A DNA stretch of 64,000 nt. Source: Rhodoferax antarcticus ANT.BR (GTDB lineage Bacteria > Pseudomonadota > Gammaproteobacteria > Burkholderiales > Burkholderiaceae_C). A program made the translations under genes and the position numbers. Positions 1 to 64,000 of the stretch are shown here, piece after piece. A model generated the notes under the pieces. It made no database searches. It saw only the letters and a list, made by a program, of their open reading frames with translations, and was not told the DNA's origin. The first letter of the stretch is position 1. Each line of letters begins with the position of its first letter. The stretch is from NCBI RefSeq assembly GCF_001938565.1, contig NZ_MSYM01000017.1:1-64000 (forward strand), written 5' to 3'.

Positions 1-273
1 CAAACTGCAGCTCGCAGTGGGCGCTTTTGCATCCACCGGCCAGGCGAATTGATCGGCCTCCAGACGCTTTTGCCACAAACAAAATCCGTTGCGGTGCCAG
101 TACAGGGCTTTGAGCTGGGTGTGGCGTCTGTTGGTGAAGACGTACAGCGCGCTGGCAAAGGGGGATAAGCCCAGTTCCTGCTCAACGAGTGCGCTTAAGC
201 CGTTGATGGCTTTTCTGAAGTCAATGGGTTCACGGCACAGGTAGACCTGATCGATGTTGCAGCCCGGGTGCAT
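1..273 (-). CDS. tnpB: IS66 accessory protein TnpB, partial (C-terminal end outside the window)
   Basis: This is the start of the IS66 Orf2/TnpB accessory protein, which works with TnpA and the TnpC transposase; its biochemical role is poorly known. The ATG at 273 overlaps the tnpA stop by one base (TGATG), the usual IS66 coupling. The visible part contains the family stretch with PIDFRKAINGL, followed by a segment rich in F, A and V and the QLKALYWHRNGF block. The sequence is identical to the tnpB of copy 2 at 13723-13995, so this part was either duplicated recently or homogenised. Confidence 0.85.
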   Translation of the reverse strand, partial: MHPGCNIDQVYLCREPIDFRKAINGLSALVEQELGLSPFASALYVFTNRRHTQLKALYWHRNGFCLWQKRLEADQFAWPVDAKAPTASCSL

Positions 274-785
274 CAGTGCGCTGCCTGTGCGTAGTGGCTC
301 AGGGCTGCCAGCCAGTGGGGTTCTGGGCGCGTTGGTAACTCCAGTCGTATGCCGCCGGCCAGTAGCAGGGTGCAGTTGGGCGGTATCGGGTTGTCGACTG
401 CAGCGACGCGCGTTGGGCTCGCTGTCGTTGGCGCTGTCGTTGTCATTGGCATAACCGGCACCATAGTCGGTGTCGCGCATCGGTGCTTTTGCGGCGCAAC
501 AGCTGACTGAGCACTGCCCCGGGGTTCTATGCTTTGGATGCGCAGGGCGATGAATTTGCCTTGCCCCAGTTCTGGTGTTATTGGTTCGAGGACGGCGGGT
601 TTCTCGGGTGAACTGGTCAGTGCAACTGCGTCAATCGCAGTGGCTTTGGTCTGACGCAGCTTTTGTTGCCAGCGGTACAGGGTTGAGGCTGCGAGGCCAT
701 GCGTTTTGGCATATACACCCATGCTGACTCCTTCGCGCCAGGCCGCTGCAACGTGTTGTGCAAATGTGTTTGGTTGTTCTTGCAT
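273..785 (-). CDS. tnpA: IS66 accessory protein TnpA (helix-turn-helix)
   Basis: This is the IS66 Orf1/TnpA protein, about 170 residues from the ATG at 785; an upstream start at 818 is possible. The N-terminal third is a transposase-type helix-turn-helix, with the block TLYRWQQKLRQ as recognition-helix region. The middle is low in complexity (Thr, Ala, Pro), and the C-terminus carries LLLAGGIRLELPTRP, typical of IS66 Orf1. Compared with copy 2 it has many substitutions, and its Thr/Ala linker replaces the Thr-Pro repeat found there. It is intact here, but without a visible tnpC I cannot say the element is mobile. Confidence 0.85.
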   Translation of the reverse strand: MQEQPNTFAQHVAAAWREGVSMGVYAKTHGLAASTLYRWQQKLRQTKATAIDAVALTSSPEKPAVLEPITPELGQGKFIALRIQSIEPRGSAQSAVAPQKHRCATPTMVPVMPMTTTAPTTASPTRVAAVDNPIPPNCTLLLAGGIRLELPTRPEPHWLAALSHYAQAAH

Positions 786-870
786 GTCCGCTTTTCCATC
801 TGAGTTGAGATGGTGCAAGCTTGCCGAAGTTGGCGGTGATTTACAAGGTTGGGGTTTATGGAGCGCTTAC

Positions 871-1042
871 CATCGTTCCATACAACGACACGGGCAAGTA
901 CATGATCAAGTTCAAGGGGGCGGCAACGGCGATTGTTCCGATCCCGCGCCCGGAGAACAGCGAGGTCAATATGCAGTCGTCGCGATACGCGCTGCGAGAA
1001 AAGCTGCTGGCGGCGAAGAATCTGGACGAGGTTTGGACGTAA
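871..1042 (+). pseudogene. 3' remnant of an unknown gene, truncated by IS66 copy 1
   Basis: An open frame runs from inside the IS66 end into the island and stops at 1042. The part outside the element encodes about 56 residues, including IVPYNDTGKYMIKFKGAA and ending LAAKNLDEVWT. It looks coding, with balanced codons and charged residues, and must be the C-terminus of a gene whose start was removed when the IS end was placed at 870. I do not recognise the family. It lies 18 bases ahead of the next small gene in the same direction, so it probably belonged to the same operon. Confidence 0.5.
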
Positions 1043-1060
1043 GAATCGAGGTGTGTCGAA

Positions 1061-1204
1061 GTGAAGACCGATAACCAGATCGAGTATGCTGTGGCGCAGA
1101 CCAAGAGGGACTTCGCCCAGCAGATCGCGGTGGCCAGTGGTATGGAGTACCGAACACTGAAGTCCTTCGATGCGGATAAGCGGCACTTCCGTGTGCTGCT
1201 GTGA
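1061..1204 (+). CDS. Small protein of unknown function (47 aa)
   Basis: A short frame of 47 codons begins with GTG at 1061, nine bases after a GAGG ribosome-binding site at 1048-1051, and stops at 1204. The product is highly charged (many K, R, D, E), contains DFAQQIAVASGMEYRTL and has no membrane segment or Cys. I do not recognise it. It sits between the truncated gene ending at 1042 and the helicase starting near 1251, all on the plus strand. It could be a small component of the island operon, or unrelated leftover sequence. Confidence 0.5.
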   Translation: MKTDNQIEYAVAQTKRDFAQQIAVASGMEYRTLKSFDADKRHFRVLL

Positions 1205-1250
1205 ATTGGGTCTTTGAAATGCTTATCAACGGTGCAGCAAGTAAGAGGCT

Positions 1251-4200
1251 ATGTTTGTGATGAATTTGTATGTTGCGCTTGACCTGAATAACAAAGGAAT
1301 GAGTCGGGCTATCGCCGATATTCAGCGCCGCCATCAGGCATTCAAAAACTGGTGCAACGGCCGCGATGGGGCGGAAGTTTTGTATGAGTTGCTTTTTCCA
1401 AACAACATGCCGATCAGTGGCTATGTTTCCAATCGGCAGCGTGATAAGCAGAATCCACGATACGCACAGATGGCGATTCGAGTTAATGCAGCTGGGCGAG
1501 ATTGGCCTTTTCCGGAAGGATGCGCCTTCATCGCCACGGGAAGTTGGCTCACTGATCACCCTGCGCCACTCTTTATCATCAACGGGTTCATCGAGACTGC
1601 CGATCTGCCAGTACGATCTTTCGAGCGCGAAGTCACTGCATTTGCCGTGCATGACAGTCTGCAATCCACGCCGGGTCAGCAGCGCATTCAGCGCGTCAAT
1701 AGCCTGCTCACGCCGCAATTATTGGCCGACTTGCCGCCAATTACGCAGCAAACCGAAAAGCAGTTGGCTGAATGGACTGAATTCCTTCGATGGAAAGAAA
1801 GCCTCATCCGCCACAAGGCGCGCGGTTTGCGCTACATCAGCCGAGAGTGGCGTGACGAGCAGTTGGTTTTTTCCTTGGTCGCACAGAGCGCACAGGCTTT
1901 GCAACGAGACCGCAAGGCCTTGGGGAGGGATGATCTGGTGGCGTTTCAGGCTGGGCAATCAAAAGATCCATGGGTGTTCGGATTGCCTGAAAGAGAGGAA
2001 CGCCGCCTTCCACGGCTGGGGCAGGCGGGCAAACTCTTGGAGCCAGCATCGTTACCGAAGGATAGGAAATTACCCAAGGACGAAAACTTTCCGGAATGTC
2101 CTTGGCTTGCTCCCGTGCTTGCCGAATTGACTGTCTCACTGACCGAAGATGACGCGAATGGTCTCGCCAATACCGAGGAGCCAGAGGCCTTGCGCGTGCG
2201 CATTCTGAGCCAAATCCCTGAGTCCGGCTTTCTGTCCATTTCAACGGCAGGCGACATGAGCCTGATCAAACGCCATCAACAGGCGTTGCGGCAGTTGCAG
2301 GAACAGGGTGGTTATGCACCGTACCTGACTGATTATCTGTTCGAGGCAGCACAAGTGTCCGTGCCGCAGCGTCTGGAGCCGGTGACGCAATGGGCCAACA
2401 ACAAGCTCAACCCTGCCCAGAAAGAAGCTGTGGTCAAGATTCTTTCTGCGCCGGATTTGTGCTTGGTTCAAGGGCCGCCGGGCACGGGCAAGACCACTGT
2501 GATTGCGGAAGCCATCGTGCAACTGGCGCGGCGTGGGCAGCGGGTGCTGCTGGCATCGCAGGCGCATACCGCCGTGGACAACGCGTTGGATAGGTTAGGG
2601 CATGACGGTTCCTTACGCGTAGTTCGGTTGGCACGGAATGAAAGCAAGGTGACGGAAGATGGCGCGGCCTTTGTGGGGCAGGCATCCTTGCAGCGTTACT
2701 ACAAGGCCTTGGCAGGGCAAACCGAAGACCGTCTTGCTGTATGGAAGCGCGGTGACAAAGACTTGCGTCTCTTGCAAGAGTGGCATGAGCGCGCGACTTT
2801 CGTGTCGCACGACGCGAAGGAGTTGAACGCCAGACGCGGGCAGCTTGAAACGGACTTGGCATCGGCCCGCAGCCAGACAACGCAGGCTCTGCAGGCATAT
2901 GACGCTGCCTGCGCGATGCTGGATGAAGAAAAGGCCAAACGTCAGCGCCTGCATAGCGTTCAGGCCCTGCTGCATGGCGAAGCCAAAACGCTGCATGGCG
3001 ACTTGCGTGATGTGGAGCAACCTGCCAGAAATTTGGCGCAAGTTCTTGCTTCCTGTGAGGAGGCAGGATTGGTCGTGAAATTTTCGATGGGCGATTGGCT
3101 GGCACATGCAGGCAGCCGAGGCGAAATGTTGGCACACATGCTGGCTGCTTGGCGGCGCTTCACGAACGTACGAGAAGCCATTGCTGCAGATGTTCGCCGT
3201 CTGCGTGAAGCTGCGGACGGCCCTATTCAGGATGCAAGCACCCGGCTGCGCATTGAATCGCTCCGAAACGAGGTTAAAGCCTTGGAGGAGCAGATGGAGA
3301 AGGACGACGCTTTCGTAGATGCCTGGAGAACCACGCGCAAGAAGCTCAAAGAGTTGGAACAAGCTGGTGTTGGCTTGGAGCGCAGCCGTTATGACGGCCT
3401 ATTTAGCCAAGCTTTCAAATGGTGCGCCCCCATTGAAAATCCGACTCAACTGGCTGACGAAATGGATGCCTGTCTGAGTGTGCTGGAGAGTGCGCAACCG
3501 GTCATTGAGCAGGCTGTCGAAATCCTAAAGCGATCAATACAGACTCAGTTGTCGCTGCCCGCACCAGAAACCCCGAACGATGGCCTTGTGCGAGGCGCGC
3601 GGAACCAGGAGCGCAGCGCCCAAAGCAAGGTGGATGAATGGGACGATCAACGCAGACTGCATGAGCAGAAGATTGCGGCCCTGTTGCAGGATGAGGCGAT
3701 CACGCAAGGCAACCGGTTGCCGCTAGAACCTGCTGCGAATTTGTCGCAGCGCATCGAAACCGTCGCCCAAGTTGTCAAGGCCTTGGAGCAGCGCCAGGCC
3801 AACCAGCAACATGAACGCCAGACATGGGGGCCGTTGCTGGAAGATTGGATGCGCGATTTGAGCCCCAGCAAAGCCGCAGAAGAAGACTGGCAGCATCTGG
3901 GTGCGGATTTTCTGGCGAGCTGCAATGTAGTGGCCATTACCTGCAACGAAAACGAGCGCACGCTGGATGATGTCGGGCAGACGAGTTTTGATGTCGCCAT
4001 CATTGACGAAGTAAGCAAGGCTACGCCGCTGGAATTGCTGATGCCCCTGATGCGCGCGCGCCGCGCCGTTCTGGTGGGCGACCACCGCCAGTTACCGCCG
4101 CTATTTCAGGAGGGCGACGAAGCCCGCAGCTTCATGGATGAAGTAGAAGAAAACGAAGCGACCAACACGGAGGAAAACAGCGCAGGCAATATTGTAGGAG

Positions 4201-5219
4201 CGCAAACCTTGCTGACGCGCGACAACCTTCGCCGTTTCGAGAAGATGGTCACAGCCTCGTTGTTCAAGTCGCATTTCGAGATGGCGGACGAAGCCATACG
4301 TGCACGACTCAATGTGCAGTTCCGCATGCACCCGCAAATCATGGCGATGGTGAACCCTTTTTACGAAGGTCAGTTGGAATGCGGCATCCTTCGGCCTGAC
4401 GATGACCCAGATCCTAAACTTCGTCGTGTTCACGGACTGACATTGAAGAATGTGGACGGTGGCACGCCTCTACTCACTCCGGGCGACCATGCGTTGTGGG
4501 TGGACACAACCTACAATCTGCACAACCAAATTCACCGTGAAGACATGGACGGCAACCAGCCCCGGCGCACCAATCGCCTGGAAGCGGAGTTGATTGCCGA
4601 AACGCTAGAGCAAATCGAGAGGCAATCTGCCGCGCAGGGCTACTCTCGGTTAAAAAAACGCAAAGTCGGCGTGGTGTCTTTCTATGCCAACCAATGCCGA
4701 GAAATTCGCGCTGCCATCCGCCGCCGTCGTCCACAGGGAGCCAATGGTCGATATGAATTTCTCGATGTTGAAGTCAATACCGTGATTCGCTATCAGGGCA
4801 AGGAAAAGTCGATCGTGCTGGTCAGTATGGTGCGCCACGATGGATACGACCCTTTGCGCTCGGGCAATCAGCCCAGACGTCGTTCCAGCAAGGCCAATGT
4901 CGCTCGATTTGAATTTATTAATGTGGCTTTTTCACGCGCGCAGGAGCTGCTGATCGTCTTCGGTGCGAGAAGTATGTATGCATCCTATGAGGTGGATTTG
5001 CCGCGCATGGACAGTGCAGGCAGCGTGAAGCGAACCGTTTACAAAGATATCCTGGATCAACTGGAGCGCGATGCACGGTTGGTTCCGGCAAGGCAGTTGA
5101 TGTCACCCGACATGCTGCCCCAGCAGCCACAACAGCAGCATGGCAGGTTAAATGCTCCACCCAATCGGACGGCTGCACCCAAGGGCGACAAGTATGGTAA
5201 TCGCGGAGGCCGCTCATGA
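1251..5219 (+). CDS. Superfamily 1 (Upf1/Dna2-like) helicase with a long insert
   Basis: This 1322-residue protein is an SF1 nucleic-acid helicase. The Walker A motif GPPGTGKT is at residues 408-415. Walker B is IIDEVSKAT, with D919 and E920, followed by VGDHRQLPP near 943, QFRMHP, the YQGKE motif and VAFSRAQELL near 1225. About 500 residues separate motifs I and II; this insert is rich in E, K, Q and A and looks like a long coiled coil, as in some Upf1-like and nuclease-linked helicases. Residues 1-400 match nothing I know. ATG at 1251 is only two bases from an AAGAGG site, so ATG at 1260 is an alternative start. The stop overlaps the next gene (ATGA), so the two are translationally coupled. 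It probably unwinds DNA or RNA for the neighbouring PIN nuclease. Confidence 0.9.
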   Translation: MFVMNLYVALDLNNKGMSRAIADIQRRHQAFKNWCNGRDGAEVLYELLFPNNMPISGYVSNRQRDKQNPRYAQMAIRVNAAGRDWPFPEGCAFIATGSWLTDHPAPLFIINGFIETADLPVRSFEREVTAFAVHDSLQSTPGQQRIQRVNSLLTPQLLADLPPITQQTEKQLAEWTEFLRWKESLIRHKARGLRYISREWRDEQLVFSLVAQSAQALQRDRKALGRDDLVAFQAGQSKDPWVFGLPEREERRLPRLGQAGKLLEPASLPKDRKLPKDENFPECPWLAPVLAELTVSLTEDDANGLANTEEPEALRVRILSQIPESGFLSISTAGDMSLIKRHQQALRQLQEQGGYAPYLTDYLFEAAQVSVPQRLEPVTQWANNKLNPAQKEAVVKILSAPDLCLVQGPPGTGKTTVIAEAIVQLARRGQRVLLASQAHTAVDNALDRLGHDGSLRVVRLARNESKVTEDGAAFVGQASLQRYYKALAGQTEDRLAVWKRGDKDLRLLQEWHERATFVSHDAKELNARRGQLETDLASARSQTTQALQAYDAACAMLDEEKAKRQRLHSVQALLHGEAKTLHGDLRDVEQPARNLAQVLASCEEAGLVVKFSMGDWLAHAGSRGEMLAHMLAAWRRFTNVREAIAADVRRLREAADGPIQDASTRLRIESLRNEVKALEEQMEKDDAFVDAWRTTRKKLKELEQAGVGLERSRYDGLFSQAFKWCAPIENPTQLADEMDACLSVLESAQPVIEQAVEILKRSIQTQLSLPAPETPNDGLVRGARNQERSAQSKVDEWDDQRRLHEQKIAALLQDEAITQGNRLPLEPAANLSQRIETVAQVVKALEQRQANQQHERQTWGPLLEDWMRDLSPSKAAEEDWQHLGADFLASCNVVAITCNENERTLDDVGQTSFDVAIIDEVSKATPLELLMPLMRARRAVLVGDHRQLPPLFQEGDEARSFMDEVEENEATNTEENSAGNIVGAQTLLTRDNLRRFEKMVTASLFKSHFEMADEAIRARLNVQFRMHPQIMAMVNPFYEGQLECGILRPDDDPDPKLRRVHGLTLKNVDGGTPLLTPGDHALWVDTTYNLHNQIHREDMDGNQPRRTNRLEAELIAETLEQIERQSAAQGYSRLKKRKVGVVSFYANQCREIRAAIRRRRPQGANGRYEFLDVEVNTVIRYQGKEKSIVLVSMVRHDGYDPLRSGNQPRRRSSKANVARFEFINVAFSRAQELLIVFGARSMYASYEVDLPRMDSAGSVKRTVYKDILDQLERDARLVPARQLMSPDMLPQQPQQQHGRLNAPPNRTAAPKGDKYGNRGGRS

Positions 5220-7615
5220 AGCTGATAGAAATTTTAGTTCCCTTGCCCTTGTATCGCATTGAATCCGATGTGACCTATCACACCGAGCGTAAGCCCACGG
5301 TATTCGAACGGATGGTGTTGCGACTTTGTGATCCTGGGCGGCATTTCCCTGACAAGCAGAACTTGTCTTTGCTGGGTGTTTTCCGCGATCAACTGGGCGC
5401 AGGCGATGTGCGTGAACTGCTGGAAGGCTGCGTATCTGAACTTTCCGCTTTGGGTGCTTTGCCTAAACGTTACTCTCTGGATTCGCTCGAGGCACCTCTA
5501 ACTGAGCTTGAATTGACTGCTGAGGGCTTGCAATTCTTGTGCAGCGATAGTCTGCCGGTGCGCTCGCGCACGATCAAAGTCAGTCATCACTACGACCCTA
5601 TTGGAGATGAGATCAAACCGGTCAAGAAGGATGATGGGCTGCAGAGCCAAGGCAACACTCGCCGCATCAGCGCTGCAGACATATCTTTGAGGCCGGAAAA
5701 TCCTTTACCGCTGGTTGAACGCGCGATAGCGCAGGAGACTTATGACTGGAAAAATCCTGCAACAGTTATAGATCGCATCGCGCCCGTGGTACAGCCAGCG
5801 GGAGGGCTAGAGCGCCGACTTGAAATCTCATGCAGCGAGGACGGTGTACTGGCCGTGAGCGCCCCGCGTGATGCTGCGTTGCAGCGCTGGTTGGAGTATG
5901 CTCAATCCGAACTGGCGTGGGAAATTCTGCTTGCTGATGCACTAACAAGCGAGCCGAATGCTTTGCTGCCCGTCATTGACTCTTCTGTTTTACGAGAGGC
6001 CCGCACTGCCCGCCCCATTACTGCAATTTATGGGGGCGCAGCCAGAGCGCGTTTGTGCATTGTTGCGCAAGGCGTTGCGACGGCGGATGCGGCAATACCG
6101 ACCATCGTTTTATCGTCTGAAGTGAGCGCACCGGAGCTGGTTGCTAATGGCAAACAACCGATCGTGTTCACGTTGCTTGTGCCCACCCCCGCAGGAATGA
6201 TAACGGGATTTCGTAGCTTGACTCTACCGCAGATCAGCGGAGCGAGCGCTCAAGCAGAAGTGGCCGGTAACCTCCGCCTCTATTGGGCCGGACAACCCCG
6301 CTCGTGTAGCTTGGTGGTGACATTGAACGACCAAGCTTCAACCGCGCTTTGGGCCAAGCTGCGTAGAGACTTAGAAAGCGCTTGCGAGCACTCCGATGAC
6401 CCACGCATTGCCTTCATGCCTGTGGCATGGAGGGATGTCGATGCAATTGGACAAACGGTTTGGCCGTGGCTTGCCACGCGTTCTAAACAGCCGCTGAACG
6501 GTCTGATGACGTTGGTTGAGCCTGCTGTACAAGCAATTGGTTTGTGGCGGCCTGATAGGAAGGACTGGAAATTTGCGTGGGAAGGATCTCTGGCGAAAGC
6601 TTTTGATACGTCGTTGATGCATACGCCCAGTCAGCTTGAACATGAAGAGGTCGTTTCTCTTTTGAACCAGATAGCTCAGATGTTGTCTGCGGACAAAGCT
6701 GTGCCGCTGCAAGCCGCGCTGCTGCGTCATGCTGCTCCCATTCGCGCCTTGGAATTATTGGCAAATCTGCGATCTGCCTTGCCTTCCTCCACAGAAATTC
6801 CAGAAGAATTGCTCTCCGTTGAATTGCGGCAAGTGTGGCTGGAACACGCATTGGAGCGCAAAGAGTTGAAGCTGTATGGCCCACACGCTATACAGCAGCC
6901 GGTGCAAGATATTGAGAAAGCGGTTCAGAATGTTTACCGGAGTATTGGCGATCAGGCATTGAAAGCGGCGCGTATTAGCCAAATAGATGTGCGTACCTTG
7001 ACCCCTCATGCCTTGGAGGCCGTGCGCATTTGGCGGAAAGCTGCGGAGCATTTACATGCTCTAGATACATCATCGCCCCTCTGGGATGCGTTGAATGAAG
7101 CAGTGGAAAGCTGGAATCTTCTGGCGCAGGAGAAGCTGGCCCCGGTCGAGATAGGGCATCGCGTTGTCGTGTTCGATACTAGCGCTCTGATGGAAAACCC
7201 TGAACTTTTACAGGAGCTGCGCTCCAACGACATTCCGATCGTACCGCATCGTGTACTGAGTGAATTGGATGGGTTGAAGACAAGTGAAGATGAGACTCGC
7301 TCGTTCAAGGCGCGCGCAGCTATTCGTCAGTTGGATGCAACCTCGACCCAGATCCGCCATGAAACAGAATACACGGCCTTGCTGCCATCAGAGTGGGATG
7401 CCAACCAACCAGATCATGCCATTCTTTCAACGGCTTTATTCTTCCGGTTGAATGAAGTGTTGTTTGTTAGTGATGACATCAACCTACGAAACAAAGCGCA
7501 GTCGCTTGGCCTGAACACGCAAAATTCCAAGTCATATGCGCCTTCGCGCCTTGTGCCCGCCGCTGCGCCAAGCATACATCCACGGAAGCAAGATAAAAAA
7601 AACCAAAGGAAATGA
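5216..7615 (+). CDS. Large protein with C-terminal PIN ribonuclease-like domain
   Basis: This protein has 799 residues. Residues 1-640 are not recognised; they are mixed alpha/beta with no membrane segment. The C-terminal 150 residues form a PIN domain: VVFDTSAL with D654, LSELDGLK with E683 and D685, D733 in QPDHAIL, and the strand FVSDDINLR with D753/D754. That acidic set suits a metal-dependent ribonuclease. The PIN domain resembles the type found in PhoH-linked proteins more than VapC toxins, and no antitoxin-like gene is adjacent. It overlaps the helicase stop by four bases, which suggests fixed stoichiometry with the helicase. The large N-terminal region may be an adaptor. Confidence 0.75.
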   Translation: MKLIEILVPLPLYRIESDVTYHTERKPTVFERMVLRLCDPGRHFPDKQNLSLLGVFRDQLGAGDVRELLEGCVSELSALGALPKRYSLDSLEAPLTELELTAEGLQFLCSDSLPVRSRTIKVSHHYDPIGDEIKPVKKDDGLQSQGNTRRISAADISLRPENPLPLVERAIAQETYDWKNPATVIDRIAPVVQPAGGLERRLEISCSEDGVLAVSAPRDAALQRWLEYAQSELAWEILLADALTSEPNALLPVIDSSVLREARTARPITAIYGGAARARLCIVAQGVATADAAIPTIVLSSEVSAPELVANGKQPIVFTLLVPTPAGMITGFRSLTLPQISGASAQAEVAGNLRLYWAGQPRSCSLVVTLNDQASTALWAKLRRDLESACEHSDDPRIAFMPVAWRDVDAIGQTVWPWLATRSKQPLNGLMTLVEPAVQAIGLWRPDRKDWKFAWEGSLAKAFDTSLMHTPSQLEHEEVVSLLNQIAQMLSADKAVPLQAALLRHAAPIRALELLANLRSALPSSTEIPEELLSVELRQVWLEHALERKELKLYGPHAIQQPVQDIEKAVQNVYRSIGDQALKAARISQIDVRTLTPHALEAVRIWRKAAEHLHALDTSSPLWDALNEAVESWNLLAQEKLAPVEIGHRVVVFDTSALMENPELLQELRSNDIPIVPHRVLSELDGLKTSEDETRSFKARAAIRQLDATSTQIRHETEYTALLPSEWDANQPDHAILSTALFFRLNEVLFVSDDINLRNKAQSLGLNTQNSKSYAPSRLVPAAAPSIHPRKQDKKNQRK

Positions 7616-7619
7616 AACC

Positions 7620-8765
7620 ATGAGTCGGGCAGACGAATATCGCTACCAAATTCAACGGCAACGCAAGCAAGAGCTTGATCGACAGCGTGTGCGCGAGACA
7701 ACGCGTCCGTTCCTTGATCGCTACCGCAGCGTATTGACTGATGTCATCAATCAAGGACTAGATGCCGTAGTTACGGGAGAGTTTCGTGAGTTGAGTTCCG
7801 CTCTTGACCGCATGGAGACTTTGCTGGATTCCGACCCGTTTGCTGCCAGAGACATGAGCCGTTCCTTAGGTGGACGATTTCACGGATTACCGCGATTTGC
7901 GCGTGAGCAGAGTCGTTCCCGTCAAGACGCGGAGCTGGCCGCAGCCGACTCATTCCGCAAAGCGCATCAAGCTGAGGCCGAACGACAGTTGCAGCTGAAG
8001 GCAGAGATTGAAACAGCATGGCGCGAAGGTTTGAGCGGCTGGAGCACACCTGTCGCACTCAACGCCGCGTTTGCCGAGTTGCAACAACTACGCGAGCGAC
8101 TACTTGGTAATGCTGCCAACAACATGACATCGGCGCAAATTTCAGCCGCCTTGCTCGACGTTCAGCAGCGGTATGAGGCCGACGCTGAACGCCAGTTGCA
8201 GGAAATGAAAAGTCGGGTACAGCGCGAGGCGGTGACTGATGCACTGACGCTGCAAAGAGCGCAGTTGGAGCAGGAAGCGAATAAGAACGGCGGCGAACGC
8301 GCCGCTAAGTTGCGCGAGGCGTTGGCGAATGCAACCGGGCTGGCTCCTAAAGAACAGGCTGAAGTCCTGAACCAACTGGCGCAAGAACAAGATGAAGCGG
8401 CCGTAGATGAAAGCCAGCGCCGTGAGGTGGTGCGGGCGGTTTATTTGTCACTGCAGCAAGCAGGCTTTGTCGTAGATGGGCCAGAGCATCTTGTATCGCA
8501 AGGGCAAGACGAAGTGCTGATTCGCGCTCGTCGCCCTGCTGGTGCGCAGGCAGACTTTCGCGTCAACTTGAGCGGCCATCTCAGCTACAAATTTCATCAA
8601 TACAAGGGCAAAACTTGCGAGAAAGATGTCACACCCATCATGGCGACACTACAAGATGCTTACGGCATCAGCCTGAGCGATAAACGCGTGATTTGGGTCA
8701 ATCCCGATGATCAGGATCAGGATGCTCGCCCTTACCCTGATGCTACACAGGAGAGAAGCAAATGA
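7620..8765 (+). CDS. Coiled-coil protein of unknown function, island operon
   Basis: This protein has 381 residues from the ATG at 7620, which has a clear AAAGGA site about ten bases upstream; the frame is open further upstream inside the PIN gene, but that is not needed. Residues 1-290 are strongly helical and rich in Q, R, E and A, likely coiled coil. The last 90 residues form a compact alpha/beta segment containing YLSLQQAGFVV, DEVLIRARRP and HLSYKFHQYKGKTC. I do not recognise the family. Its stop overlaps the start of the AAA+ ATPase gene (ATGA). By position and shape it could be an adaptor or substrate holder between the ATPase and the nuclease-helicase pair, but that is inference. Confidence 0.7.
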   Translation: MSRADEYRYQIQRQRKQELDRQRVRETTRPFLDRYRSVLTDVINQGLDAVVTGEFRELSSALDRMETLLDSDPFAARDMSRSLGGRFHGLPRFAREQSRSRQDAELAAADSFRKAHQAEAERQLQLKAEIETAWREGLSGWSTPVALNAAFAELQQLRERLLGNAANNMTSAQISAALLDVQQRYEADAERQLQEMKSRVQREAVTDALTLQRAQLEQEANKNGGERAAKLREALANATGLAPKEQAEVLNQLAQEQDEAAVDESQRREVVRAVYLSLQQAGFVVDGPEHLVSQGQDEVLIRARRPAGAQADFRVNLSGHLSYKFHQYKGKTCEKDVTPIMATLQDAYGISLSDKRVIWVNPDDQDQDARPYPDATQERSK

Positions 8766-10624
8766 GTTCAGCTTTGTTGCCTTGGCAAGAAGACTTTCGC
8801 CGCGAATGCGGCATACGGCGCGGTTTGATTTTGCACGGCAATACGGGTGATTTGACACCCGATCCCGAAGCGCCAGGGCAATGGATTGCTTTGCCGACCG
8901 CGTTGATGAACCTGCTGCGTCAGCGTGGGTATCAGCATGTGGTTTTCTGGAGCCGCGTCAATGGTGTTAGCGGCGTTGATGCGAGGACTTGGGGGGAATT
9001 GCAAAGCTCAGTTACGACACCTGCAGTGAGAGAAAGCACGTCCAAGGGGAGCGCCTATGACATGGGCGAATTTCCGCCTACATCAGTGCCGAGCCCCGCA
9101 TCCAGCGGCATTTCGGCAAGCGCGGATGACTTGCTGGCTGTTGCTGCGCAATGGCTGCGACAACCGCGTGCCGAAAAGCCAGTCGCTTTTGTCTTGGACT
9201 GGACTCAATATTTGTTTGGTAACGTCAACTCGTTGAGTGAAAACGAGCGCGGATGGCTGCTGCGCCTGGGGCAGGCTACCCGTGATGCCGCAGTGATTCG
9301 CAATCCTGAAAGCATCGGGCAGCCTCAATCATTGCTGGTGTTGCTGTGTGGAGGCTTGAATGTGTTGCCGCCATCGCTCTACTTGAATAATCCCCTGTTT
9401 AAAGAAATAGCAATTCCCTTGCCGACACGGCAAATTCGCGAATCTGCTGTGCTCGGGTTGAAAGAAGTGTTTAGGCTGCAGCCTCCCTTGCAGCAAGGCG
9501 GGCGGGAGCTGTCTGACTTCGTGGATGGCCTGGAAGGCCAGAGTATTCGCGACATTCAAAATTTGGCACGACTTTCACGTCAGGAAACTGAAGTCTCAAG
9601 TGCGCTTTCTCTGCTCAACCTGTATCGCCATGGCCGCAGGCACAGTCCCTGGGAGCAGCTGGATCACAAAAAGCTTCAGACGATTGTCGAAACGCTAGGG
9701 CAGCGCGTCAAAGGTCAAGGAGAGGCCATTGAGTCGGTACGACGCATCCTCGTGCGTGCCTTCACGGGACTTTCGGGCCTTCAACATTCATATAAGCAAC
9801 GCACTCCCAAGGGCGTGTTGTTTTTTGTCGGCCCTACGGGCGTCGGCAAAACTGAACTGGCGAAGTCTATTGCCGAGTTCCTCTTCGGCGACGAAGAGGC
9901 CTGTCTTCGTTTCGATATGTCCGAGTTCAATCACGAGCATGCTGACCAGCGGCTGGTGGGTGCTCCGCCAGGTTATGTGGGCTACGAAGCTGGTGGGCAG
10001 TTGACCAACGCAGTTAAGCAAAGACCATTTTCCCTGTTGCTGTTCGATGAAATTGAGAAAGCACACCCCCGCATTCTCGACAAGTTTTTGCAAATTCTAG
10101 AAGATGGGCGCTTGACGGATGGTAAGGGCGAAACAGTGATGTTTTCGGATACCGTCATCGTCTTTACCTCGAACATTGGCGCAGCCGAAGTCAGCCATGA
10201 AAGCCAGGATGTGCGTAATGAGTTCATCCAAAAAGTGCGACGGCATTTTGTGCATGAGTTAAAGCGTCCAGAGTTGTTAGGGCGTATTGGCGAAGCCAAC
10301 ATCATTCCTTTTAACTTCATGCGTGACGATAGCTTCTTGATTGATATCGCCCGCGCCAAGTTGGAGCCACTGCGCAAAGGGCTGAAGGACAAATGGGGTG
10401 TTTCGGACTTAAAACTGGTCAAAGAGGCCGAGATATTGGCTTTGTTGGTTAGGGAGGTGGATCGCGGAACGGGCGGTCGTGGCGTCCCCAACGCACTTAC
10501 CAATATACTGATTGACCCATTAGCCGATTTTCTATTTGAACAAATGGCAGCTCCTGATCAGATCCGGGGCAAGGTAATCGAGGTTCATATTGCAGGTGGC
10601 AAATTATTATTCGAGCTGGAGTGA
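8762..10624 (+). CDS. Clp/Hsp100-type AAA+ ATPase with degenerate N-terminal half
   Basis: This protein has 620 residues. The C-terminal half is a ClpA/ClpB D2-type AAA+ module: GPTGVGKT at 357-364, DMSEF and GAPPGYVGYEAGGQL pore-loop region, Walker B LLLFDEIEKAH with D429/E430, sensor region IVFTSNIGA, then a Clp C-terminal domain. Residues 1-330 have AAA-like traces, a Walker B-like FVLDWTQYL and LLCGGLNVLPPSL resembling sensor 1, but no Walker A, so this looks like a dead first ATPase ring. No ClpP-type IGF loop is obvious. It is coupled to the coiled-coil gene before it and followed at once by a radical SAM gene. It likely remodels or unfolds a protein partner of the island. Confidence 0.85.
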   Translation: MSSALLPWQEDFRRECGIRRGLILHGNTGDLTPDPEAPGQWIALPTALMNLLRQRGYQHVVFWSRVNGVSGVDARTWGELQSSVTTPAVRESTSKGSAYDMGEFPPTSVPSPASSGISASADDLLAVAAQWLRQPRAEKPVAFVLDWTQYLFGNVNSLSENERGWLLRLGQATRDAAVIRNPESIGQPQSLLVLLCGGLNVLPPSLYLNNPLFKEIAIPLPTRQIRESAVLGLKEVFRLQPPLQQGGRELSDFVDGLEGQSIRDIQNLARLSRQETEVSSALSLLNLYRHGRRHSPWEQLDHKKLQTIVETLGQRVKGQGEAIESVRRILVRAFTGLSGLQHSYKQRTPKGVLFFVGPTGVGKTELAKSIAEFLFGDEEACLRFDMSEFNHEHADQRLVGAPPGYVGYEAGGQLTNAVKQRPFSLLLFDEIEKAHPRILDKFLQILEDGRLTDGKGETVMFSDTVIVFTSNIGAAEVSHESQDVRNEFIQKVRRHFVHELKRPELLGRIGEANIIPFNFMRDDSFLIDIARAKLEPLRKGLKDKWGVSDLKLVKEAEILALLVREVDRGTGGRGVPNALTNILIDPLADFLFEQMAAPDQIRGKVIEVHIAGGKLLFELE

Positions 10625-10637
10625 GGTTGTGCATTGG

Positions 10638-11213
10638 ATGAACTTGGCATCTCGTCTACCTTGCACAGAAGCAGAAGGGCCGGGACGAAGAGCTGCATTG
10701 TGGGTGCAAGGTTGCAACAAGCGTTGCCGTGGCTGCTGCAACCCAACGTATCTGTACCTGGTTGAGCGTGAGCTTGTTTCGGCTTCATCAGTTCTGGACT
10801 GGCTGGCAAACGCGCATCATGCGCATGCTCTTGAAGGAGTGACGTTTCTCGGAGGCGAGCCCCTGTTGCAAGCACAAGGCTTGGCTGTCGTTGCGCAAGG
10901 AGCGCAGTCACTGGGGCTATCGGTGATGGTATTCAGTGGATATACAAAACACGAGCTTGATGTGTTGCAGTTACCTGGGGCTGATCAACTACTTCGTTAC
11001 ACGGATGTGTTGGTAGATGGCCCGTATGAGGCGAATTTACCTGAGCATAGTCGCCGTTGGTCGGGCTCTACGAATCAACAATTCCATTACCTGACAGCGC
11101 GTTACGACGCACGGATTGAAAGCGAAGGTGAAGTTGATCGTGTGCTTGAGGTTCGCCTGCAAAAAGACGGCTCGGTGTTTATAAATGGATGGCCAGAAAA
11201 AGTCTTGCGCTGA
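10638..11213 (+). CDS. NrdG-like radical SAM protein (4Fe-4S)
   Basis: This protein has about 191 residues from ATG 10638, eleven bases after GAGTGAGG; starts at GTG 10629 or TTG 10590 would overlap the ATPase gene. It has a radical SAM cluster motif, C26-x3-C30-x2-C33 in GCNKRCRGCC, then the SAM-binding GGEPLLQ segment, and DVLVDGPYEA and WSGSTNQQ typical of small activases such as NrdG. Such proteins normally abstract a hydrogen to make a glycyl radical on a partner enzyme. No glycyl-radical enzyme is nearby, so the partner may be an island protein, or the chemistry may differ. An extra Cys (C34) follows the motif. Confidence 0.85.
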   Translation: MNLASRLPCTEAEGPGRRAALWVQGCNKRCRGCCNPTYLYLVERELVSASSVLDWLANAHHAHALEGVTFLGGEPLLQAQGLAVVAQGAQSLGLSVMVFSGYTKHELDVLQLPGADQLLRYTDVLVDGPYEANLPEHSRRWSGSTNQQFHYLTARYDARIESEGEVDRVLEVRLQKDGSVFINGWPEKVLR

Positions 11214-11227
11214 ACGATCCGGTCAGA

Positions 11228-11244
11228 CGAACTGAACCAGTTCG
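11228..11244. repeat. Short perfect inverted repeat between the two radical SAM genes
   Basis: CGAACTG and CAGTTCG form a perfect 7-bp stem around AAC in the 117-base gap after the NrdG-like gene. No T-run follows, so it is a poor terminator; it could be an operator or a transcript-processing hairpin. The gap to the next gene is the longest inside the operon, so the second radical SAM gene may have its own control. Confidence 0.35.
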
Positions 11245-11330
11245 CGTAAATTTCATTCGCCACCGCCACCCGTACCACTCATTTACAACAAAAATCTACG
11301 CGTTAGCGCAAGGTTAGACTGAGGCTTTTA

Positions 11331-12479
11331 ATGCATCTCCAAGGGCACCTTTTATACATCGACATTACACAAGTATGCGGCATCGGCTGTTCTTTCTGTA
11401 TGTATGCAGATAGGCACAAGACAGGTATGAGCATGGAACTCTCGGCATTGGGACGTGAGAATCTCTCAACGCTGATCAATGCGCCGGATGTAAAGCGCAT
11501 ATCCATCAGTGGAGAGGGAGAGCCTCTTAACAATACTAAGGTTTTCCATGAGATCCTTGGTTTGTCAAAAGGCGGCAGGCGCTTTGAGTTCATAACTAGT
11601 GGTTTCTTCCCGCATGACAAGATGCTGGATTTGTACGAAACCACCAATCAAATCCTGTTGGCCAATGGCGACTCCTGCAACATCCGACTGAGCGCCGACA
11701 GCCACCATATTGAAAAAGTGAAATGGCGCGCTCATGGTTTCAGCCTAGATTACTTTCAGCGCCGCCGACCGTCCGGGCTGAGTTTCTCATTTCGATCGAT
11801 TGATACCGATCGTGACTTTACTCGCAGATACCTATTGGGCGAGCTTGAAAAATTGGGCATAAGCGCGAGAGTCGAGCCGCAGAGCATCCTGGAGGATGCC
11901 TTGGTCGTGGGCGATCAACTCTATAGTATTGATTACAAAAACTTGGTGCATCCAGCTCCAAGCACTCCACCAGGTTACCTAGACCTAGAAGGGTACATCA
12001 AAGCGATCGAGTCCAAAGTTAACAAGCATTTCACTTTCGGCAGCCTGAATAAGTCCCCTCAGGCCAATGGACTGGATGTGACTATCAAGCCTAATGGCGA
12101 CGTGTTCCTATATGGCATCGAGAGCAAGCTGTTGGGTAATATCCATTTCGACCAAATTGACTGGCAGAAATTAGTTGCCCACGTGATTGAAACACCGCTT
12201 TTCCGAGCACTTTATACCCAGCCATTGTCCGAGTTGTTGATGCGCGCAGAGAGCGATAACAAGTTGCGTACAGTCGTCGCAAAGGTGAATAACCGTAAGC
12301 GCTCCATCAACCCCAGTAGCTCAAGGAATCGTTCTGGCCGCCAAATCTGCTCTGCGCACATTCCAAGGCAGCAACGCCTCCACTGCTTCAACCGTATTGG
12401 CCGCTGGCAAGTCGCGCAGCACCCGGCGCAGCCAAGCATAGGGCTCCAGTCCATTGGCTTTGGCCGTCTGCACCAGTGA
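11331..12479 (+). CDS. Second radical SAM protein, 3' end replaced by IS66 sequence
   Basis: About 321 native residues are followed by about 60 residues read from the IS66 end. The cluster motif is C16-x3-C20-x2-C23 (VCGIGCSFCMY), the SAM-binding motif is SISGEGEPLNN, and near the native end LDVTIKPNGDVFLYG resembles the start of a SPASM/twitch region, but without its cysteines. The native coding sequence stops at 12294, where the IS66 terminus begins; after that the frame reads the antisense of tnpC and ends at 12479. The true C-terminus is missing from the window. Function is unknown. It is not clearly a viperin, and its substrate could be a peptide, RNA or metabolite linked to the island. 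Confidence 0.7.
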   Translation: MHLQGHLLYIDITQVCGIGCSFCMYADRHKTGMSMELSALGRENLSTLINAPDVKRISISGEGEPLNNTKVFHEILGLSKGGRRFEFITSGFFPHDKMLDLYETTNQILLANGDSCNIRLSADSHHIEKVKWRAHGFSLDYFQRRRPSGLSFSFRSIDTDRDFTRRYLLGELEKLGISARVEPQSILEDALVVGDQLYSIDYKNLVHPAPSTPPGYLDLEGYIKAIESKVNKHFTFGSLNKSPQANGLDVTIKPNGDVFLYGIESKLLGNIHFDQIDWQKLVAHVIETPLFRALYTQPLSELLMRAESDNKLRTVVAKVNNRKRSINPSSSRNRSGRQICSAHIPRQQRLHCFNRIGRWQVAQHPAQPSIGLQSIGFGRLHQ

Positions 12480-13617
12480 ATAGATCACCGCACTGGCACA
12501 TGCGCCCAGCATGCCAGGCGAATGATGTCACCGCCACGCTCCAGCGCGTTGTAGCCGTCATAGCCATCGGTCATCAAATAACCCTTGTAGCCTTCAAGCA
12601 GGCGAATCGGCACCGCCGCACTGCGACTGCGGTCGTAGTCATAAAGCGCCACCGGCTTGTCTGGCGGACCCCCGGTTTGCACCCACATGTAACTGTTGGA
12701 CGTGGGGGCCTTGTCCTTTTCTTTAAGCACCTGAACCACCGTCTCATCCATGTGCAGCAAGCTGCAGTCCAACAAGATGTCACGCGTCAGGTTGTGCAGC
12801 GGCTGCAGTAAGCCTGCGCAGCCAATGACCCAGCGCGCCAGGGTTTGGCGCGGCACCACCACATCGTGGCGACTTAAAACATGCTCGAAGCGCGCCAGTG
12901 GCAAACCATCAACGAACTCGGGCGGCCAACAGCATGGCCAAAAAGTCGGCGCTGGCGTTGCTCTTGGGCAGTGGCTGGGGCGGTAGTGCTGCCGTGACAG
13001 GCGCATGCACACTGGCCGGGCAGCCGTAGCGCTTGCGGATGTTGCGGATCACACGCACTTGCATCGGCACGATGTCGATTTGCTCGCTGACCTCTTGGCC
13101 TTGTCTCCACCATCTCGGTGCCACAAGGGCAGATGCGATCAGCTTGCGGGACATCATGAATCACATCCACACGGGGCAACTCTGCGGGCAATGGGCGACG
13201 TTTGCCGCGAGCCACGGGTCGGGCTGGTTGAGTAGCAACGCCATCTTCAGGGCTTATTGACGTTGCTGGCGGGATGATGGCCTGGTCTTGGGCCCCAGGA
13301 TTGAGTTGCGCCAGAACTTCAGCCTCATCGAACAAGCGGCTCTGGGCGCTGAGTTGCTCGGAGCTGGCACCAAACAGGCGGTGCCTGGCCAAGGTGGCTT
13401 GCTCAAGCATGCGGATGATGTATTCATGAGCTTGCAGGCGCATGGCCGCCAGGCTGGTTTGATAGGTCTCTTGTGCGGCTTTCTCACAGGCCGCCTGAGT
13501 GGCTGACAGCAGGGCTTCAAGCTGGTCTGAAGTGGTCGGTAAACCCGACACTTTTTGCGGCTTCGGGAAGACAATTTCCAGTGGCAAAAAGGTGGCTTCA
13601 AGAGAGCTAAAAGACAT
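12321..13617 (-). pseudogene. tnpC: IS66 transposase TnpC, frameshifted and internally deleted
   Basis: The reading starts at ATG 13617 with a normal IS66 N-terminus (coiled region, LARHRLFGASSEQLS). It shifts frame around 13110-13160, in the zinc-binding region CPCGTEMVE, and again near 12950-13000. Next comes the catalytic core with LLHMDETVVQV and YLMTDGYDGYN, two of the DDE acids, up to CWAH near 12500. The reading then jumps to the family C-terminus (SLVQTAKANGLEPYAWL, EALLPWNV). The segment carrying the third catalytic residue is missing. The element cannot make its own transposase, although TnpC from a sister copy could act on its ends. Confidence 0.85.
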
Positions 13618-13638
13618 GCTGTATTTTAGCCGTTTCCC

Positions 13639-13995
13639 CTATGAAACACGCGCAAAATTGAGTGTTTTATGAGGTGTATTTTTCGACAAATCAAAGCCTT
13701 CCAAGAGCCAGCCAAACTCATGCAAACTGCAGCTCGCAGTGGGCGCTTTTGCATCCACCGGCCAGGCGAATTGATCGGCCTCCAGACGCTTTTGCCACAA
13801 ACAAAATCCGTTGCGGTGCCAGTACAGGGCTTTGAGCTGGGTGTGGCGTCTGTTGGTGAAGACGTACAGCGCGCTGGCAAAGGGGGATAAGCCCAGTTCC
13901 TGCTCAACGAGTGCGCTTAAGCCGTTGATGGCTTTTCTGAAGTCAATGGGTTCACGGCACAGGTAGACCTGATCGATGTTGCAGCCCGGGTGCAT
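13639..13995 (-). CDS. tnpB: IS66 accessory protein TnpB
   Basis: This is a complete 118-residue IS66 Orf2 protein. ATG at 13995 overlaps the tnpA stop (TGATG). It contains the family blocks PIDFRKAINGL, LSPFASALYVFTNRR and QLKALYWHRNGFCLWQKRL. It ends 22 bases before tnpC. The portion also present in copy 1 is identical, which suggests recent common origin or gene conversion. Confidence 0.9.
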   Translation of the reverse strand: MHPGCNIDQVYLCREPIDFRKAINGLSALVEQELGLSPFASALYVFTNRRHTQLKALYWHRNGFCLWQKRLEADQFAWPVDAKAPTASCSLHEFGWLLEGFDLSKNTPHKTLNFARVS

Positions 13996-14537
13996 CAGTG
14001 CGCTGCCTGTGCGTAGTGGCTCAGGGCTGCCAGCCAGTGGGGGTCTGGGCGCGTTGGTAACTCCAGTCGTATGCCACCGGCCAGTAGCAGGGTGCAGTTG
14101 GGCGGTATCAGGTTGTCGACTGCAGCGACGCGCGTTGGGCTCGCTGTCGCTGTCGCTGTCGCTGGTGTTGGTGTTGGTGTTGGTGTTGGTGTTGGTGTTG
14201 GCATAACCGGCGCCATAGTCGGTGTCGCGCACCGGTGCTTCTGCGGCGCAACAGCTGTTTGAGCACTGCACCGGGGTTGGGCGCTTTGGATGCGTAGGGC
14301 GATGAATTTGCCTTGCGCCGGTTCGGGCTCAGTGGGTTCGAGGGCTTCGGGTTTGGCGGGTGAGGGGGTCAGGGCAATTGCGTCAATTGCAGTGGCTTTG
14401 GTCTGGCGCAGCTTTTGTTGCCAGCGGTACAGGGTTGAAGCTGCGAGGCCATGCGTTTTGGCATATGCGGCCATGGTGACTCCTTCGCGCCAGGCCGTTG
14501 CAACGTGTTGCGCAAATGAGGTTGATCGTGCTTGCAT
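13995..14537 (-). CDS. tnpA: IS66 accessory protein TnpA with Thr-Pro repeat linker
   Basis: This is an IS66 Orf1 protein of about 180 residues from ATG 14537; 14570 is an alternative start. It has an N-terminal helix-turn-helix with TLYRWQQKLRQ and a C-terminal LLLAGGIRLELPTRP block. Between them is a hexanucleotide-encoded Thr-Pro tract followed by Ala-Thr alternation, absent from copy 1 and likely a product of replication slippage. It probably helps TnpC bind the ends. Confidence 0.85.
   Translation of the reverse strand: MQARSTSFAQHVATAWREGVTMAAYAKTHGLAASTLYRWQQKLRQTKATAIDAIALTPSPAKPEALEPTEPEPAQGKFIALRIQSAQPRCSAQTAVAPQKHRCATPTMAPVMPTPTPTPTPTPTPATATATASPTRVAAVDNLIPPNCTLLLAGGIRLELPTRPDPHWLAALSHYAQAAH
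14143..14200. repeat. Hexanucleotide microsatellite inside tnpA
   Basis: Four-odd units of GCTGTC run into five units of GGTGTT on the plus strand. On the coding (minus) strand they encode alternating Ala-Thr and then Thr-Pro. The equivalent place in copy 1 (about 420-458) is shorter and irregular. The unit is a multiple of three, so length change keeps tnpA in frame. Confidence 0.8.
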
Positions 14538-14790
14538 GTCCGTTTTTCCATCTGAGTTGAGATGGCGCAAGCTTGCCGAAGTTGGCAGTGATTTGTAAGT
14601 CTGGGGTTTGTGGAGCGCTTACAGTTCACTGGCTTTTCATCGCTGCTTTTTTTGGCAGTCTGTCTGCCAACGCACTGAGTTCATACCGCGCGGCACTTAC
14701 TCTGGGCCCAAAGTAAGTTGCGCGTCTGTGCGCATGGCTTTTCCCGCCTTGGCAACTCGATCCGCGCAACCACTGCTCGCAAGGAACCGA

Positions 14791-15366
14791 ATGACTTCTC
14801 GTAGCGCACATATCCAGTTCACCACGGCCATTGAGCGTGTTCCGACGATTCCTGGCATGAGCCATTGGCCCATGGATGGAAGTGCCAGTCAGCATGAGGT
14901 GCTGGGTACGCTTAATGACGCCATGGCCAACGCCATCGTGTGTCTATTGCGCTACCGCAGCCATCACTTTCTGGCGCGAAGCGCGCGCTCCTACGCCGCG
15001 GCTTGGGATTTTTTGGACCATTCCAACAATCAGCAGGGCCATGCCGACTTGATTGCCGAACAAATCGTCCTGCTGGGCGGGCAACCTGACTTCACACCTG
15101 ACAAGCTCCTGCAACAGTGCCGTGCCGAACATACCAACGACCCCACCGTGACCGACATGCTCAGCGAGAACCTGATAGCCGCGCACCTGCTCGTGGACGA
15201 TTACCGCCAGTTCATCGTTTTTTTACGTGATGCCTATCCGACCACACGCCGCATGTTGGAATCCATCCTGGAGGTCGAACAGGCGCATGTCGTCGAACTT
15301 GCTCAGTTGTTGCAGGTTGAATCCGCCTGTGCCTGGCCGCTTAGGCGCGGCCATGAGAGCCACTGA
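14791..15366 (+). CDS. Ferritin-like (bacterioferritin/Dps-related) protein with altered metal ligands
   Basis: This protein has 191 residues. ATG 14791 follows an AAGGAA site; the frame is open upstream to 14608, but that part is not protein-like. It matches the ferritin-like family usually annotated as bacterioferritin: a four-helix arrangement with CLLRYRSHHFLA, HADLIAEQIVLLGGQPDF and DPTVTDML, then TTRRMLESILEVEQAHVVEL. The C-terminal ExxH (E163, H166) is kept, but from my memory of the family the other carboxylates are changed: A48, Q81 in NNQQGH and A131. It may no longer oxidise iron. It stands alone just beyond IS66 copy 2, with no clear partner. Confidence 0.75.
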   Translation: MTSRSAHIQFTTAIERVPTIPGMSHWPMDGSASQHEVLGTLNDAMANAIVCLLRYRSHHFLARSARSYAAAWDFLDHSNNQQGHADLIAEQIVLLGGQPDFTPDKLLQQCRAEHTNDPTVTDMLSENLIAAHLLVDDYRQFIVFLRDAYPTTRRMLESILEVEQAHVVELAQLLQVESACAWPLRRGHESH

Positions 15367-15440
15367 GTCAAGTACCGATTCACCTATACCGTGAAGGGCA
15401 GCGCGCAGCACGGCAGACTCAGGCGAAAGTTGGTCCACCT

Positions 15441-16622
15441 TCACCCTCGATCAAAGTCATTTCCGGCAGCGGCATTGGCGGTGCCGCTGCCGGTGCGGGG
15501 TCGGAAAGCACAGACTCGCAGCAGCCAGCCACCCGCGACGACGGTGATGACCGTCAACGCGAACAGATGCGGCCACACATCACGCAAGGGCGCACCCATC
15601 TGGTTCAACCGCAACGAGGCCTGAATGCCTGCGGTGCTGGGAAACAGCCAACGCGCAGCCTGCAAAAACTCAGGCAAGGCTTCAGAGGGCCATGAAAACC
15701 CTGACACAAAAGCCAGGGGCAAGGCGGTGAACAGCAGCACCTGCAAAGCCCGCTCCCGGTTGCCAAACCACACGCCCAGCAAGGCACCCAGAGTGCAAAT
15801 GGCCAGCACATAAAAAGCCAGCAACACCAGCGCCCCGCCCGGGTTGCTGCCGCGAGGAAAGTCCTGCGCCCAAAATATCCAGCCAAAGTACAGCAGACCG
15901 CTCAGATAACCCACAGTTGAAAAGCCCAGAATCCGACCCAGCCAGACGGCGGGCTTAGCGCGGTGCTGGCCGGTCTCGGCCCACAAACCCACCAGCAGGC
16001 CCACGCCCATCAGCAGGGTTTGCTGGATGATCAGCAAGGCCACGGCGGGCACCACATAGCTGCCATAGCCTTCGGTCGGGTTGAACAGCGCCACCATCTG
16101 GGTGTTGATGGGGCTGCGGCTGGCCTGGGCTTGCAGGGCGCTTTGGCCGCTGGCCTGCAGCTTTTTGATTTCCACGCCCGCTGACACCGTGCCCACCGCC
16201 TGGGCAAAGCCGTAAAGAACCGCTTTGTTGAGCAGCGCGTAGCTGCCATTGGCCTCGACCGTGACCACCGCCGCACTGCCCCGCACCACATCGCGCTTCA
16301 GGTCGGGCGGCAGTACGGCATAGCCTTCAATCTCGCCATGCCACAGCGCTTGCTGCGCCGCGCGTTCGTCCCCTGTGACCAAGCGCACGTCCAGCGCGGG
16401 GCTGGCGCGGGCAAAGCGGGTAATTTGGCGCGACAGGCTGCTGTGGTCTTGGTCCACCACCGCCACCGGTACCCGGGTCACGGCTTGTGTTTGGTACGGC
16501 CAGGGGTAAAAAAACCCGTACAGCAGGGGCGCCAGCACCAGCAACAGCAGCACGCCCTTGTCTTGCGCCACGGCCTTCAGTGTGGCCAGCCAGGCCGCCC
16601 AAATTTGACGGGCAGTGCCCAT
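15441..16622 (-). CDS. ABC-2 type permease, export operon (distal gene)
   Basis: This protein has 393 residues from ATG 16622, which overlaps the stop of the permease gene before it. It has one N-terminal membrane segment (VLLLLVLAPLLYGFFYPW), a periplasmic domain of about 130 residues with VAVVDQDHSSLSRQI, then five C-terminal membrane segments, the fold of YhhJ/YbhR-type ABC-2 permeases. A longer frame upstream lies inside the previous gene and is not used. With its paralogue it would form the inner-membrane channel of a drug or metabolite exporter. It is the last gene of a tolC-hlyD-permease-permease unit. Confidence 0.85.
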   Translation of the reverse strand: MGTARQIWAAWLATLKAVAQDKGVLLLLVLAPLLYGFFYPWPYQTQAVTRVPVAVVDQDHSSLSRQITRFARASPALDVRLVTGDERAAQQALWHGEIEGYAVLPPDLKRDVVRGSAAVVTVEANGSYALLNKAVLYGFAQAVGTVSAGVEIKKLQASGQSALQAQASRSPINTQMVALFNPTEGYGSYVVPAVALLIIQQTLLMGVGLLVGLWAETGQHRAKPAVWLGRILGFSTVGYLSGLLYFGWIFWAQDFPRGSNPGGALVLLAFYVLAICTLGALLGVWFGNRERALQVLLFTALPLAFVSGFSWPSEALPEFLQAARWLFPSTAGIQASLRLNQMGAPLRDVWPHLFALTVITVVAGGWLLRVCAFRPRTGSGTANAAAGNDFDRG

Positions 16623-17818
16623 CAGCGGCCACCCCAGCTGGCGGGTTGCTTGGCAGTGCGCATCAGAAGTGGCACGCAAAGTACTATCAATAAAATAGCT
16701 GCTAGCGCAATCACCATAAGGGCTAGAGCCGAATTTGACCATGGAGCGGCCATTTGCAGCTGCTCCATTTGCAGCCGCACATAGTGGGTGTAGGGCAGCA
16801 GTTCGGCCCATCCACGTGCCAGCACCGGCATCGACTGCAGCGGAAAACCCACACCGCCAAAGGCAAACGCCGGTGCAGTGATGAAACCGGTGGCCGACAA
16901 GGCCATGCGCAATGAGCGCGATGCACACGCAGCAAACGCCCCCATGGCCAACGACGAAGCCAGAAACACCCACAGCGCCAGCAGCACCCAGGCCACCGAG
17001 CCCTGCGGATGCCAGCCACGGCCCCATGTCAGCCCCAGCATGGCCAATGTGGCCACCGTGCCCAGCGCCAACAGCGGCCAAAATAGCTTGCCCAGCAAAG
17101 CCCCGGTGGTATGGCTCCAGCCGGGCAGGGGGCCCAGCCAGTCACCCAGGCTGCGGTCACGCAGCTCGCGCCCCAGCGTCCAAGCCCCTGCCGTCATGGC
17201 CAAAATGTGCAACACCGCCGGTATCAAGGCCGCGGCCAGGTACTGTTCGTAGTTCAACGCGGGGTTGAACAGCGTCACCAGACGGGTCTTGATCGGCTCC
17301 ATGGCCACCTGCGCCGCCAGTGCGCTCTCACCGCGCTTGTGGCGTGCCGTTAGTTCCAACCCGGCGGACAAGGTGGCCACTGCGGTGCGTACATCGCGCT
17401 GAATCAGGCTGGAATGCAGTCCAAACTGGGCGTTGTGCAACAAGGTGACTTGCGCGGCCTGACCCTGCTTGAGCGTTTTGGCAAAGTCTGGTGCAATGCT
17501 GACCACGCCGTACACCTCGCCCCGGCGCAAGGCCTGCGTGGCCTCGGCCGTGCTGGCGTAACTTTGTACCGGCTGCAGACCCGGCGTGGCATCCAAAAAA
17601 CGCAGCAGTTGGCGCGACAGCGCCGAGCGGTCCTGGTCCATCACGCCAATGGGCAGGCGGGTGGGCAGCCCGGCTGAAAACGTCCACCAAAGCATGGCGA
17701 CTGCCAGCAGCGGCACCCAGGAAATCATGGCCAAGTCCCAGGGGTTGGCACGCAACCAGGCCGCCTCGCGGCGCAAGCTGGCTATCAGGGCAGGCACAAA
17801 TGCCATGGTGTCAGACAA
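16622..17818 (-). CDS. ABC-2 type permease, export operon
   Basis: This protein has 398 residues, with a start at 17818 or ATG 17806. Topology is like its neighbour: an N-terminal membrane helix (WVPLLAVAMLWWTF), a periplasmic domain with IGVMDQDRSALSRQL, then five C-terminal helices. The last helix, ALALMVIALAAILLIV, is encoded by the dispersed Comamonadaceae-type repeat at 16681-16737. It ends in an ATGA overlap with the next permease. No Walker motifs occur in this gene or its neighbours, so the energy source of the transporter is not visible here. Confidence 0.85.
   Translation of the reverse strand: MSDTMAFVPALIASLRREAAWLRANPWDLAMISWVPLLAVAMLWWTFSAGLPTRLPIGVMDQDRSALSRQLLRFLDATPGLQPVQSYASTAEATQALRRGEVYGVVSIAPDFAKTLKQGQAAQVTLLHNAQFGLHSSLIQRDVRTAVATLSAGLELTARHKRGESALAAQVAMEPIKTRLVTLFNPALNYEQYLAAALIPAVLHILAMTAGAWTLGRELRDRSLGDWLGPLPGWSHTTGALLGKLFWPLLALGTVATLAMLGLTWGRGWHPQGSVAWVLLALWVFLASSLAMGAFAACASRSLRMALSATGFITAPAFAFGGVGFPLQSMPVLARGWAELLPYTHYVRLQMEQLQMAAPWSNSALALMVIALAAILLIVLCVPLLMRTAKQPASWGGR
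16681..16737 (-). repeat. Dispersed repeat, copy inside an ABC permease gene
   Basis: The plus strand reads AATAGCTGCTAGCGC, then AAGGGCTAGAGCC within 40 bases, the core of a repeat seen at six or seven other places in the window. It lies antisense to the repeat orientation in ECH and is in frame in the permease gene, where it encodes the final membrane helix. Confidence 0.75.
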
Positions 17819-17835
17819 TGTGCAAAGTCAATACG

Positions 17836-18807
17836 CTACTCAACCAGCACGCTCATGCCGGGTCGGGCACCGTCAATCGGTGTGCTGGGGCGCGCCCGGA
17901 CTTCAAAGGTGCGGGCGTCAAAACCTTGCCCTGCGCGGGTGGCGCGCCAGGTGGCAAAGTCTGGCAGCGCCGCGCTGTAATAGACCTTGAAGCGCACCAC
18001 CTGGTTGCCCAGCGCGGGCAGCACAGCGTCAAATTCGCTATCTTTGGCAAAGCGCTGCAAATGGTCTTCGCGCACATTGAGCACCACCCATTGGTCTCTC
18101 AGGTCCACCACGGTGACCACTGCCACGCCTTGGGGTGAGAGCTCACCCACCTTGGCCAGCACCTTGGCCACTTCGCCGGCCACCGGGCTTTTGAGTTCGG
18201 TCTCGGCTTGCGCGGCCTGCACCTCAGCCACCACACCGGCCAACTGGCGCGCCTGGGCGTTGGCGGCGGCCTTGTCTTCCGGGCGCGCGCCAATGCGGGC
18301 CATGTCGTATTGGGCCTTGGCGGTCAGCGCCTGATCACGCGCAGCCTTGTAATTGGTGTCAGCCTCATCACGCTTTTGGTCTGCCACCAGGCCTTCGCGG
18401 GCCAAACCGTCCACCCGTTTGAAAGAGGTCTGGGCCAGATCAGCCGCGGCTTGGGCGCGCAGCCATTGCAGGCGGGCCATTTCCAACTCTAGCGGACGGG
18501 TGCCGTTGCGTGCCTTGTCGGCCACGGCCTGTGCGGCTTCCTGGGCGGCGGTGGCCTGGGCCAGCTTGGCAGTCACCTCGGGGCTGTCGGTGCGCATCAG
18601 GGTCGCACCCACCGTGATTTGGTCGCCTTCCTTGACCAGCACTTCGACAATGCGGGCGCTGAGCTTGGGGGCCACGTCGGTTTCGCGGGCTTCCATTTGC
18701 CCTTGAAACACCAGCGGCGCAGGCTGTGCGGCGCGCCACACGCCATACCCCAGCACGGCCACCAAGGCCACTGCGGCGACAGCTTTTGCGATGTTTGTCT
18801 TGTTCAT
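17836..18807 (-). CDS. HlyD-family membrane fusion protein
   Basis: This is a periplasmic adaptor of about 323 residues from ATG 18807, two bases after the tolC stop. It has one N-terminal anchor (VAAVALVAVLGYGVW), a lipoyl/barrel half (GQMEARETDVAPKLSARI, VKEGDQITVGATL), a long alpha-hairpin rich in A, Q, K and D, the second lipoyl half (LKSPVAGEVAKV) and a beta-barrel with VREDHLQRF. This is the YbhG/HlyD layout. It links the inner-membrane permeases to the TolC-like channel. Confidence 0.9.
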   Translation of the reverse strand: MNKTNIAKAVAAVALVAVLGYGVWRAAQPAPLVFQGQMEARETDVAPKLSARIVEVLVKEGDQITVGATLMRTDSPEVTAKLAQATAAQEAAQAVADKARNGTRPLELEMARLQWLRAQAAADLAQTSFKRVDGLAREGLVADQKRDEADTNYKAARDQALTAKAQYDMARIGARPEDKAAANAQARQLAGVVAEVQAAQAETELKSPVAGEVAKVLAKVGELSPQGVAVVTVVDLRDQWVVLNVREDHLQRFAKDSEFDAVLPALGNQVVRFKVYYSAALPDFATWRATRAGQGFDARTFEVRARPSTPIDGARPGMSVLVE

Positions 18808-18809
18808 GC

Positions 18810-20192
18810 TCAATACACTTTCAGGTCGGCTTGGCGTACATAACGGCCAAACTCGTCAGACAAGCCGCAGCTTTCCAGCAGCCGGGCCAACGCCATCACA
18901 TACTCATAAGCCAACTGGGCGCGCTCGGTGTGTACCTTGGCCTGGTTCACCTCGGCATCCATCAGCTCCAGCGCGGTACCGGTACCCTGACGCAGGGCCG
19001 CAGTGCGCAGGCGCAGCACCTCCTGGGCGAGTTCAATGCCGGTGGCGGTGGCCAGAAATTGCTGGCGCGTCTGCTCCACCGAGCGCCAGTTTTTTTCAAC
19101 CAGCAAACTGATGTCGTCGCGGGCCTGGGCTTGCGTGTGCTCAGCCTGTTCAATTTGCTTGTTGGACGCCGCTGCCAGCGCGTCGCGATTCACCGAGTCA
19201 AACAGCGTCCAGCGCACGCCCACACCGGCCACCCAGTTGGCGCTGCCGGTTTTCAGCTCGCGCTGGCCAAACGCAAACACCTGGGGCTTGCGCAGGGCCT
19301 CCTGGCCAAGGTGGAGTTGCTCGGCCTGCTCAATTTTGGCGCTGACCTTGGCCAGGCCGGGGTGATGCTGCAAGGCCTGGCTTAGAAAATACGCCAGTGG
19401 CTCGGTAGGCGCGCTCATGACAAACAGGGGCGTTTGCGGCTGCACCGGGGCGTCGGCCTTGACGGTACGCGCCAGCGCAACGCCCGCTAGTTCGGCATCG
19501 TCCTGCGCCCGCTGGGCATTGCGCCTTGACTCTTCCAGCGCGGCTTGGGCTTGCAAGCGTTCAACCCGTGAAATGACGCCTGCCGCGAGCATCTTGGCGG
19601 TGGCCGCATCGTGCTGAGCCATGTCCTTGAAGGCGGTCTGGCGTAGCGTGGCTGCTTTGACGGCCAGTTGCGCGCCGAAATAGCGCTGCACCAGCAGAGT
19701 GGCGAGCTCATGGCCTGACTTGTCGGCATCGGCTTGGGCTTCACTGCCTTGTGCGGCAGAAAACGCGCGCACCGTATCGCTCACCCTGCCCATGTAAATC
19801 GGCCACATGGCCGCGACTGATTGGGTAGAACCTGTCGTCTGGCGGTCCAGCGTGTAGCTGGCTGGCAGTTGCGGCAGGTTCAATTGGCTCAGCGTATTGA
19901 GCAAGGGCAGGGGCAATTGCTGGCTGATCTGAGATAACTTCTGGTTGATCGGGTCCAGGCTCAAGTCTAGGCTGGCGTGGTATGCGTAGGCGGCACCCGA
20001 CAGGCTGACCACCGGGCCGCCCAGGCCCTGCAGTGCGGTGGATTGAAGGCTTTTGCTGTCTACCGCTGCCTGCGCAGCGGCCAATTGGTCAGAACCGGCT
20101 TTGACGCGCGCCCAGGCGTCATCAAATGTCATGGCCTGTGGCCAGACCGGAAACCCGATCAAACCAGTCAAAGCGGCTAGCACGAGCAGCAC
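18810..20192 (-). CDS. TolC-family outer-membrane efflux channel
   Basis: The product has about 460 residues and carries the two outer-membrane efflux repeats (coiled-coil hairpins), ending with LRTAALRQGTGTALELMDAEVNQAK, typical of the family. The frame is open to 20294 inside the thiolase gene. The region 20191-20228 is a strong hairpin acting as the thiolase terminator, so I place the start at GTG 20192, giving a hydrophobic leader LLVLAALTGLIGFPVWPQA. That leader lacks the usual positive charges and the start is uncertain. It is the first gene of the export operon. Confidence 0.85.
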   Translation of the reverse strand: MLLVLAALTGLIGFPVWPQAMTFDDAWARVKAGSDQLAAAQAAVDSKSLQSTALQGLGGPVVSLSGAAYAYHASLDLSLDPINQKLSQISQQLPLPLLNTLSQLNLPQLPASYTLDRQTTGSTQSVAAMWPIYMGRVSDTVRAFSAAQGSEAQADADKSGHELATLLVQRYFGAQLAVKAATLRQTAFKDMAQHDAATAKMLAAGVISRVERLQAQAALEESRRNAQRAQDDAELAGVALARTVKADAPVQPQTPLFVMSAPTEPLAYFLSQALQHHPGLAKVSAKIEQAEQLHLGQEALRKPQVFAFGQRELKTGSANWVAGVGVRWTLFDSVNRDALAAASNKQIEQAEHTQAQARDDISLLVEKNWRSVEQTRQQFLATATGIELAQEVLRLRTAALRQGTGTALELMDAEVNQAKVHTERAQLAYEYVMALARLLESCGLSDEFGRYVRQADLKVY

Positions 20193-20228
20193 AAAGGGCC
20201 CGACCGATTTTTCAGCCGGGCCCTTTGT
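20191..20228 (-). terminator. Rho-independent terminator after the thiolase gene
   Basis: The stem AAAGGGCCCGG/CCGGGCCCTTT encloses a T/A-rich loop 20 bases beyond the thiolase stop on the minus strand. It overlaps the likely start of the tolC-like gene, so the same hairpin could hide that gene's ribosome-binding site. Confidence 0.75.
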
Positions 20229-20247
20229 GGGGTTTGTCGCGTGTGCT

Positions 20248-21435
20248 TTAACTCTGGCGCTCAAAAATGGCTGCGATACCTTGCCCACCGCCAATACACA
20301 TGGTTACCAGCGCGTAGCGGCCGCCGATGCGCTCCAGCTCATAGAGTGCTTTCACCATGATCAGCGCACCGGTGGCACCAATCGGGTGGCCCAATGAAAT
20401 GCCTGAACCGTTCGGGTTGACCTTGGCTGGGTCAAAGCCGAGATCCCGGCTGACTGCGCAGGCTTGGGCTGCGAAAGCTTCATTGGCCTCGATCACATCC
20501 ATGTCGTTGACCGTCAAGCCAGCCTTTTTCAAAGCCATCTGACTCGCGGGTACCGGGCCAATGCCCATGTACTTGGGGTCAACACCGGCGTGCGCGTAAG
20601 CTACCAAACGCGCCATGGGCTTGAGGCCCCGCGCCTTGGCTGCGGTCGCTTCCATGACCACCACCGCCGCAGCTGCGTCATTGATGCCGGATGCGTTGCC
20701 TGCCGTGACGGTGCCGCCTTCCTTCATGAAAGCGGGTTTTAGCTTGACCATGTCTGCAATCGTGCAGTTGGCGCGGTAGTGCTCGTCGGTATCAAAGACA
20801 ACATCGCCTTTACGGCTTTTCAGCGTCACTGGCATGATCTGGCTCTTGAAGCGGCCGCCCTCAATGGCGCGCTGGGCGCGGTTGTGGCTTTCAACCGCAA
20901 GCGCATCCTGATCTTCACGGCTGATGCCCCACTTGGCTGCTATGTTCTCGGCCGTCATGCCCATGTGGATAGTATGGAACGGGTCATTCAGCGCACCCAC
21001 CATCATGTCGATCATCTTGGTGTCGCCCATGCGCGCGCCCCAGCGCATGTTCAGGCTGGCATAGGGTGCGCGGCTCATGTTCTCGGCGCCGCCACCAATG
21101 CCGATATCGATATCCCCCAGCAAGATGGACTGACTGGCGCAAATAATGGCCTGCAGCCCTGAGCCGCACAGTCGATTCACGTTGTACGCCGGCGTGGATT
21201 CGGGGCAGCCACCGTTGATAGCCGCCACACGCGAGAGATACATGTCTTTGGGTTCGGTGTTCACCACATGGCCAAAGACCACATGCTCCACATCCTTGCC
21301 TTCAACCTGAGCGCGAGACAATGCCTCACGTACCACCTGGGCGGCCAGTTCGGTTGGCGCAATATCCTTGAGGCTTCCACCATAGGTGCCTATGGCAGTT
21401 CGTACCGCGCTTACAACGACAACTTCACGACTCAT
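20248..21435 (-). CDS. Acetyl-CoA C-acetyltransferase (thiolase)
   Basis: This protein has 395 residues, the normal length for biosynthetic/degradative thiolases. Catalytic residues are visible: C90 in NRLCGSG, H350 in GHPIGATG and C380 in CIGGGQG. It condenses two acetyl-CoA to acetoacetyl-CoA or the reverse, feeding polyhydroxybutyrate synthesis or fatty-acid breakdown. No phaB or phaC is adjacent, so the direction of use is unclear. It is transcribed alone, with the hairpin at 20191-20228 as terminator and GAGGAGACA just before the ATG as ribosome-binding site. Confidence 0.95.
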   Translation of the reverse strand: MSREVVVVSAVRTAIGTYGGSLKDIAPTELAAQVVREALSRAQVEGKDVEHVVFGHVVNTEPKDMYLSRVAAINGGCPESTPAYNVNRLCGSGLQAIICASQSILLGDIDIGIGGGAENMSRAPYASLNMRWGARMGDTKMIDMMVGALNDPFHTIHMGMTAENIAAKWGISREDQDALAVESHNRAQRAIEGGRFKSQIMPVTLKSRKGDVVFDTDEHYRANCTIADMVKLKPAFMKEGGTVTAGNASGINDAAAAVVVMEATAAKARGLKPMARLVAYAHAGVDPKYMGIGPVPASQMALKKAGLTVNDMDVIEANEAFAAQACAVSRDLGFDPAKVNPNGSGISLGHPIGATGALIMVKALYELERIGGRYALVTMCIGGGQGIAAIFERQS

Positions 21436-21547
21436 TAATGTCTCCTCTTTAGTTGAAAAAATTTATCGCAGATCCATCTTAGTCGTGCAGACACTCAAAC
21501 GCCTGATTCAGGAGATGACTGTTGCCGCTATTTCGAAAAAAAAGCTA

Positions 21548-22303
21548 TCAACAGCGCACATCAGCCACCGGTTCGCTGCCGAAGTCGTCTCTCTGGAGGA
21601 ACGCCAGCACCCTGGCGGCTGCATCATGCGCGCTGGTGAGTTGGTCACTGGCTTTGAGTCGCATGAAACTGTCTTGATCCGGGAAATCTGTCGGGTTGGC
21701 ACTGCGCAACTGGGACTGCATATCGGTATCGATCACGCCTGGAGCAAGCGAACAAACCTTGGCCCCATTGGGCTCTGAGGCCTCGTCCAGCGCCAGACAA
21801 CGGGTGAAATGGTCCATACCCGCCTTGGCTGCGCAATAGGCTGATTGCGACGCCATGGGTCGGCGCCCTAGGCCGGAAGAAATATTCAGCACTTTGCGAC
21901 TGGCAGACCATTGCCGGGTGCTGGCCAAAAACGCAGCCGTTAAAACCAGGGGCGCCTCCAATCCGACGCGCAGTGCCTGGGCCAGAGTAGCCGGGTCTGA
22001 CGCGCACAGCGGCACCAGTGGCGCAATGACACCGGCGTTGTTGATCAAACTGGCGCTGTCAATCAGGCTGGGGTCCTGAACTTGCAGCCACTGGCAGATT
22101 TGCGCTGCGGCCGGTTGGGGGTCGGATAAGTCGGAGGTCCACTGCAGCAACTGCGCACCACGCCGATGCGCTTCGTTCGCCAATTCAATGGAACTTGTGC
22201 GCGAGATACACAGCAGGCTATGCCCAGGCGCCAGCAGTTGTTCGGCCAGGCAAAAGCCCATGCCGCGTGAGGCTCCAGTGATGATGAAAAGCTTGATTTT
22301 CAT
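21548..22303 (-). CDS. Short-chain dehydrogenase/reductase
   Basis: This protein has 251 residues from ATG 22303. It has the classical SDR signature: TGASRGMG nucleotide-binding loop near the start, NNAG in the middle, catalytic Ser in NISSGLG, YCAAK with the Tyr and Lys, and PGVIDTD after it. The pattern resembles sepiapterin-reductase-like SDRs (YueD type). The substrate cannot be read from the sequence. It is divergent from the HPF-like gene, 91 bases away. Confidence 0.88.
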   Translation of the reverse strand: MKIKLFIITGASRGMGFCLAEQLLAPGHSLLCISRTSSIELANEAHRRGAQLLQWTSDLSDPQPAAAQICQWLQVQDPSLIDSASLINNAGVIAPLVPLCASDPATLAQALRVGLEAPLVLTAAFLASTRQWSASRKVLNISSGLGRRPMASQSAYCAAKAGMDHFTRCLALDEASEPNGAKVCSLAPGVIDTDMQSQLRSANPTDFPDQDSFMRLKASDQLTSAHDAAARVLAFLQRDDFGSEPVADVRC

Positions 22304-22394
22304 GGCTGAATTGGTTGACAGGAGTCTGCGGACGGATGAAGACGGTTCACTATGATGGCCGATAACCAACGTGGTTGTGTTCATAAGGAAAAAA

Positions 22395-22712
22395 ATGCAG
22401 GTTCAGTTTCAGACAGATAACTACATTGAAGGCACAGAAGCCAGGGCTCAGTGGGCCAGCAGTAGCATCAACTCTGCTTTGGCCCGCTTCAGCGACCAGA
22501 TCACCCGAGTTCAAGTGCATGTTAGCGATGAAAACGCGGGCAAGAAAAACAAAGAAGACAGTATCCAGTGCACCCTGGAAGTGCGTTTGGACGGATTTCA
22601 ACCTCTGGGTCTGAAACACCATGGTCCCAATTTGAACCAAGCCATTGAAGGCGCTGCCGAAAAAATGGTGCGCATGATTGAAAGCACGCTGGGCAAAGCA
22701 GCCCGGGCTTGA
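22395..22712 (+). CDS. HPF/RaiA-family ribosome-associated protein
   Basis: This protein has 105 residues, with ATG 22395 after an AAGGAA site. It resembles the short hibernation-promoting factor fold: an N-terminal strand with MQVQFQTDNYIEG, a helix with SALARFSDQITRVQVHVSDE, then strands and the C-terminal helix NLNQAIEGAAEKMVRMIE. The family binds the 30S decoding centre in stress, but this member is divergent and stands alone, so a direct ribosome role is inferred. Confidence 0.75.
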   Translation: MQVQFQTDNYIEGTEARAQWASSSINSALARFSDQITRVQVHVSDENAGKKNKEDSIQCTLEVRLDGFQPLGLKHHGPNLNQAIEGAAEKMVRMIESTLGKAARA

Positions 22713-22717
22713 GCTAA

Positions 22718-23386
22718 CTAAAACGGCGCCGGAGACACCCAACGAATGGGCTTCAAGTTGACCGGATGCGTCAGGGCAAGCTCTGTAGCGTGCAGCAGCA
22801 AGCGCGCTGAAGCTGCGGCGACAGCAGTTGGTGCGTAAAGTGCGTCACCCAGGATCGGGTGCCCGATTGCCTTCAAATGCACCCGCAACTGGTGTGATCT
22901 GCCGGTCAGGGGTTCAAGCCTTAAACGGCTGGTACCAGCCGCCAGGTCAACTGAAATAAGCTGCCAACGCGTCACGCTGGGCTTGCCCTGATAGGTGTCA
23001 ATGACCCGGCAAGGTCGGTTGGGCCAGTCCAGTGCGATGGGCAGGCTAATCTCTTGCCAGTGCCCGTTGTCTGATTCAACTGACGGCTCCTGCAGCCCGT
23101 CCACCACTGCTTCATAGCGTTTGAAAACGCTACGCCGGGCAAATGCGTCGTTCAGGATGCGCTGGACTTCGGCGCTGCGCGCCATGAGCATTAAGCCGGA
23201 TGTGCCCATATCCAGCCTGTGAACAATACTCGCATTTAAATAGCATCTTTGAACCCGTGATGCCAAACAGTCCTGCTTGTCGCTGCCACGGCCTGGCACG
23301 CTTAGCAGGCCGGCCGGTTTGTCCAGCACCAGCAAGGCGTCGTCCTCGTAAACGAGGGTAAAACCGGCCGTGTCAGCGCTTGACAC
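22718..23386 (-). CDS. RluA-family pseudouridine synthase
   Basis: About 222 residues are read from GTG 23386, which overlaps the end of the histidine-kinase gene by 14 bases. It contains the RluA catalytic block SIVHRLDMGTSGLML with the active-site Asp, the LDKPAGLLSVPGRG motif near the start and LTGRSHQLRVHLKAIGHPI near the end. There is no S4 domain, as in RluA or TruC-type enzymes acting on rRNA or tRNA. The exact target uridine cannot be told. Confidence 0.88.
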   Translation of the reverse strand: MSSADTAGFTLVYEDDALLVLDKPAGLLSVPGRGSDKQDCLASRVQRCYLNASIVHRLDMGTSGLMLMARSAEVQRILNDAFARRSVFKRYEAVVDGLQEPSVESDNGHWQEISLPIALDWPNRPCRVIDTYQGKPSVTRWQLISVDLAAGTSRLRLEPLTGRSHQLRVHLKAIGHPILGDALYAPTAVAAASARLLLHATELALTHPVNLKPIRWVSPAPF

Positions 23387-25535
23387 GGCTTTCGCCAAGC
23401 AGCTTTTGAACCGTGTCGCACAGTTCCTCGATGTCATTGGGCTTGTGGATTAACGCTTTAGCACCTGCTGCCAACGCATCGCGCTCAATCTCGGGGGTGA
23501 CATAGCCTGAAGCTAGTGCCATCGGCAGATCTGGTCGCAAAGCAGTCACATCGCGAATCAGATCGACACCGCTGTAACCCGGCATATTGAAATCGGTGAC
23601 CAGCAAATCTGCCTGCGCTGGATCAGCACGCAGCGCTTGCAGGGCAAGTTTGGGGTTGGTAAAGGTGCTGACCACATACCCACGGCGAGTCAACAGGCGC
23701 CTGACCAGAAAGACCAGTGCTTCGTCATCATCAACATACATGACTTTCTGGCCGGTCCCATTTGGCGCGGTGGCGGTTGGGGCGGCGGGCGCAGGCATGA
23801 TGCTTTCGGGTTGCGCCGCATCGTTGCTGAACGGAAAGTACAGCGTAAAGACACTGCCTTGGCCAGGCACGCTCTTCACACTGACACTCCCCTGGTGTGC
23901 CCGCATGATGCCGTGCACCACCGAAAGCCCCAGCCCAGTGCCTTGTCCGACCGGCTTGGTGGTGAAAAATGGTTCGAAAACCCGCTGCAACACGGTCTCG
24001 GACATGCCGGTACCGGTATCACCGACGGTGAGCTTGATGTGCTGCCCACGCAGCCCGCCGCGCCGCTCGCCTGTGGCCTGGTGACTGCGTTTGCTGTAGT
24101 CCAACGCCACACGAATCGTGCCTTTGCATCTGCCTATGGCGTAAATGGCGTTGGTACACAGATTGAGCAAAACTTGCTCAATCTGTGTGGCATCGGCCAT
24201 CACCGGAGGTGTATCCGGTTGAATGTCCATCACCAGATCCACCTGCGGTGGCAAGGTAACCTTCAGGAGCCGCGTTGTCTCCATGATCACATCTGCCAGT
24301 TGCAGGGAAACGCGGTGCGGCGGCTCGTTGCGGCTGAAAGTGAGGATCTGACGAACCAGATCGCGCGCGCGCCTGCCTGCCTTGTCAATCTCGGTCAGAC
24401 TGGTGGCAACTGCAGAATCCAGCTGGGCGTCTTCCCGGGCCAATTCAACATTGCCCAGAATGGCGCTGATGATGTTGTTGAAATCATGCGCAATGCCCCC
24501 CGCCATGGTGCCAATCGCCTGCATTTTTTGTGATTCACGCAGCTGCGATTCCAGCGCCTGGCGGTGTGCTTCCATCTTTTTCTGTGCCGTCAGGTCATGG
24601 GCAAAAATGGTGACGATGTCGCCGTCAGGGTGGTGTTCAAACGACAGGCTGATATCCAGTGGCACCGCATCGCCAGCGGTGGTGATGCCCGACATTTCGC
24701 CCAGTTGGGCATGGCTGGTGATCTCGCTGTAAGACAGTGCGCGCACTGCATCTGGCAAGAAATCAGCCAGCATCCGCCCCAGCGCCTGCTCAGCCGGGCA
24801 ACGAAAAAGCGTGGCAGCCGTGGGGTTGAAGACGATGATGCGCTGCTGGCGGTCAACGCAAATAATGGCGTCAAGCGAAGAATTGATGATGGCCGCCAGA
24901 TGCGTCTTGCTTTGTAGCAGTTCGGTGTTGCGCTGCTGCAGCGTGTCTGCGCTGGCTTGCAGTGCGCTACGCTGGGTCAGCAAGGGGCCTTGGTCAATGA
25001 TGGCGCAAATGAAGGTGGTGCGCTCGTCCTGATTGGCGTCAATGCGTGAAATATGCAGGTCGCCGGTGATGATGCCGTTGGAGGCGCCGTCAAATCTCAA
25101 CTCGTTGAGCTCACAAGCACCTTCCAACCGGGCCGTGGTAAACCCGGTTTGCAGGGCGTTTAGATCATCGGCATGCACTAGCGGCTGAAAATACGTTAGC
25201 GGCGGGTCGCTCTCTATCGGGCGCAAAAGGGCCAGCGCCCGGGCATTGTTTTCCAAAATTTGGCCACCGTCATCCACCACCATCAAGGCCAGTGGCACGT
25301 TGGAGAACAGGGTGACAAAGCGCTCGTAAGCCCCCTCTGCAGCGCTCTGGCTGAAGCGCAAGGCTTTGTTTTGAATCTCCAGCTCTGACTGGTAGTGCCG
25401 CAGGTCATCCACCTGGCGGGCGGTGGAGACGCTACCGTTCGCAGGCATGCCCCAGCGTTGCGAACCACCCAGGCGCGTCTTGACAGGCGTCGTTTGAACC
25501 GCTTGGCGTGACTTGGCTCGAAGAGGCTTCTTCAT
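23373..25535 (-). CDS. PAS-containing hybrid sensor histidine kinase with receiver domain
   Basis: The product has 720 residues. Order: a positively charged N-terminus with no membrane segment, two PAS-like domains (near 60-170 and 210-320), a dimerisation box GGIAHDFNN with H350, an ATPase domain with DTGTGMSETVLQRVFEPFFTT and GTGLGLSVV, and a C-terminal receiver with YVDDDEALV and phospho-acceptor D648 in VTDFNMPG. It is a soluble NtrB/hybrid-type kinase. No DNA-binding regulator is adjacent, so it is an orphan. The start at ATG 25535 is chosen over GTG 25580; neither has a clear ribosome-binding site. Confidence 0.9.
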   Translation of the reverse strand: MKKPLRAKSRQAVQTTPVKTRLGGSQRWGMPANGSVSTARQVDDLRHYQSELEIQNKALRFSQSAAEGAYERFVTLFSNVPLALMVVDDGGQILENNARALALLRPIESDPPLTYFQPLVHADDLNALQTGFTTARLEGACELNELRFDGASNGIITGDLHISRIDANQDERTTFICAIIDQGPLLTQRSALQASADTLQQRNTELLQSKTHLAAIINSSLDAIICVDRQQRIIVFNPTAATLFRCPAEQALGRMLADFLPDAVRALSYSEITSHAQLGEMSGITTAGDAVPLDISLSFEHHPDGDIVTIFAHDLTAQKKMEAHRQALESQLRESQKMQAIGTMAGGIAHDFNNIISAILGNVELAREDAQLDSAVATSLTEIDKAGRRARDLVRQILTFSRNEPPHRVSLQLADVIMETTRLLKVTLPPQVDLVMDIQPDTPPVMADATQIEQVLLNLCTNAIYAIGRCKGTIRVALDYSKRSHQATGERRGGLRGQHIKLTVGDTGTGMSETVLQRVFEPFFTTKPVGQGTGLGLSVVHGIMRAHQGSVSVKSVPGQGSVFTLYFPFSNDAAQPESIMPAPAAPTATAPNGTGQKVMYVDDDEALVFLVRRLLTRRGYVVSTFTNPKLALQALRADPAQADLLVTDFNMPGYSGVDLIRDVTALRPDLPMALASGYVTPEIERDALAAGAKALIHKPNDIEELCDTVQKLLGESRVKR

Positions 25536-25595
25536 GCGCACCCGGGTTGGGACAGCCGGGCGCGGGCCACGGCTATTCACCGGCTCTACATCAGA

Positions 25596-25742
25596 TCAAC
25601 GAGGCGCGTTCTTGAGCTTGCCCCGCACTGGCACAACTGTGACAACCGTTGGGCGCACCGCATCCGCCGACACCGGCTTGGGCGGTGTGGTGTCTTTCTT
25701 GGGTTTTTTCACCATTTTCTGACTCTGCATACCTTTTGCCAT
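25596..25742 (-). CDS. Small basic protein (48 aa), unknown function
   Basis: A 48-codon frame starts at ATG 25742 with a strong AGGAGA site upstream and ends at 25596. The product begins MAKGMQSQKMVKKPKKD, continues with a Pro-rich stretch and ends RGKLKNAPR. I believe similar short Lys/Pro-rich proteins are common and unannotated in Burkholderiales, but I cannot name one. It precedes the kinase gene on the same strand with a 60-base gap and may share its transcript. Confidence 0.65.
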   Translation of the reverse strand: MAKGMQSQKMVKKPKKDTTPPKPVSADAVRPTVVTVVPVRGKLKNAPR

Positions 25743-25744
25743 GA

Positions 25745-26071
25745 TTGTTCTCCTGGGTAGTTGCTTGCGCGCCGCGGTGGCGTGAAGTGTTTGGATTATC
25801 GGCGGATCACGACAGTGTCCGGCATACGGCTAGCCACCTTGACCGGGTCTTTAATGAAGAAGGAACGGAAAACGCGAGCATCATCAAGCCGCAGCATGGG
25901 ACACGCTGAAAAACTCACTACCAGACTCAAAGACATATCAACCAGGTTCAACTGCAGGTGCATGAAATGGCGCCTTGGTGCTGGCTCTGGGGCCATAGAA
26001 ATATACAACAAATATGCCTCTAGCCCTTATAAATTAAGCGCTAATAGCTATACTAAATATAGCGATATGTA
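25745..26071. other. Intergenic stretch with no convincing gene; carries one dispersed repeat
   Basis: Open frames of 71 and 107 codons cross here on opposite strands, but neither resembles a known protein nor has a good ribosome-binding site. The right third (26013-26060) is a dispersed repeat copy. The minus-strand frame ending PDTVVIRR could be a decayed gene fragment. Confidence 0.5.
26013..26060 (-). repeat. Dispersed repeat, intergenic copy
   Basis: The plus strand reads CCTCTAGCCCTTATAAATT, then AAGCGCTAATAGCTATACT: the reverse complement of the core also found at 16681, 39784 and 56567. It lies just downstream of the aminotransferase stop at 26072. Confidence 0.8.
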
Positions 26072-27223
26072 TCAAATCGCTTGAAGCTTCTCTAATGCCA
26101 ACGCAAGGGTTTCTGTCTTCTTGGCGAAGCAAAAGCGCACCACCTGCTGATCAAACCCGTTGCCGTAAAACGCTGACAAGGGAATGGCCGCCACGCCAAC
26201 CTCGGTGGTGAGCCACTGGCAAAAGTTAACTTCGCTGAGGTCGTTGATGCCAGAGGTGTCTACGCACTGGAAATAGGTGCCCTCGCAAGGCAGAAGTTTG
26301 AAGCGGGTTTTGGCCAAACCGGCACGAAACAGGTCGCGCTTTTGCTGGTAGAAATCGGGCAACATCAGATAGGGCAGGGGATCGGCCATGTAGTCGGCCA
26401 GGGCATATTGCACCGGTGTGTTGACGGTGAACACATTGAACTGATGTACTTTGCGAAATTCAGCCGTCAGCGCTGCGGGCGCTGCCACGTAGCCGACCTT
26501 CCAGCCAGTGACGTGGTAAGTTTTGCCAAAACTGGAGATGACAAAGGCGCGCTCGGCCAAGCCTGCAAACCGCGCGGCGCTTTGGTGCGGCATGCCGTCA
26601 AACACCATATGCTCGTACACCTCGTCGGAAATCAGCAGCACGTTGGTCGGTGCCAGCAAGCGTTCAAGTTGCTGCATTTCTGCGGCTGACCAGGTGGTGC
26701 CGCTGGGGTTATGCGGGGTGTTGACGATGATGGCGCGGGTGCGCGGTGTCAGTGCAGCAGCCATCAGGTCAAAGTCAGGGCGAAAGGTACCGGGGGTTAG
26801 CGGCACCCGCACGGCCACGCCGCCTGCCAGTTCGATATTGGGCACATAACTGTCGTAACACGGCTCCAGCACAATCACTTCATCGCCTGGATGGACCACC
26901 GCCAGAATGGTGGTGAGGATCGCTTGCGTCGCCCCTGCCGTCACGGTGATTTCGCTTGTAGCCGAATAGCTGCGGGCATAGAGCGCTTTCAACTTTGTAG
27001 CAACGGCTTCGCGCAACTGGGGCACGCCGACCATCGGTGGATACTGGTTCAGCCCTTGTTGCATGGCCCTGGTGACCGCATCCACCAGCGTGGGGTCACA
27101 GCCAAAGTCCGGAAAACCTTGGCCTAAATTGACGGCGTTTTTTTCAGCCGCCAGGGCTGACATCACCGTGAAAATAGTGGTGCCGACATTGGGCAGCCTG
27201 GAGGTCAGGACGGGGCAGGGCAT
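26072..27223 (-). CDS. PLP-dependent aminotransferase (methionine/YbdL-like)
   Basis: This protein has 383 residues from ATG 27223, directly after the stop of the LysR gene. It is a class I/II aminotransferase: NLGQGFPDF near the start, NTPHNPSG, SDEVYEHMVFDG, and the PLP lysine in SSFGKTYHVTGWKVGY; the conserved Arg is in VVRFCFAKK. The pattern is that of YbdL-type methionine or kynurenine aminotransferases. Pairing with a CysB-type regulator hints at sulfur amino-acid metabolism, by inference. Confidence 0.9.
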   Translation of the reverse strand: MPCPVLTSRLPNVGTTIFTVMSALAAEKNAVNLGQGFPDFGCDPTLVDAVTRAMQQGLNQYPPMVGVPQLREAVATKLKALYARSYSATSEITVTAGATQAILTTILAVVHPGDEVIVLEPCYDSYVPNIELAGGVAVRVPLTPGTFRPDFDLMAAALTPRTRAIIVNTPHNPSGTTWSAAEMQQLERLLAPTNVLLISDEVYEHMVFDGMPHQSAARFAGLAERAFVISSFGKTYHVTGWKVGYVAAPAALTAEFRKVHQFNVFTVNTPVQYALADYMADPLPYLMLPDFYQQKRDLFRAGLAKTRFKLLPCEGTYFQCVDTSGINDLSEVNFCQWLTTEVGVAAIPLSAFYGNGFDQQVVRFCFAKKTETLALALEKLQAI

Positions 27224-27225
27224 GG

Positions 27226-28179
27226 TCAAAGCTCGTAGTCATTGATATGGCCGGTCATGGCGCGGGCCACCAGGTTGCGGTCGAGCCGACTGCTGAGCAG
27301 TTCGGCAAACTGATAGACAAACTGGCGCAGGTAGGCCCCGCGCTTGAAGGCTACACGCGCTACGTTTTGCCCAAACAGGTGCCCCGCAGGTTTGATAACC
27401 AGCGCGCTCTTGTTGCCTTCTTCCAGCACATCTCGCACCGACATTTCGGCGGCGATGCCAATACCCAGACCGAGGCGCACATAGGTTTTGATGACGTCAG
27501 AGTCAATGGCTTCCAGCGCCACGCGAGGTGCCAGCTTGCGGGTGGCAAAGGCGCGGTCGATTTTGTTTCGGCCGCTGTAAGAAGGGTGGTAAGTCACCAA
27601 GGGCTCTTTGGCGATGTCTTCGAGAGTGATGTGTTCTTTGTTCGCCAACACATGACCCGCAGGCAGCACCAGCACATGCTGCCATTCGTAGCAGGGGAGT
27701 GTCACCAGATCGTCATGGCTGGCCAGCGACTCGGTGGCGATACCGATCTCGGCCACCTCGTCAAGCACCATGCGGGCCACCTGCTCGGGCGAACCCTGGT
27801 GTAGGCTGATGTTGACCTTGGGAAAATTTTGACGCAATTTAGCCACTGGTTCGGGCAAAAAATACCGCGCCTGGGTATGGGTGGTGGCAATCGACAAGGT
27901 GCCGCTGTCGCCCAGGCAGTGCTGCTCACCAATGCGTTTGAGGTTGCCAACCTCGCGCATGATCAGGCCGATGCTTTTGAGCACCTGCTGGCCCGCTTCG
28001 GTCACGCGTTTGAGCCGCTTGCCGTGCCGGGCAAAGATCTCGATACCAAGCTCGTCTTCCAGCTCAATAATGGCTTTGGACACCCCCGGCTGTGAGGTGT
28101 GTAATGCCTTGGCAGCCTCAGTCAGGTTCAGGTCGCGCCGAACAGCCTCCTGGACAAAGCGAAATTGATGCAAATTCAT
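27226..28179 (-). CDS. cysB: CysB-like LysR-type transcriptional regulator
   Basis: This protein has 317 residues, the CysB length. The N-terminal winged helix-turn-helix contains LNLTEAAKALHTSQPGVSKAI, which is near-identical in CysB/Cbl proteins, and the effector domain has ATTHTQARYFLPEPV and TYHPSYSGRNKID, residues of the CysB sulfate/acetylserine pocket. It should activate sulfate assimilation genes under sulfur limitation. It is transcribed into the aminotransferase gene with two bases between. Confidence 0.9.
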   Translation of the reverse strand: MNLHQFRFVQEAVRRDLNLTEAAKALHTSQPGVSKAIIELEDELGIEIFARHGKRLKRVTEAGQQVLKSIGLIMREVGNLKRIGEQHCLGDSGTLSIATTHTQARYFLPEPVAKLRQNFPKVNISLHQGSPEQVARMVLDEVAEIGIATESLASHDDLVTLPCYEWQHVLVLPAGHVLANKEHITLEDIAKEPLVTYHPSYSGRNKIDRAFATRKLAPRVALEAIDSDVIKTYVRLGLGIGIAAEMSVRDVLEEGNKSALVIKPAGHLFGQNVARVAFKRGAYLRQFVYQFAELLSSRLDRNLVARAMTGHINDYEL

Positions 28180-28194
28180 GGCGTTGGTGCCCCC

Positions 28195-29301
28195 CTACCT
28201 TCGAAGAACCAGCCAGGAAAATGCGGTGAGTGACAACATTGAGTAAATCAGGCCCGGCAGCGCTGCGGCCAACCAGGGTTCCCAATTTCGCAAATTACCC
28301 ATATAACCAAACACGTTGTTGAGCAAAAAGAAACTGATTCCCGCCATCACGCCACCAAAAACATAAGAGGTGATGCCACCCGATCGGAAATGCAGGTAAG
28401 CAAAGGGCAGGGCGAGCACCACCATCACCAGACAACTTAGCGGGTAAAACACCTTTCGCCAGAATTCAATCTCATAACGCTGCGCGGTTTGTGCATTGGC
28501 ATGCAAATGCTGGATGTACTGGAACAAGTCAACCGTGTTCATCCGCTCGGGCTTAAGTAAAGCAGCCGACACCATCTCTGCGCTGATGCTGTTGGGCCAG
28601 CGTAAAGACGGCTGGGTGGCGCGCTCAATTTGCCCAGCAGCGCCCGGCTGGGTGGCAAACTCGGTTCGGTTGGCCTCAAACAATAGCCACGAATCGTCAT
28701 CCTGAATACTGGCCGAGTTGGCCTGCGTCATGGACGCCAAAAACCCCCGGTTGTCAAATTCAAAAATACGCACCTTGCGCAGATTGCCATCTGCTGCGAG
28801 TTGGCCGACGTTGACCGCATAGGAGCCTTGGGGATGCTTTTCCTTCAACCAGGCGCCCGTCTGACCCACCGAAATGTCTTGGGTATAGCGCGCTTTCAGA
28901 AGCTGGGCGGCGCGGTCAGCTGCCGGCGAAGCATAGTCACCAAGGGCAAAAGTCAGCATCACAAAAGCCAGCCCCAGCGTCAGCAGCATCTTCAAGGCGC
29001 GCCACGGATCCAGTCCGCTGGTGCGCAAAATCGTGTATTCGGAGCTTTGCGCCAGCCTGGCCATCACATAAATGGTGCCAATCAGCACAGCAATCGGCAT
29101 CAACTCATACAGGTGGCCGGGAATCAGCAACAAGACATAGAGCAAAGCGCGCACCAGGCTGTAGCCAGCGCCGGCATACTGCCCCACGGCCTTGACCTCG
29201 TCGACAAAGTCAAAGAAAAAGAACAACGACAGAAACCCCAGCACCACAAACCCAATGGCCCGGAGCACCTCACCGTACAGCAACTTGCGTAGCGTCTTCA
29301 A
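28195..29301 (-). CDS. lptG: LPS export ABC transporter permease LptG
   Basis: About 368 residues are read from TTG 29301, which overlaps the lptF stop (TTGA); a longer frame exists but lies inside lptF. It has six membrane segments with a periplasmic beta-jellyroll between helices 3 and 4, starting LRKLLYGEVLRAIGFVVLG. LptG with LptF and the LptB ATPase moves lipopolysaccharide from the inner membrane to the periplasmic bridge. Gene order lptF-lptG beside divergent pepA is the usual proteobacterial one. Confidence 0.93.
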   Translation of the reverse strand: MKTLRKLLYGEVLRAIGFVVLGFLSLFFFFDFVDEVKAVGQYAGAGYSLVRALLYVLLLIPGHLYELMPIAVLIGTIYVMARLAQSSEYTILRTSGLDPWRALKMLLTLGLAFVMLTFALGDYASPAADRAAQLLKARYTQDISVGQTGAWLKEKHPQGSYAVNVGQLAADGNLRKVRIFEFDNRGFLASMTQANSASIQDDDSWLLFEANRTEFATQPGAAGQIERATQPSLRWPNSISAEMVSAALLKPERMNTVDLFQYIQHLHANAQTAQRYEIEFWRKVFYPLSCLVMVVLALPFAYLHFRSGGITSYVFGGVMAGISFFLLNNVFGYMGNLRNWEPWLAAALPGLIYSMLSLTAFSWLVLRR

Positions 29302-30407
29302 GGCACGGCCTCCGGTGTGGCTTGACTGCGCCCAATCAGTTGGCGCCAATGCCAATTGTTGTGCCCTTTGAGCAACCACAGCATCGCCAGCAGGGCCACG
29401 CCACCGTGCAGCACCAGCATGAAGCCGACAAAAGGCAGCTGGCCGGAGCCGATCCAGTTTTGCCCAAGATTGAGCAGGTTGTAATAACCCACGAAGGTAA
29501 ACAAGGCAAAAAACAGGTTCACATTTTTGCTGACCCGAGGGTTGACATTGGAGATGGCTACGCCAATCACCACCAAGTTGATGGTCGCCAGCACCAGCCC
29601 TAAACGCCAGGCCAACTCACCCTGGTTGACTGGCGTGGGGTTTTCCAGCAAGGCATGCGTTGGCAAGTTGTCGCTGGGTGTCGACATGGGCACCCCGGCT
29701 GCTGATGCACTGATTTGCACACCATAGACCTCAAAATCGCTGATTTTCAGATTCTGGGTACCCACACTGCGCTCCAGCCGCTGCCCGTTGTTGAGGATCA
29801 GAAACTGGCCTTGCGGCAGCATTTCTATGCGCCCACTGCGGGCAGAGGTCACGGTTTCCTTGCCACGCTCGGTCGAGGCAATGAACACGTTCGAGCCTGT
29901 CGCCTCACCCGTGGTGTTTTTCTCCACAAAGAACACCCGCGAGCCGTTGCTTGACTCCTGAAATTGGCCGGGTTCAATACGGTCCAGGTCACCCCGCTGT
30001 TCATATTGGGCTCTGAGGACTTCAATGCGCTGCTGCGTCCAGGGCAAAACCAGCAGCGCCAGCGCCGCTACCACCGCAAAAATTGGCCAGGAAAAGCGCA
30101 TCAGCGGGGACACCAGACTCGCCACACCTTTGCCACTGCAAAACCAGATCACCATCTCACTTTCCCGGTACATGCGCGACAAGGTGGCAATGATCGCAAT
30201 AAACAAGCTCATCGCCAATAGCGTGGGCAGGTAGCCAAGCACGGTGTAGCCCATGATCAGCGTCACGTCCGTCGGCGCAAACGTGCCCCGGGAAGCCCGG
30301 CCTAGGGTGCGGATCAGCGTCATCGTCATCACCACCGTCGCCAGCACCACCAGCGTGGCGCCAAAACTGCGTGACAACTCTTTGCGTAAAGAGGATTGGA
30401 ATAACAT
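29298..30407 (-). CDS. lptF: LPS export ABC transporter permease LptF
   Basis: This protein has 369 residues with the YjgP/YjgQ fold: helices near 15, 55 and 100, a periplasmic domain with VFFVEKNTTGEATGSNVF, and three helices at the C-terminus. It begins MLFQSSLRKELSRSFGATL, as in beta-proteobacterial LptF. It is coupled to lptG by a four-base overlap. The divergent pepA start is only 23 bases away, so the two promoters must overlap the coding ends. Confidence 0.93.
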   Translation of the reverse strand: MLFQSSLRKELSRSFGATLVVLATVVMTMTLIRTLGRASRGTFAPTDVTLIMGYTVLGYLPTLLAMSLFIAIIATLSRMYRESEMVIWFCSGKGVASLVSPLMRFSWPIFAVVAALALLVLPWTQQRIEVLRAQYEQRGDLDRIEPGQFQESSNGSRVFFVEKNTTGEATGSNVFIASTERGKETVTSARSGRIEMLPQGQFLILNNGQRLERSVGTQNLKISDFEVYGVQISASAAGVPMSTPSDNLPTHALLENPTPVNQGELAWRLGLVLATINLVVIGVAISNVNPRVSKNVNLFFALFTFVGYYNLLNLGQNWIGSGQLPFVGFMLVLHGGVALLAMLWLLKGHNNWHWRQLIGRSQATPEAVP

Positions 30408-30430
30408 GTCGCAAAAGGAAACCCGTGATT

Positions 30431-31885
30431 ATGAACTTTGCCCTCAAGCCCCTGGACCTGCATAGCTTCAGTACTGAAAAAACAGATGCGTTGTTGATTT
30501 TTGTCACCTCCGCCTTCAAGCCAAACAAAGATGCGGCCTCTGCCTGGATTGCCAAAGTGCTCAAGTCTGGTGATCTGGCACCCAAGTCAGGTGAGGCGCT
30601 GGCTATTTTTCAGCCCGATGGGCTGGCTTGCTCTCGCCTGCTGCTGATGCATGTGGGCGACGGCGGGGCTATAGAGGTGCGCAAGGCTTTATCGGGAGCC
30701 ATGGGGCTGCTGAAAGCTGCCAAGCCCAAAGCCGTGACCCTGTGCTTTTTACACACACCAACGCCACAGTCCTTGCGTGCTGCCATCACCGGGCTGGCCG
30801 AAGCGACCTACGTCTATACCGCCACTAAATCCAAAGCAGAAGGCTGCTCTGTGCAGACAGTGAGCTGTGTCGTGCCGAACGAGCCGTCTCTGCGTTTCGA
30901 CTTCGACCGGGCAGTCGCCGCGGTCGCGGGTATTGAATTGGCCAAAGAGTGGGGCAATCGGCCTGCCAACCACGCCACACCAAGCCACCTGGCAGATGCG
31001 GCGCGCGACTTGGCCAAGTTGCCCAATATCAAATGCAAAATTTTGGGCCCCAAAGAAGTCGCCAAGCTGGGCATGGGCGCCTTTCAAGCGGTAGCGCAAG
31101 GCTCCGAAGAGCCACTTCGTTTTATCGTCTTGCGCTACGGCGGTGCGGCCAAGTCGACGGCCCCGGTGGTACTGGTCGGCAAGGGCATCACCTTTGACAG
31201 CGGCGGCATCTCCATCAAGCCGGCGGCCGAGATGGATGAGATGAAATTTGACATGTGTGGCGCGGCCAGCGTGCTGGGCGTGTTTCGGGCGCTGGCTGAC
31301 TTGCAGCCCGGTATCAATGTGGTGGGGTTGATTCCGTCCTGCGAAAACTTGCTCAGTGGCCGCGCAGTCAAGCCGGGTGATGTCGTCACCAGCCTGAGCG
31401 GCCAAACCATCGAAATCCTCAATACCGACGCTGAAGGCAGACTGGTATTGTGTGACGCGCTCACTTATTCAGAGCGCTTCAAGCCTCAAGCGGTCATTGA
31501 TATTGCCACTTTGACAGGTGCTTGCGTGATTGCATTGGGCGCGGTACGCAGTGGCCTGTTTTCCGTCGACCAAGCGCTGGCGAAAGCCTTGTTGCAGGCT
31601 GGCGAATCCTCGTTGGACTTGTGCTGGCAGATGCCGCTAGACGTTGACTATGCCGAGGGCCTCAAAACCAATTTTGCCGACATCGCCAACGTGGCTGGCC
31701 GCCCGGGTGGTGCCATCACAGCAGCCAAGTTTTTGCAGAAATTCACTGCCAAGTTTCCATGGGCTCATCTGGATATTGCAGGCACAGCCTGGAAAGGCGG
31801 CAAGGTCAAGGGGGCGACCGGGCGGCCCGTTGGGCTGCTGGTGGACTATCTCATGGCGATTGACGCGCAGGGCGACAAGCCGTGA
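30431..31885 (+). CDS. pepA: Leucyl aminopeptidase (M17)
   Basis: This protein has 484 residues from ATG 30431; the frame is open further upstream into lptF but the M17 N-terminus fits here. Metal ligands and active site are visible: VGKGITFDSGGISIKP and the signature NTDAEGRLVL. It releases N-terminal residues from peptides; the E. coli homologue also binds DNA in Xer recombination and carAB control, which I cannot confirm here. Its stop overlaps the holC start (GTGA). Confidence 0.95.
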   Translation: MNFALKPLDLHSFSTEKTDALLIFVTSAFKPNKDAASAWIAKVLKSGDLAPKSGEALAIFQPDGLACSRLLLMHVGDGGAIEVRKALSGAMGLLKAAKPKAVTLCFLHTPTPQSLRAAITGLAEATYVYTATKSKAEGCSVQTVSCVVPNEPSLRFDFDRAVAAVAGIELAKEWGNRPANHATPSHLADAARDLAKLPNIKCKILGPKEVAKLGMGAFQAVAQGSEEPLRFIVLRYGGAAKSTAPVVLVGKGITFDSGGISIKPAAEMDEMKFDMCGAASVLGVFRALADLQPGINVVGLIPSCENLLSGRAVKPGDVVTSLSGQTIEILNTDAEGRLVLCDALTYSERFKPQAVIDIATLTGACVIALGAVRSGLFSVDQALAKALLQAGESSLDLCWQMPLDVDYAEGLKTNFADIANVAGRPGGAITAAKFLQKFTAKFPWAHLDIAGTAWKGGKVKGATGRPVGLLVDYLMAIDAQGDKP

Positions 31886-32316
31886 CCCAAGTCGCGTTTC
31901 ACTTTAATGTGGAGGACCGGCTGCACCACAGCTGTCGGCTGGTGCGCAAGGGCATTGCCGCTGGCACGTCTTTGGTGGTCTCCGGCCCCTGGGATGTGTT
32001 GGACCAGTTTGACCGGGCACTTTGGGCGTTGTCTGCCACCGAATTTTTACCGCACTGCCGCGCGAGTGACTCTGATTCTTTGGTGCAAAAGTCATCTGTA
32101 CTTTTATGCGAGTCTTTAACCGGCATCGCAGCGCGTGATGTACTGGTCAATTTGGGGCAGACTGCGCCCGACGGTTTTGAGGTTTTCCCACGGGTGATTG
32201 AGGTGGTCAGCACCGATGAGGCGGAGCGTGGCCCAGCCCGGCTGCGATGGAAACACTATGCCCAAGCGGGCTCGGAACTGGTCAAGCACGATCTTGGTGC
32301 AAGGGCTGCACCATGA
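31882..32316 (+). CDS. holC: DNA polymerase III subunit chi
   Basis: This protein has 144 residues from GTG 31882, overlapping the pepA stop. It contains the HolC pattern VAFHFNVEDRLHHSCRLVRK, LWALSATEFLPH and a C-terminal part with NLGQTAPDGFEVFPRVIEVV. It joins the clamp loader to SSB through the psi subunit. pepA-holC linkage is widely conserved and supports the call. The stop overlaps the next gene (ATGA). Confidence 0.92.
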   Translation: MTQVAFHFNVEDRLHHSCRLVRKGIAAGTSLVVSGPWDVLDQFDRALWALSATEFLPHCRASDSDSLVQKSSVLLCESLTGIAARDVLVNLGQTAPDGFEVFPRVIEVVSTDEAERGPARLRWKHYAQAGSELVKHDLGARAAP

Positions 32317-32624
32317 CCACTACTAACCGGCCGCATCCCCGCTTTATTCCAACTTTGACGGAAGTCGTTGACCCTGCTAGCCTCAACAGCACAGCCAGAC
32401 AGACTAAACCGGACGTAGAAGCCATCATTAGCCAAGTCCAGCGACAGGTACAGCCCATTTTTGAACGTCGATTGCAACAAGAGTTAGAGCATCTGGTGCG
32501 CGTGCTCGTTGCCAAACATTGGGACGATATCAGTGTCAAGCTTCAGACCGAGATGGACATGTTCTTGCGGCAGGCGGTTGTTGACGCACTGGCCAGCCAA
32601 AACCAGGCTAATCGCCAGAATTGA
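32313..32624 (+). CDS. Conserved hypothetical protein downstream of holC
   Basis: This protein has 103 residues from ATG 32313, overlapping the holC stop. After a Pro/Thr-rich start it is a helical protein with QVQRQVQPIFERRLQQEL and VAKHWDDISVKLQTEMDMF. There is no membrane segment and no motif I know. In related genomes an open frame often follows holC at this spot, so a role tied to the replisome or to pepA is possible but unproven. Confidence 0.7.
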   Translation: MTTTNRPHPRFIPTLTEVVDPASLNSTARQTKPDVEAIISQVQRQVQPIFERRLQQELEHLVRVLVAKHWDDISVKLQTEMDMFLRQAVVDALASQNQANRQN

Positions 32625-32748
32625 CTGGTTTCTGGTTTTTTTCCGCTTGACATCGGTGAACACCCTAAGACGTTGGCGTAAAAATTGCTGTATCGTTTGT
32701 GTTGTTGAACATTTTGATTCACAATTATTTTTTAACCTGGAGTTGTCT

Positions 32749-33879
32749 ATGCAATTGAAATTGAAAATAACTGTGGCTGCTGCAATTGCTGCTGCTGCTG
32801 GTGTTGCTCTGGCTCAAGATATGGTCGTCAAGATCGGTCACGTTGCCCCACTGTCTGGTAGCCAGGCCCATTACGGCAAAGATAACGAAAATGGCGTGCG
32901 TATGGCCATTGAGGACCTCAATGCCCAAAGCGTTGTCATTGGTGGCAAAAAAGTGAAGTTCGAGATTGCCGCGGAAGATGATGCCGCTGATCCAAAACAG
33001 GGCACTGCAGTGGCACAAAAACTTTGCGATGCCAAGGTTGCCGGTGTCGTCGGCCACCTGAATTCAGGCACGACCATCCCCGCTTCCAAGATTTATCACG
33101 ACTGCGGCATCCCTCACGTCACCGGTGCAGCGACGAACCCCAACCTGACCAAACCTGGCTACAACACCACTTACCGCATCATTGCAAACGACCTCGCTTT
33201 GGGTAGTGGTTTGGCTGCGTACGCCGCCGACACTATGAAACTCAAGAAGTTCGCCGTGATTGATGACCGGACAGGTTACGGGCAACCCTTGGCTGAAGTG
33301 TTCATCAGAGAGGCCAAAGCCAAAGGCATTGAAATCGTTGACCAACAGTTCACGACCGACAAAGCGTCTGACTTTATGGCTATCCTGACGCAAATCAAGT
33401 CCAAGAAGCCTGATGCCATCTTCTTTGGCGGCATGGACCCCCAAGCCGGGGCGATGCTGCGTCAAATGGAATCGTTGGGCCTGTCCAACGTCAAATACTT
33501 TGGCGGTGACGGCATCTGTACCAACGAATTGATCAAGATCGCAGCGGGAGCCAAGACGCTGAACAATGTGGTTTGCGCTGAAGGTGGCGCTTCTATTGCC
33601 AAAATGCCTGGTGGCACTGCCTGGAAGGCCAAGTACGATGCCAAGTACCCTGGTGAGTTCCAGATCTACAGCCCGTACACCTACGATGCAACCTTCGTTC
33701 TGGCTGACGCCATGAAGCGTGCTAACTCTGTGGAGCCGAAGGTCTACATTCCTTTCATCACCTTGACCAACTTTAAAGGCGTGACCGCCAACATCGCATT
33801 CGAGAAAACTGGTGAAATGAAGAACCCGTCGATGACCTTGTCCACCTACAAGGACGGCAAGAAAATCGCTCTGAACTGA
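32749..33879 (+). CDS. Branched-chain amino-acid ABC transporter substrate-binding protein
   Basis: This protein has 376 residues with a Sec signal peptide cleaved after ALA at residue 22, then the LivJ/LivK type I binding fold (VVKIGHVAPLSGSQAHYGKDNENG, AVAQKLCDAKVAGVVGHLNSG). The family binds Leu/Ile/Val or other amides in the periplasm. No livHMGF genes are adjacent, so it works with permeases elsewhere. GGAG stands seven bases before the ATG, and a terminator hairpin follows at 33895-33925. The leader is AT-rich compared with the surroundings. Confidence 0.92.
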   Translation: MQLKLKITVAAAIAAAAGVALAQDMVVKIGHVAPLSGSQAHYGKDNENGVRMAIEDLNAQSVVIGGKKVKFEIAAEDDAADPKQGTAVAQKLCDAKVAGVVGHLNSGTTIPASKIYHDCGIPHVTGAATNPNLTKPGYNTTYRIIANDLALGSGLAAYAADTMKLKKFAVIDDRTGYGQPLAEVFIREAKAKGIEIVDQQFTTDKASDFMAILTQIKSKKPDAIFFGGMDPQAGAMLRQMESLGLSNVKYFGGDGICTNELIKIAAGAKTLNNVVCAEGGASIAKMPGGTAWKAKYDAKYPGEFQIYSPYTYDATFVLADAMKRANSVEPKVYIPFITLTNFKGVTANIAFEKTGEMKNPSMTLSTYKDGKKIALN

Positions 33880-33894
33880 TCAAGCTCACGCTCA

Positions 33895-33925
33895 CTAAAA
33901 AGCCATCTTCGGGTGGCTTTTTGTT
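33895..33925 (+). terminator. Rho-independent terminator after the binding-protein gene
   Basis: AAAAAGCCATC, a TTCG loop and GGTGGCTTTTT form a strong stem with a T-run, 15 bases after the stop. Confidence 0.85.
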
Positions 33926-33983
33926 GCCTGATGGGTTCCCCAGCCCGAAACAAGGGTTTGGCTCGGTTAAACTAGCGGGCTTC

Positions 33984-34073
33984 GGAGCGGTGGATGAGCG
34001 GTTTAAGTCACACGCCTGGAAAGCGTGCGGGGAGTTAAATCCCCCGGGGGTTCGAATCCCCCCTGCTCCGCCA
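33984..34073 (+). tRNA. tRNA-Ser (GGA anticodon)
   Basis: This is a 90-base tRNA with a long variable arm (class II). The acceptor GGAGCGG pairs with CTGCTCC, the D arm lies around GATGAGCGGTTTAAGTC, and the anticodon loop CTGGAAA gives anticodon GGA, reading UCC and UCU. The T arm is GGGGGTTCGAATCCCCC. CCA is encoded. It lies between two terminators, so it is its own transcript. Confidence 0.95.
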
Positions 34074-34080
34074 GAAAAAC

Positions 34081-34118
34081 AACCCCGTGTCAGTGATGAC
34101 ACGGGGTTTCGTTTTTTC
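34081..34118 (+). terminator. Rho-independent terminator after tRNA-Ser
   Basis: ACCCCGTGTCA and TGACACGGGGT form an 11-base stem followed by TTTCGTTTTTT. It also stands 10 bases from the end of the convergent SPFH gene and can serve both directions. Confidence 0.85.
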
Positions 34119-34127
34119 CGCGGCGCC

Positions 34128-35036
34128 TTATTTGGTCGTCTGAATCATCTTCATGGCAGACGCCACCAAGGCAGACACTTCGGTCATGTTGCTCGGAACG
34201 ATCAATGTGGTGGTGGCGTCTGAAGCCACCTTGCCATAGGCCTCCACTGCTTTTTCAGCCACCTTCAGTTGCACCGCTTGCTCACCGCCGGGTTGGCGAA
34301 TGGCCGCAGCCACCCGCTCAATGGCTTGCGCGTTGGCTTCTGCCACGGCAAGAATCGCCGCAGCCTCGCCCTGCGCGTTATTGATGGCGGCCTGTTTTTC
34401 ACCCTCGGAACGGGCAATAAAGGCCTCACGTTCGCCGGTGGCAATGTTGATTTGTTCCTGCCTGCGGCCTTCCGAGGCGGCAATCAGCGCGCGCTTTTCT
34501 CGCTCGGCGGTGATCTGCTGCTGCATGGCGTGCAAAATTTCCTTAGGCGGTGTCAGGTCCTTGATTTCGTAGCGCAGCACTTTCACGCCCCAATTCAGTG
34601 CCGCCTCGTCAATGGCTTGCACCACTTGGGCGTTGATGATGGCGCGTTCTTCAAAGGTTTTGTCCAGTTCCAGTTTGCCAATCACCGAGCGCAGGGTGGT
34701 TTGCGCCAGTTGCGAGATAGCCACGATGTAGTTGCTTGAACCGTAACTGGCGCGCATCGCATCGGTCACCTGGAAGTACAGGATGCCGTCCACTTGCAAC
34801 TGCGTGTTGTCTCGGGTGATACACACCTGGCTGGGAATATCCAGCGGAATCTCCTTCAACACGTGTTTGTAGGCCACTTTGTCGATGAACGGCATCAAAA
34901 AATTCAGTCCCGGCGTGAGCGTTCCGTTGTATTTGCCCAGGCGCTCTACGACCCAGGCGTGCTGCTGCGGTACCACTTTGACGGATTGCCAGATAAAAAT
35001 GGCAGCGATAACGAAGAGAATGACAGCGATTTCCAT
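34128..35036 (-). CDS. SPFH/Band 7 (stomatin/paraslipin, QmcA-like) membrane protein
   Basis: This protein has 302 residues from ATG 35036. One N-terminal membrane segment (IAVILFVIAAIFIWQSV) is followed by the SPFH domain (VVPQQHAWVVERLGKYNGTL, VDGILYFQVTDAMRASYG) and a long helical tail rich in A, E and Q (EREKRALIAASEGRRQEQIN). It forms oligomers in membrane microdomains. The NfeD-family gene just upstream is its normal partner, and the pair helps control membrane proteases and protein quality. Confidence 0.93.
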   Translation of the reverse strand: MEIAVILFVIAAIFIWQSVKVVPQQHAWVVERLGKYNGTLTPGLNFLMPFIDKVAYKHVLKEIPLDIPSQVCITRDNTQLQVDGILYFQVTDAMRASYGSSNYIVAISQLAQTTLRSVIGKLELDKTFEERAIINAQVVQAIDEAALNWGVKVLRYEIKDLTPPKEILHAMQQQITAEREKRALIAASEGRRQEQINIATGEREAFIARSEGEKQAAINNAQGEAAAILAVAEANAQAIERVAAAIRQPGGEQAVQLKVAEKAVEAYGKVASDATTTLIVPSNMTEVSALVASAMKMIQTTK

Positions 35037-35060
35037 GACGGACTCCAATCCAACAGTTGT

Positions 35061-35486
35061 TTAGTTCTTTTTCAAAATCAGGCGACTACCCACCACTTCA
35101 GCGATGCGGTAGGTGCCCGCACTGGCAACTTCTCCGGCGGCCAGGCTGGCGTCCCAATGCGCACCCCGATAGTGCACGCTGCAGGTGCCGTCGGCCTTGA
35201 AAGCCGCGACCTGCACCTTCTCACCAATATCCATATTCACATCACGGTTAGCACGTGCAGGCGCTACCGAAGGTTGCGCGCGCTTGAAAGCTCGCCAGAG
35301 CAGGGTAGACCCGCCGCCCACCAACGCCGCTGCAACCCACTGCCAGGCGGTGGCCACACCGGTGTGCGCTGCCAATGCTGCCGCAGCCAAGCCTGCTGCT
35401 AGCATCAGCAGGTAAAAGGTGCCGGTGACAAGCTCTGCTACAACCAATGCACCTGTTGCAAGCCACCATAGCGTTGAGTTTTCCAT
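35061..35486 (-). CDS. NfeD-family membrane protein
   Basis: This protein has 141 residues, with two or three membrane segments in the first 70 residues (LWWLATGALVVAELVTGTFYLLMLAAGL) and a C-terminal OB-fold domain with IGEKVQVAAFK and YRIAEVVGSRLILKK. It belongs to the short NfeD type without the ClpP-like protease part. It lies 24 bases before the SPFH gene, the standard two-gene operon. Confidence 0.9.
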   Translation of the reverse strand: MENSTLWWLATGALVVAELVTGTFYLLMLAAGLAAAALAAHTGVATAWQWVAAALVGGGSTLLWRAFKRAQPSVAPARANRDVNMDIGEKVQVAAFKADGTCSVHYRGAHWDASLAAGEVASAGTYRIAEVVGSRLILKKN

Positions 35487-35615
35487 TCTGCTTGTCCGTA
35501 GTGTTGCGACTATGCCATTTTCGGATGAATGCTGGGCATGCTCATCCTATTGGCGCCGTTAGTCCTTACACTTCGCGCCGATTTCTTTAATTTTCCCGAG
35601 TCGCTGGAGCCCGCC

Positions 35616-37904
35616 ATGAAGTTTCGCTTTCCCATCATCATCATTGACGAGGATTTCCGCTCTGAAAATACCTCGGGGCTGGGGATCCGGGCCTTGGCGC
35701 AAGCCATTGAGTCTGAGGGGCTGGAGGTGTTGGGTGTCACCAGTTACGGTGACCTGAGCCAGTTTGCCCAGCAGCAAAGTCGCGCCAGCGCATTTATTTT
35801 GTCGATTGACGACGAAGAGTTCACCCTTGGCCCCGACCTGGACCCGGCCGTGCTGAACCTGCGCCATTTCATCGAAGAAGTGCGGCGTAAGAACCTGGAC
35901 GTGCCGATCTACATTTATGGCGAAACCAAAACCTCGCGGCACATCCCGAACGACATCCTGCGCGAGCTGCACGGTTTCATCCACATGTTTGAGGACACGC
36001 CCGAGTTTGTGGCGCGCCATATCATCCGCGAGGCGAAAAGTTATCTGGAAGGCGTGCAGCCGCCGTTTTTCAAAGCTTTGCTCGACTACGCCGAAGACGG
36101 CTCCTATTCCTGGCACTGCCCGGGCCACTCGGGCGGCGTCGCCTTTCTGAAAAGCCCGGTCGGGCAGATGTACCACCAGTTTTATGGTGAAAACATGTTG
36201 CGCGCCGACGTCTGCAATGCTGTGGAAGAGCTTGGCCAGTTGCTCGACCACGACGGCGCCATCGGCAAGAGTGAGCGCAATGCGGCGCGTATTTTCAACG
36301 CTGACCACTGCTTTTTTGTCACCAACGGCACCAGCACCAGCAACAAAATGGTCTGGCACCACACCGTGGCACCCAACGACGTGGTGGTGGTGGACCGCAA
36401 TTGTCACAAGTCGATCCTGCACGCCATCATCATGACCGGTTCTATTCCGGTTTTTTTGAAACCCACGCGCAACCATTTCGGCATCATCGGCCCAATTCCC
36501 AAAAGCGAGTTTGAGCCTCAGGCCATCAAGGCCAAGATTGCCAGCAACCCGCTGGTCAAAGCGCATTTGCCTGACGCGGATGTCAATGTGATCAAGCCAC
36601 GGGTGATGACACTGACCCAATCCACCTATGACGGGGTGCTCTACAACACCCAGACCATCAAGACCATGCTGGACGGCTATGTGGAAAATCTCCACTTTGA
36701 CGAAGCCTGGCTGCCCCATGCGGCGTTTCACCCGTTTTATGGCACTTACCACGCTATGGGCAAAAAACGCGTACGGCCCAGGGAGGCAATGGTGTATTCG
36801 ACCCAGTCGATTCACAAGTTGCTAGCTGGTATCAGCCAAGCCAGCCATGTGCTGGTTCAGGACTCGCAAACCGTGAAGTTGGACAAACACCTGTTCAACG
36901 AGGCGTACCTGATGCACACCAGTACCAGCCCGCAGTACAGCATCATTGCCAGCTGCGACGTGGCCGCGGCCATGATGGAGCCGCCCGGTGGCACCGCGCT
37001 GGTCGAAGAAAGCATTGCCGAGGCGCTGGATTTCCGCCGCGCCATGCGCAAGGTTGACGATGAATACGGCACCGATTGGTGGTTCAAGGTTTGGGGCCCG
37101 GACAAACTGGCCGAAGAAGGCATTGGCCGAGCGGATGACTGGATCATCAAGGGCGAATCGCGCACCAACAAGGGCGGTGCAAACTGGCACGGCTTCGGCA
37201 AGATGGCTGCCCGCTTCAACATGCTGGATCCGATCAAGTCAACCATCGTCACGCCCGGCATGGATCTGAACGGCAGGTTCGCCAAAACCGGTATCCCCGC
37301 CTCGGTGGTGACCAAGTTTCTGGCCGAGCATGGTGTGGTGGTGGAAAAAACCGGGCTCTACAGCTTTTTCATCATGTTCACCATCGGCATCACCAAGGGC
37401 CGCTGGAACACCATGCTGACCGCGCTGCAGCAGTTCAAGGACGATTACGACAAAAACCAGCCCATGTGGCGCGTCTTGCCCGAGTTTTGCCAAAAGCATC
37501 CCCGCTACGAAAACATGGGGCTGGCCGACCTGTGCCAGCATGTGCATCAGCTGTATGCCAAATACGACATTGCCCGCCTGACCACCGACATGTATTTGAG
37601 CGACTTGATGCCAGCCATGAAGCCCAGTGACGCCTACGCCCACATTGCGCTGCGCAAAACCGAGCGGGTGGAGATTGACCTGCTGGAAGGCCGCATCACC
37701 GTGGGTCTGGTAACACCTTACCCGCCAGGCATTCCGTTGCTCATCCCGGGCGAGGTGTTCAACAAGAAGATCGTGGACTACCTAAAGTTCTCACGCGAGT
37801 TCAACGCGCGCTGCCCGGGGTTTGAGACCGACATCCACGGCTTGGTGGAAGAAACCAGCGCGGATGGCCAGGTGCACTACTTTGCAGATTGCGTCAAGGC
37901 CTGA
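35616..37904 (+). CDS. Arginine/lysine/ornithine decarboxylase
   Basis: This protein has 762 residues from ATG 35616. It is a fold-type I PLP decarboxylase with an N-terminal receiver-like wing domain (PIIIIDEDFRSENTSGLGIR), the catalytic core with HCPGHSGG and VTNGTSTSNKM, the PLP lysine K401 in STQSIHKLLAG, and the C-terminal domain. This is the AdiA/LdcC/CadA architecture; beta-proteobacterial members are usually arginine or lysine decarboxylases. It makes a polyamine or diamine and consumes a proton. No antiporter gene is adjacent, which argues against a classic acid-resistance pair. Confidence 0.9.
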   Translation: MKFRFPIIIIDEDFRSENTSGLGIRALAQAIESEGLEVLGVTSYGDLSQFAQQQSRASAFILSIDDEEFTLGPDLDPAVLNLRHFIEEVRRKNLDVPIYIYGETKTSRHIPNDILRELHGFIHMFEDTPEFVARHIIREAKSYLEGVQPPFFKALLDYAEDGSYSWHCPGHSGGVAFLKSPVGQMYHQFYGENMLRADVCNAVEELGQLLDHDGAIGKSERNAARIFNADHCFFVTNGTSTSNKMVWHHTVAPNDVVVVDRNCHKSILHAIIMTGSIPVFLKPTRNHFGIIGPIPKSEFEPQAIKAKIASNPLVKAHLPDADVNVIKPRVMTLTQSTYDGVLYNTQTIKTMLDGYVENLHFDEAWLPHAAFHPFYGTYHAMGKKRVRPREAMVYSTQSIHKLLAGISQASHVLVQDSQTVKLDKHLFNEAYLMHTSTSPQYSIIASCDVAAAMMEPPGGTALVEESIAEALDFRRAMRKVDDEYGTDWWFKVWGPDKLAEEGIGRADDWIIKGESRTNKGGANWHGFGKMAARFNMLDPIKSTIVTPGMDLNGRFAKTGIPASVVTKFLAEHGVVVEKTGLYSFFIMFTIGITKGRWNTMLTALQQFKDDYDKNQPMWRVLPEFCQKHPRYENMGLADLCQHVHQLYAKYDIARLTTDMYLSDLMPAMKPSDAYAHIALRKTERVEIDLLEGRITVGLVTPYPPGIPLLIPGEVFNKKIVDYLKFSREFNARCPGFETDIHGLVEETSADGQVHYFADCVKA

Positions 37905-37913
37905 AGCAACCTT

Positions 37914-37925
37914 GATTTACTATTA
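37914..37925 (+). repeat. Left half of a dispersed repeat, split by the group II intron
   Basis: ATTTACTATTA matches the flank of the repeat seen in front of the core at 16681; the core continues at 39784 beyond the intron. Confidence 0.55.
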
Positions 37926-39783
37926 ATCGGCATAGGGGGCAGCCATCGCTGACTGCGCCCCTGCCACACCACCCGGCATGCGGGTCCGCACCGGGCGGTT
38001 CGAGAAGTTGAGGTCATGAGAATCGGGGTACTCCGAGACGGTCAAAGTAGGCGCTTGTGAGAATGCTTTTCAGCGCTCGCCCACTGTTGCGCCACCATCT
38101 ACTGGCATTTGCCGCCACTTGTCTTGCAACCTTTACCGTTGCCCCCAGCGCCTGCAGTTCTCGATAAATTGTGGTTCCTCTTTTCCAGTGTTTGAGTTGT
38201 ATCGCCCTCAAGCGTCGGCGCACCCACTCGTCAAGCTCTCGCCAGACTTTTGGTTCCTGCGCCAACTTAAAGTACGCTTTCCATCCCAGCAGGTAAGGCC
38301 GCAGTTTTTCAACCACTTGCCCCATACTGCGTCCACTGCTGCGTTGCGTCAGTTGCCTGACACGTTGCTTGAATTTGACCAACGCAATATCCGCCACCCG
38401 CCGCCGGACTTCGCCCTTTCGCGTCTCCCATAGGCTGTAGCCCAGAAACTTGCGCCCATACACAATAGCCACCGCGCTTTTGGTCTCATTGACCTTGAGC
38501 CCGAGTTTTGCATACAGTCGCTGCAACAGGACCATGACCCGCTCGCCCGCCTTGAGACTGCCAACATAGACGTTGCAATCGTCGGCGTAGCGCGCAAAAC
38601 TGTGGCCTCTGCGCTCCAGTTCCTTGTCTACCTCATCAAGCAAGACGTTGGCCAGAAGCGGACTCAATGGCCCGCCTTGCGGCGTGCCCTGTTGACGCTC
38701 CTGCACTACGCCCTCGCTCATGATCCCGCTGTTCAAATACGCACGGATCAGCCGGATGACTCCAGCATCAGGGATGCGTTTTTGTAAGCGATCTATGAGT
38801 ATGTCGTGGTTGACCCGGTCGAAGAATTTCTCCAAGTCCACATCCACCACGATGGGCTTGCCCGATTGCACATGCCCCGCAGCGGCCAATACCGCTTGGT
38901 GGGCGCTGCGCCCGGGACGAAATCCGTAGCTGCTTTCACTGAAGTTGGCATCCAGTAGCGGCTGCAATACTTGTAGCAGTGCTTGCTGGATTAGCCGATC
39001 CGTCACCGTCGGAATGCCCAGCTCGCGCTGGCCTCCATCGGGCTTGGGTATCGTCACCCGGCGTACCGCTTCGGGGCGGTACGTGCCTGCAAGTAGCTGC
39101 GCTTTGATGCCGGGCCAGGCACTCTTGAGGTGTTCGACGGTCTGTTTGATGTCCATCCCATCTACACCCGCAGCACCTTTGTTGGCCCGCACGCGTTTGA
39201 GCGCTCTTTGCAGGTTCTCTTTTGTCAGCGCGTCTTTTAGTAGTGCTGACCCCGTGTCTTGGGTGTCATGTCGCGGGTCGCAGGCTTCGTCGCTGGCAGC
39301 ATCAAGCGCGGTTTCACCGCGCCCTACGGCTTCCCGCCCCACTTGCGTGGGCATCTGACGCATGACCTTTGGCATCGACATGTCCTTTAACACTCCTTCT
39401 CGTTTGGCCCTTCGCCTTCGGTCTTCTCCCGTTGTGGGTTTCGCCTACGACTACTACGGCCTCTGCTGACTTCTCGCTCCAGTTTGCACTGTCGCCCTTT
39501 CAGGCATGAGGCGAGATCTCCCCAGGTAAGAACGCATTCCTTCATTGCACAACCGCCGGATTTACGCCACACAGACTTTGGTCATAAGGGCTTTGCAGAA
39601 AATTGCCTGCTCGCCCTGCTGTATGTCGCCTTCTATCCGGTTCTTGTCCATCGGCTCACAATTTATGCTCCACGCTTCCTTCCCACACTCGGTCGCCCTT
39701 GTGCAGTTGCGCTTCACTTCGTTCGTCATGACCAACTTACGACGGGACTTTCACCCGCAGGAATGCGCCCATGCTGGGCGCAC
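37926..39783 (-). mobile_element. Group II intron, full length
   Basis: On the minus strand the element begins GTGCGCCCAGCATGGGCGCA at 39783, the usual bacterial group II 5' end, followed by a GTGAAAGTCCCGTC segment. About 390 bases of ribozyme domains I-III precede the maturase gene. After the maturase come domain V (37967-38001, GAACCGCCCGG ... CCGGGTGGT) and domain VI (37930-37966), ending GCCGAT at 37926. The total is 1858 bases. The exon flanks join into a dispersed repeat, so the intron sits outside any protein gene. Confidence 0.85.
38014..39381 (-). CDS. ltrA: Group II intron reverse transcriptase/maturase
   Basis: This protein has about 455 residues from ATG 39381; GTG 39393 is an alternative start, too close to the AAGGAG site. 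Reverse transcriptase blocks: RRVTIPKPDGGQRELGIPT, YGFRPGRSAHQAV, VDVDLEKFFDRVNHD, QGTPQGGPLSPLLANV and the catalytic FARYADDCNVYV. The maturase X domain follows with LRPYLLGWKAYFKLA. No HNH endonuclease domain is seen at the C-terminus, so target cleavage would rely on nicks or replication forks. The frame is intact, so it may be active. Confidence 0.93.
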   Translation of the reverse strand: MSMPKVMRQMPTQVGREAVGRGETALDAASDEACDPRHDTQDTGSALLKDALTKENLQRALKRVRANKGAAGVDGMDIKQTVEHLKSAWPGIKAQLLAGTYRPEAVRRVTIPKPDGGQRELGIPTVTDRLIQQALLQVLQPLLDANFSESSYGFRPGRSAHQAVLAAAGHVQSGKPIVVDVDLEKFFDRVNHDILIDRLQKRIPDAGVIRLIRAYLNSGIMSEGVVQERQQGTPQGGPLSPLLANVLLDEVDKELERRGHSFARYADDCNVYVGSLKAGERVMVLLQRLYAKLGLKVNETKSAVAIVYGRKFLGYSLWETRKGEVRRRVADIALVKFKQRVRQLTQRSSGRSMGQVVEKLRPYLLGWKAYFKLAQEPKVWRELDEWVRRRLRAIQLKHWKRGTTIYRELQALGATVKVARQVAANASRWWRNSGRALKSILTSAYFDRLGVPRFS

Positions 39784-39830
39784 AATAAATAGCTTCTAGC
39801 GCTTATCTATCAAGGGCTAGAGGTCATTTT
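39784..39830 (+). repeat. Right half of the dispersed repeat split by the group II intron
   Basis: AATAGCTTCTAGCGC, then ATCAAGGGCTAGAGG, matches the repeat core. It ends four bases before the fabI stop at 39834, so the repeat is in the region just downstream of fabI. Confidence 0.8.
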
Positions 39831-39833
39831 CTC

Positions 39834-40625
39834 TTAAGAACCAGTCTCAACCACGGCCACGGCCGTCTGACTGACACCGCAGTCCACATAAGAGATTTGT
39901 CCGGTCATGCCTGAGGCCAGATCGCTGAGCAGGAAGGCGGCTACGTTGCCAATCTCGTCGATGGTCACATTGCGCTTGAGCGGTGAGGCTGCGGCCGAAA
40001 TACCCAGCAGCTTGCCAAAGTCCTTGATGCCGCTGGCGGCCAGCGTCTTGACGGCGCCTGCACTCAGCCCGTTGACACGAATGCCGCGCGCACCCACGGC
40101 GTCGGCCAGGTAGCGCACCGACGATTCGAGCGATGCCTTGGCCAGGCCCATGGTGTTGTAGCTGGGCACCACGCGCACACCGCCCAAATACGTCATCGTC
40201 AGCAGCGACGAGGTGTTGTTCAGGTAGGGCAGGGCCGCTTTGGCCATCGCCGGGAAACTGTAGGCGCTGATGTCGTGCGCAATGCGAAAGTTTTCACGCG
40301 TCAAGCCGTCCAGGAAATTGCCGGCGATAGCTTCGCGCGGGGCGTAACCAATGCTGTGCACAAAGCCGTCAAACTTGGGCCAGTGCGCGGTCAGGTCAGC
40401 AAACAGCTTGTCGATCTGGGCATCGTCACCCACGTCGCAGTCAAAAATCAGTTTGGAATCAAAATCAGCGGCAAATTCGGTGATGCGATCTTTGAAACGC
40501 TCACCCACATAGCTGAAAGCCAGTTCGGCACCTTGCGCGTGACAAGCCTTGGCAATGCCGTAGGCGATGGAGCGGTTGGACAACACGCCGGTGATCAATA
40601 ATTTTTTGCCTGTCAAAAATCCCAT
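39834..40625 (-). CDS. fabI: Enoyl-[acyl-carrier-protein] reductase (NADH)
   Basis: This protein has 263 residues from ATG 40625. FabI-type SDR: GVLSNRSIAYGIAK at the nucleotide site, FVHSIGYAPREAI, and the catalytic pair in YNTMGLAK (Tyr-x6-Lys, the FabI spacing). It reduces the enoyl-ACP double bond, the last step of each fatty-acid elongation cycle, and is the target class of triclosan. GAGGTCG stands just before the ATG. It is a single gene, convergent with the decarboxylase across the intron. Confidence 0.95.
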   Translation of the reverse strand: MGFLTGKKLLITGVLSNRSIAYGIAKACHAQGAELAFSYVGERFKDRITEFAADFDSKLIFDCDVGDDAQIDKLFADLTAHWPKFDGFVHSIGYAPREAIAGNFLDGLTRENFRIAHDISAYSFPAMAKAALPYLNNTSSLLTMTYLGGVRVVPSYNTMGLAKASLESSVRYLADAVGARGIRVNGLSAGAVKTLAASGIKDFGKLLGISAAASPLKRNVTIDEIGNVAAFLLSDLASGMTGQISYVDCGVSQTAVAVVETGS

Positions 40626-40750
40626 ATCGACCTCTTTGTATTTAGCTACTGGAAAGCACTGCCAAGAGCCCCTACTTTTACAAGCTCGCCCTTTCAAAGC
40701 CATCAACCCGGCAAATGAAACTGCAGTGACAGATGATGCAGAATTGTCGC

Positions 40751-42559
40751 ATGCGTCGACTTCTGTTTTTGGTGTTTGTGGCCTGGGTGAACCCGTTGTG
40801 GGCTGCGCATGGCTACGCCCTATGGGGCGATTTGAAGTATCCGCTAGGCTTTGATCACTTTGACTACGTGAATGCGGCAGCGCCCAAAGGCGGTGAACTT
40901 CGGCTGGTGAGCAATTTGCGCGTGTCCACCTTTGACAAATACAACCCGTTCACCATCAAAGGCTCTGCGCCCGCCTATTTATCTGAGCTGATGTTCGACA
41001 GTCTGCTGACTGGTGCGCTGGACGAAACCGGCTCAGGCTACGGTCTGCTGGCTCAGGACGTGGTGGTGGCCCCGGATGGGCGCAGCGCCACCTTCACCCT
41101 TCGGCGGCAAGCCCGCTTCCACAATGGCGACCCCGTGCTGGCGCAGGATGTCAAATTCAGCTTCGACGCGTTAATGGGCCCCTACACCTCGCCGGCCTAT
41201 AAAACGATGCTTGACGATGTGGCAGGACTGGACGTGCTGGACGATCACACCGTGCGCTACCGCTTCAAGAAGCCCAACCGTGAACTGCCGCTGACAGTAG
41301 GCGGCTTGCCAGTCTTTAGCCGGGCCTGGGGCGCAGAGAACGGCAAAGCCAAGCGTTTTGATGCGATCGTGACCGACATACCTATCGGCAGCGGCCCCTA
41401 CAAGATCGGGCCAGTGCGGTTTGGCAAAGACATCACCTATGTACGCGACCCGGCCTACTGGGCTAGAGACTTGAATGTGCGCCGGGGTACCGCCAACTTC
41501 GACCGCATCACCGTCAAGATTTACAAAGACGCGACAGCGCGGCTGGAGGCCTTGAAAGCTGGTGAATTTGACTTGATGCGTTTCTTTTCGGCGGGCGACT
41601 GGGCGCGACGAGTGAATGGCAAGCGCTTTGACACCGGTGAACTGGTCAAGAAAGAATACCGTCACCGCCTGCCCACCGGCTTTCAGAGCTATGTGCTCAA
41701 CACCCGACGCGATCTGTTCAAGGATGTGCGTGTGCGCCAGGCACTGGGCTTGGCCATGGACTTTGAGTGGATGAACCGTCAACTGTTTTACAACGCTTAC
41801 CAGCGGGTGAATGGCTTGTTTGGCAACACCGATTGCGCCGCCAGCGGTGTAACCAGCCCAGAAGAATTGGCCTTGCTGGAACCCTGGCGTGCTCAGCTGC
41901 CCCAAGCTGTGTTGGGCCCGATGACCGTGCCGCCGAGCACCGATCCACCTTCGTCTCTGCGCGCCAACTTGCGCCAGGCACAAGCCTTGCTGAAGGCGGC
42001 AGGCTGGGAATTTCGTGATGGCGCCTTGCGCAACGCACAGGGCGAACCCTTTGAAATGGAGTTCCTGGACAGCAACGAAGGCAGCGCACGCGTGGTCACG
42101 CCATGGGCACGCAACCTGGAAAAACTCGGCATCACACTGAAGTTCAGGCCAGTGGACTTTGCCTTGTACCAGCAGCGCTTGCAAAAATTCGAGTTCGATA
42201 TGACCTCGCTGGCCTACGGCGGCACGCACAACCCAGGGCAGGAATACGCCGACCTGTTTGGCTCCAAAGCCGCCGACCAAGAAGATTCTGGCAACATGTC
42301 CGGCATCAAAAGCCCAGCAGTAGATGCATTAATCAACCACATGACCGCTGCCAAAACCAAGGCGCAACTGCTGCCAGCCTGCCGTGCGCTGGAGCGCGTG
42401 ATTGCCCACAGCCATGTGCTGATCCCGCAATGGTCCGCCCCGACACACCGCATGGTGTTCAACCACTGGCGGCTCAATCAACCTGCCACCATGCCGCCTT
42501 ACGCCCAAGGCGAAGGTTGGGCCATTGACACCTGGTGGGCCAAGCCTACTGCGCGCTGA
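40751..42559 (+). CDS. yejA: Extracellular peptide-binding protein, YejA-like
   Basis: The protein has about 602 residues; ATG 40733 is an alternative start. A signal peptide (MRRLLFLVFVAWVNPLWAA) leads a family 5 solute-binding protein with YPLGFDHFDYVNAAAPKGG, the YejA/microcin C-type start, then GSGPYKI and YVRDPAYWARDLNVRRG. It delivers peptides (in E. coli, microcin C and similar oligopeptides) to the YejBE permease. It is the first gene of a four-gene operon, four bases before yejB. Confidence 0.92.
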   Translation: MRRLLFLVFVAWVNPLWAAHGYALWGDLKYPLGFDHFDYVNAAAPKGGELRLVSNLRVSTFDKYNPFTIKGSAPAYLSELMFDSLLTGALDETGSGYGLLAQDVVVAPDGRSATFTLRRQARFHNGDPVLAQDVKFSFDALMGPYTSPAYKTMLDDVAGLDVLDDHTVRYRFKKPNRELPLTVGGLPVFSRAWGAENGKAKRFDAIVTDIPIGSGPYKIGPVRFGKDITYVRDPAYWARDLNVRRGTANFDRITVKIYKDATARLEALKAGEFDLMRFFSAGDWARRVNGKRFDTGELVKKEYRHRLPTGFQSYVLNTRRDLFKDVRVRQALGLAMDFEWMNRQLFYNAYQRVNGLFGNTDCAASGVTSPEELALLEPWRAQLPQAVLGPMTVPPSTDPPSSLRANLRQAQALLKAAGWEFRDGALRNAQGEPFEMEFLDSNEGSARVVTPWARNLEKLGITLKFRPVDFALYQQRLQKFEFDMTSLAYGGTHNPGQEYADLFGSKAADQEDSGNMSGIKSPAVDALINHMTAAKTKAQLLPACRALERVIAHSHVLIPQWSAPTHRMVFNHWRLNQPATMPPYAQGEGWAIDTWWAKPTAR

Positions 42560-42562
42560 ACT

Positions 42563-43597
42563 ATGCTGAGTTACATCCTTAAGCGCCTGTTGCTGATGAT
42601 TCCGACACTCTTTGGGGTGCTGCTGATCACTTTTATGGTCGTCCAGTTTGTGCCTGGCGGCCCGGTGGAGCAGTATCTGGCCGAGGCCAAAGCCGGTTCG
42701 GGCAAAGGCGCGGTGGCCGAGGGTGGCGGCTTGAGTTACCGGGGTGCGCAGGGTGTGGACCCGAAGCGCATTGAACAAATCAAGGCGCTCTATGGCTTTG
42801 ACAAACCCGCGCATGAACGCTTTTTACAGATGTTGGGGCAATTTGCCCGCTTTGATCTTGGCAAAAGTTTTTTCCAGAACAAAAGTGTTTCGGACCTCAT
42901 TTGGGAGAAGTTGCCGGTGTCGATCAGTCTGGGGCTGTGGACGTTTTTTATCAGTTACCTGATCGCTGTGCCGCTGGGTGTGGCCAAAGCGGTGCGTGCC
43001 GGCTCCAGGTTTGATCTGATCACCACGCTGCTGGTGCTGGTGGGCTACGCGATTCCCGGGTTTGTGCTGGGCCTGGCGTTACTGGTGATTTTTGGTGGTC
43101 AGTTGCAATGGTTTCCACTGCGTGGCCTGACCAGCAGCAACTGGGACGAGCTCACCTGGGGTGCGCGCATCGTGGACTATCTCTGGCACATCGCCATGCC
43201 GGTCACCGCCATGGTGCTGGGCAGTTTTGCGGTGACCACCATGCTGACCAAAAACGCGTTTCTGGAAGAAATCCGAAAGCAATACGTGGTTACCGCACGG
43301 GCCAAGGGCTTGAGCGAGCGCCAGGTGCTGTGGAAACACGTGTTCCGAAACGCGCTTATCCCGATCGTCACCGGGTTTCCGGCGGCGTTTATCGGCGCTT
43401 TTTTCACCGGGGCGCTGTTGATCGAAACCCTGTTCTCGCTGGACGGCCTGGGGCTACTGAGTTATGAGAGCGTCATCCGTCGCGACTACCCGGTGGTGCT
43501 GGGCACCTTGTATTTCTTTACGCTGATCGGCCTGGTGACCAAGCTGATTTCAGACCTGACCTATGTTTGGGTGGACCCGCGTGTCAAATTTGACTGA
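42563..43597 (+). CDS. yejB: Peptide ABC transporter permease, YejB-like
   Basis: This protein has 344 residues with six membrane segments starting LLMIPTLFGVLLITFMVVQFVPGG, as in DppB/YejB permeases. An insertion after helix 1 (GSGKGAVAEGGGLSYRG) is typical of YejB. The EAA loop near VTARAKGLSERQVLWKHVFRNAL contacts the ATPase. It overlaps the next permease gene. Confidence 0.93.
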   Translation: MLSYILKRLLLMIPTLFGVLLITFMVVQFVPGGPVEQYLAEAKAGSGKGAVAEGGGLSYRGAQGVDPKRIEQIKALYGFDKPAHERFLQMLGQFARFDLGKSFFQNKSVSDLIWEKLPVSISLGLWTFFISYLIAVPLGVAKAVRAGSRFDLITTLLVLVGYAIPGFVLGLALLVIFGGQLQWFPLRGLTSSNWDELTWGARIVDYLWHIAMPVTAMVLGSFAVTTMLTKNAFLEEIRKQYVVTARAKGLSERQVLWKHVFRNALIPIVTGFPAAFIGAFFTGALLIETLFSLDGLGLLSYESVIRRDYPVVLGTLYFFTLIGLVTKLISDLTYVWVDPRVKFD

Positions 43598-44633
43598 TCC
43601 TGCCGTCAAGTCGCCCAGCCCCGGCAAGCGCGCCTGGCTGCGCTTCAAACGTAATCGGCTGGGTTTCTGGAGCCTGGTTGTTTTTTGTGTGCTGGTGCTG
43701 CTAAGCCTTTTTGCCGAGGTCATCAGCAACGATCGCCCGCTGCTGGTTAGCTACCAAGGCGAGTTTTATGTGCCGGTGCTGAAAGACTATTCCGAAAAAA
43801 CCTTTGGTGGCGACTTTGAGGCCAATACTGACTACCTGGACCCATCCATCCGCGAGCGTCTGAGCACGAATGGCAACTGGGCGCTGTTTGCGCCCAATCC
43901 CTACGGTCCTAAAACGCTGAATTACTTTGCCAAATCGCCCAACCCTTCTGGCCCCACGCGGGAGAACTGGCTGGGTACCGACGACCGCGGGCGTGATTTA
44001 CTGGCGCAACTCATCTACGGCTTTCGCGTCAGTGTGTTGTTTGCGCTGGCGCTGACCACCATTGGCACCGTGCTAGGCATCGTCACCGGGGCGATTCAGG
44101 GGTTTTTTGGTGGCAAAACCGATCTGGCCTTTCAACGATTCATTGAAATCTGGGGCTCGATGCCAGAGTTGTACCTGCTGATCATCTTCAGCGCGGTGTT
44201 CGCGCCCAGCCTAGCGCTGCTGCTGGTGTTGTTGAGCCTGTTTGGCTGGATGGGCCTGTCGGACTATGTGCGTGCCGAGTTTCTGCGCAACCGCCAGCTC
44301 GATTACGTGCGTGCCGCGCGCTCGCTGGGTGTTGGCAACTGGCACATCATCACGCGGCATCTGCTGCCCAACAGCATGACCCCAGTCGTGACTTTTTTGC
44401 CGTTTCGTATGAGCGGCGCGATTTTGGCGCTGACCTCGCTCGATTTTCTGGGCCTGGGCGTGCCGCCAGGCACACCGTCGCTGGGGGAGTTGCTGTCGCA
44501 GGGCAAAAACAACATTGACGCGTGGTGGATTTCGCTGTTCACCTTTGCGGTGCTGGTGATCACGCTGCTGCTGCTGACCTTCATGGGTGATGCCCTGCGC
44601 GACGCGTTAGACCCGCGCAAGGCTGATGTATGA
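43581..44633 (+). CDS. yejE: Peptide ABC transporter permease, YejE-like
   Basis: The protein has about 350 residues, starting at GTG 43581 (or ATG 43563). N-terminal FKRNRLGFWSLVVFCVLVLLSLFAEVI is followed by a long periplasmic loop with the YejE pattern (NWALFAPNPYGP) and the core GTDDRGRDLLAQLIYGFRVS. The EAA loop is in YVRAARSLGVGNWHIITRHLLPN. It pairs with YejB and overlaps the ATPase gene by four bases. Confidence 0.92.
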   Translation: MSNLTDPAVKSPSPGKRAWLRFKRNRLGFWSLVVFCVLVLLSLFAEVISNDRPLLVSYQGEFYVPVLKDYSEKTFGGDFEANTDYLDPSIRERLSTNGNWALFAPNPYGPKTLNYFAKSPNPSGPTRENWLGTDDRGRDLLAQLIYGFRVSVLFALALTTIGTVLGIVTGAIQGFFGGKTDLAFQRFIEIWGSMPELYLLIIFSAVFAPSLALLLVLLSLFGWMGLSDYVRAEFLRNRQLDYVRAARSLGVGNWHIITRHLLPNSMTPVVTFLPFRMSGAILALTSLDFLGLGVPPGTPSLGELLSQGKNNIDAWWISLFTFAVLVITLLLLTFMGDALRDALDPRKADV

Positions 44634-46243
44634 GTAACACTGCAGCGCCCTTGCTCAGCGTGCAAAACCTCTCGGTACGGTTTGGTGACCAGACGGTGGT
44701 GCATGACATCAGTTTTGACATCGCGCGCGGCGAAAAGCTGGCGCTGGTGGGCGAATCCGGCTCTGGCAAAACGGTTTCCGCGCTGAGTCTGCTGCGCCTA
44801 GTCGCTAATGCCAAAATCAGTGGTCAGGCCTTATTCGACGGGCGGGAGCTGCTCTCATTACCAGAGCGAGCGTTGCGGGCGATCCGGGGTCAGGACATCG
44901 CCATGATTTTTCAGGAGCCGATGACGGCGCTGAACCCTTTGATGAGCGTGGGTGACCAGATTGCCGAAGTTATTGCATTAAAACAGGGTCTAACCCAGGT
45001 CCAATGTGCGCAGATAGCTATTGAATTGCTAGCGGAAACCGGCATTGACGATTCCCAGCGGCGTGCTCAGGCTTACCCGCACCAGCTCAGCGGCGGGCAA
45101 CGTCAGCGCGTCATGATTGCCATGGCGCTCGCCTGCCAGCCCAAATTGCTGCTGGCTGACGAGCCCACCACCGCGCTGGACGTGAGCCTGCGCGGCCAGA
45201 TTCTGGATCTGCTGGACGGCTTGCAACAGCAGCGCGGCATGGCAGTGCTGATGATCACCCACGATCTGAACCTGGTACGCCGTTTTTCCGACCGGGTGGT
45301 GGTGATGGAGCAAGGGCGCATCGTGGAAGAAGGCGCCACGCAAACGCTGTTTGACCACCCGCAACACCCTTACACCCGCCGCCTGATGGCCAGCCGCCCC
45401 GAGCGTGACCCGCAGGCAAATGCGCCAGCGCCTGCCGGATCGCCTGCCGTCATGCTGGCCAATGGCCTACGTGTCAGCTACCCGACGCCTTTGCCGGGTC
45501 TGCGCGGCTGGTTCAAACGCGGCGAATTCGTCGCAGTGCAGGGCGCAGACTTTGCGCTGGCAGCGGGTCAGACCCTGGGTGTCATGGGCGAATCAGGCTC
45601 AGGCAAGTCGACACTGGCACTGGCAGCGCTGGGTTTGCTGCCGTTTCAGGGCTCTTTTTCGGTGGTCGGCAGCGCGTGGGGCAGAGATGCAGCCAGTAAC
45701 AAAGCCTTGCGTCGACACATCCAGGTGGTGTTTCAGGACCCGTTTTCGTCGCTATCACCGCGTATGACGGTAGAAGAAATCGTCGGCGAGGGTCTGGGCG
45801 TGTTCGAACCGCAACTGCCGCCCGACCACCGCCGCCAGCGCGTGGTGCAGGCGCTGCATGATGTCGGGCTGGATGTGGACACGGCTGGGTCGATTACCGC
45901 ACTGCTGGGGCGGTATCCGCACGAATTCTCAGGCGGCCAGCGTCAGCGTCTGGCGATTGCGCGGGCGCTGATCGTTCAGCCACAAATTTTGGTGCTGGAT
46001 GAGCCCACCAGTGCACTGGATGTCACGGTGCAAAAACAGGTGCTACAACTGCTGCAAAAGCTGCAGCGCGAGCGCGGTTTGAGCTATCTGCTGATCACCC
46101 ATGACGTGGCGGTGATTCGCGCCATGGCGCATAGGGTGATGGTGATGAAAGGCGGCCAGGTTGTTGAGTCGGGGAGCGTGGAACAAGTTCTTGCCCAACC
46201 AAAACATGCGTACACCCAAATATTGGTGAGTGCCGCTGGTTAA
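44630..46243 (+). CDS. yejF: Peptide ABC transporter ATP-binding protein, YejF-like (two ABC domains)
   Basis: This protein has 537 residues with two fused ABC ATPase domains. First: GESGSGKT, signature LSGGQRQRVMIAMAL, Walker B LLLADEPTTALD. Second: GESGSGKS, FSGGQRQRLAIARAL, LVLDEPTSALD. Both sites look complete. It powers peptide uptake by YejBE with YejA. A short stretch near residues 117-134 resembles the translated dispersed repeat, but no length change is needed to align with E. coli YejF, so I do not call an insertion with confidence. Confidence 0.93.
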   Translation: MSNTAAPLLSVQNLSVRFGDQTVVHDISFDIARGEKLALVGESGSGKTVSALSLLRLVANAKISGQALFDGRELLSLPERALRAIRGQDIAMIFQEPMTALNPLMSVGDQIAEVIALKQGLTQVQCAQIAIELLAETGIDDSQRRAQAYPHQLSGGQRQRVMIAMALACQPKLLLADEPTTALDVSLRGQILDLLDGLQQQRGMAVLMITHDLNLVRRFSDRVVVMEQGRIVEEGATQTLFDHPQHPYTRRLMASRPERDPQANAPAPAGSPAVMLANGLRVSYPTPLPGLRGWFKRGEFVAVQGADFALAAGQTLGVMGESGSGKSTLALAALGLLPFQGSFSVVGSAWGRDAASNKALRRHIQVVFQDPFSSLSPRMTVEEIVGEGLGVFEPQLPPDHRRQRVVQALHDVGLDVDTAGSITALLGRYPHEFSGGQRQRLAIARALIVQPQILVLDEPTSALDVTVQKQVLQLLQKLQRERGLSYLLITHDVAVIRAMAHRVMVMKGGQVVESGSVEQVLAQPKHAYTQILVSAAG

Positions 46244-46280
46244 ATCGTTCAAAATCAAAGCTTTTTAGCCTATTTTCGGA

Positions 46281-46286
46281 TACAAT
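46281..46286 (+). promoter_or_regulatory. Possible -10 element ahead of the rimP-nusA-infB operon
   Basis: TACAAT sits in a small palindrome (CGGATACAATCCG). I see no good -35 at the proper spacing. It lies just upstream of the 46303-46334 hairpin. Confidence 0.3.
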
Positions 46287-46302
46287 CCGACGCTTCACGA
46301 CC

Positions 46303-46334
46303 AAACGGGCGAGTCACTTCCGCCCGTTTTTTTT
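46303..46334 (+). terminator. Hairpin with T-run between yejF and rimP
   Basis: AAACGGGCG and CGCCCGTTT form the stem, followed by TTTTTTGG. It ends the yej transcript. If the operon promoter is at 46281 it would also act as a leader attenuator for rimP-nusA-infB. Confidence 0.75.
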
Positions 46335-46378
46335 GGTCGATCGTTTTTGGATGGCTTGCGGTTTTATTTGGGGTTTTG

Positions 46379-47014
46379 GTGGCGCTTAAAGAAATTGTTG
46401 AACAAATCGTTGTCGGCTTAGGCTATGACTTGGTGGAGATTGAACGCTCTGCCGGCGGTTTGCTGCGTATCACCATCGACTTGCCCTGGACCCCGCCGGC
46501 TGTCAGTGTGGCAGTGCCAGAACAGTTTGTCACCGTGGAAGATTGTGAAAAAGTCACCCGCCAGTTGCAGTTTGCGCTGGAAGTTGACGCCATTGAATAC
46601 AAAAGGCTGGAAGTCTCTTCGCCGGGCATTGATCGCCCGCTGCGCCACCAGCAGGATTTTGAGCGCTTTGCCGGCCAGGTGATAGATGTCACCCTGAAGG
46701 CACCGCTGGGTGCTGCGGCTTCGGGCCAGGTGAGCGCCAACCGCAAGAAATTCCGCGGTGTTCTGGAGCGCGCCGAGCAACTAGAGGGGGCCGGTGTGCC
46801 TGATTTGGGGTGTTGGCAAATCGTCTGGCGCGACGAGCCTGAAATCAAACCCGGTGCGAAAGTTAGTAAAAAGCGGCCGCTGGCACCCTTGCAGGCCTTG
46901 GGTTTCACGCTCGATGAGTTGCGGGATGCTCGCCTGGCGCCGATTGTGAGTTTTAAAGGTCGGGGGCATTCCGCAGTGGATGGCGCCGACAGCGACACCG
47001 TTGAATTGAATTGA
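46379..47014 (+). CDS. rimP: Ribosome maturation factor RimP
   Basis: About 211 residues are read from GTG 46379, with GGGG just upstream. It begins [23 protein letters not shown], the RimP start, and carries the C-terminal Sm-like barrel with [20 protein letters not shown]. It is longer than E. coli RimP because of an insert around [17 protein letters not shown], and a C-terminal tail typical of beta-proteobacteria. It helps mature the 30S subunit. First gene of the nusA operon. Confidence 0.93.
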
Positions 47015-47031
47015 TACAGGAGAGTCATGGC

Positions 47032-48531
47032 ATGAATCGCGAAATGTTAATGTTGGTCGACGCCATTTCACGTGAGAAAAACGTGGAACGTGATGTGGTG
47101 TTTGGCGCTGTGGAAGCTGCGCTGGCGCAAGCTACGATAAAGCTGTACACGGGCGATGTCGACATCCGTGTCTCGCTGAACCGTGATACCGGTGTCTATG
47201 AGACTTTCCGTCGCTGGCACGTGGTCCCCGATGAGGCTGGCCTGCAATTGCCAGATCAGGAAATTTTGCTGTTTGAAGCCGTTGAGCAAATTTCCGACAT
47301 CGAAGTTGACGAATACATCGAGGAAACCATCGAATCCGTGCCGATTGGCCGCATTGGTGCGATGGCTGCCAAGCAGGTCATCCTGCAGAAAATTCGTGAC
47401 GCTGAACGCGAAATGCTGCTTAACGACTTTATGTCGCGCGGCGACAAGATTTTTGTCGGTACGGTCAAGCGCATGGACAAGGGTGATTTGATCGTTGAGT
47501 CCGGCCGCGTGGAAGGCCGCTTGCGACGCAACGAGATGATCCCGAAGGAAAATTTTCGTACTGGCGACCGTGTGCGCGCGATGATCATGGAAGTGGACTT
47601 GACCCTGCGTGGCGCACCGATTGTGCTGTCGCGTTCAGCCCCTGAATTTATGACCGAGTTGTTCCGCAACGAAGTTCCTGAGATCGAGCAGGGTTTGCTG
47701 GAGATCAAATCCTGCGCACGAGACGCAGGCTCACGCGCCAAGATCGCAGTGCTGTCATATGACAAACGCGTTGACCCTATTGGCACCTGTGTCGGTGTGC
47801 GCGGTACCCGCGTCAACGGCGTGACCAATGAACTCGCTGGTGAACGCGTCGATATTGTGCTGTGGAGCGAAGACCCGGCGCAGTTTGTCATTGGTGCCTT
47901 GGCGCCCGCGAACGTCACCAGCATTGTGGTGGACGAGGAGCGCCACGCGATGGACGTGGTGGTCGACGAGGAAAATTTGGCCATTGCCATTGGACGTGGC
48001 GGACAAAACGTGCGCCTGGCATCCGAGCTCACTGGTTGGAAAATCAATATTCTTGACGCCGCCGAGTCTGCCGAGAAACAAGCCAGCGAAGTGGACGCGA
48101 GCCGTGCACTCTTCATGGAAAAGCTCGATGTCGACGTAGAAATCGCCGACCTGCTGATTGCCGAAGGCTTTATCAGCCTAGAGCAGGTCGCGTATGTGCC
48201 TCTGGAAGAAATGCTGGAGATTGATAGTTTTGACGAAGACACCGTCAACGAGCTGCGCGCGCGCGCCAAAGATGCCATGTTGACGATGGAAATCGCCAAT
48301 GAGGAAAATGTCGGCAAGGTGGCCACCGAACTGCGTGAGCTTCAGGGTTTGACTCCCGATCTCATCAGTAAGCTGGCTGACCACGGTGTTCACACGCTCG
48401 ACGATCTGGCAGATTTGGCGGGGGATGAACTCACCGACATCACCGGGCAGTCTGAAGAAGACGCCACGGCGATGATCATGAAAGCACGCGCGCACTGGTT
48501 TACTGGTGATGCAGCGGCGCAAGCGTCTTGA
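47032..48531 (+). CDS. nusA: Transcription termination/antitermination factor NusA
   Basis: This protein has 499 residues from ATG 47032 with AGGAG ten bases upstream. Domains in order: N-terminal RNA polymerase-binding domain, S1 (residues about 135-200), two KH domains ([36 protein letters not shown]), and two C-terminal acidic repeats as in E. coli. It tunes pausing, termination and rRNA antitermination. It is downstream of rimP by 17 bases. Confidence 0.96.
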
Positions 48532-48610
48532 ATTATGAAAACAAAGTTTCAGTAAAGGCTGCAGACCGCCCTCAGGGCTGTGTCAGCCGACACTAAAGGT
48601 TACCCCAAAC

Positions 48611-51550
48611 ATGTCCAGTATGACCGTTGCCGAGTTTGCAAACGAACTCAAAAAATCCACCGATACCTTGCTTGAGCAATTGAAGTCGGCTGGTGTGGCT
48701 AAAGCAGCCGCGAGCGACACCCTCACAGAGGCTGACAAGCAGCGTCTGTTGGGTTACCTGCAAACCGCCCACGGCACGCCATCGGCCGAGCGCAGAAAGA
48801 TTACCCTGGTCAAAAAATCGACCACGGAGATCAAGCAGGCGGATGCCACGGGCAAAGCCCGCACCATTCAGGTGGAGGTGCGCAAGAAGCGCACCTTTGT
48901 TCGCCGCGATGACCCACTGGACATGCCCGTTGCCGCGCCCGCACCGGAGCAGCACGAGGAGGAGCACGCCGACACTGAATCATCGGTGGACCACGCTGAA
49001 CTGGCTCGCCGGGAAGAAGAGGCCAGCCGTCAGGCTGAACTGATTCGTCGCCAAGAAGAGGACCTTGCCGAGCGCCGCCGCTCGCGTGAAGCCCAAGAGG
49101 CCGCCGCGCGTGAAGTCGCAGAACAAGCTGCGGCGCAGGCTGCCCAAGCCGAGTCCCTGCAACAAGAAGCCCAGGCAAAATCCCGGAAAAAATTGGCCGA
49201 ATCGGCTGCCGTTTCAGCCAGTTCGGAATCTGCAGAAGCTGCGATAGCGCAGGCCAAGGCTGCCGCTGCGCAGAAGGCAGCAACTGAACAGCAGCTGCAA
49301 ACCAAAGCCAAGGAAGAAGCCGCTGCCGAATCCAAGAGCCGGGCCGCTGAAGAGCAGGCGCGTGCGCTGGATCTGAATGAGCGTCGTCGCAAGGCAGAAG
49401 CAGAGGCCGCAGCGATTCGCCTGATGATGTCGCAGCCAGGTAAAAAACTGCCTCCGAAGAAAGAAGAGCCGCCCAAGCCCGTAGCAGTGCCAGTTAAGCC
49501 GGGTATCAAAGGCACCCTGCACAAACCTGTAGGTAGTGCTACCGCCAAGCCTGCAGCGCCGGGAGCACCTGGCGCTGCGGCCGCAGCCGGGGCTGGCAAG
49601 GAAGTCAAATCTGCCAAGCTGTCCAGCAGTTGGGCGGGCGATCCGGCCAAGAAGAAAGGGATTCCAACCCGTGGTGACACAGGTGCTGGCGCCGGTCGCG
49701 GCGGCAACTGGCGCGGCGGTCCGCGCGGCCGTCGTGGCAGCAATGACCGTGACCGCAATGACCAGCACAACCAGTCGGCACCGGTGGAAGCGCGCGTGCT
49801 GGAAGTGCACGTGCCGGAAACCATCACCGTCGCCGAATTGGCCCACAAGATGGCCGTCAAGGCCTCCGAGGTGATCAAGCATCTGATGAAGCTGGGCCAG
49901 ATGGTCACCATCAACCAGCCCTTGGATCAAGACACCGCTATGATTTTGGTAGAAGAGATGGGCCACAAAGCCATCGTCGCGGCGCTGGACGATCCGGAAG
50001 CCTTTACCGATGATGAAGTGCAATTGCAGCAGTCCGAGTCGTTGCCGCGTGCCCCGGTGGTGACCGTCATGGGCCACGTCGATCACGGTAAAACGTCGTT
50101 GTTGGACTACATTCGTCGCACCAAAGTCGCCACCGGCGAAGCCGGCGGTATTACCCAGCACATTGGTGCTTACCATGTGCAAACAGCGCGTGGCATGGTG
50201 TCTTTCCTTGATACCCCAGGCCACGAAGCGTTTACCGCCATGCGTGCCCGTGGTGCCCAAGCCACCGACATCGTGATTCTGGTGGTGGCGGCCGACGACG
50301 GTGTGATGCCGCAGACCAAAGAAGCCATCAAACACGCCAAGGCAGCTGGTGTACCCATCGTGGTCGCCATCACCAAGGCAGACAAGCCTGATGCCAACCC
50401 CGAACGGGTCAAAAATGAGTTGGTCGTGGAAGAAGTGATTCCAGAAGAGTTTGGTGGCAGCTCGCCGTTTGTGGCGGTCTCGTCCAAAACAGGCATGGGT
50501 ATTGATGCACTTCTGGAGCAGGTGTTGCTGCAAGCGGAAGTGCTTGAACTGAAAGCCCCAGTGGATGCCATGGCCAAGGGTCTGGTGATCGAAGCGCAGC
50601 TCGACAAGGGCCGTGGCCCGGTGGCTACCGTGCTGGTGCAAAGCGGCACGCTCAAAACGGGCGACGTGGTGCTGGCCGGACAAACCTTTGGCCGCGTGCG
50701 CGCCATGCTGGACGAAAACGGCAAGTCGATCAAATCGGCAGGCCCATCCATTCCGGTTGAAATCCAGGGCCTCACCGAAGTGCCGCAAGCCGGTGACGAA
50801 TTCATGGTGCTGTCGGACGAACGTCGTGCCCGTGAAATCGCCACCTACCGTGCTGGCAAGTTCCGCCACACCAAATTGGCCAAACAACAAGCCGCTAAGT
50901 TGGAGAACATGTTCACCGACATGACAGCAGGCGAGGTGAAGATGGTGCCGATCATTGTCAAGGCTGACGTGCAGGGCTCGCAAGAAGCGTTGGCACAGTC
51001 GCTGCTCAAGCTCTCCACTGATGAGGTCAAGGTGCAGATGGTGTACACCGCTGTGGGTGGCATCAGCGAATCCGACGTGAATCTGGCGATTGCCGCCAAG
51101 GCGGTGATCATCGGCTTTAACACCCGTGCCGATGCTGGTGCGCGCAAATTGGCCGAGAACAATGGCGTCGATATTCGTTACTACGACATCATTTACGACG
51201 CTGTGGACGACCTGAAACTGGCCATGTCGGGCATGCTGACACCGGACAAAAAGGAAGAAATCATTGGTACCGCCGAAATTCGTCAGATTTTCAAGGTGTC
51301 CAAGATTGGCACGATTGCCGGCTGTATGGTCACTGCTGGTTTGGTGCGCCGCACTGCGCGTTTGCGGCTGTTGCGTCAGAACACGGTGGTGTACACCGGC
51401 GAACTCGACTCGCTCAAGCGATTCAAGGACGATGCCAAGGAAGTGCGCGAAGGTTTCGATTGCGGCTTGAACATCAAGAACTACAACGACATCGAAGTCG
51501 GCGACGTGCTGGAGTTCTTCGAAATCCGCGAAGTAGCGCGTACCCTGTAA
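48611..51550 (+). CDS. infB: Translation initiation factor IF-2
   Basis: This protein has 979 residues. An N-terminal IF2-N motif ([19 protein letters not shown]) leads a long linker rich in A, E, K and R, then a Gly/Arg patch. The second IF2-N is near 400, the G domain starts GHVDHGKT (from G488) with DTPGHEAF and NKxD-type TKADKP, and the C-terminal barrels bind fMet-tRNA. ATG 48620 is an alternative start. It lies 79 bases after nusA in the conserved operon. Confidence 0.96.
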
Positions 51551-51567
51551 CTTGACGAGAGCTCACA

Positions 51568-51942
51568 GTGCGTCAAAAAGCAGCCGCCCCCAACCGTGCC
51601 TTCAAGGTGGCCGATCAGATCCAGCGGGATCTGACCGAACTGATCGCCCGCGAGTTAAAAGACCCGCGTGTCGGCATGGTGACGATTCAAGGCGTTGAAG
51701 TCACGCCCGATTACGCCCATGCGAAGGTGTTCTTCAGCCTGCTGGCCGGTGATGTGAAAGCCTGTACTGAGGGTTTGAACCAGGCCGCCGGCTTTTTGCG
51801 CGCTGGCCTGTTCAAGCGTTTGCACATCCACACCGTGCCAACCCTGCATTTTGTGTTTGACCAGACACCTGAACGTGCAGCCGACATGAACGCACTGATT
51901 GCACGTGCGGTCGCCTCCCGTTCGAAAGACAGCGAAAGCTAG
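51568..51942 (+). CDS. rbfA: Ribosome-binding factor A
   Basis: This protein has 124 residues from GTG 51568. It has the RbfA KH-like fold: [45 protein letters not shown] and [19 protein letters not shown]. It assists 30S maturation of the 16S 5' region. Seventeen bases after infB; stop two bases before the truB ATG. Confidence 0.95.
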
Positions 51943-51944
51943 CC

Positions 51945-53048
51945 ATGAGCACCGCCGGGCCGCCCCAAGGTGCGAAGGCCCCCTTGGGGGGCAGCGAATT
52001 ACACGAAGTGAACGCGCGTGGGGGCAGCAGTGCCACCGCCGGGCCGCCCCAAGGTGCGAAGGCCCCCTTGGGGGGCAGCGAATTACACGAAGTGAATGCG
52101 CGTGGGGGCCAGCATACCCGGGTTGCCAGGCGCCCCGTGCATGGGGTGCTGCTGCTGGACAAGCCTCTGGGTTGGTCCAGCAACGATATTTTGCAAAAGG
52201 TGAAGTGGCTGTTGCGCGCGGAAAAGGCCGGCCATACCGGCACGCTGGACCCATTGGCCAGTGGCGTGTTGCCCTTGTGTTTTGGTGCCGCCACCAAATT
52301 CAGCCAGCTGCAACTGGATGCCGACAAAACGTATGAAGCGGTGATGTGCCTGGGTATTAAAACCAGCACAGCAGACGCTGAGGGCGAGGTGATTGAGACA
52401 CGTCCGGTGGCGGTGTCGCCAGAGGATGTGGCGCAGGTGGCGCTACGGTTTACCGGGCCCATCAGCCAGGTGCCGCCCATGCACAGCGCACTAAAGAAGG
52501 ATGGCAAGGCGCTCTATGAGTACGCGAGAGCCGGTATAGAGATTGACCGGGCCCCGCGCCAGGTCATGATTTATAAGCTAAATATGGCTCTAGCCCTTGA
52601 TAGTAAAGCGCAGGTAGCTATTAATTTAGAAGTAACCTGCAGCAAGGGAACGTACATCCGCACCCTGGGTGAAGACATCGGCGAGGCTTTGGGTTGCGGT
52701 GCACACCTGAGCGCGCTGCGCCGGGTCGGGACAGGTGGTTATACCGCGGCGCAATGTGTCACGTTGGCGGCGCTGCAAGCCATGAGCGAAGAAGAGCGCC
52801 TAGCTTGCCTGCTGCCGGTGTCGTCTTTGTTGCCTGATCACACGGTGGTCACGCTCGACGATGAGAATGCTGCGAGGTTTTCAAGCGGCTTGCTGCGCCG
52901 CGGCCCTTGGCCCGACGCACCGCAGGTGGCGGTTTATGCAGAAAATGGCCAGGTGCTGCTGGGTACAGCGCAGGTGGTGGCCGGTGAATTGATCCCGGGT
53001 CGGCTGCTGAGTCCGACCGACATTGAACAGATGACACAAGCTATTTAA
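51945..53048 (+). CDS. truB: tRNA pseudouridine(55) synthase TruB with repeat-derived N-terminus
   Basis: The frame has 367 codons. The TruB core starts at VHGVLLLDKPLGWSSND, contains AGHTGTLDPLASGVL with the catalytic Asp, and ends with a PUA-like domain. The first 60 residues come from two tandem 84-bp repeat units (28 residues each, with GPPQGAKAPLGGSELHEVN), not part of normal TruB. Translation may start at ATG 51945 or at an internal GTG (for example 52137); I cannot tell. A dispersed repeat at 52570-52632 reads in frame as LNMALALDSKAQVAINLEV. Makes pseudouridine 55 in tRNA. Confidence 0.9.
   Translation: MSTAGPPQGAKAPLGGSELHEVNARGGSSATAGPPQGAKAPLGGSELHEVNARGGQHTRVARRPVHGVLLLDKPLGWSSNDILQKVKWLLRAEKAGHTGTLDPLASGVLPLCFGAATKFSQLQLDADKTYEAVMCLGIKTSTADAEGEVIETRPVAVSPEDVAQVALRFTGPISQVPPMHSALKKDGKALYEYARAGIEIDRAPRQVMIYKLNMALALDSKAQVAINLEVTCSKGTYIRTLGEDIGEALGCGAHLSALRRVGTGGYTAAQCVTLAALQAMSEEERLACLLPVSSLLPDHTVVTLDDENAARFSSGLLRRGPWPDAPQVAVYAENGQVLLGTAQVVAGELIPGRLLSPTDIEQMTQAI
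51951..52118 (+). repeat. Two tandem 84-bp repeat units at the start of truB
   Basis: Units 51951-52034 and 52035-52118 differ at only a few bases. Each holds CCCCAAGG and CCTTGGGG, which can pair as a hairpin, and GAAGTGAA(C/T)GCGCGTGGGGG. Unit length is a multiple of three. I recognise this as a common Comamonadaceae element from memory. The hairpins could influence the rbfA-truB boundary. Confidence 0.85.
52570..52632 (-). repeat. Dispersed repeat, in frame inside truB
   Basis: The plus strand reads GGCTCTAGCCCTTGATAGT, then AAGCGCAGGTAGCTATTAA: the reverse complement of the repeat core. It is in frame with truB and adds only a few residues compared with E. coli TruB before SKGTYIRTLGED. 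Confidence 0.7.
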
Positions 53049-53059
53049 GAAAGTAAACC

Positions 53060-54886
53060 ATGGCTCATAAACAAATCCGAAACATTGCGATCATCGCCCA
53101 CGTTGACCACGGCAAAACCACCATGGTCGACCAGTTGCTGCGTCAGTCCGGCACTTTTGCCAATCACGAAAAAGTTGTCGATACGGTGATGGACAACAAC
53201 GCGATTGAGAAAGAACGTGGCATCACGATTTTGGCCAAAAACTGCGCGGTGACCTGGCAAGACACCCATATCAACATCGTCGACACCCCTGGCCACGCCG
53301 ACTTTGGCGGCGAGGTGGAACGCGCTTTGAGCATGGTCGATGGTGTCGTGCTGCTGATTGATGCCCAGGAAGGCCCGATGCCCCAAACCCGTTTTGTGAC
53401 CAAAAAGGCGCTGGCCCTGGGTTTGAAGCCGATTCTGGTGGTGAATAAGGTGGACAAGCCCGGTTCGCGCCCTGACTTTGTGATCAACGCCGCGTTTGAT
53501 CTGTTTGACAAATTGGGTGCCACTGACGAGCAACTGGATTTCCCGGTGGTTTACGCCTCAGGCATTAACGGCTGGTCGTCGTTGGTTGAAGGCGGGCAGG
53601 GTGAGCAGTGGGGCCCGGATATGTCGGCCCTGTTCAACACTATTCTGGATCATGTGCCGCACCAGCAGGGTGACCCGGCCGCGCCGCTGCAGTTGCAAGT
53701 TTCGGCGCTGGACTTTTCCACCTTTGTCGGGCGCATCGGTGTGGGCCGCATCAGCCAGGGCACCATCCGCCCGATGATGGACGTGGTGGTGATGGAAGGC
53801 CCGGACGGCAAGGCGGTTAAAGGCCGTGTCAACCAGGTATTGACTTTCCAAGGCCTGGAGCGCGTGCAAACCACCGATGCCGGCCCTGGCGAAATTGTGC
53901 TAGTCAACGGCCTGACCGACATAGGTATTGGCGTGACCATCACCGACCCCACCAACCCGACCCCGCTGCCGATGCTCAAGGTGGATGAGCCAACCCTGAC
54001 GATGAATTTCTGCGTCAACACCAGTCCGCTGGCAGGGCGTGAGGGCAAATACGTCACCAGCCGTCAGATCTGGGACCGTCTGCAAAAAGAACTGCAACAC
54101 AACGTGGCACTGCGCGTCAAGGAAACCGGCGAAGAAGGTATCTTTGAAGTTATGGGCCGTGGCGAATTGCACTTGACCATTCTTCTGGAAAACATGCGCC
54201 GCGAAGGTTTTGAGCTGGCCGTTTCTAAGCCGCGCGTGGTGTTCAAAGACATCAATGGCGAAAAGTGTGAGCCCATTGAGTTGGTGACCGCCGACATCGA
54301 AGAGCAACACCAGGGTGGCGTGATGCAGGCTTTGGGCGAGCGCAAAGGTGAGTTGTTCAATATGGACCCCGATGGCCGGGGCCGCGTCCGCCTGGAATAC
54401 CGCATTCCGGCACGGGGACTGATTGGTTTCACCAACGAGTTTTTGAACCTGACGCGTGGCACAGGCCTGATTTCCAACATCTTCGACTGCTACGAACCCC
54501 ACAAGGGAGAGATTGGCAGCCGTAAAAATGGCGTGCTGATTTCCATGGACGACGGTGAAATCTTCACCTACGCCCTGGGTAAGCTCGATGACCGAGGCCG
54601 CATGTTTGTGCGCGCCAACGACCCGGTGTATGAGGGCATGATTGTTGGTATCCACAGCCGTGACAACGACCTAGTGGTTAACGCCACACGCACCAAGCAG
54701 CTCACCAACTTCCGCGTGTCTGGCAAGGAAGACGCGATCAAGATCACGCCACCGATTGAGTTGACGCTGGAATACGGTGTGGAATTCATCGAAGATGACG
54801 AACTGGTCGAAATCACCCCGAAGAGCGTGCGTCTGCGCAAGCGCCACCTCAAGGAAAGCGACCGTAAGAGGGCCAGCCGCTCCTAA
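53060..54886 (+). CDS. typA: Translational GTPase TypA/BipA
   Basis: This protein has 608 residues with G motifs AHVDHGKTT near residue 14, [12 protein letters not shown] and [12 protein letters not shown], then domain II, EF-G-like domains and the BipA C-terminal domain ([17 protein letters not shown]). It binds ribosomes in large-subunit assembly and stress, including cold. It lies 11 bases after truB and may be read through from that operon. Confidence 0.96.
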
Positions 54887-55027
54887 ACGTTGACTGCCGC
54901 AAGTGTGCGCCCGGGTTACTGAGCCGCGCCTTGTGACGAAACGTGGCGAAACATGGGATAGCCCTTTTCGGGTTGTCCAGCAACGCCCCGAACCTTGAAC
55001 TACCCGTTATTGTTACCAAGGTAGACA

Positions 55028-55915
55028 TTGAAGCTCAGGCACAACCAGGCTGTGTTGCTGATGGTGGTGGCGACCTTGCTGTGGTCGACTGCTGGCGTGG
55101 TGACGCGGCACCTGGAGCACGCGCAAAAGTTTGAAGTCACTTTCTGGCGCAGCCTGTTTACTGTATTGAGCTTGCTGGTCATCCTGCCACTGATGCAGGG
55201 GCGCGGCGTGTTTGCCCGTATGCGTCACGGCGGCGCGGCGCTGTGGGTATCGGGTCTGTGCTGGTGTGGCATGTTCACCTTTTTCATGCTCGCAATCATG
55301 CTGACCACCGTGGCCAATGTGCTGGTCACCATGTCGCTCACGCCCTTGCTGACTGCGCTTGCGGCGCGCATCTTCATCGGCCACCGGGTGCCAACACGCA
55401 CTTGGGCGGCCATTGGCGTGGCCGGTTTTGGTATCGCCTACATGTATGCCAGCCAGTTGGGACAGGGCGTCAGCATGGCGGGCACGCTGGTGGCGCTGTG
55501 TGTACCCGTTTCTGGCGCGGCCAACTGGACGGTCACCCAGCACGCTCATGCTCAGGGTAACGACGTGGATTTGATCCCTGCCGTGCTGATTGGCGCGGTG
55601 CTGTCTTCTCTGATCACGTTTCCATTGGCCTGGCCGTTTCAAGCCTCCGGGCATGATTTGGGCTTGTTGGCCGGGCTGGGGCTGGGACAGCTGGCGATTC
55701 CGTGTGTGCTGGCGGTGCTTTGTACCAAGGTGCTTAAAGCGCCCGAGGTCGCGCTGCTGGGTCTGCTGGAGGTGATCTTCGGCATCTTGCTGACCTGGCT
55801 GGGGGCCGGTGAGGCGCCGGGGCATGATGTGCTTGTCGGCGGCACGCTGGTTATCGGCGCGCTGGTGGCCAATGAAATTGTGGCGTGGAGGGGTAGGGCA
55901 TGCGTGCAAATATGA
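55028..55915 (+). CDS. EamA/DMT-family transporter
   Basis: This protein has 295 residues, TTG start at 55028 after AAGG. There are ten predicted membrane segments in two EamA halves (first starting LLMVVATLLWSTAGVVTRH, second after GQGVSMAGTLVALC). The family exports amino acids, nucleosides or drugs; the substrate cannot be inferred. Its stop overlaps the next gene's ATG (ATGA). Confidence 0.85.
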   Translation: MKLRHNQAVLLMVVATLLWSTAGVVTRHLEHAQKFEVTFWRSLFTVLSLLVILPLMQGRGVFARMRHGGAALWVSGLCWCGMFTFFMLAIMLTTVANVLVTMSLTPLLTALAARIFIGHRVPTRTWAAIGVAGFGIAYMYASQLGQGVSMAGTLVALCVPVSGAANWTVTQHAHAQGNDVDLIPAVLIGAVLSSLITFPLAWPFQASGHDLGLLAGLGLGQLAIPCVLAVLCTKVLKAPEVALLGLLEVIFGILLTWLGAGEAPGHDVLVGGTLVIGALVANEIVAWRGRACVQI

Positions 55916-57018
55916 GTGCTGTTGTGAATGAGGTTCTGACGGAAATCCGTGGCCAGGTGGGGTTCATCACCTTGAACCGTCCCGCTGCGCTGAACGCGTT
56001 GACGCTGCAGATGATCAGGGCTCTGACCACCTGCCTGCTGGCCTGGCGTGAAGATGCGCGGGTGCAAGCGGTAGCGATTCGCGGCTCTAACAAGGCTGGC
56101 CCGTTTGGTGCGTTTTGCGCCGGGGGTGATATCCGGTTTTTTCATCAGGCGCTGTTATCAGGCGACCCCAGTCCTGAGGACTTCTTTACCGAGGAATACA
56201 CCCTCAATCACCTGATCCACACTTACCCCAAGCCGTACATGGCATTCATGGATGGCGTGGTCATGGGTGGCGGCATGGGAATCAGCCAGGGTGCATCGCA
56301 CCGGCTGGTCACAGCGCGCAGCAAAATTGCCATGCCTGAAACAACCATTGGTCTGTTTCCGGACGTGGCAGGAGGCTATTTTTTGAGCCGCTGCCCGGGT
56401 CATACCGGCGAGTGGCTGGCACTGACCGGCACGACCCTCACAGCCGCGCAGGCGATTGCGATGGGGTTGGCTGACCATTGCCTGGAGGTGGATCAGCAAG
56501 CGGCGGCCTGGGACGCATTAGGTCAGATTGACTTGGGTCAAAGCCTGCAGCTAAGCGACTGGATTGCTACATATTGTATAGCTATTAGCGCAGAAGATAT
56601 AAGGGCTAGAGGCCAAATTGACCATTATTTTTCAATGGATGGCGTGGTCAGCATTGTGCAAGCCCTGGAAGCTGACAACGCCGACTGGGCGCAACAAACC
56701 GCCGCCCAGTTGCGCCAGCGCTCGCCGCTGATGCTGCACCTGACGCTGGCGCAGATCCGCCGCGCCCGCCACATGAGCCTGGCCGAGGATTTGCGCATGG
56801 AGCGCGACATGGTGCGGCACTGCTTCTTCCCGCGCCATCTGCGCCGCAGCGCAGCACAGACCGAGACAGCAGAGGGTATACGTGCGCTAGCCGTGGATAA
56901 GGACAACACGCCGCACTGGCAGCCAGCCTGCATTGAAGATGTCACACCTGACATGGTGCTGGCTTTTTTTGACAGCCCTTGGGCAGCACATTGCCACCCG
57001 CTGTGCGACTTGGCCTAA
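55912..57018 (+). CDS. Enoyl-CoA hydratase/3-hydroxyisobutyryl-CoA hydrolase family protein
   Basis: This protein has 368 residues from ATG 55912, coupled to the transporter. It is a crotonase fold with ITLNRPAALNALT, GAFCAGGDIRFF, MDGVVMGGGMGIS and MPETTIGLFPDVAGGYFLSR; this last block and the length point to the HIBCH subgroup (valine breakdown or a related hydrolase). The dispersed repeat at 56567-56622 is in frame and encodes ATYCIAISAEDIRARGQ between the core and the C-terminal part, where the family is variable. Confidence 0.88.
   Translation: MSAVVNEVLTEIRGQVGFITLNRPAALNALTLQMIRALTTCLLAWREDARVQAVAIRGSNKAGPFGAFCAGGDIRFFHQALLSGDPSPEDFFTEEYTLNHLIHTYPKPYMAFMDGVVMGGGMGISQGASHRLVTARSKIAMPETTIGLFPDVAGGYFLSRCPGHTGEWLALTGTTLTAAQAIAMGLADHCLEVDQQAAAWDALGQIDLGQSLQLSDWIATYCIAISAEDIRARGQIDHYFSMDGVVSIVQALEADNADWAQQTAAQLRQRSPLMLHLTLAQIRRARHMSLAEDLRMERDMVRHCFFPRHLRRSAAQTETAEGIRALAVDKDNTPHWQPACIEDVTPDMVLAFFDSPWAAHCHPLCDLA
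56567..56622 (+). repeat. Dispersed repeat, in frame inside the enoyl-CoA hydratase-family gene
   Basis: TATAGCTATTAGCGC, then ATAAGGGCTAGAGGCCAAA, in the same orientation as the copy at 39784. It is opposite to the coding direction used in the permease and truB copies. Confidence 0.75.
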
Positions 57019-57057
57019 AAACTGGTAACTGCGTCTGCTCAGACCGATTGGCGCGGC

Positions 57058-57531
57058 TTACCGCTGGCGTGATTTCATGACGCGCTCCACCTCGCGCTTG
57101 CCCTCGCGGTCTTTGATGGTGTTGCGCTTGTCGTGCTCGGCCTTGCCCTTGGCCAGCGCAATCTCGCATTTGATCTTGCCCGCCTTCCAATGCAGATTGA
57201 TGGGCACCAGCGTGTAGCCTTTTTGCTCTACCTTGCCGATCAGCCGTTTGATTTCTTCGCGGTGCATCAGCAGCTTTTTGGTGCGCTGCTTGTCTGGGCT
57301 GATGTGGGTCGATGCGGTCCCCAGTGGCTGAATTTGCAGGCCAATGATGAACAACTCACCGTTGCGGATAACCACATAGCCGTCTGTCAGTTGCACCTTG
57401 CCTTCGCGCAATGATTTGACCTCCCAGCCTTCCAGCACGATGCCGGCCTCAAACCGCTCTTCAAAAAAATAGTTGAACGCCGCTTTTTTGTTGTCAGCGA
57501 TGCGTTTTGCAGTGTCGGGTTTTTTGGCCAT
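57058..57531 (-). CDS. smpB: SsrA-binding protein SmpB
   Basis: This protein has 157 residues from ATG 57531. SmpB barrel with [33 protein letters not shown], the RNA-binding [21 protein letters not shown] and a basic C-terminal tail ([16 protein letters not shown]). With tmRNA it frees stalled ribosomes. It is divergent from ratA, the usual arrangement. Convergent end with the ECH gene 40 bases away. Confidence 0.96.
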
Positions 57532-57599
57532 GAGGGAGAGCTTGAGTGGGGATGGATGCGAACAAGGCTTGACTACAATCCCGCGCAAAACTCCATTCT

Positions 57600-58037
57600 A
57601 TGAAAACTGTCAAAAAGTCCGTTTTAATTTGGTACAGCCCCGCAGAAATGTACCGCCTGGTGGTGGACGTGGCGGCGTATCCGCAGTTCTTGCCGTGGTG
57701 TGACAAGGGTCGCGTTGTTTCTCTGGAAGAAAACGGTATGGTCGCCGAAATCGGCATCGCATTCGGCGGCATTCACCAAACATTCACCACCAGAAACGTG
57801 CATGTGCCTGACCGCCAACTGATCATCAAGTTGCTCAAAGGGCCTTTTTCGCAACTGGAGGGCGAGTGGAACTTTGTTCCCGTGGGGACCGAGACACGCG
57901 CCTGCCGAGTAGAACTGGTGCTGAGTTATGGCTTTGACAGCACGCTTGGCAGGCTGGTGAGCCCGGTGTTTGACAAGATCGCTGGCAGCATGGTGGACGC
58001 CTTTATCAAGCGCGCCAAGCAGGTCTACGGCGAGTAG
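57600..58037 (+). CDS. ratA: RatA/Coq10-family START-domain protein
   Basis: This protein has 145 residues. It begins MKTVKKSVLIWYSPAEMY, with DVAAYPQFLPWC and a C-terminal helix around FDKIAGSMVDAF. The fold binds hydrophobic ligands such as ubiquinone (Coq10-like); E. coli RatA has been reported to block 70S association, but a toxin role here is not shown. It is divergent from smpB and followed by rnfH, a conserved trio. Confidence 0.9.
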   Translation: MKTVKKSVLIWYSPAEMYRLVVDVAAYPQFLPWCDKGRVVSLEENGMVAEIGIAFGGIHQTFTTRNVHVPDRQLIIKLLKGPFSQLEGEWNFVPVGTETRACRVELVLSYGFDSTLGRLVSPVFDKIAGSMVDAFIKRAKQVYGE

Positions 58038-58045
58038 GCTCCGCG

Positions 58046-58375
58046 ATGCAGGTTTGGGTGGTGTATGCGCTGCAGCCGCGCCAAGTTGAAGAAGTCGCTC
58101 TGAACCTGGTTGAGCCCAGCAGCGTTATGGATGCGCTGCGCGAAAGCGGCCTGTTGCAGCGATTTCCTGAGATCGACGCCTCCAATATTCTTGTGGGCAT
58201 CTGGGGCCGTGAGGCAAGTTTGCAGCAAGTTTTACGAGAGCATGACCGGGTGGAGGTTTATCGACCCTTGCGCGTTGACCCGAAAGTGGCTCGGCGAGAG
58301 CGCTTTGTCAAGCAGGGTGCGCGCACCACCGGCTTGTTCATTAAAAAACGACCAGGCGCCAAGCCGGGGTATTAA
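58046..58375 (+). CDS. rnfH: RnfH-family (ubiquitin-fold) protein
   Basis: This protein has 109 residues from ATG 58046, eight bases after ratA. Pattern: WVVYALQPRQVEEVALNL, SVMDALRESGLLQRFPEID, VGIWGRE and VEVYRPLRVDPKVARRER. A beta-grasp fold of unknown role; in some hosts labelled PasI antitoxin. Confidence 0.88.
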   Translation: MQVWVVYALQPRQVEEVALNLVEPSSVMDALRESGLLQRFPEIDASNILVGIWGREASLQQVLREHDRVEVYRPLRVDPKVARRERFVKQGARTTGLFIKKRPGAKPGY

Positions 58376-58399
58376 GTCCAGCGCTGCTGCGCTAAAAAG

Positions 58400-58936
58400 T
58401 CACTTGCAATCCGCATCAATGATCGTTTGAATGCGCAGTGCTTCTGCAGCGCGGGTGGCATCGTCCAGGATTTCGCGTTCGCCTTGCTTGTTGACGCGCG
58501 ACAGGCGAACACCCGAATCAAAACCCGCCTTGGCCTGTTTGGCACGGACGCAGTTGTCAGCCTTGAGCTTGGCCACTCTGTCCTCCTCAGCCTTGTGCTT
58601 GGCAGCTTCTTCCTGCTCGGCTTTTTTCTTCTTTTCAGCCAAATCCTTGTCAATGCCGCTGATTTTTGGCGCACTGCTTGCTGTTTGCGCAGCCGCTGCG
58701 CTGCTGGCAGGCGTGCCCGGGGTGGTGCTGACTGCGCCGTCTTCGTTTGCCACGGGCGCAACAACTCTGGCGCCACCGGGTCGTTTGAGAATACTTTTAT
58801 CTGGCACGCTGGGCGGCGGTGCACGGTCACTAAACACCTTGCGCCCATCTTTGTCAAGCCATTGCCATTGGGCCATGACCCCGGTGGACAGCAGCACGGT
58901 TACAAGAAGCACGATCGGTCGGAAGGTTGGGTTCAT
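58400..58936 (-). CDS. DUF4124-type secreted protein
   Basis: This protein has 178 residues from ATG 58936. A signal peptide (IVLLVTVLLSTGVMAQ) leads a DUF4124 motif WQWLDKDGRKVFSDRAPPP, then an Ala/Ser-rich linker and a long charged helix with EKKKKAEQEEAAKHKAEED. DUF4124 proteins are common beside nucleotide and envelope genes in beta-proteobacteria; function is unknown. It is divergent from guaB. Confidence 0.85.
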   Translation of the reverse strand: MNPTFRPIVLLVTVLLSTGVMAQWQWLDKDGRKVFSDRAPPPSVPDKSILKRPGGARVVAPVANEDGAVSTTPGTPASSAAAAQTASSAPKISGIDKDLAEKKKKAEQEEAAKHKAEEDRVAKLKADNCVRAKQAKAGFDSGVRLSRVNKQGEREILDDATRAAEALRIQTIIDADCK

Positions 58937-59086
58937 GGGTGTCAAGTTTATGTCAGGCAACGCTGGTTGCGGGGTTTTACGTGTTTTAACGCGACAACTG
59001 GCGCTGCCAAGGCAACCCAAGCGGTAAACGTCCAGGCACAGACCACATTCGGGCGCAGATACAATTGACAATTTGGAGCTTTCACT

Positions 59087-60556
59087 ATGCGCCTGATAGG
59101 CAAAGCGCTCACCTTCGACGATGTTTTGTTGGTGCCAGCGTACTCCCAAGTCCTTCCCAAGGACACCTCCCTCGCCACCCGTTTCACCCGCAACATCGCC
59201 CTGAACCTGCCGCTGGTGTCTGCCGCTATGGACACGGTGACCGAGTCGCGCCTGGCGATTGCCATCGCGCAAGAGGGTGGCATTGGCGTGGTGCACAAAA
59301 ACATGACGGCGCAGCAACAGGCCGCCAAAGTGTCCAAGGTGAAGCGTTATGAGTCCGGCGTGTTGCGCGACCCGGTGGTCATCACGCCCCAACACACAGT
59401 GCGCCAGGTGATGGCTTTGTCCGAGCAACTTGGCGTGTCGGGCTTTCCGGTGATGGATGGCGGTAAGGTGGCCGGTCTTGTGACCGGGCGCGACCTGCGC
59501 TTTGAAACTCGCTATGACCTGCCAGTAAGCCACATCATGACACCGCGTGACAAACTGGTGACCGTGCCTGATGGGACCACTTTGGCGCAGGCCAAGGTGT
59601 TGCTGAACCAGTACAAGATTGAGCGTCTGCTGGTGGTGAATGACAGTTTCGAGCTCAAGGGCCTGATCACAGTGAAAGACATCACCAAACAGACCAGTTT
59701 CCCCAACGCCGCGCGAGACGCCCAAGGCAAACTGCGCGTGGCCGCTGCCGTTGGGGTGGGCGAGGGCACTGAGGAACGTGTGGAACTGCTGGCCCGTGCT
59801 GGCGTGGACGCCATCGTGGTGGACACGGCGCACGGGCACAGCAAGGGCGTAATCGATCGTGTTCGCTGGGTCAAACAAAATTTCCCGCATGTTGAGGTCA
59901 TCGGCGGCAACATTGCTACGGGCGCCGCAGCTTTGGCGCTGGTGGAAGCTGGTGCAGATGCTGTCAAGGTCGGTATCGGCCCAGGCTCCATTTGCACTAC
60001 CCGCATCGTGGCCGGTGTCGGCGTGCCGCAAATCATGGCCATTGACAGCGTGGCAACCGCACTCAAAGGCACCGGTGTGCCGCTGATTGCCGACGGCGGC
60101 ATCCGTTTTAGTGGTGACATTGCCAAAGCCATTGCTGCCGGGGCGGGCACGGTGATGATGGGCGGCATGTTTGCCGGCACTGAAGAAGCACCCGGCGAAG
60201 TGATCCTGTTTCAGGGCCGCAGCTACAAGAGCTACCGTGGCATGGGCTCTATTGGTGCCATGCAGCAGGGCAGTGCCGACCGTTATTTTCAGGAGTCCAG
60301 TACCGGCAACCCGAATGCAGACAAACTGGTGCCCGAAGGCATTGAAGGCCGCGTGCCTTATAAGGGCTCGATGGTGGCCATCATGTTCCAGATGGCTGGC
60401 GGCTTGCGTGCCAGTATGGGCTACTGTGGCTGCGCCACCATTGAAGAGATGCAGGACAAGGCCGAGTTTGTCGAGATCACCACTGCCGGTATCCGCGAAA
60501 GCCATGTGCATGACGTGCAGATCACCAAAGAAGCGCCAAACTATCGGGCTGAATAA
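59087..60556 (+). CDS. guaB: Inosine-5'-monophosphate dehydrogenase
   Basis: This protein has 489 residues. A TIM barrel interrupted by two CBS domains (residues about 90-205): [26 protein letters not shown], catalytic C303 in GPGSICTTR, then [18 protein letters not shown] and GMGSIGAM. It converts IMP to XMP with NAD, the entry to GMP synthesis. Stop and guaA start overlap by one base. TACAAT at 59060-59065 could be its -10, without a clear -35. Confidence 0.96.
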
Positions 60557-62199
60557 TGCATCAAAAGATCCTCATCCTTGACTTTGGCTCCCAGGTCACG
60601 CAACTGATCGCGCGGCGCATCCGAGAAGCACATGTGTTTTGCGAAGTGCATCCGTGCGACGTGACGGATGACTGGTTGCGCGCCTACGCCCGAGATGGCA
60701 ATCTCAAAGGCATCATCCTGTCTGGCAGCCACGCCAGTGTTTACGAAGAAAGCACCGACAAAGCGCCGCAAGTCGTGTTTGAACTCGGCGTGCCGGTGCT
60801 GGGCATCTGCTACGGGATGCAGACCATGGCGCATCAGTTGGGTGGCATCGTCACCAGCGGGCATCAACGTGAGTTCGGCCATGCCGATGTGCGAGCGCAT
60901 GGCCACACCGCATTGCTGAAAGGCATTCAGGACTACGCCACGTCCATGGGCCACGGCATGCTGCGGGTGTGGATGAGCCATGGCGACAAGGTCACCGAGC
61001 TGCCTCCGGGCTTCAAACTCATGGCCAGCACCGACAGTTGCCCGATCGCCGGCATGGCTGACGAAGAGCGGCGCTTTTACGCGGTGCAGTTCCACCCCGA
61101 AGTGACCCACACCAAGCTTGGTGCTGCCGTTCTGGAGCGCTTTGTGCTCGATATCTGCGGCACCCGCGCAGACTGGATCATGGGGGATTACATCAGCGAA
61201 GCGGTGGCGCAAATCCGCGCGCAGGTGGGTGACGAAGAAGTGATTCTGGGCCTGTCGGGTGGCGTGGATTCGTCAGTAGCAGCGGCACTGATCCACCGCG
61301 CCATTGGCGACCAACTCACCTGTGTGTTTGTCGACCATGGCCTGCTGCGCCTGAATGAAGGCGATAGGGTGATGGAGATGTTTGTCGGCAAGCTGCACGC
61401 CAAAGTGGTGCGTGTAGACGCTGCTGAGCAGTTCTTGGGGCATCTGGCTGGCGTGAGCGACCCAGAGGCCAAGCGCAAAATCATCGGCCGTGAGTTTGTA
61501 GAGGTTTTTAAGGCGCAAGCCCTTGCCCTTACTGCTTCAGCTGCTATAAAAAATGGTGAATCTGGAAGTCGCTGCGTCAAAGGCGCGACTTGGCTGGCAC
61601 AGGGCACCATTTATCCGGATGTGATCGAGTCTGGTGGCGCCAAAAACAAAAAGGCCGTGGTCATCAAGAGCCACCACAACGTGGGTGGTTTGCCCGAGCA
61701 ACTGGGCCTGAAACTGCTGGAGCCCTTGCGCGAACTGTTCAAGGACGAGGTGCGCGAACTCGGCGTGGCGCTGGGCTTGCCGTATCACATGGTGTACCGC
61801 CATCCGTTTCCCGGCCCCGGCCTGGGCGTGCGGATTCTGGGCGAAGTCAAAAAGGAATACGCTGACCTGCTGCGCCGTGCCGACGCGATTTTCATCGAAG
61901 AGCTCAACAACTTTGTCGATGAAGCCACCGGCAAAAACTGGTACCAGCTCACCAGCCAGGCGTTTACCGTCTTCCTGCCGGTGAAAAGTGTGGGCGTGAT
62001 GGGCGACGGCCGCACCTACGACTACGTGGTGGCCTTGCGCGCAGTGCAAACCAGTGATTTCATGACCGCTGACTGGGCCGAGCTGCCTTATGCGCTACTC
62101 AAGAAGGTGTCGAGCCGCATCATCAACGAAGTGCGCGGCATCAACCGTGTGACGTATGACGTGAGCAGCAAACCACCCGCCACTATCGAGTGGGAATAA
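60556..62199 (+). CDS. guaA: GMP synthase (glutamine-hydrolysing), with a repeat-like insert
   Basis: This protein has 547 residues. The N-terminal class I amidotransferase has nucleophile C85 in GICYGMQ and HPEVTHT; the ATP-pyrophosphatase domain has [11 protein letters not shown] near 232; a dimerisation domain ends in PPATIEWE. Compared with E. coli GuaA there are about 20 extra residues near 318-342 ([19 protein letters not shown]), between EVFKA and [12 protein letters not shown], encoded by a degenerate dispersed repeat. Amidates XMP to GMP. Operon with guaB. Confidence 0.95.
61511..61553 (-). repeat. Degenerate dispersed repeat inside guaA
   Basis: The plus strand reads GGCGCAAGCCCTTGCCCTTA, then GCTTCAGCTGCTATAAAAA; its reverse complement resembles the repeat core with several changes. 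It reads [10 protein letters not shown], the same frame as ALALMVIALAAI in the permease and ALALDSKAQVAI in truB. Confidence 0.5.
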
Positions 62200-62270
62200 G
62201 CCCTCAGCCATAACCCTTGGCAGCCAGGCGCGGCGCTGAGGCTGACCACCCATCTGCCTGGAGACATGTG

Positions 62271-62534
62271 ATGCGCGCCATTTTCGGAGTTCTGGGTTTG
62301 TTGACAGCTTTGGCGGTGACCGGCGTGCTGGTGCGCCAGCAGATGAAAACCACTCAACCCACTTTACCTACCTTACCCGCGCTGCAGCAGACGGGCGAAG
62401 TTGGCTTAGCTGGCACAGACACAACCACCCTGCCATCGTCCGGCACACCCACGCAGCAAAGCCAGCAGATACAGCAACAGTACAAACAGGCGCTGGAAAA
62501 TGCCCTGCAGGCGCGCCCCGTGCCTGACGACTAA
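62271..62534 (+). CDS. Small membrane-anchored hypothetical protein (87 aa)
   Basis: ATG 62271 follows GGAGACAT. One N-terminal hydrophobic segment (IFGVLGLLTALAVTGVLV) is followed by a Thr/Pro/Gln-rich tail ending EQ-type repeats (QSQQIQQQYKQALENAL). No family recognised. It lies between guaA and tadA, two bases from the latter, and is likely in the same transcript. Confidence 0.75.
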   Translation: MRAIFGVLGLLTALAVTGVLVRQQMKTTQPTLPTLPALQQTGEVGLAGTDTTTLPSSGTPTQQSQQIQQQYKQALENALQARPVPDD

Positions 62535-62536
62535 CC

Positions 62537-63586
62537 GTGACGTCCGCCGAACACCCACCCGATACGCCAGACACGCTGTGGATGCGGGCCGCCCTAGAGC
62601 AGGCGCAGGCAGCCGGTGCTGCGGGCGAAGTGCCCGTGGGCGCGGTAGTGGTGCTTGACGGACGCATCGTCGGCGTGGGCCGTAACGCTCCCGTCCACAC
62701 GCATGACCCCACCGCTCACGCTGAAATTTTGGCCCTACGCGCCGCCGCCCAGCATCTGGGCAATTACCGGCTGGACAACTGTGAGCTGTTCGTGACGCTG
62801 GAGCCGTGCACTATGTGCGCTGGTGCCATGTTGCACGCCCGCATCAAGCGCGTGGTGTTTGGTGCGTCTGACCTCAAAACCGGTGCAGCGGGCTCGGTCA
62901 GCAACGTGTTTGAAATGCCAGAACTCAACCATCAGACGCAAGTGCAAGGCGGTGTGCTGCACCAGGTCTGTGCAGAACTGCTCCAGGACTTTTTCAAACA
63001 ACAGCGCTCCCGCAAGCAGTTTGATGCCGAGCAGACGGGCAGGGCGCTACGTGAAGATGCCCTGCGCACGCCAGAGAATTGCTTTGACGGCCTGCCTGAG
63101 TTTCCCGCGCCCTCTTTTTACGTCCATGATCTGCCGAGCTTGGCAGGCTTACGTTTGCACTATGTTGACACCGGCCCAGCGCACCAGATGGGCACGCTGC
63201 TGTGCCTTCACGGCACGCAGGAATGGAGCTATGCCTGGCGCAATCATGTCAAACAAGCGTGCGTTGCGCAGCAGCGCATGATCTGCCCAGACCTGATCGG
63301 TTTTGGCAGAAGTGACAAACCCAAAAAGCAGGCGTTTCACGCTTTGGCCTGGCAAGCGCAAGTGTTGATTGAGTTGATGGGGCGACTCGGCTTGGCGCCC
63401 GTGGAGCTGCGGGCGTCAGCAAACATGCTGCCACTGGCCCGGCAGTTGCAGGCCTTGGCACCCGACCAGGTGCTGCGTATCCTGGAGGCACAAACAGAGC
63501 CACTTGATGATGCCGCGCTCCAAGCACCGTTTCCAGATAAAGGTCACCGGGCGGGCCCACAAGCCTTTTCTTGCCTGAAAATCTAA
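62537..63586 (+). CDS. tadA: tRNA adenosine(34) deaminase TadA fused to an alpha/beta-hydrolase-like domain
   Basis: 349 residues from GTG 62537. Residues 1-160 are TadA: zinc ligand H61 and catalytic E63 in HAEILAL, C91 and C94 in PCTMCAG. It makes inosine at tRNA-Arg position 34. Residues about 185-349 resemble the N-terminal half of a haloalkane-dehalogenase-like hydrolase (LHYVDTGP, LLCLHGTQEWSYAWR, MICPDLIGFGRSDKP). The nucleophile elbow is not recognisable (LAPVELRASANML) and the second half is missing, so this domain is probably not catalytic. Confidence 0.88.
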   Translation: MTSAEHPPDTPDTLWMRAALEQAQAAGAAGEVPVGAVVVLDGRIVGVGRNAPVHTHDPTAHAEILALRAAAQHLGNYRLDNCELFVTLEPCTMCAGAMLHARIKRVVFGASDLKTGAAGSVSNVFEMPELNHQTQVQGGVLHQVCAELLQDFFKQQRSRKQFDAEQTGRALREDALRTPENCFDGLPEFPAPSFYVHDLPSLAGLRLHYVDTGPAHQMGTLLCLHGTQEWSYAWRNHVKQACVAQQRMICPDLIGFGRSDKPKKQAFHALAWQAQVLIELMGRLGLAPVELRASANMLPLARQLQALAPDQVLRILEAQTEPLDDAALQAPFPDKGHRAGPQAFSCLKI

Positions 63587-63591
63587 TCCGT

Positions 63592-64000
63592 ATGAAAAAG
63601 CACATCTATATTTACTCACCCAGCGGCGCCGTGCGCGACAAGGCGGCGTTCAAACGTGGCATCAGGCGGCTGCAGACCTTGGGCCACGAGGTGGAGGTGG
63701 ATGAAGCCGCGCTGGCCAGCCATCAGCGCTTTGCCGGGGACGACGCCACCCGCCTGGCCGCCATCCACCGCGCTGCAGACAGCGGCGCTGATGTGGCGCT
63801 GATCGCACGCGGGGGTTATGGCTTGACGCGCCTGCTGTCCGACATTCGCTACAAAAAGGTTGCCAAGGCCATCGACAAAGGCATGCTGTTTGTGGGCATG
63901 AGTGACTTCACTGCGTTTCAAAGCGCCGTGCTGGCTAAAACCGGCGCGGTGACCTGGGCTGGCCCGGCGCTTGGTGAAGGGTTTGGCGTGGACGGCACAC
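63592..64000 (+). CDS. LD-carboxypeptidase (S66, LdcA/MccF-like), partial
   Basis: Starts at ATG 63592 and runs past the window end after about 136 residues. Begins MKKHIYIYSPSGAVRD and has VALIARGGYGLTRLLSDI, the S66 motif ahead of the catalytic Ser, and VGMSDFTAFQSAVL containing the nucleophile region. It cleaves the tetrapeptide in peptidoglycan recycling, or inactivates microcin C-like compounds. The C-terminal part with the Glu/His residues is outside the window. Confidence 0.9.
   Translation, partial: MKKHIYIYSPSGAVRDKAAFKRGIRRLQTLGHEVEVDEAALASHQRFAGDDATRLAAIHRAADSGADVALIARGGYGLTRLLSDIRYKKVAKAIDKGMLFVGMSDFTAFQSAVLAKTGAVTWAGPALGEGFGVDGT

Follow-up and report, generated by a model that had tools for sequence, protein, structure and literature searches.

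A conserved and mobile five-gene operon in Rhodoferax antarcticus joins a UPF1-type helicase and a PIN-domain protein to a Clp-like ATPase and a radical SAM protein

Five intact plus-strand genes form a tight operon at positions 1251-11213 of the 64,000-nucleotide stretch of Rhodoferax antarcticus ANT.BR DNA that was analysed (the window), as delimited from the list of open reading frames (ORFs) and from domain searches. The five genes are a real, conserved and co-evolving unit that occurs in several phyla and on plasmids, is missing from the defence catalogues searched, and joins a bacterial UPF1-type helicase and an SMG6-like nuclease to an unfoldase and a radical enzyme. We tentatively read it, at a probability a little short of even, as a mobile anti-invader system (anti-phage or anti-plasmid) in which helicase and PIN protein would attack RNA under the control of unfoldase, scaffold and radical enzyme. 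If the unit is defensive, radical-SAM protein chemistry and Hsp100-type remodelling would be brought together within one immune machine, and the idea of an immune relative of helicase-PIN RNA decay in bacteria becomes open to test.

The gaps and overlaps between the five genes are 4 bases each, in agreement with the tightly packed genes described in a sequence-only reading of this DNA (Table 1). Two starts were revised: the coiled-coil gene begins at its conserved start, 7620 (7536 in the ORF list), and the intact radical SAM gene at the GTG at 10629 (10590 in the list).

Table 1. Features of the locus, with positions in the window
Feature	Position	Strand	Remarks
SF1 helicase, UPF1/IGHMBP2 type, 1322 aa	1251-5219	+	AAA_11 and AAA_12
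PIN-domain protein, 799 aa	5216-7615	+	4-base overlap with helicase gene; PIN_4
Coiled-coil protein, 381 aa	7620-8765	+	Conserved start; 4-base gap after PIN gene
Clp-like AAA+ ATPase, 620 aa	8762-10624	+	4-base overlap with coiled-coil gene; AAA_2
NrdG-like radical SAM protein, 194 aa	10629-11213	+	GTG start; 4-base gap after Clp gene; Fer4_12
Cut second radical SAM gene	11331-12294	+	Ended by IS66; relatives sit in another operon
IS66-family element, right boundary	12295-14622	-	Terminal repeats; IS66 transposase domains
Left IS66-like copy, one end	1-870	-	Same terminal repeat; tnpA-like frame

The same gene order had been proposed for a search in other genomes, and all five genes were found in that order at 30 of the 33 informative related loci, namely those with at least 8.5 kb of upstream sequence. 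Across 34 loci the gene trees co-vary (Pearson 0.73-0.98), the radical SAM tree giving weaker correlations (r 0.73-0.86) than the trees of the other four genes. The unit is regarded as real because the order is kept, the trees co-vary, and plasmid matches to the coiled-coil protein occur only in carriers of the set. Catalytic motifs are nearly invariant across the 34 loci, and divergence is fastest in the helical part of the PIN protein and in the helicase insertion, a pattern expected of recognition surfaces, which these regions may represent.

The distribution is sparse, patchy and horizontal. The search yielded 381 radical SAM relatives, of which 80 loci were readable; the Clp family is present in 7 of 369 and 9 of 398 genomes in two genome sets, and a full-length PIN protein in one of 148 relatives, namely the genome itself. 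In E. coli, the Moellerella Clp gene as query found no match and no five-gene copy. Carriage by phages was rejected: a scan of viral contigs with the radical SAM alignment gave two relatives, and the other four genes were seen at neither locus.

The helicase belongs to the UPF1-like SF1 helicases, as it carries the SF1 motifs and scores 127 bits for AAA_11 and 109.8 bits for AAA_12, both against a Pfam cut-off of 27. Its sequence matches the structures of SMUBP-2, DNA2 and UPF1, and a long insertion lies between motifs I and II. Motif I is retained in 34/34 loci and the key residues of the other motifs in 33/34.

The PIN protein is a member of the PIN nuclease family by its PIN_4 score (78 bits; Pfam cut-off 21.9), the PIN fold of its structure model (pLDDT 85) and its acidic site, in which D654, E683 and D754 are kept in 34/34 loci and D733 in 33/34. 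The modelled PIN domain, at about residues 645-778 of 799, is structurally closest to SMG6 and Nmd4 (SMG6 PIN: Z 15.3, rmsd 3.1, 128 aligned); for residues 1-644, the fold matches listed all fall on the PIN domain instead. The PIN fold is common to many nucleases, and because of this RNA is a proposed rather than a proven target. In eukaryotic nonsense-mediated decay (NMD), the UPF1-type helicase of the UPF1-SMG6 complex binds the PIN protein and directs RNA cleavage. In its parts the operon resembles UPF1 with SMG6 or Nmd4, through the type of its helicase and the nearest structural relatives of its PIN domain; on the evidence at hand, the likeness is one of single proteins and does not extend to process, helicase-PIN contact or paired common descent.

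The coiled-coil protein has no family match (Pfam at E 1; PADLOC and NCBIfam at E 0.1). Its model (pLDDT 81.5) shows long helices, followed by a conserved C-terminal alpha/beta domain; C333 is present in 34/34 loci. The best fold matches of this domain are tied at Z 9.2, one with spermine synthase (rmsd 3.0, 89 aligned) and one with Chk1 KA1 (rmsd 2.3, 78 aligned).

The Clp-like ATPase matches AAA_2 with 171 bits (Pfam), and the key residues of its Walker A, Walker B and GYVG pore loop are invariant in 34 loci; its C-terminal module is of ClpB-D2 type and, judged by these intact motifs, is predicted to be active. The ClpB, ClpA and ClpC unfoldases have such a D2-type module, Walker A/B motifs and pore loop included; the protein differs from them in its family-specific N-terminal 300 residues. 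The N-terminus matches VCP-like ATPases weakly (3.8e-4) and probably forms an AAA-like module without a P-loop. The protein is not a ClpB chaperone, as it scores 258.8 bits against the equivalog cut-off of 1232.1 and matches over residues 301-617 only, not over both modules.

The fifth protein belongs to the radical SAM superfamily by its cluster motif and its scores (Fer4_12, 102.3 bits against 22; Radical_SAM, 30.9 against 29.5; Pfam cut-offs), and CX3CX2C and GGEP are kept in 34/34 loci. It shares the small radical SAM fold family, CX3CX2C and GGEP with the NrdG and PFL-activase proteins, and at 87.3 bits stays below the NCBIfam cut-off for the NrdG activase itself (TIGR02491, 126.1). A role in glycyl-radical activation was rejected: NRDD (PF13597) and Gly_radical (PF01228) were each found in 0/1 for its own genome, the controls being positive in 6/14 and 3/14 genomes, and none of the five window proteins matched a simple glycyl-radical-like loop pattern. 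Nor are the radical SAM proteins prokaryotic viperins (pVip), the fifth scoring 20.2 bits and the sixth 16.5 against an NCBIfam cut-off of 180.

No system matching the five-gene set is contained in PADLOC 2023, whose use had been advised earlier, or in NCBIfam 2026, so the initial impression that no named system has this gene set holds against both. No description of the set was found in searches of open PMC papers, PMC7159879, PMC10853773 and PMC10250203 among them. Among known systems, Mokosh consists of an MkoA-type helicase plus the partner MkoB or kinase parts. Its helicases in PADLOC are MkoA and MkoC. With 347.9 bits, MkoA gives the window helicase its highest PADLOC score, the best stretch lying at residues 754-1273, and this covers part of the protein; MkoB had no match among the six proteins scanned (PADLOC, E 0.1), and no kinase domain appears in the helicase among the best 25 of 30 Pfam families listed. 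We know of no counterpart in Mokosh of the PIN, coiled-coil, Clp and radical SAM proteins, and the operon is not assigned to it. Dodola pairs DolA with DolB; DolB, a ClpB-like protein, has a match of 69.8 bits to the AAA module (PADLOC), DolA had no match among the six proteins scanned, and this assignment too was rejected.

The defence role is suggested by genomic context. Among the matches listed, 118 flanking ORFs gave BrxL, JukA, Csm3, Cas6 and type I specificity proteins (PADLOC), and the Acinetobacter copy has BrxL and a DarT-family gene nearby. PADLOC families numbered 133 in these ORFs and 47 in 118 control ORFs, figures to be read with overlapping families and a control that was not genome-matched. 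The control ORFs also contained strong PADLOC matches (DpdF, PDC-S08 and PsyrT), and some neighbours belong to ordinary metabolism, such as trp-type genes beside one locus (L054).

In the anti-invader reading, the UPF1-like helicase, accompanied by the PIN protein, would load on RNA (or single-stranded DNA) of the invader and travel along it; the active site of the PIN protein, which resembles that of SMG6, would cut the RNA. The coiled-coil protein may serve as scaffold, and the Clp-like ATPase may thread or remodel a protein, either one from the complex or one from the invader, by which the nuclease would be switched on or reset. The NrdG-like enzyme would modify an amino-acid residue of a protein, perhaps in a chain that the unfoldase presents to it. 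The contacts between the five proteins, and the protein targets of the Clp-like and radical SAM proteins, are likewise presumed.

Related loci keep the Clp, radical SAM and coiled-coil genes, but their helicase is of the DUF4011 type and is fused to a REase domain, and this swap of the helicase-nuclease beside a constant core suggests a modular class. Helicases of the Hhe, ProA and PDC-S37 kind, which are DUF4011 helicase-nucleases, occur in operons of Aristaeella and Rhizobium beside the Clp and radical SAM families seen here, a link that counts in favour of defence, and have the SF1 helicase core in common with the window helicase; here, by contrast, the nuclease, a PIN protein, has a gene of its own. 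The window helicase is neither Hhe nor ProA (33.5 bits against 2000 and 41.6 against 1500; NCBIfam), DUF4011 and MTES_1575 are absent from the best 25 of 30 Pfam families listed for it, and it falls below the cut-off of the PLuB helicase-like protein (NF040671; 162.3 bits against 999). A bolder proposal, for which we see a minor chance, is an immune class with a Clp/radical SAM/coiled-coil core and pluggable helicase-nuclease effectors, which would be a UPF1/SMG6-like RNA-cutting pair here and a DUF4011 helicase-REase fusion (with kinase) elsewhere. The radical enzyme would then chemically arm or mark a polypeptide as the unfoldase threads it, a form of control for which we know of no precedent in immunity. 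In the helicase-PIN pair, prokaryotes would have their counterpart of the NMD nuclease.

Searching 72,556 plasmids with the coiled-coil protein gave 10 records, confined to five lineages, all carriers of the set (Moellerella, Polaromonas, Acinetobacter, Photobacterium and Leisingera); a neighbouring Clp gene is present in 10/10 and a PIN match in 9/10, and each of the six records opened contains all five genes. Together with the rarity in genomes, this bears out the mobile nature suspected from the window. Such carriage, with 7/10 records typed as conjugative, also fits an operon that serves its carrier plasmid or island in inter-element competition or plasmid maintenance, where the transcripts it destroys would be those of competing plasmids and not of phage. 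This is unlikely, as many copies are found on long contigs of chromosomal appearance (e.g. L020, L023, L026 and L045), although sequence alone cannot separate anti-phage from anti-plasmid roles.

RNA surveillance or stress recovery has also been considered, in which helicase and PIN protein would remove RNA that is damaged or complexes that have stalled, the Clp-like protein would strip off bound protein and the radical SAM enzyme would repair or tune a component. A UPF1-like helicase with an SMG6-like PIN domain is reminiscent of eukaryotic RNA decay, and a ClpB-type motor is present; yet the patchy, horizontal spread is unlike that of housekeeping genes and the helicases that accompany the core in related operons come from anti-phage families, which makes this explanation quite doubtful. 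It is similarly improbable, and a shade more so, that the operon is a toxin-antitoxin-like suicide module, with PIN as a toxin that the other subunits restrain until infection or loss sets it free. VapC toxins do match the PIN fold, more weakly (Z about 10), but in place of a two-gene pair there is a fixed set of five, in which a PIN protein of 799 aa stands beside three more genes for ATPases or enzymes. If the defence is abortive, the suicide module overlaps in part with the anti-invader reading.

That the genes are unrelated neighbours assembled by IS elements deserves next to no credence for the five, despite IS66 copies on both sides of the locus and a sixth gene that is just such a neighbour, since it is contradicted by the gene order, the correlated trees and the absence of the coiled coil from plasmids without the set.

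The six-gene operon of the sequence-only reading thus stands as a conserved unit of five genes, and loses the second radical SAM gene, which is an IS66-cut remnant of a separate neighbouring module. Its frame begins 117 bases past the fifth gene, and its own coding ends where the IS66 element is met; the 382-aa frame listed at 11331-12479 is the gene fused to IS sequence. The right IS66 copy has terminal repeats at 12295 and 14612-14622 and matches DDE_Tnp_IS66, LZ_Tnp_IS66 and TnpB_IS66 (Pfam). Repeated bases flanking it, which bear on the question of a composite transposon, were looked for and none were found. The left copy is cut by the contig start at window base 1, with its remainder off the contig, and carries the same terminal repeat at 860-870. 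Compared ungapped, with indels ignored, the two IS ends are 57% alike, a value on which no claim is based. In the left copy, the one frame scanned is tnpA-like (HTH_Tnp_1, 20.7 bits, below the 24.1 cut-off) and resembles that of the right copy.

Five intact genes, encoding in order a UPF1/IGHMBP2-type SF1 helicase, a PIN nuclease, a coiled-coil protein, a Clp-like AAA+ protein and an NrdG-like radical SAM protein, are tightly packed, with 4-base overlaps at the helicase-PIN and coiled coil-Clp junctions and gaps of 4 bases at each of the remaining two. Pfam recognised AAA_11/AAA_12 in the helicase, PIN_4 in the PIN protein, AAA_2 in the Clp protein and Fer4_12/Radical_SAM in the radical SAM protein, and found no family for the coiled-coil protein. 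As the contig starts at window base 1, the left boundary lies off the contig.

Coordinates of the five-gene set, its flanking elements and the separate operon related to the sixth frame
Feature	Position	Strand	Remark
Helicase-PIN-coiled coil-Clp-like AAA+-NrdG-like radical SAM, intact	1251-11213	+	ORF reading
Sixth frame, start of a radical SAM gene	11331-12294		interrupted after 12294 by IS66
IS66 element, right of operon	12295-14622		terminal repeats, transposase domains
Second copy of IS66 terminal repeat, left of operon	ends at 870		
WYL/radical SAM/PHP operon with glycosyltransferase	L121:4091-13330		remnant at window 11331-12294
WYL/radical SAM/PHP operon with glycosyltransferase	L122:4089-13330		remnant at window 11331-12294

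The five-gene set is one real system, and the sequence-only reading, which had proposed that these genes belong together as an operon and that the order be sought in other genomes, is borne out by conserved order, correlated trees and co-occurrence on plasmids. When the radical SAM alignment was scanned against one genome per species and the best 80 of 381 relatives were taken as loci, the complete order was present in 30 of the 42 top-ranked ones (L013-L054), and in 30 of the 33 that have 8.5 kb or more of upstream sequence; the other three were L043, with just the helicase and radical SAM, L046, with no PIN recognised among its genes, and L051, with radical SAM alone. Seven of the nine top loci on shorter stretches carried a partial set including Clp adjoining radical SAM, while L034 had frames for helicase, coiled coil and radical SAM, and L050 radical SAM alone. 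In the 38 lower-ranked loci (L055-L092), profiles did not recognise the family Clp and gave just two weak AAA matches, in L061 (24 bits) and L076 (20 bits), a rough count in that frame picking gave zero matches, radical SAM included, in 18 of them. Another recurring context was seen in Myxococcota or Deltaproteobacteria bins (L057, L067, L071), where Clp is missing and radical SAM relatives sit between one frame of 541-590 aa and another of 966-994 aa.

Because this locus set had been picked by radical SAM, linkage was re-tested from other genes. Among 72,556 plasmid records, the PIN query matched nine (six from Moellerella, and one each from Polaromonas, Acinetobacter and Photobacterium), and the coiled-coil query ten, from the same lineages plus Leisingera. 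All six of the ten records inspected held the five genes in order, and in the remaining four, from Moellerella, matches to PIN, coiled coil and Clp were adjacent to one another. Moreover, pairwise tree distances of the five proteins across 34 complete loci were correlated (Pearson 0.73-0.98; permutation p 0.001 for every pair), in part through shared descent of the loci, with radical SAM as the loosest partner (0.73-0.86).

Proteins 77-95% identical to those of the window are present in Zoogloea, Acidovorax, a Pseudomonas bin, Comamonas, Diaphorobacter, Undibacterium, Halopseudomonas, Stutzerimonas, Moellerella plasmids and a possibly contaminated Lentisphaerae bin, and complete five-gene copies in Microbacterium, Paenibacillus, Ruminococcus and Synergistaceae. 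Full-length PIN occurred in 1 of 148 relative genomes, namely the window's own, with a PIN-only match in one other; the Clp N-terminal family occurred in 7 of 369 class genomes and 9 of 398 phylum genomes, both counts including the own genome and G513.

The set matches no named system in PADLOC 2023, NCBIfam 2026 or the open PMC papers searched, in line with the sequence-only reading, and most likely serves as a mobile conflict system. Near the Acinetobacter copy are BrxL and a DarT-family gene. Of 266 flanking ORFs from 37 loci, 118 drawn at random matched 133 PADLOC families at 1e-10, with BrxL, JukA, Csm3, Cas6 and type I specificity subunits among the matches listed; 118 of 174 control ORFs, from 17 arbitrary genome stretches not matched to the loci, gave 47 families, including strong DpdF, PDC-S08 and PsyrT matches. 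Since a single protein often matches many overlapping families and the control was unmatched, the comparison tilts towards defence, short of proof. Downstream of the Acinetobacter copy, genes for a thymidylate-kinase-like protein, a radical SAM protein and a 162-aa product (L005:18082-20064) are possibly a nucleotide-modifying cassette.

The second radical SAM gene, formerly counted in the operon, has to be removed from it, as its relatives occupy a separate operon and the window copy is cut by IS66. These relatives are found on Raoultella, Citrobacter and Enterobacter plasmids, records returned by neither the PIN nor the coiled-coil search, and the context read in the first two comprises a WYL protein, two proteins of 404 aa and 528 aa, radical SAM, a PHP-type phosphatase and two hypotheticals; a glycosyltransferase gene lies convergent to these, and DUF262 genes or AbpA are their neighbours. 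This operon is mobile and may constitute a further module, so far undescribed, for defence or modification. It adjoins the five-gene set in L014 and, in reverse orientation, L016; its radical SAM gene is seen alone in L018 and also in L024, where it lies at the edge of the locus. In eight more loci the neighbouring radical SAM gene is a different one, and in L005 and L006 different again, the raw count being 14 of 47 loci examined. In L017, L019, L022, L044, L048 and L049, radical SAM and JmjC-type cupin genes (assigned by Pfam in L048 and L019) recur beside the set, joined in L048 by an LRR protein, and resemble a peptide- or protein-modifying cassette.

The helicase is like SMUBP-2, DNA2 and UPF1 in sequence, an insertion of ~400 residues separating the stretches that match; across 34 loci, motif I does not vary, and the remaining motifs retain their key residues in 33. 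In the PIN protein model (pLDDT 85), the PIN domain is nearest human SMG6 (Z 15.3, rmsd 3.1, 128 aligned), followed by yeast Nmd4 in complex with Upf1 (Z 14.0, rmsd 4.3, 141 aligned), with other PIN domains scoring just under Nmd4. The overlap of a UPF1-type helicase gene with a gene whose product is predicted to be SMG6-like is striking, a common fold being by itself no proof of function. The Clp protein has a single D2-type module carrying the pore loop of ClpB; its N-terminal 300 residues, without a P-loop and weakly matching VCP-like ATPases (E 3.8e-4), may be a degenerate AAA module. In moderately diverged pairs, the D2 module is the least diverged part (69% identity), and the PIN helical part (16%) and helicase insertion (20%) the most. 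Three cluster cysteines of the radical SAM protein are kept in 34/34 loci; neither NRDD nor Gly_radical proteins were found in the host genome, and thus the usual glycyl-radical partner of NrdG is missing there. In its model the coiled-coil protein shows long helices plus an alpha/beta domain at the C-terminus, in which one cysteine is invariant. In the mechanism we prefer, the helicase-PIN pair would cleave RNA under the control of Clp and radical SAM. Helicase-nuclease defence is already a known kind, and the system is therefore placed within it; it may turn out categorically new by virtue of its Clp-radical SAM core.

The Clp query of plasmids also reached loci in Aristaeella, Rhizobium, Caballeronia and Geminocystis, which suggest that the set belongs to a wider class. 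All but the Geminocystis locus have Clp and radical SAM clustered with a giant DUF4011-SF1-MTES_1575 helicase-nuclease, which in the Rhizobium and Caballeronia loci includes a kinase domain and which is related to PDC-S37 and Hhe in Rhizobium (PADLOC) and to PDC-S37, Hhe and ProA in Aristaeella (PADLOC, NCBIfam). A C-terminal stretch shared by the coiled-coil proteins of the related loci and the window (hhalign probability 67%, E 5e-5, 72 columns) is suggestive. Among 11 further loci (L110-L120) for which the Clp N-terminus was the sole query, some of them truncated by contig ends, the radical SAM family was found in six, a DUF4011-SF1-MTES_1575-type helicase in five and a coiled-coil match in five, several of these weak; the Clp and radical SAM pairing thus recurs, not always. 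At L120:5067-12448, the Clp family is represented by two partial frames which, together with a radical SAM gene, have genes for a DO-GTPase2 and a HEAT-repeat protein in their vicinity.
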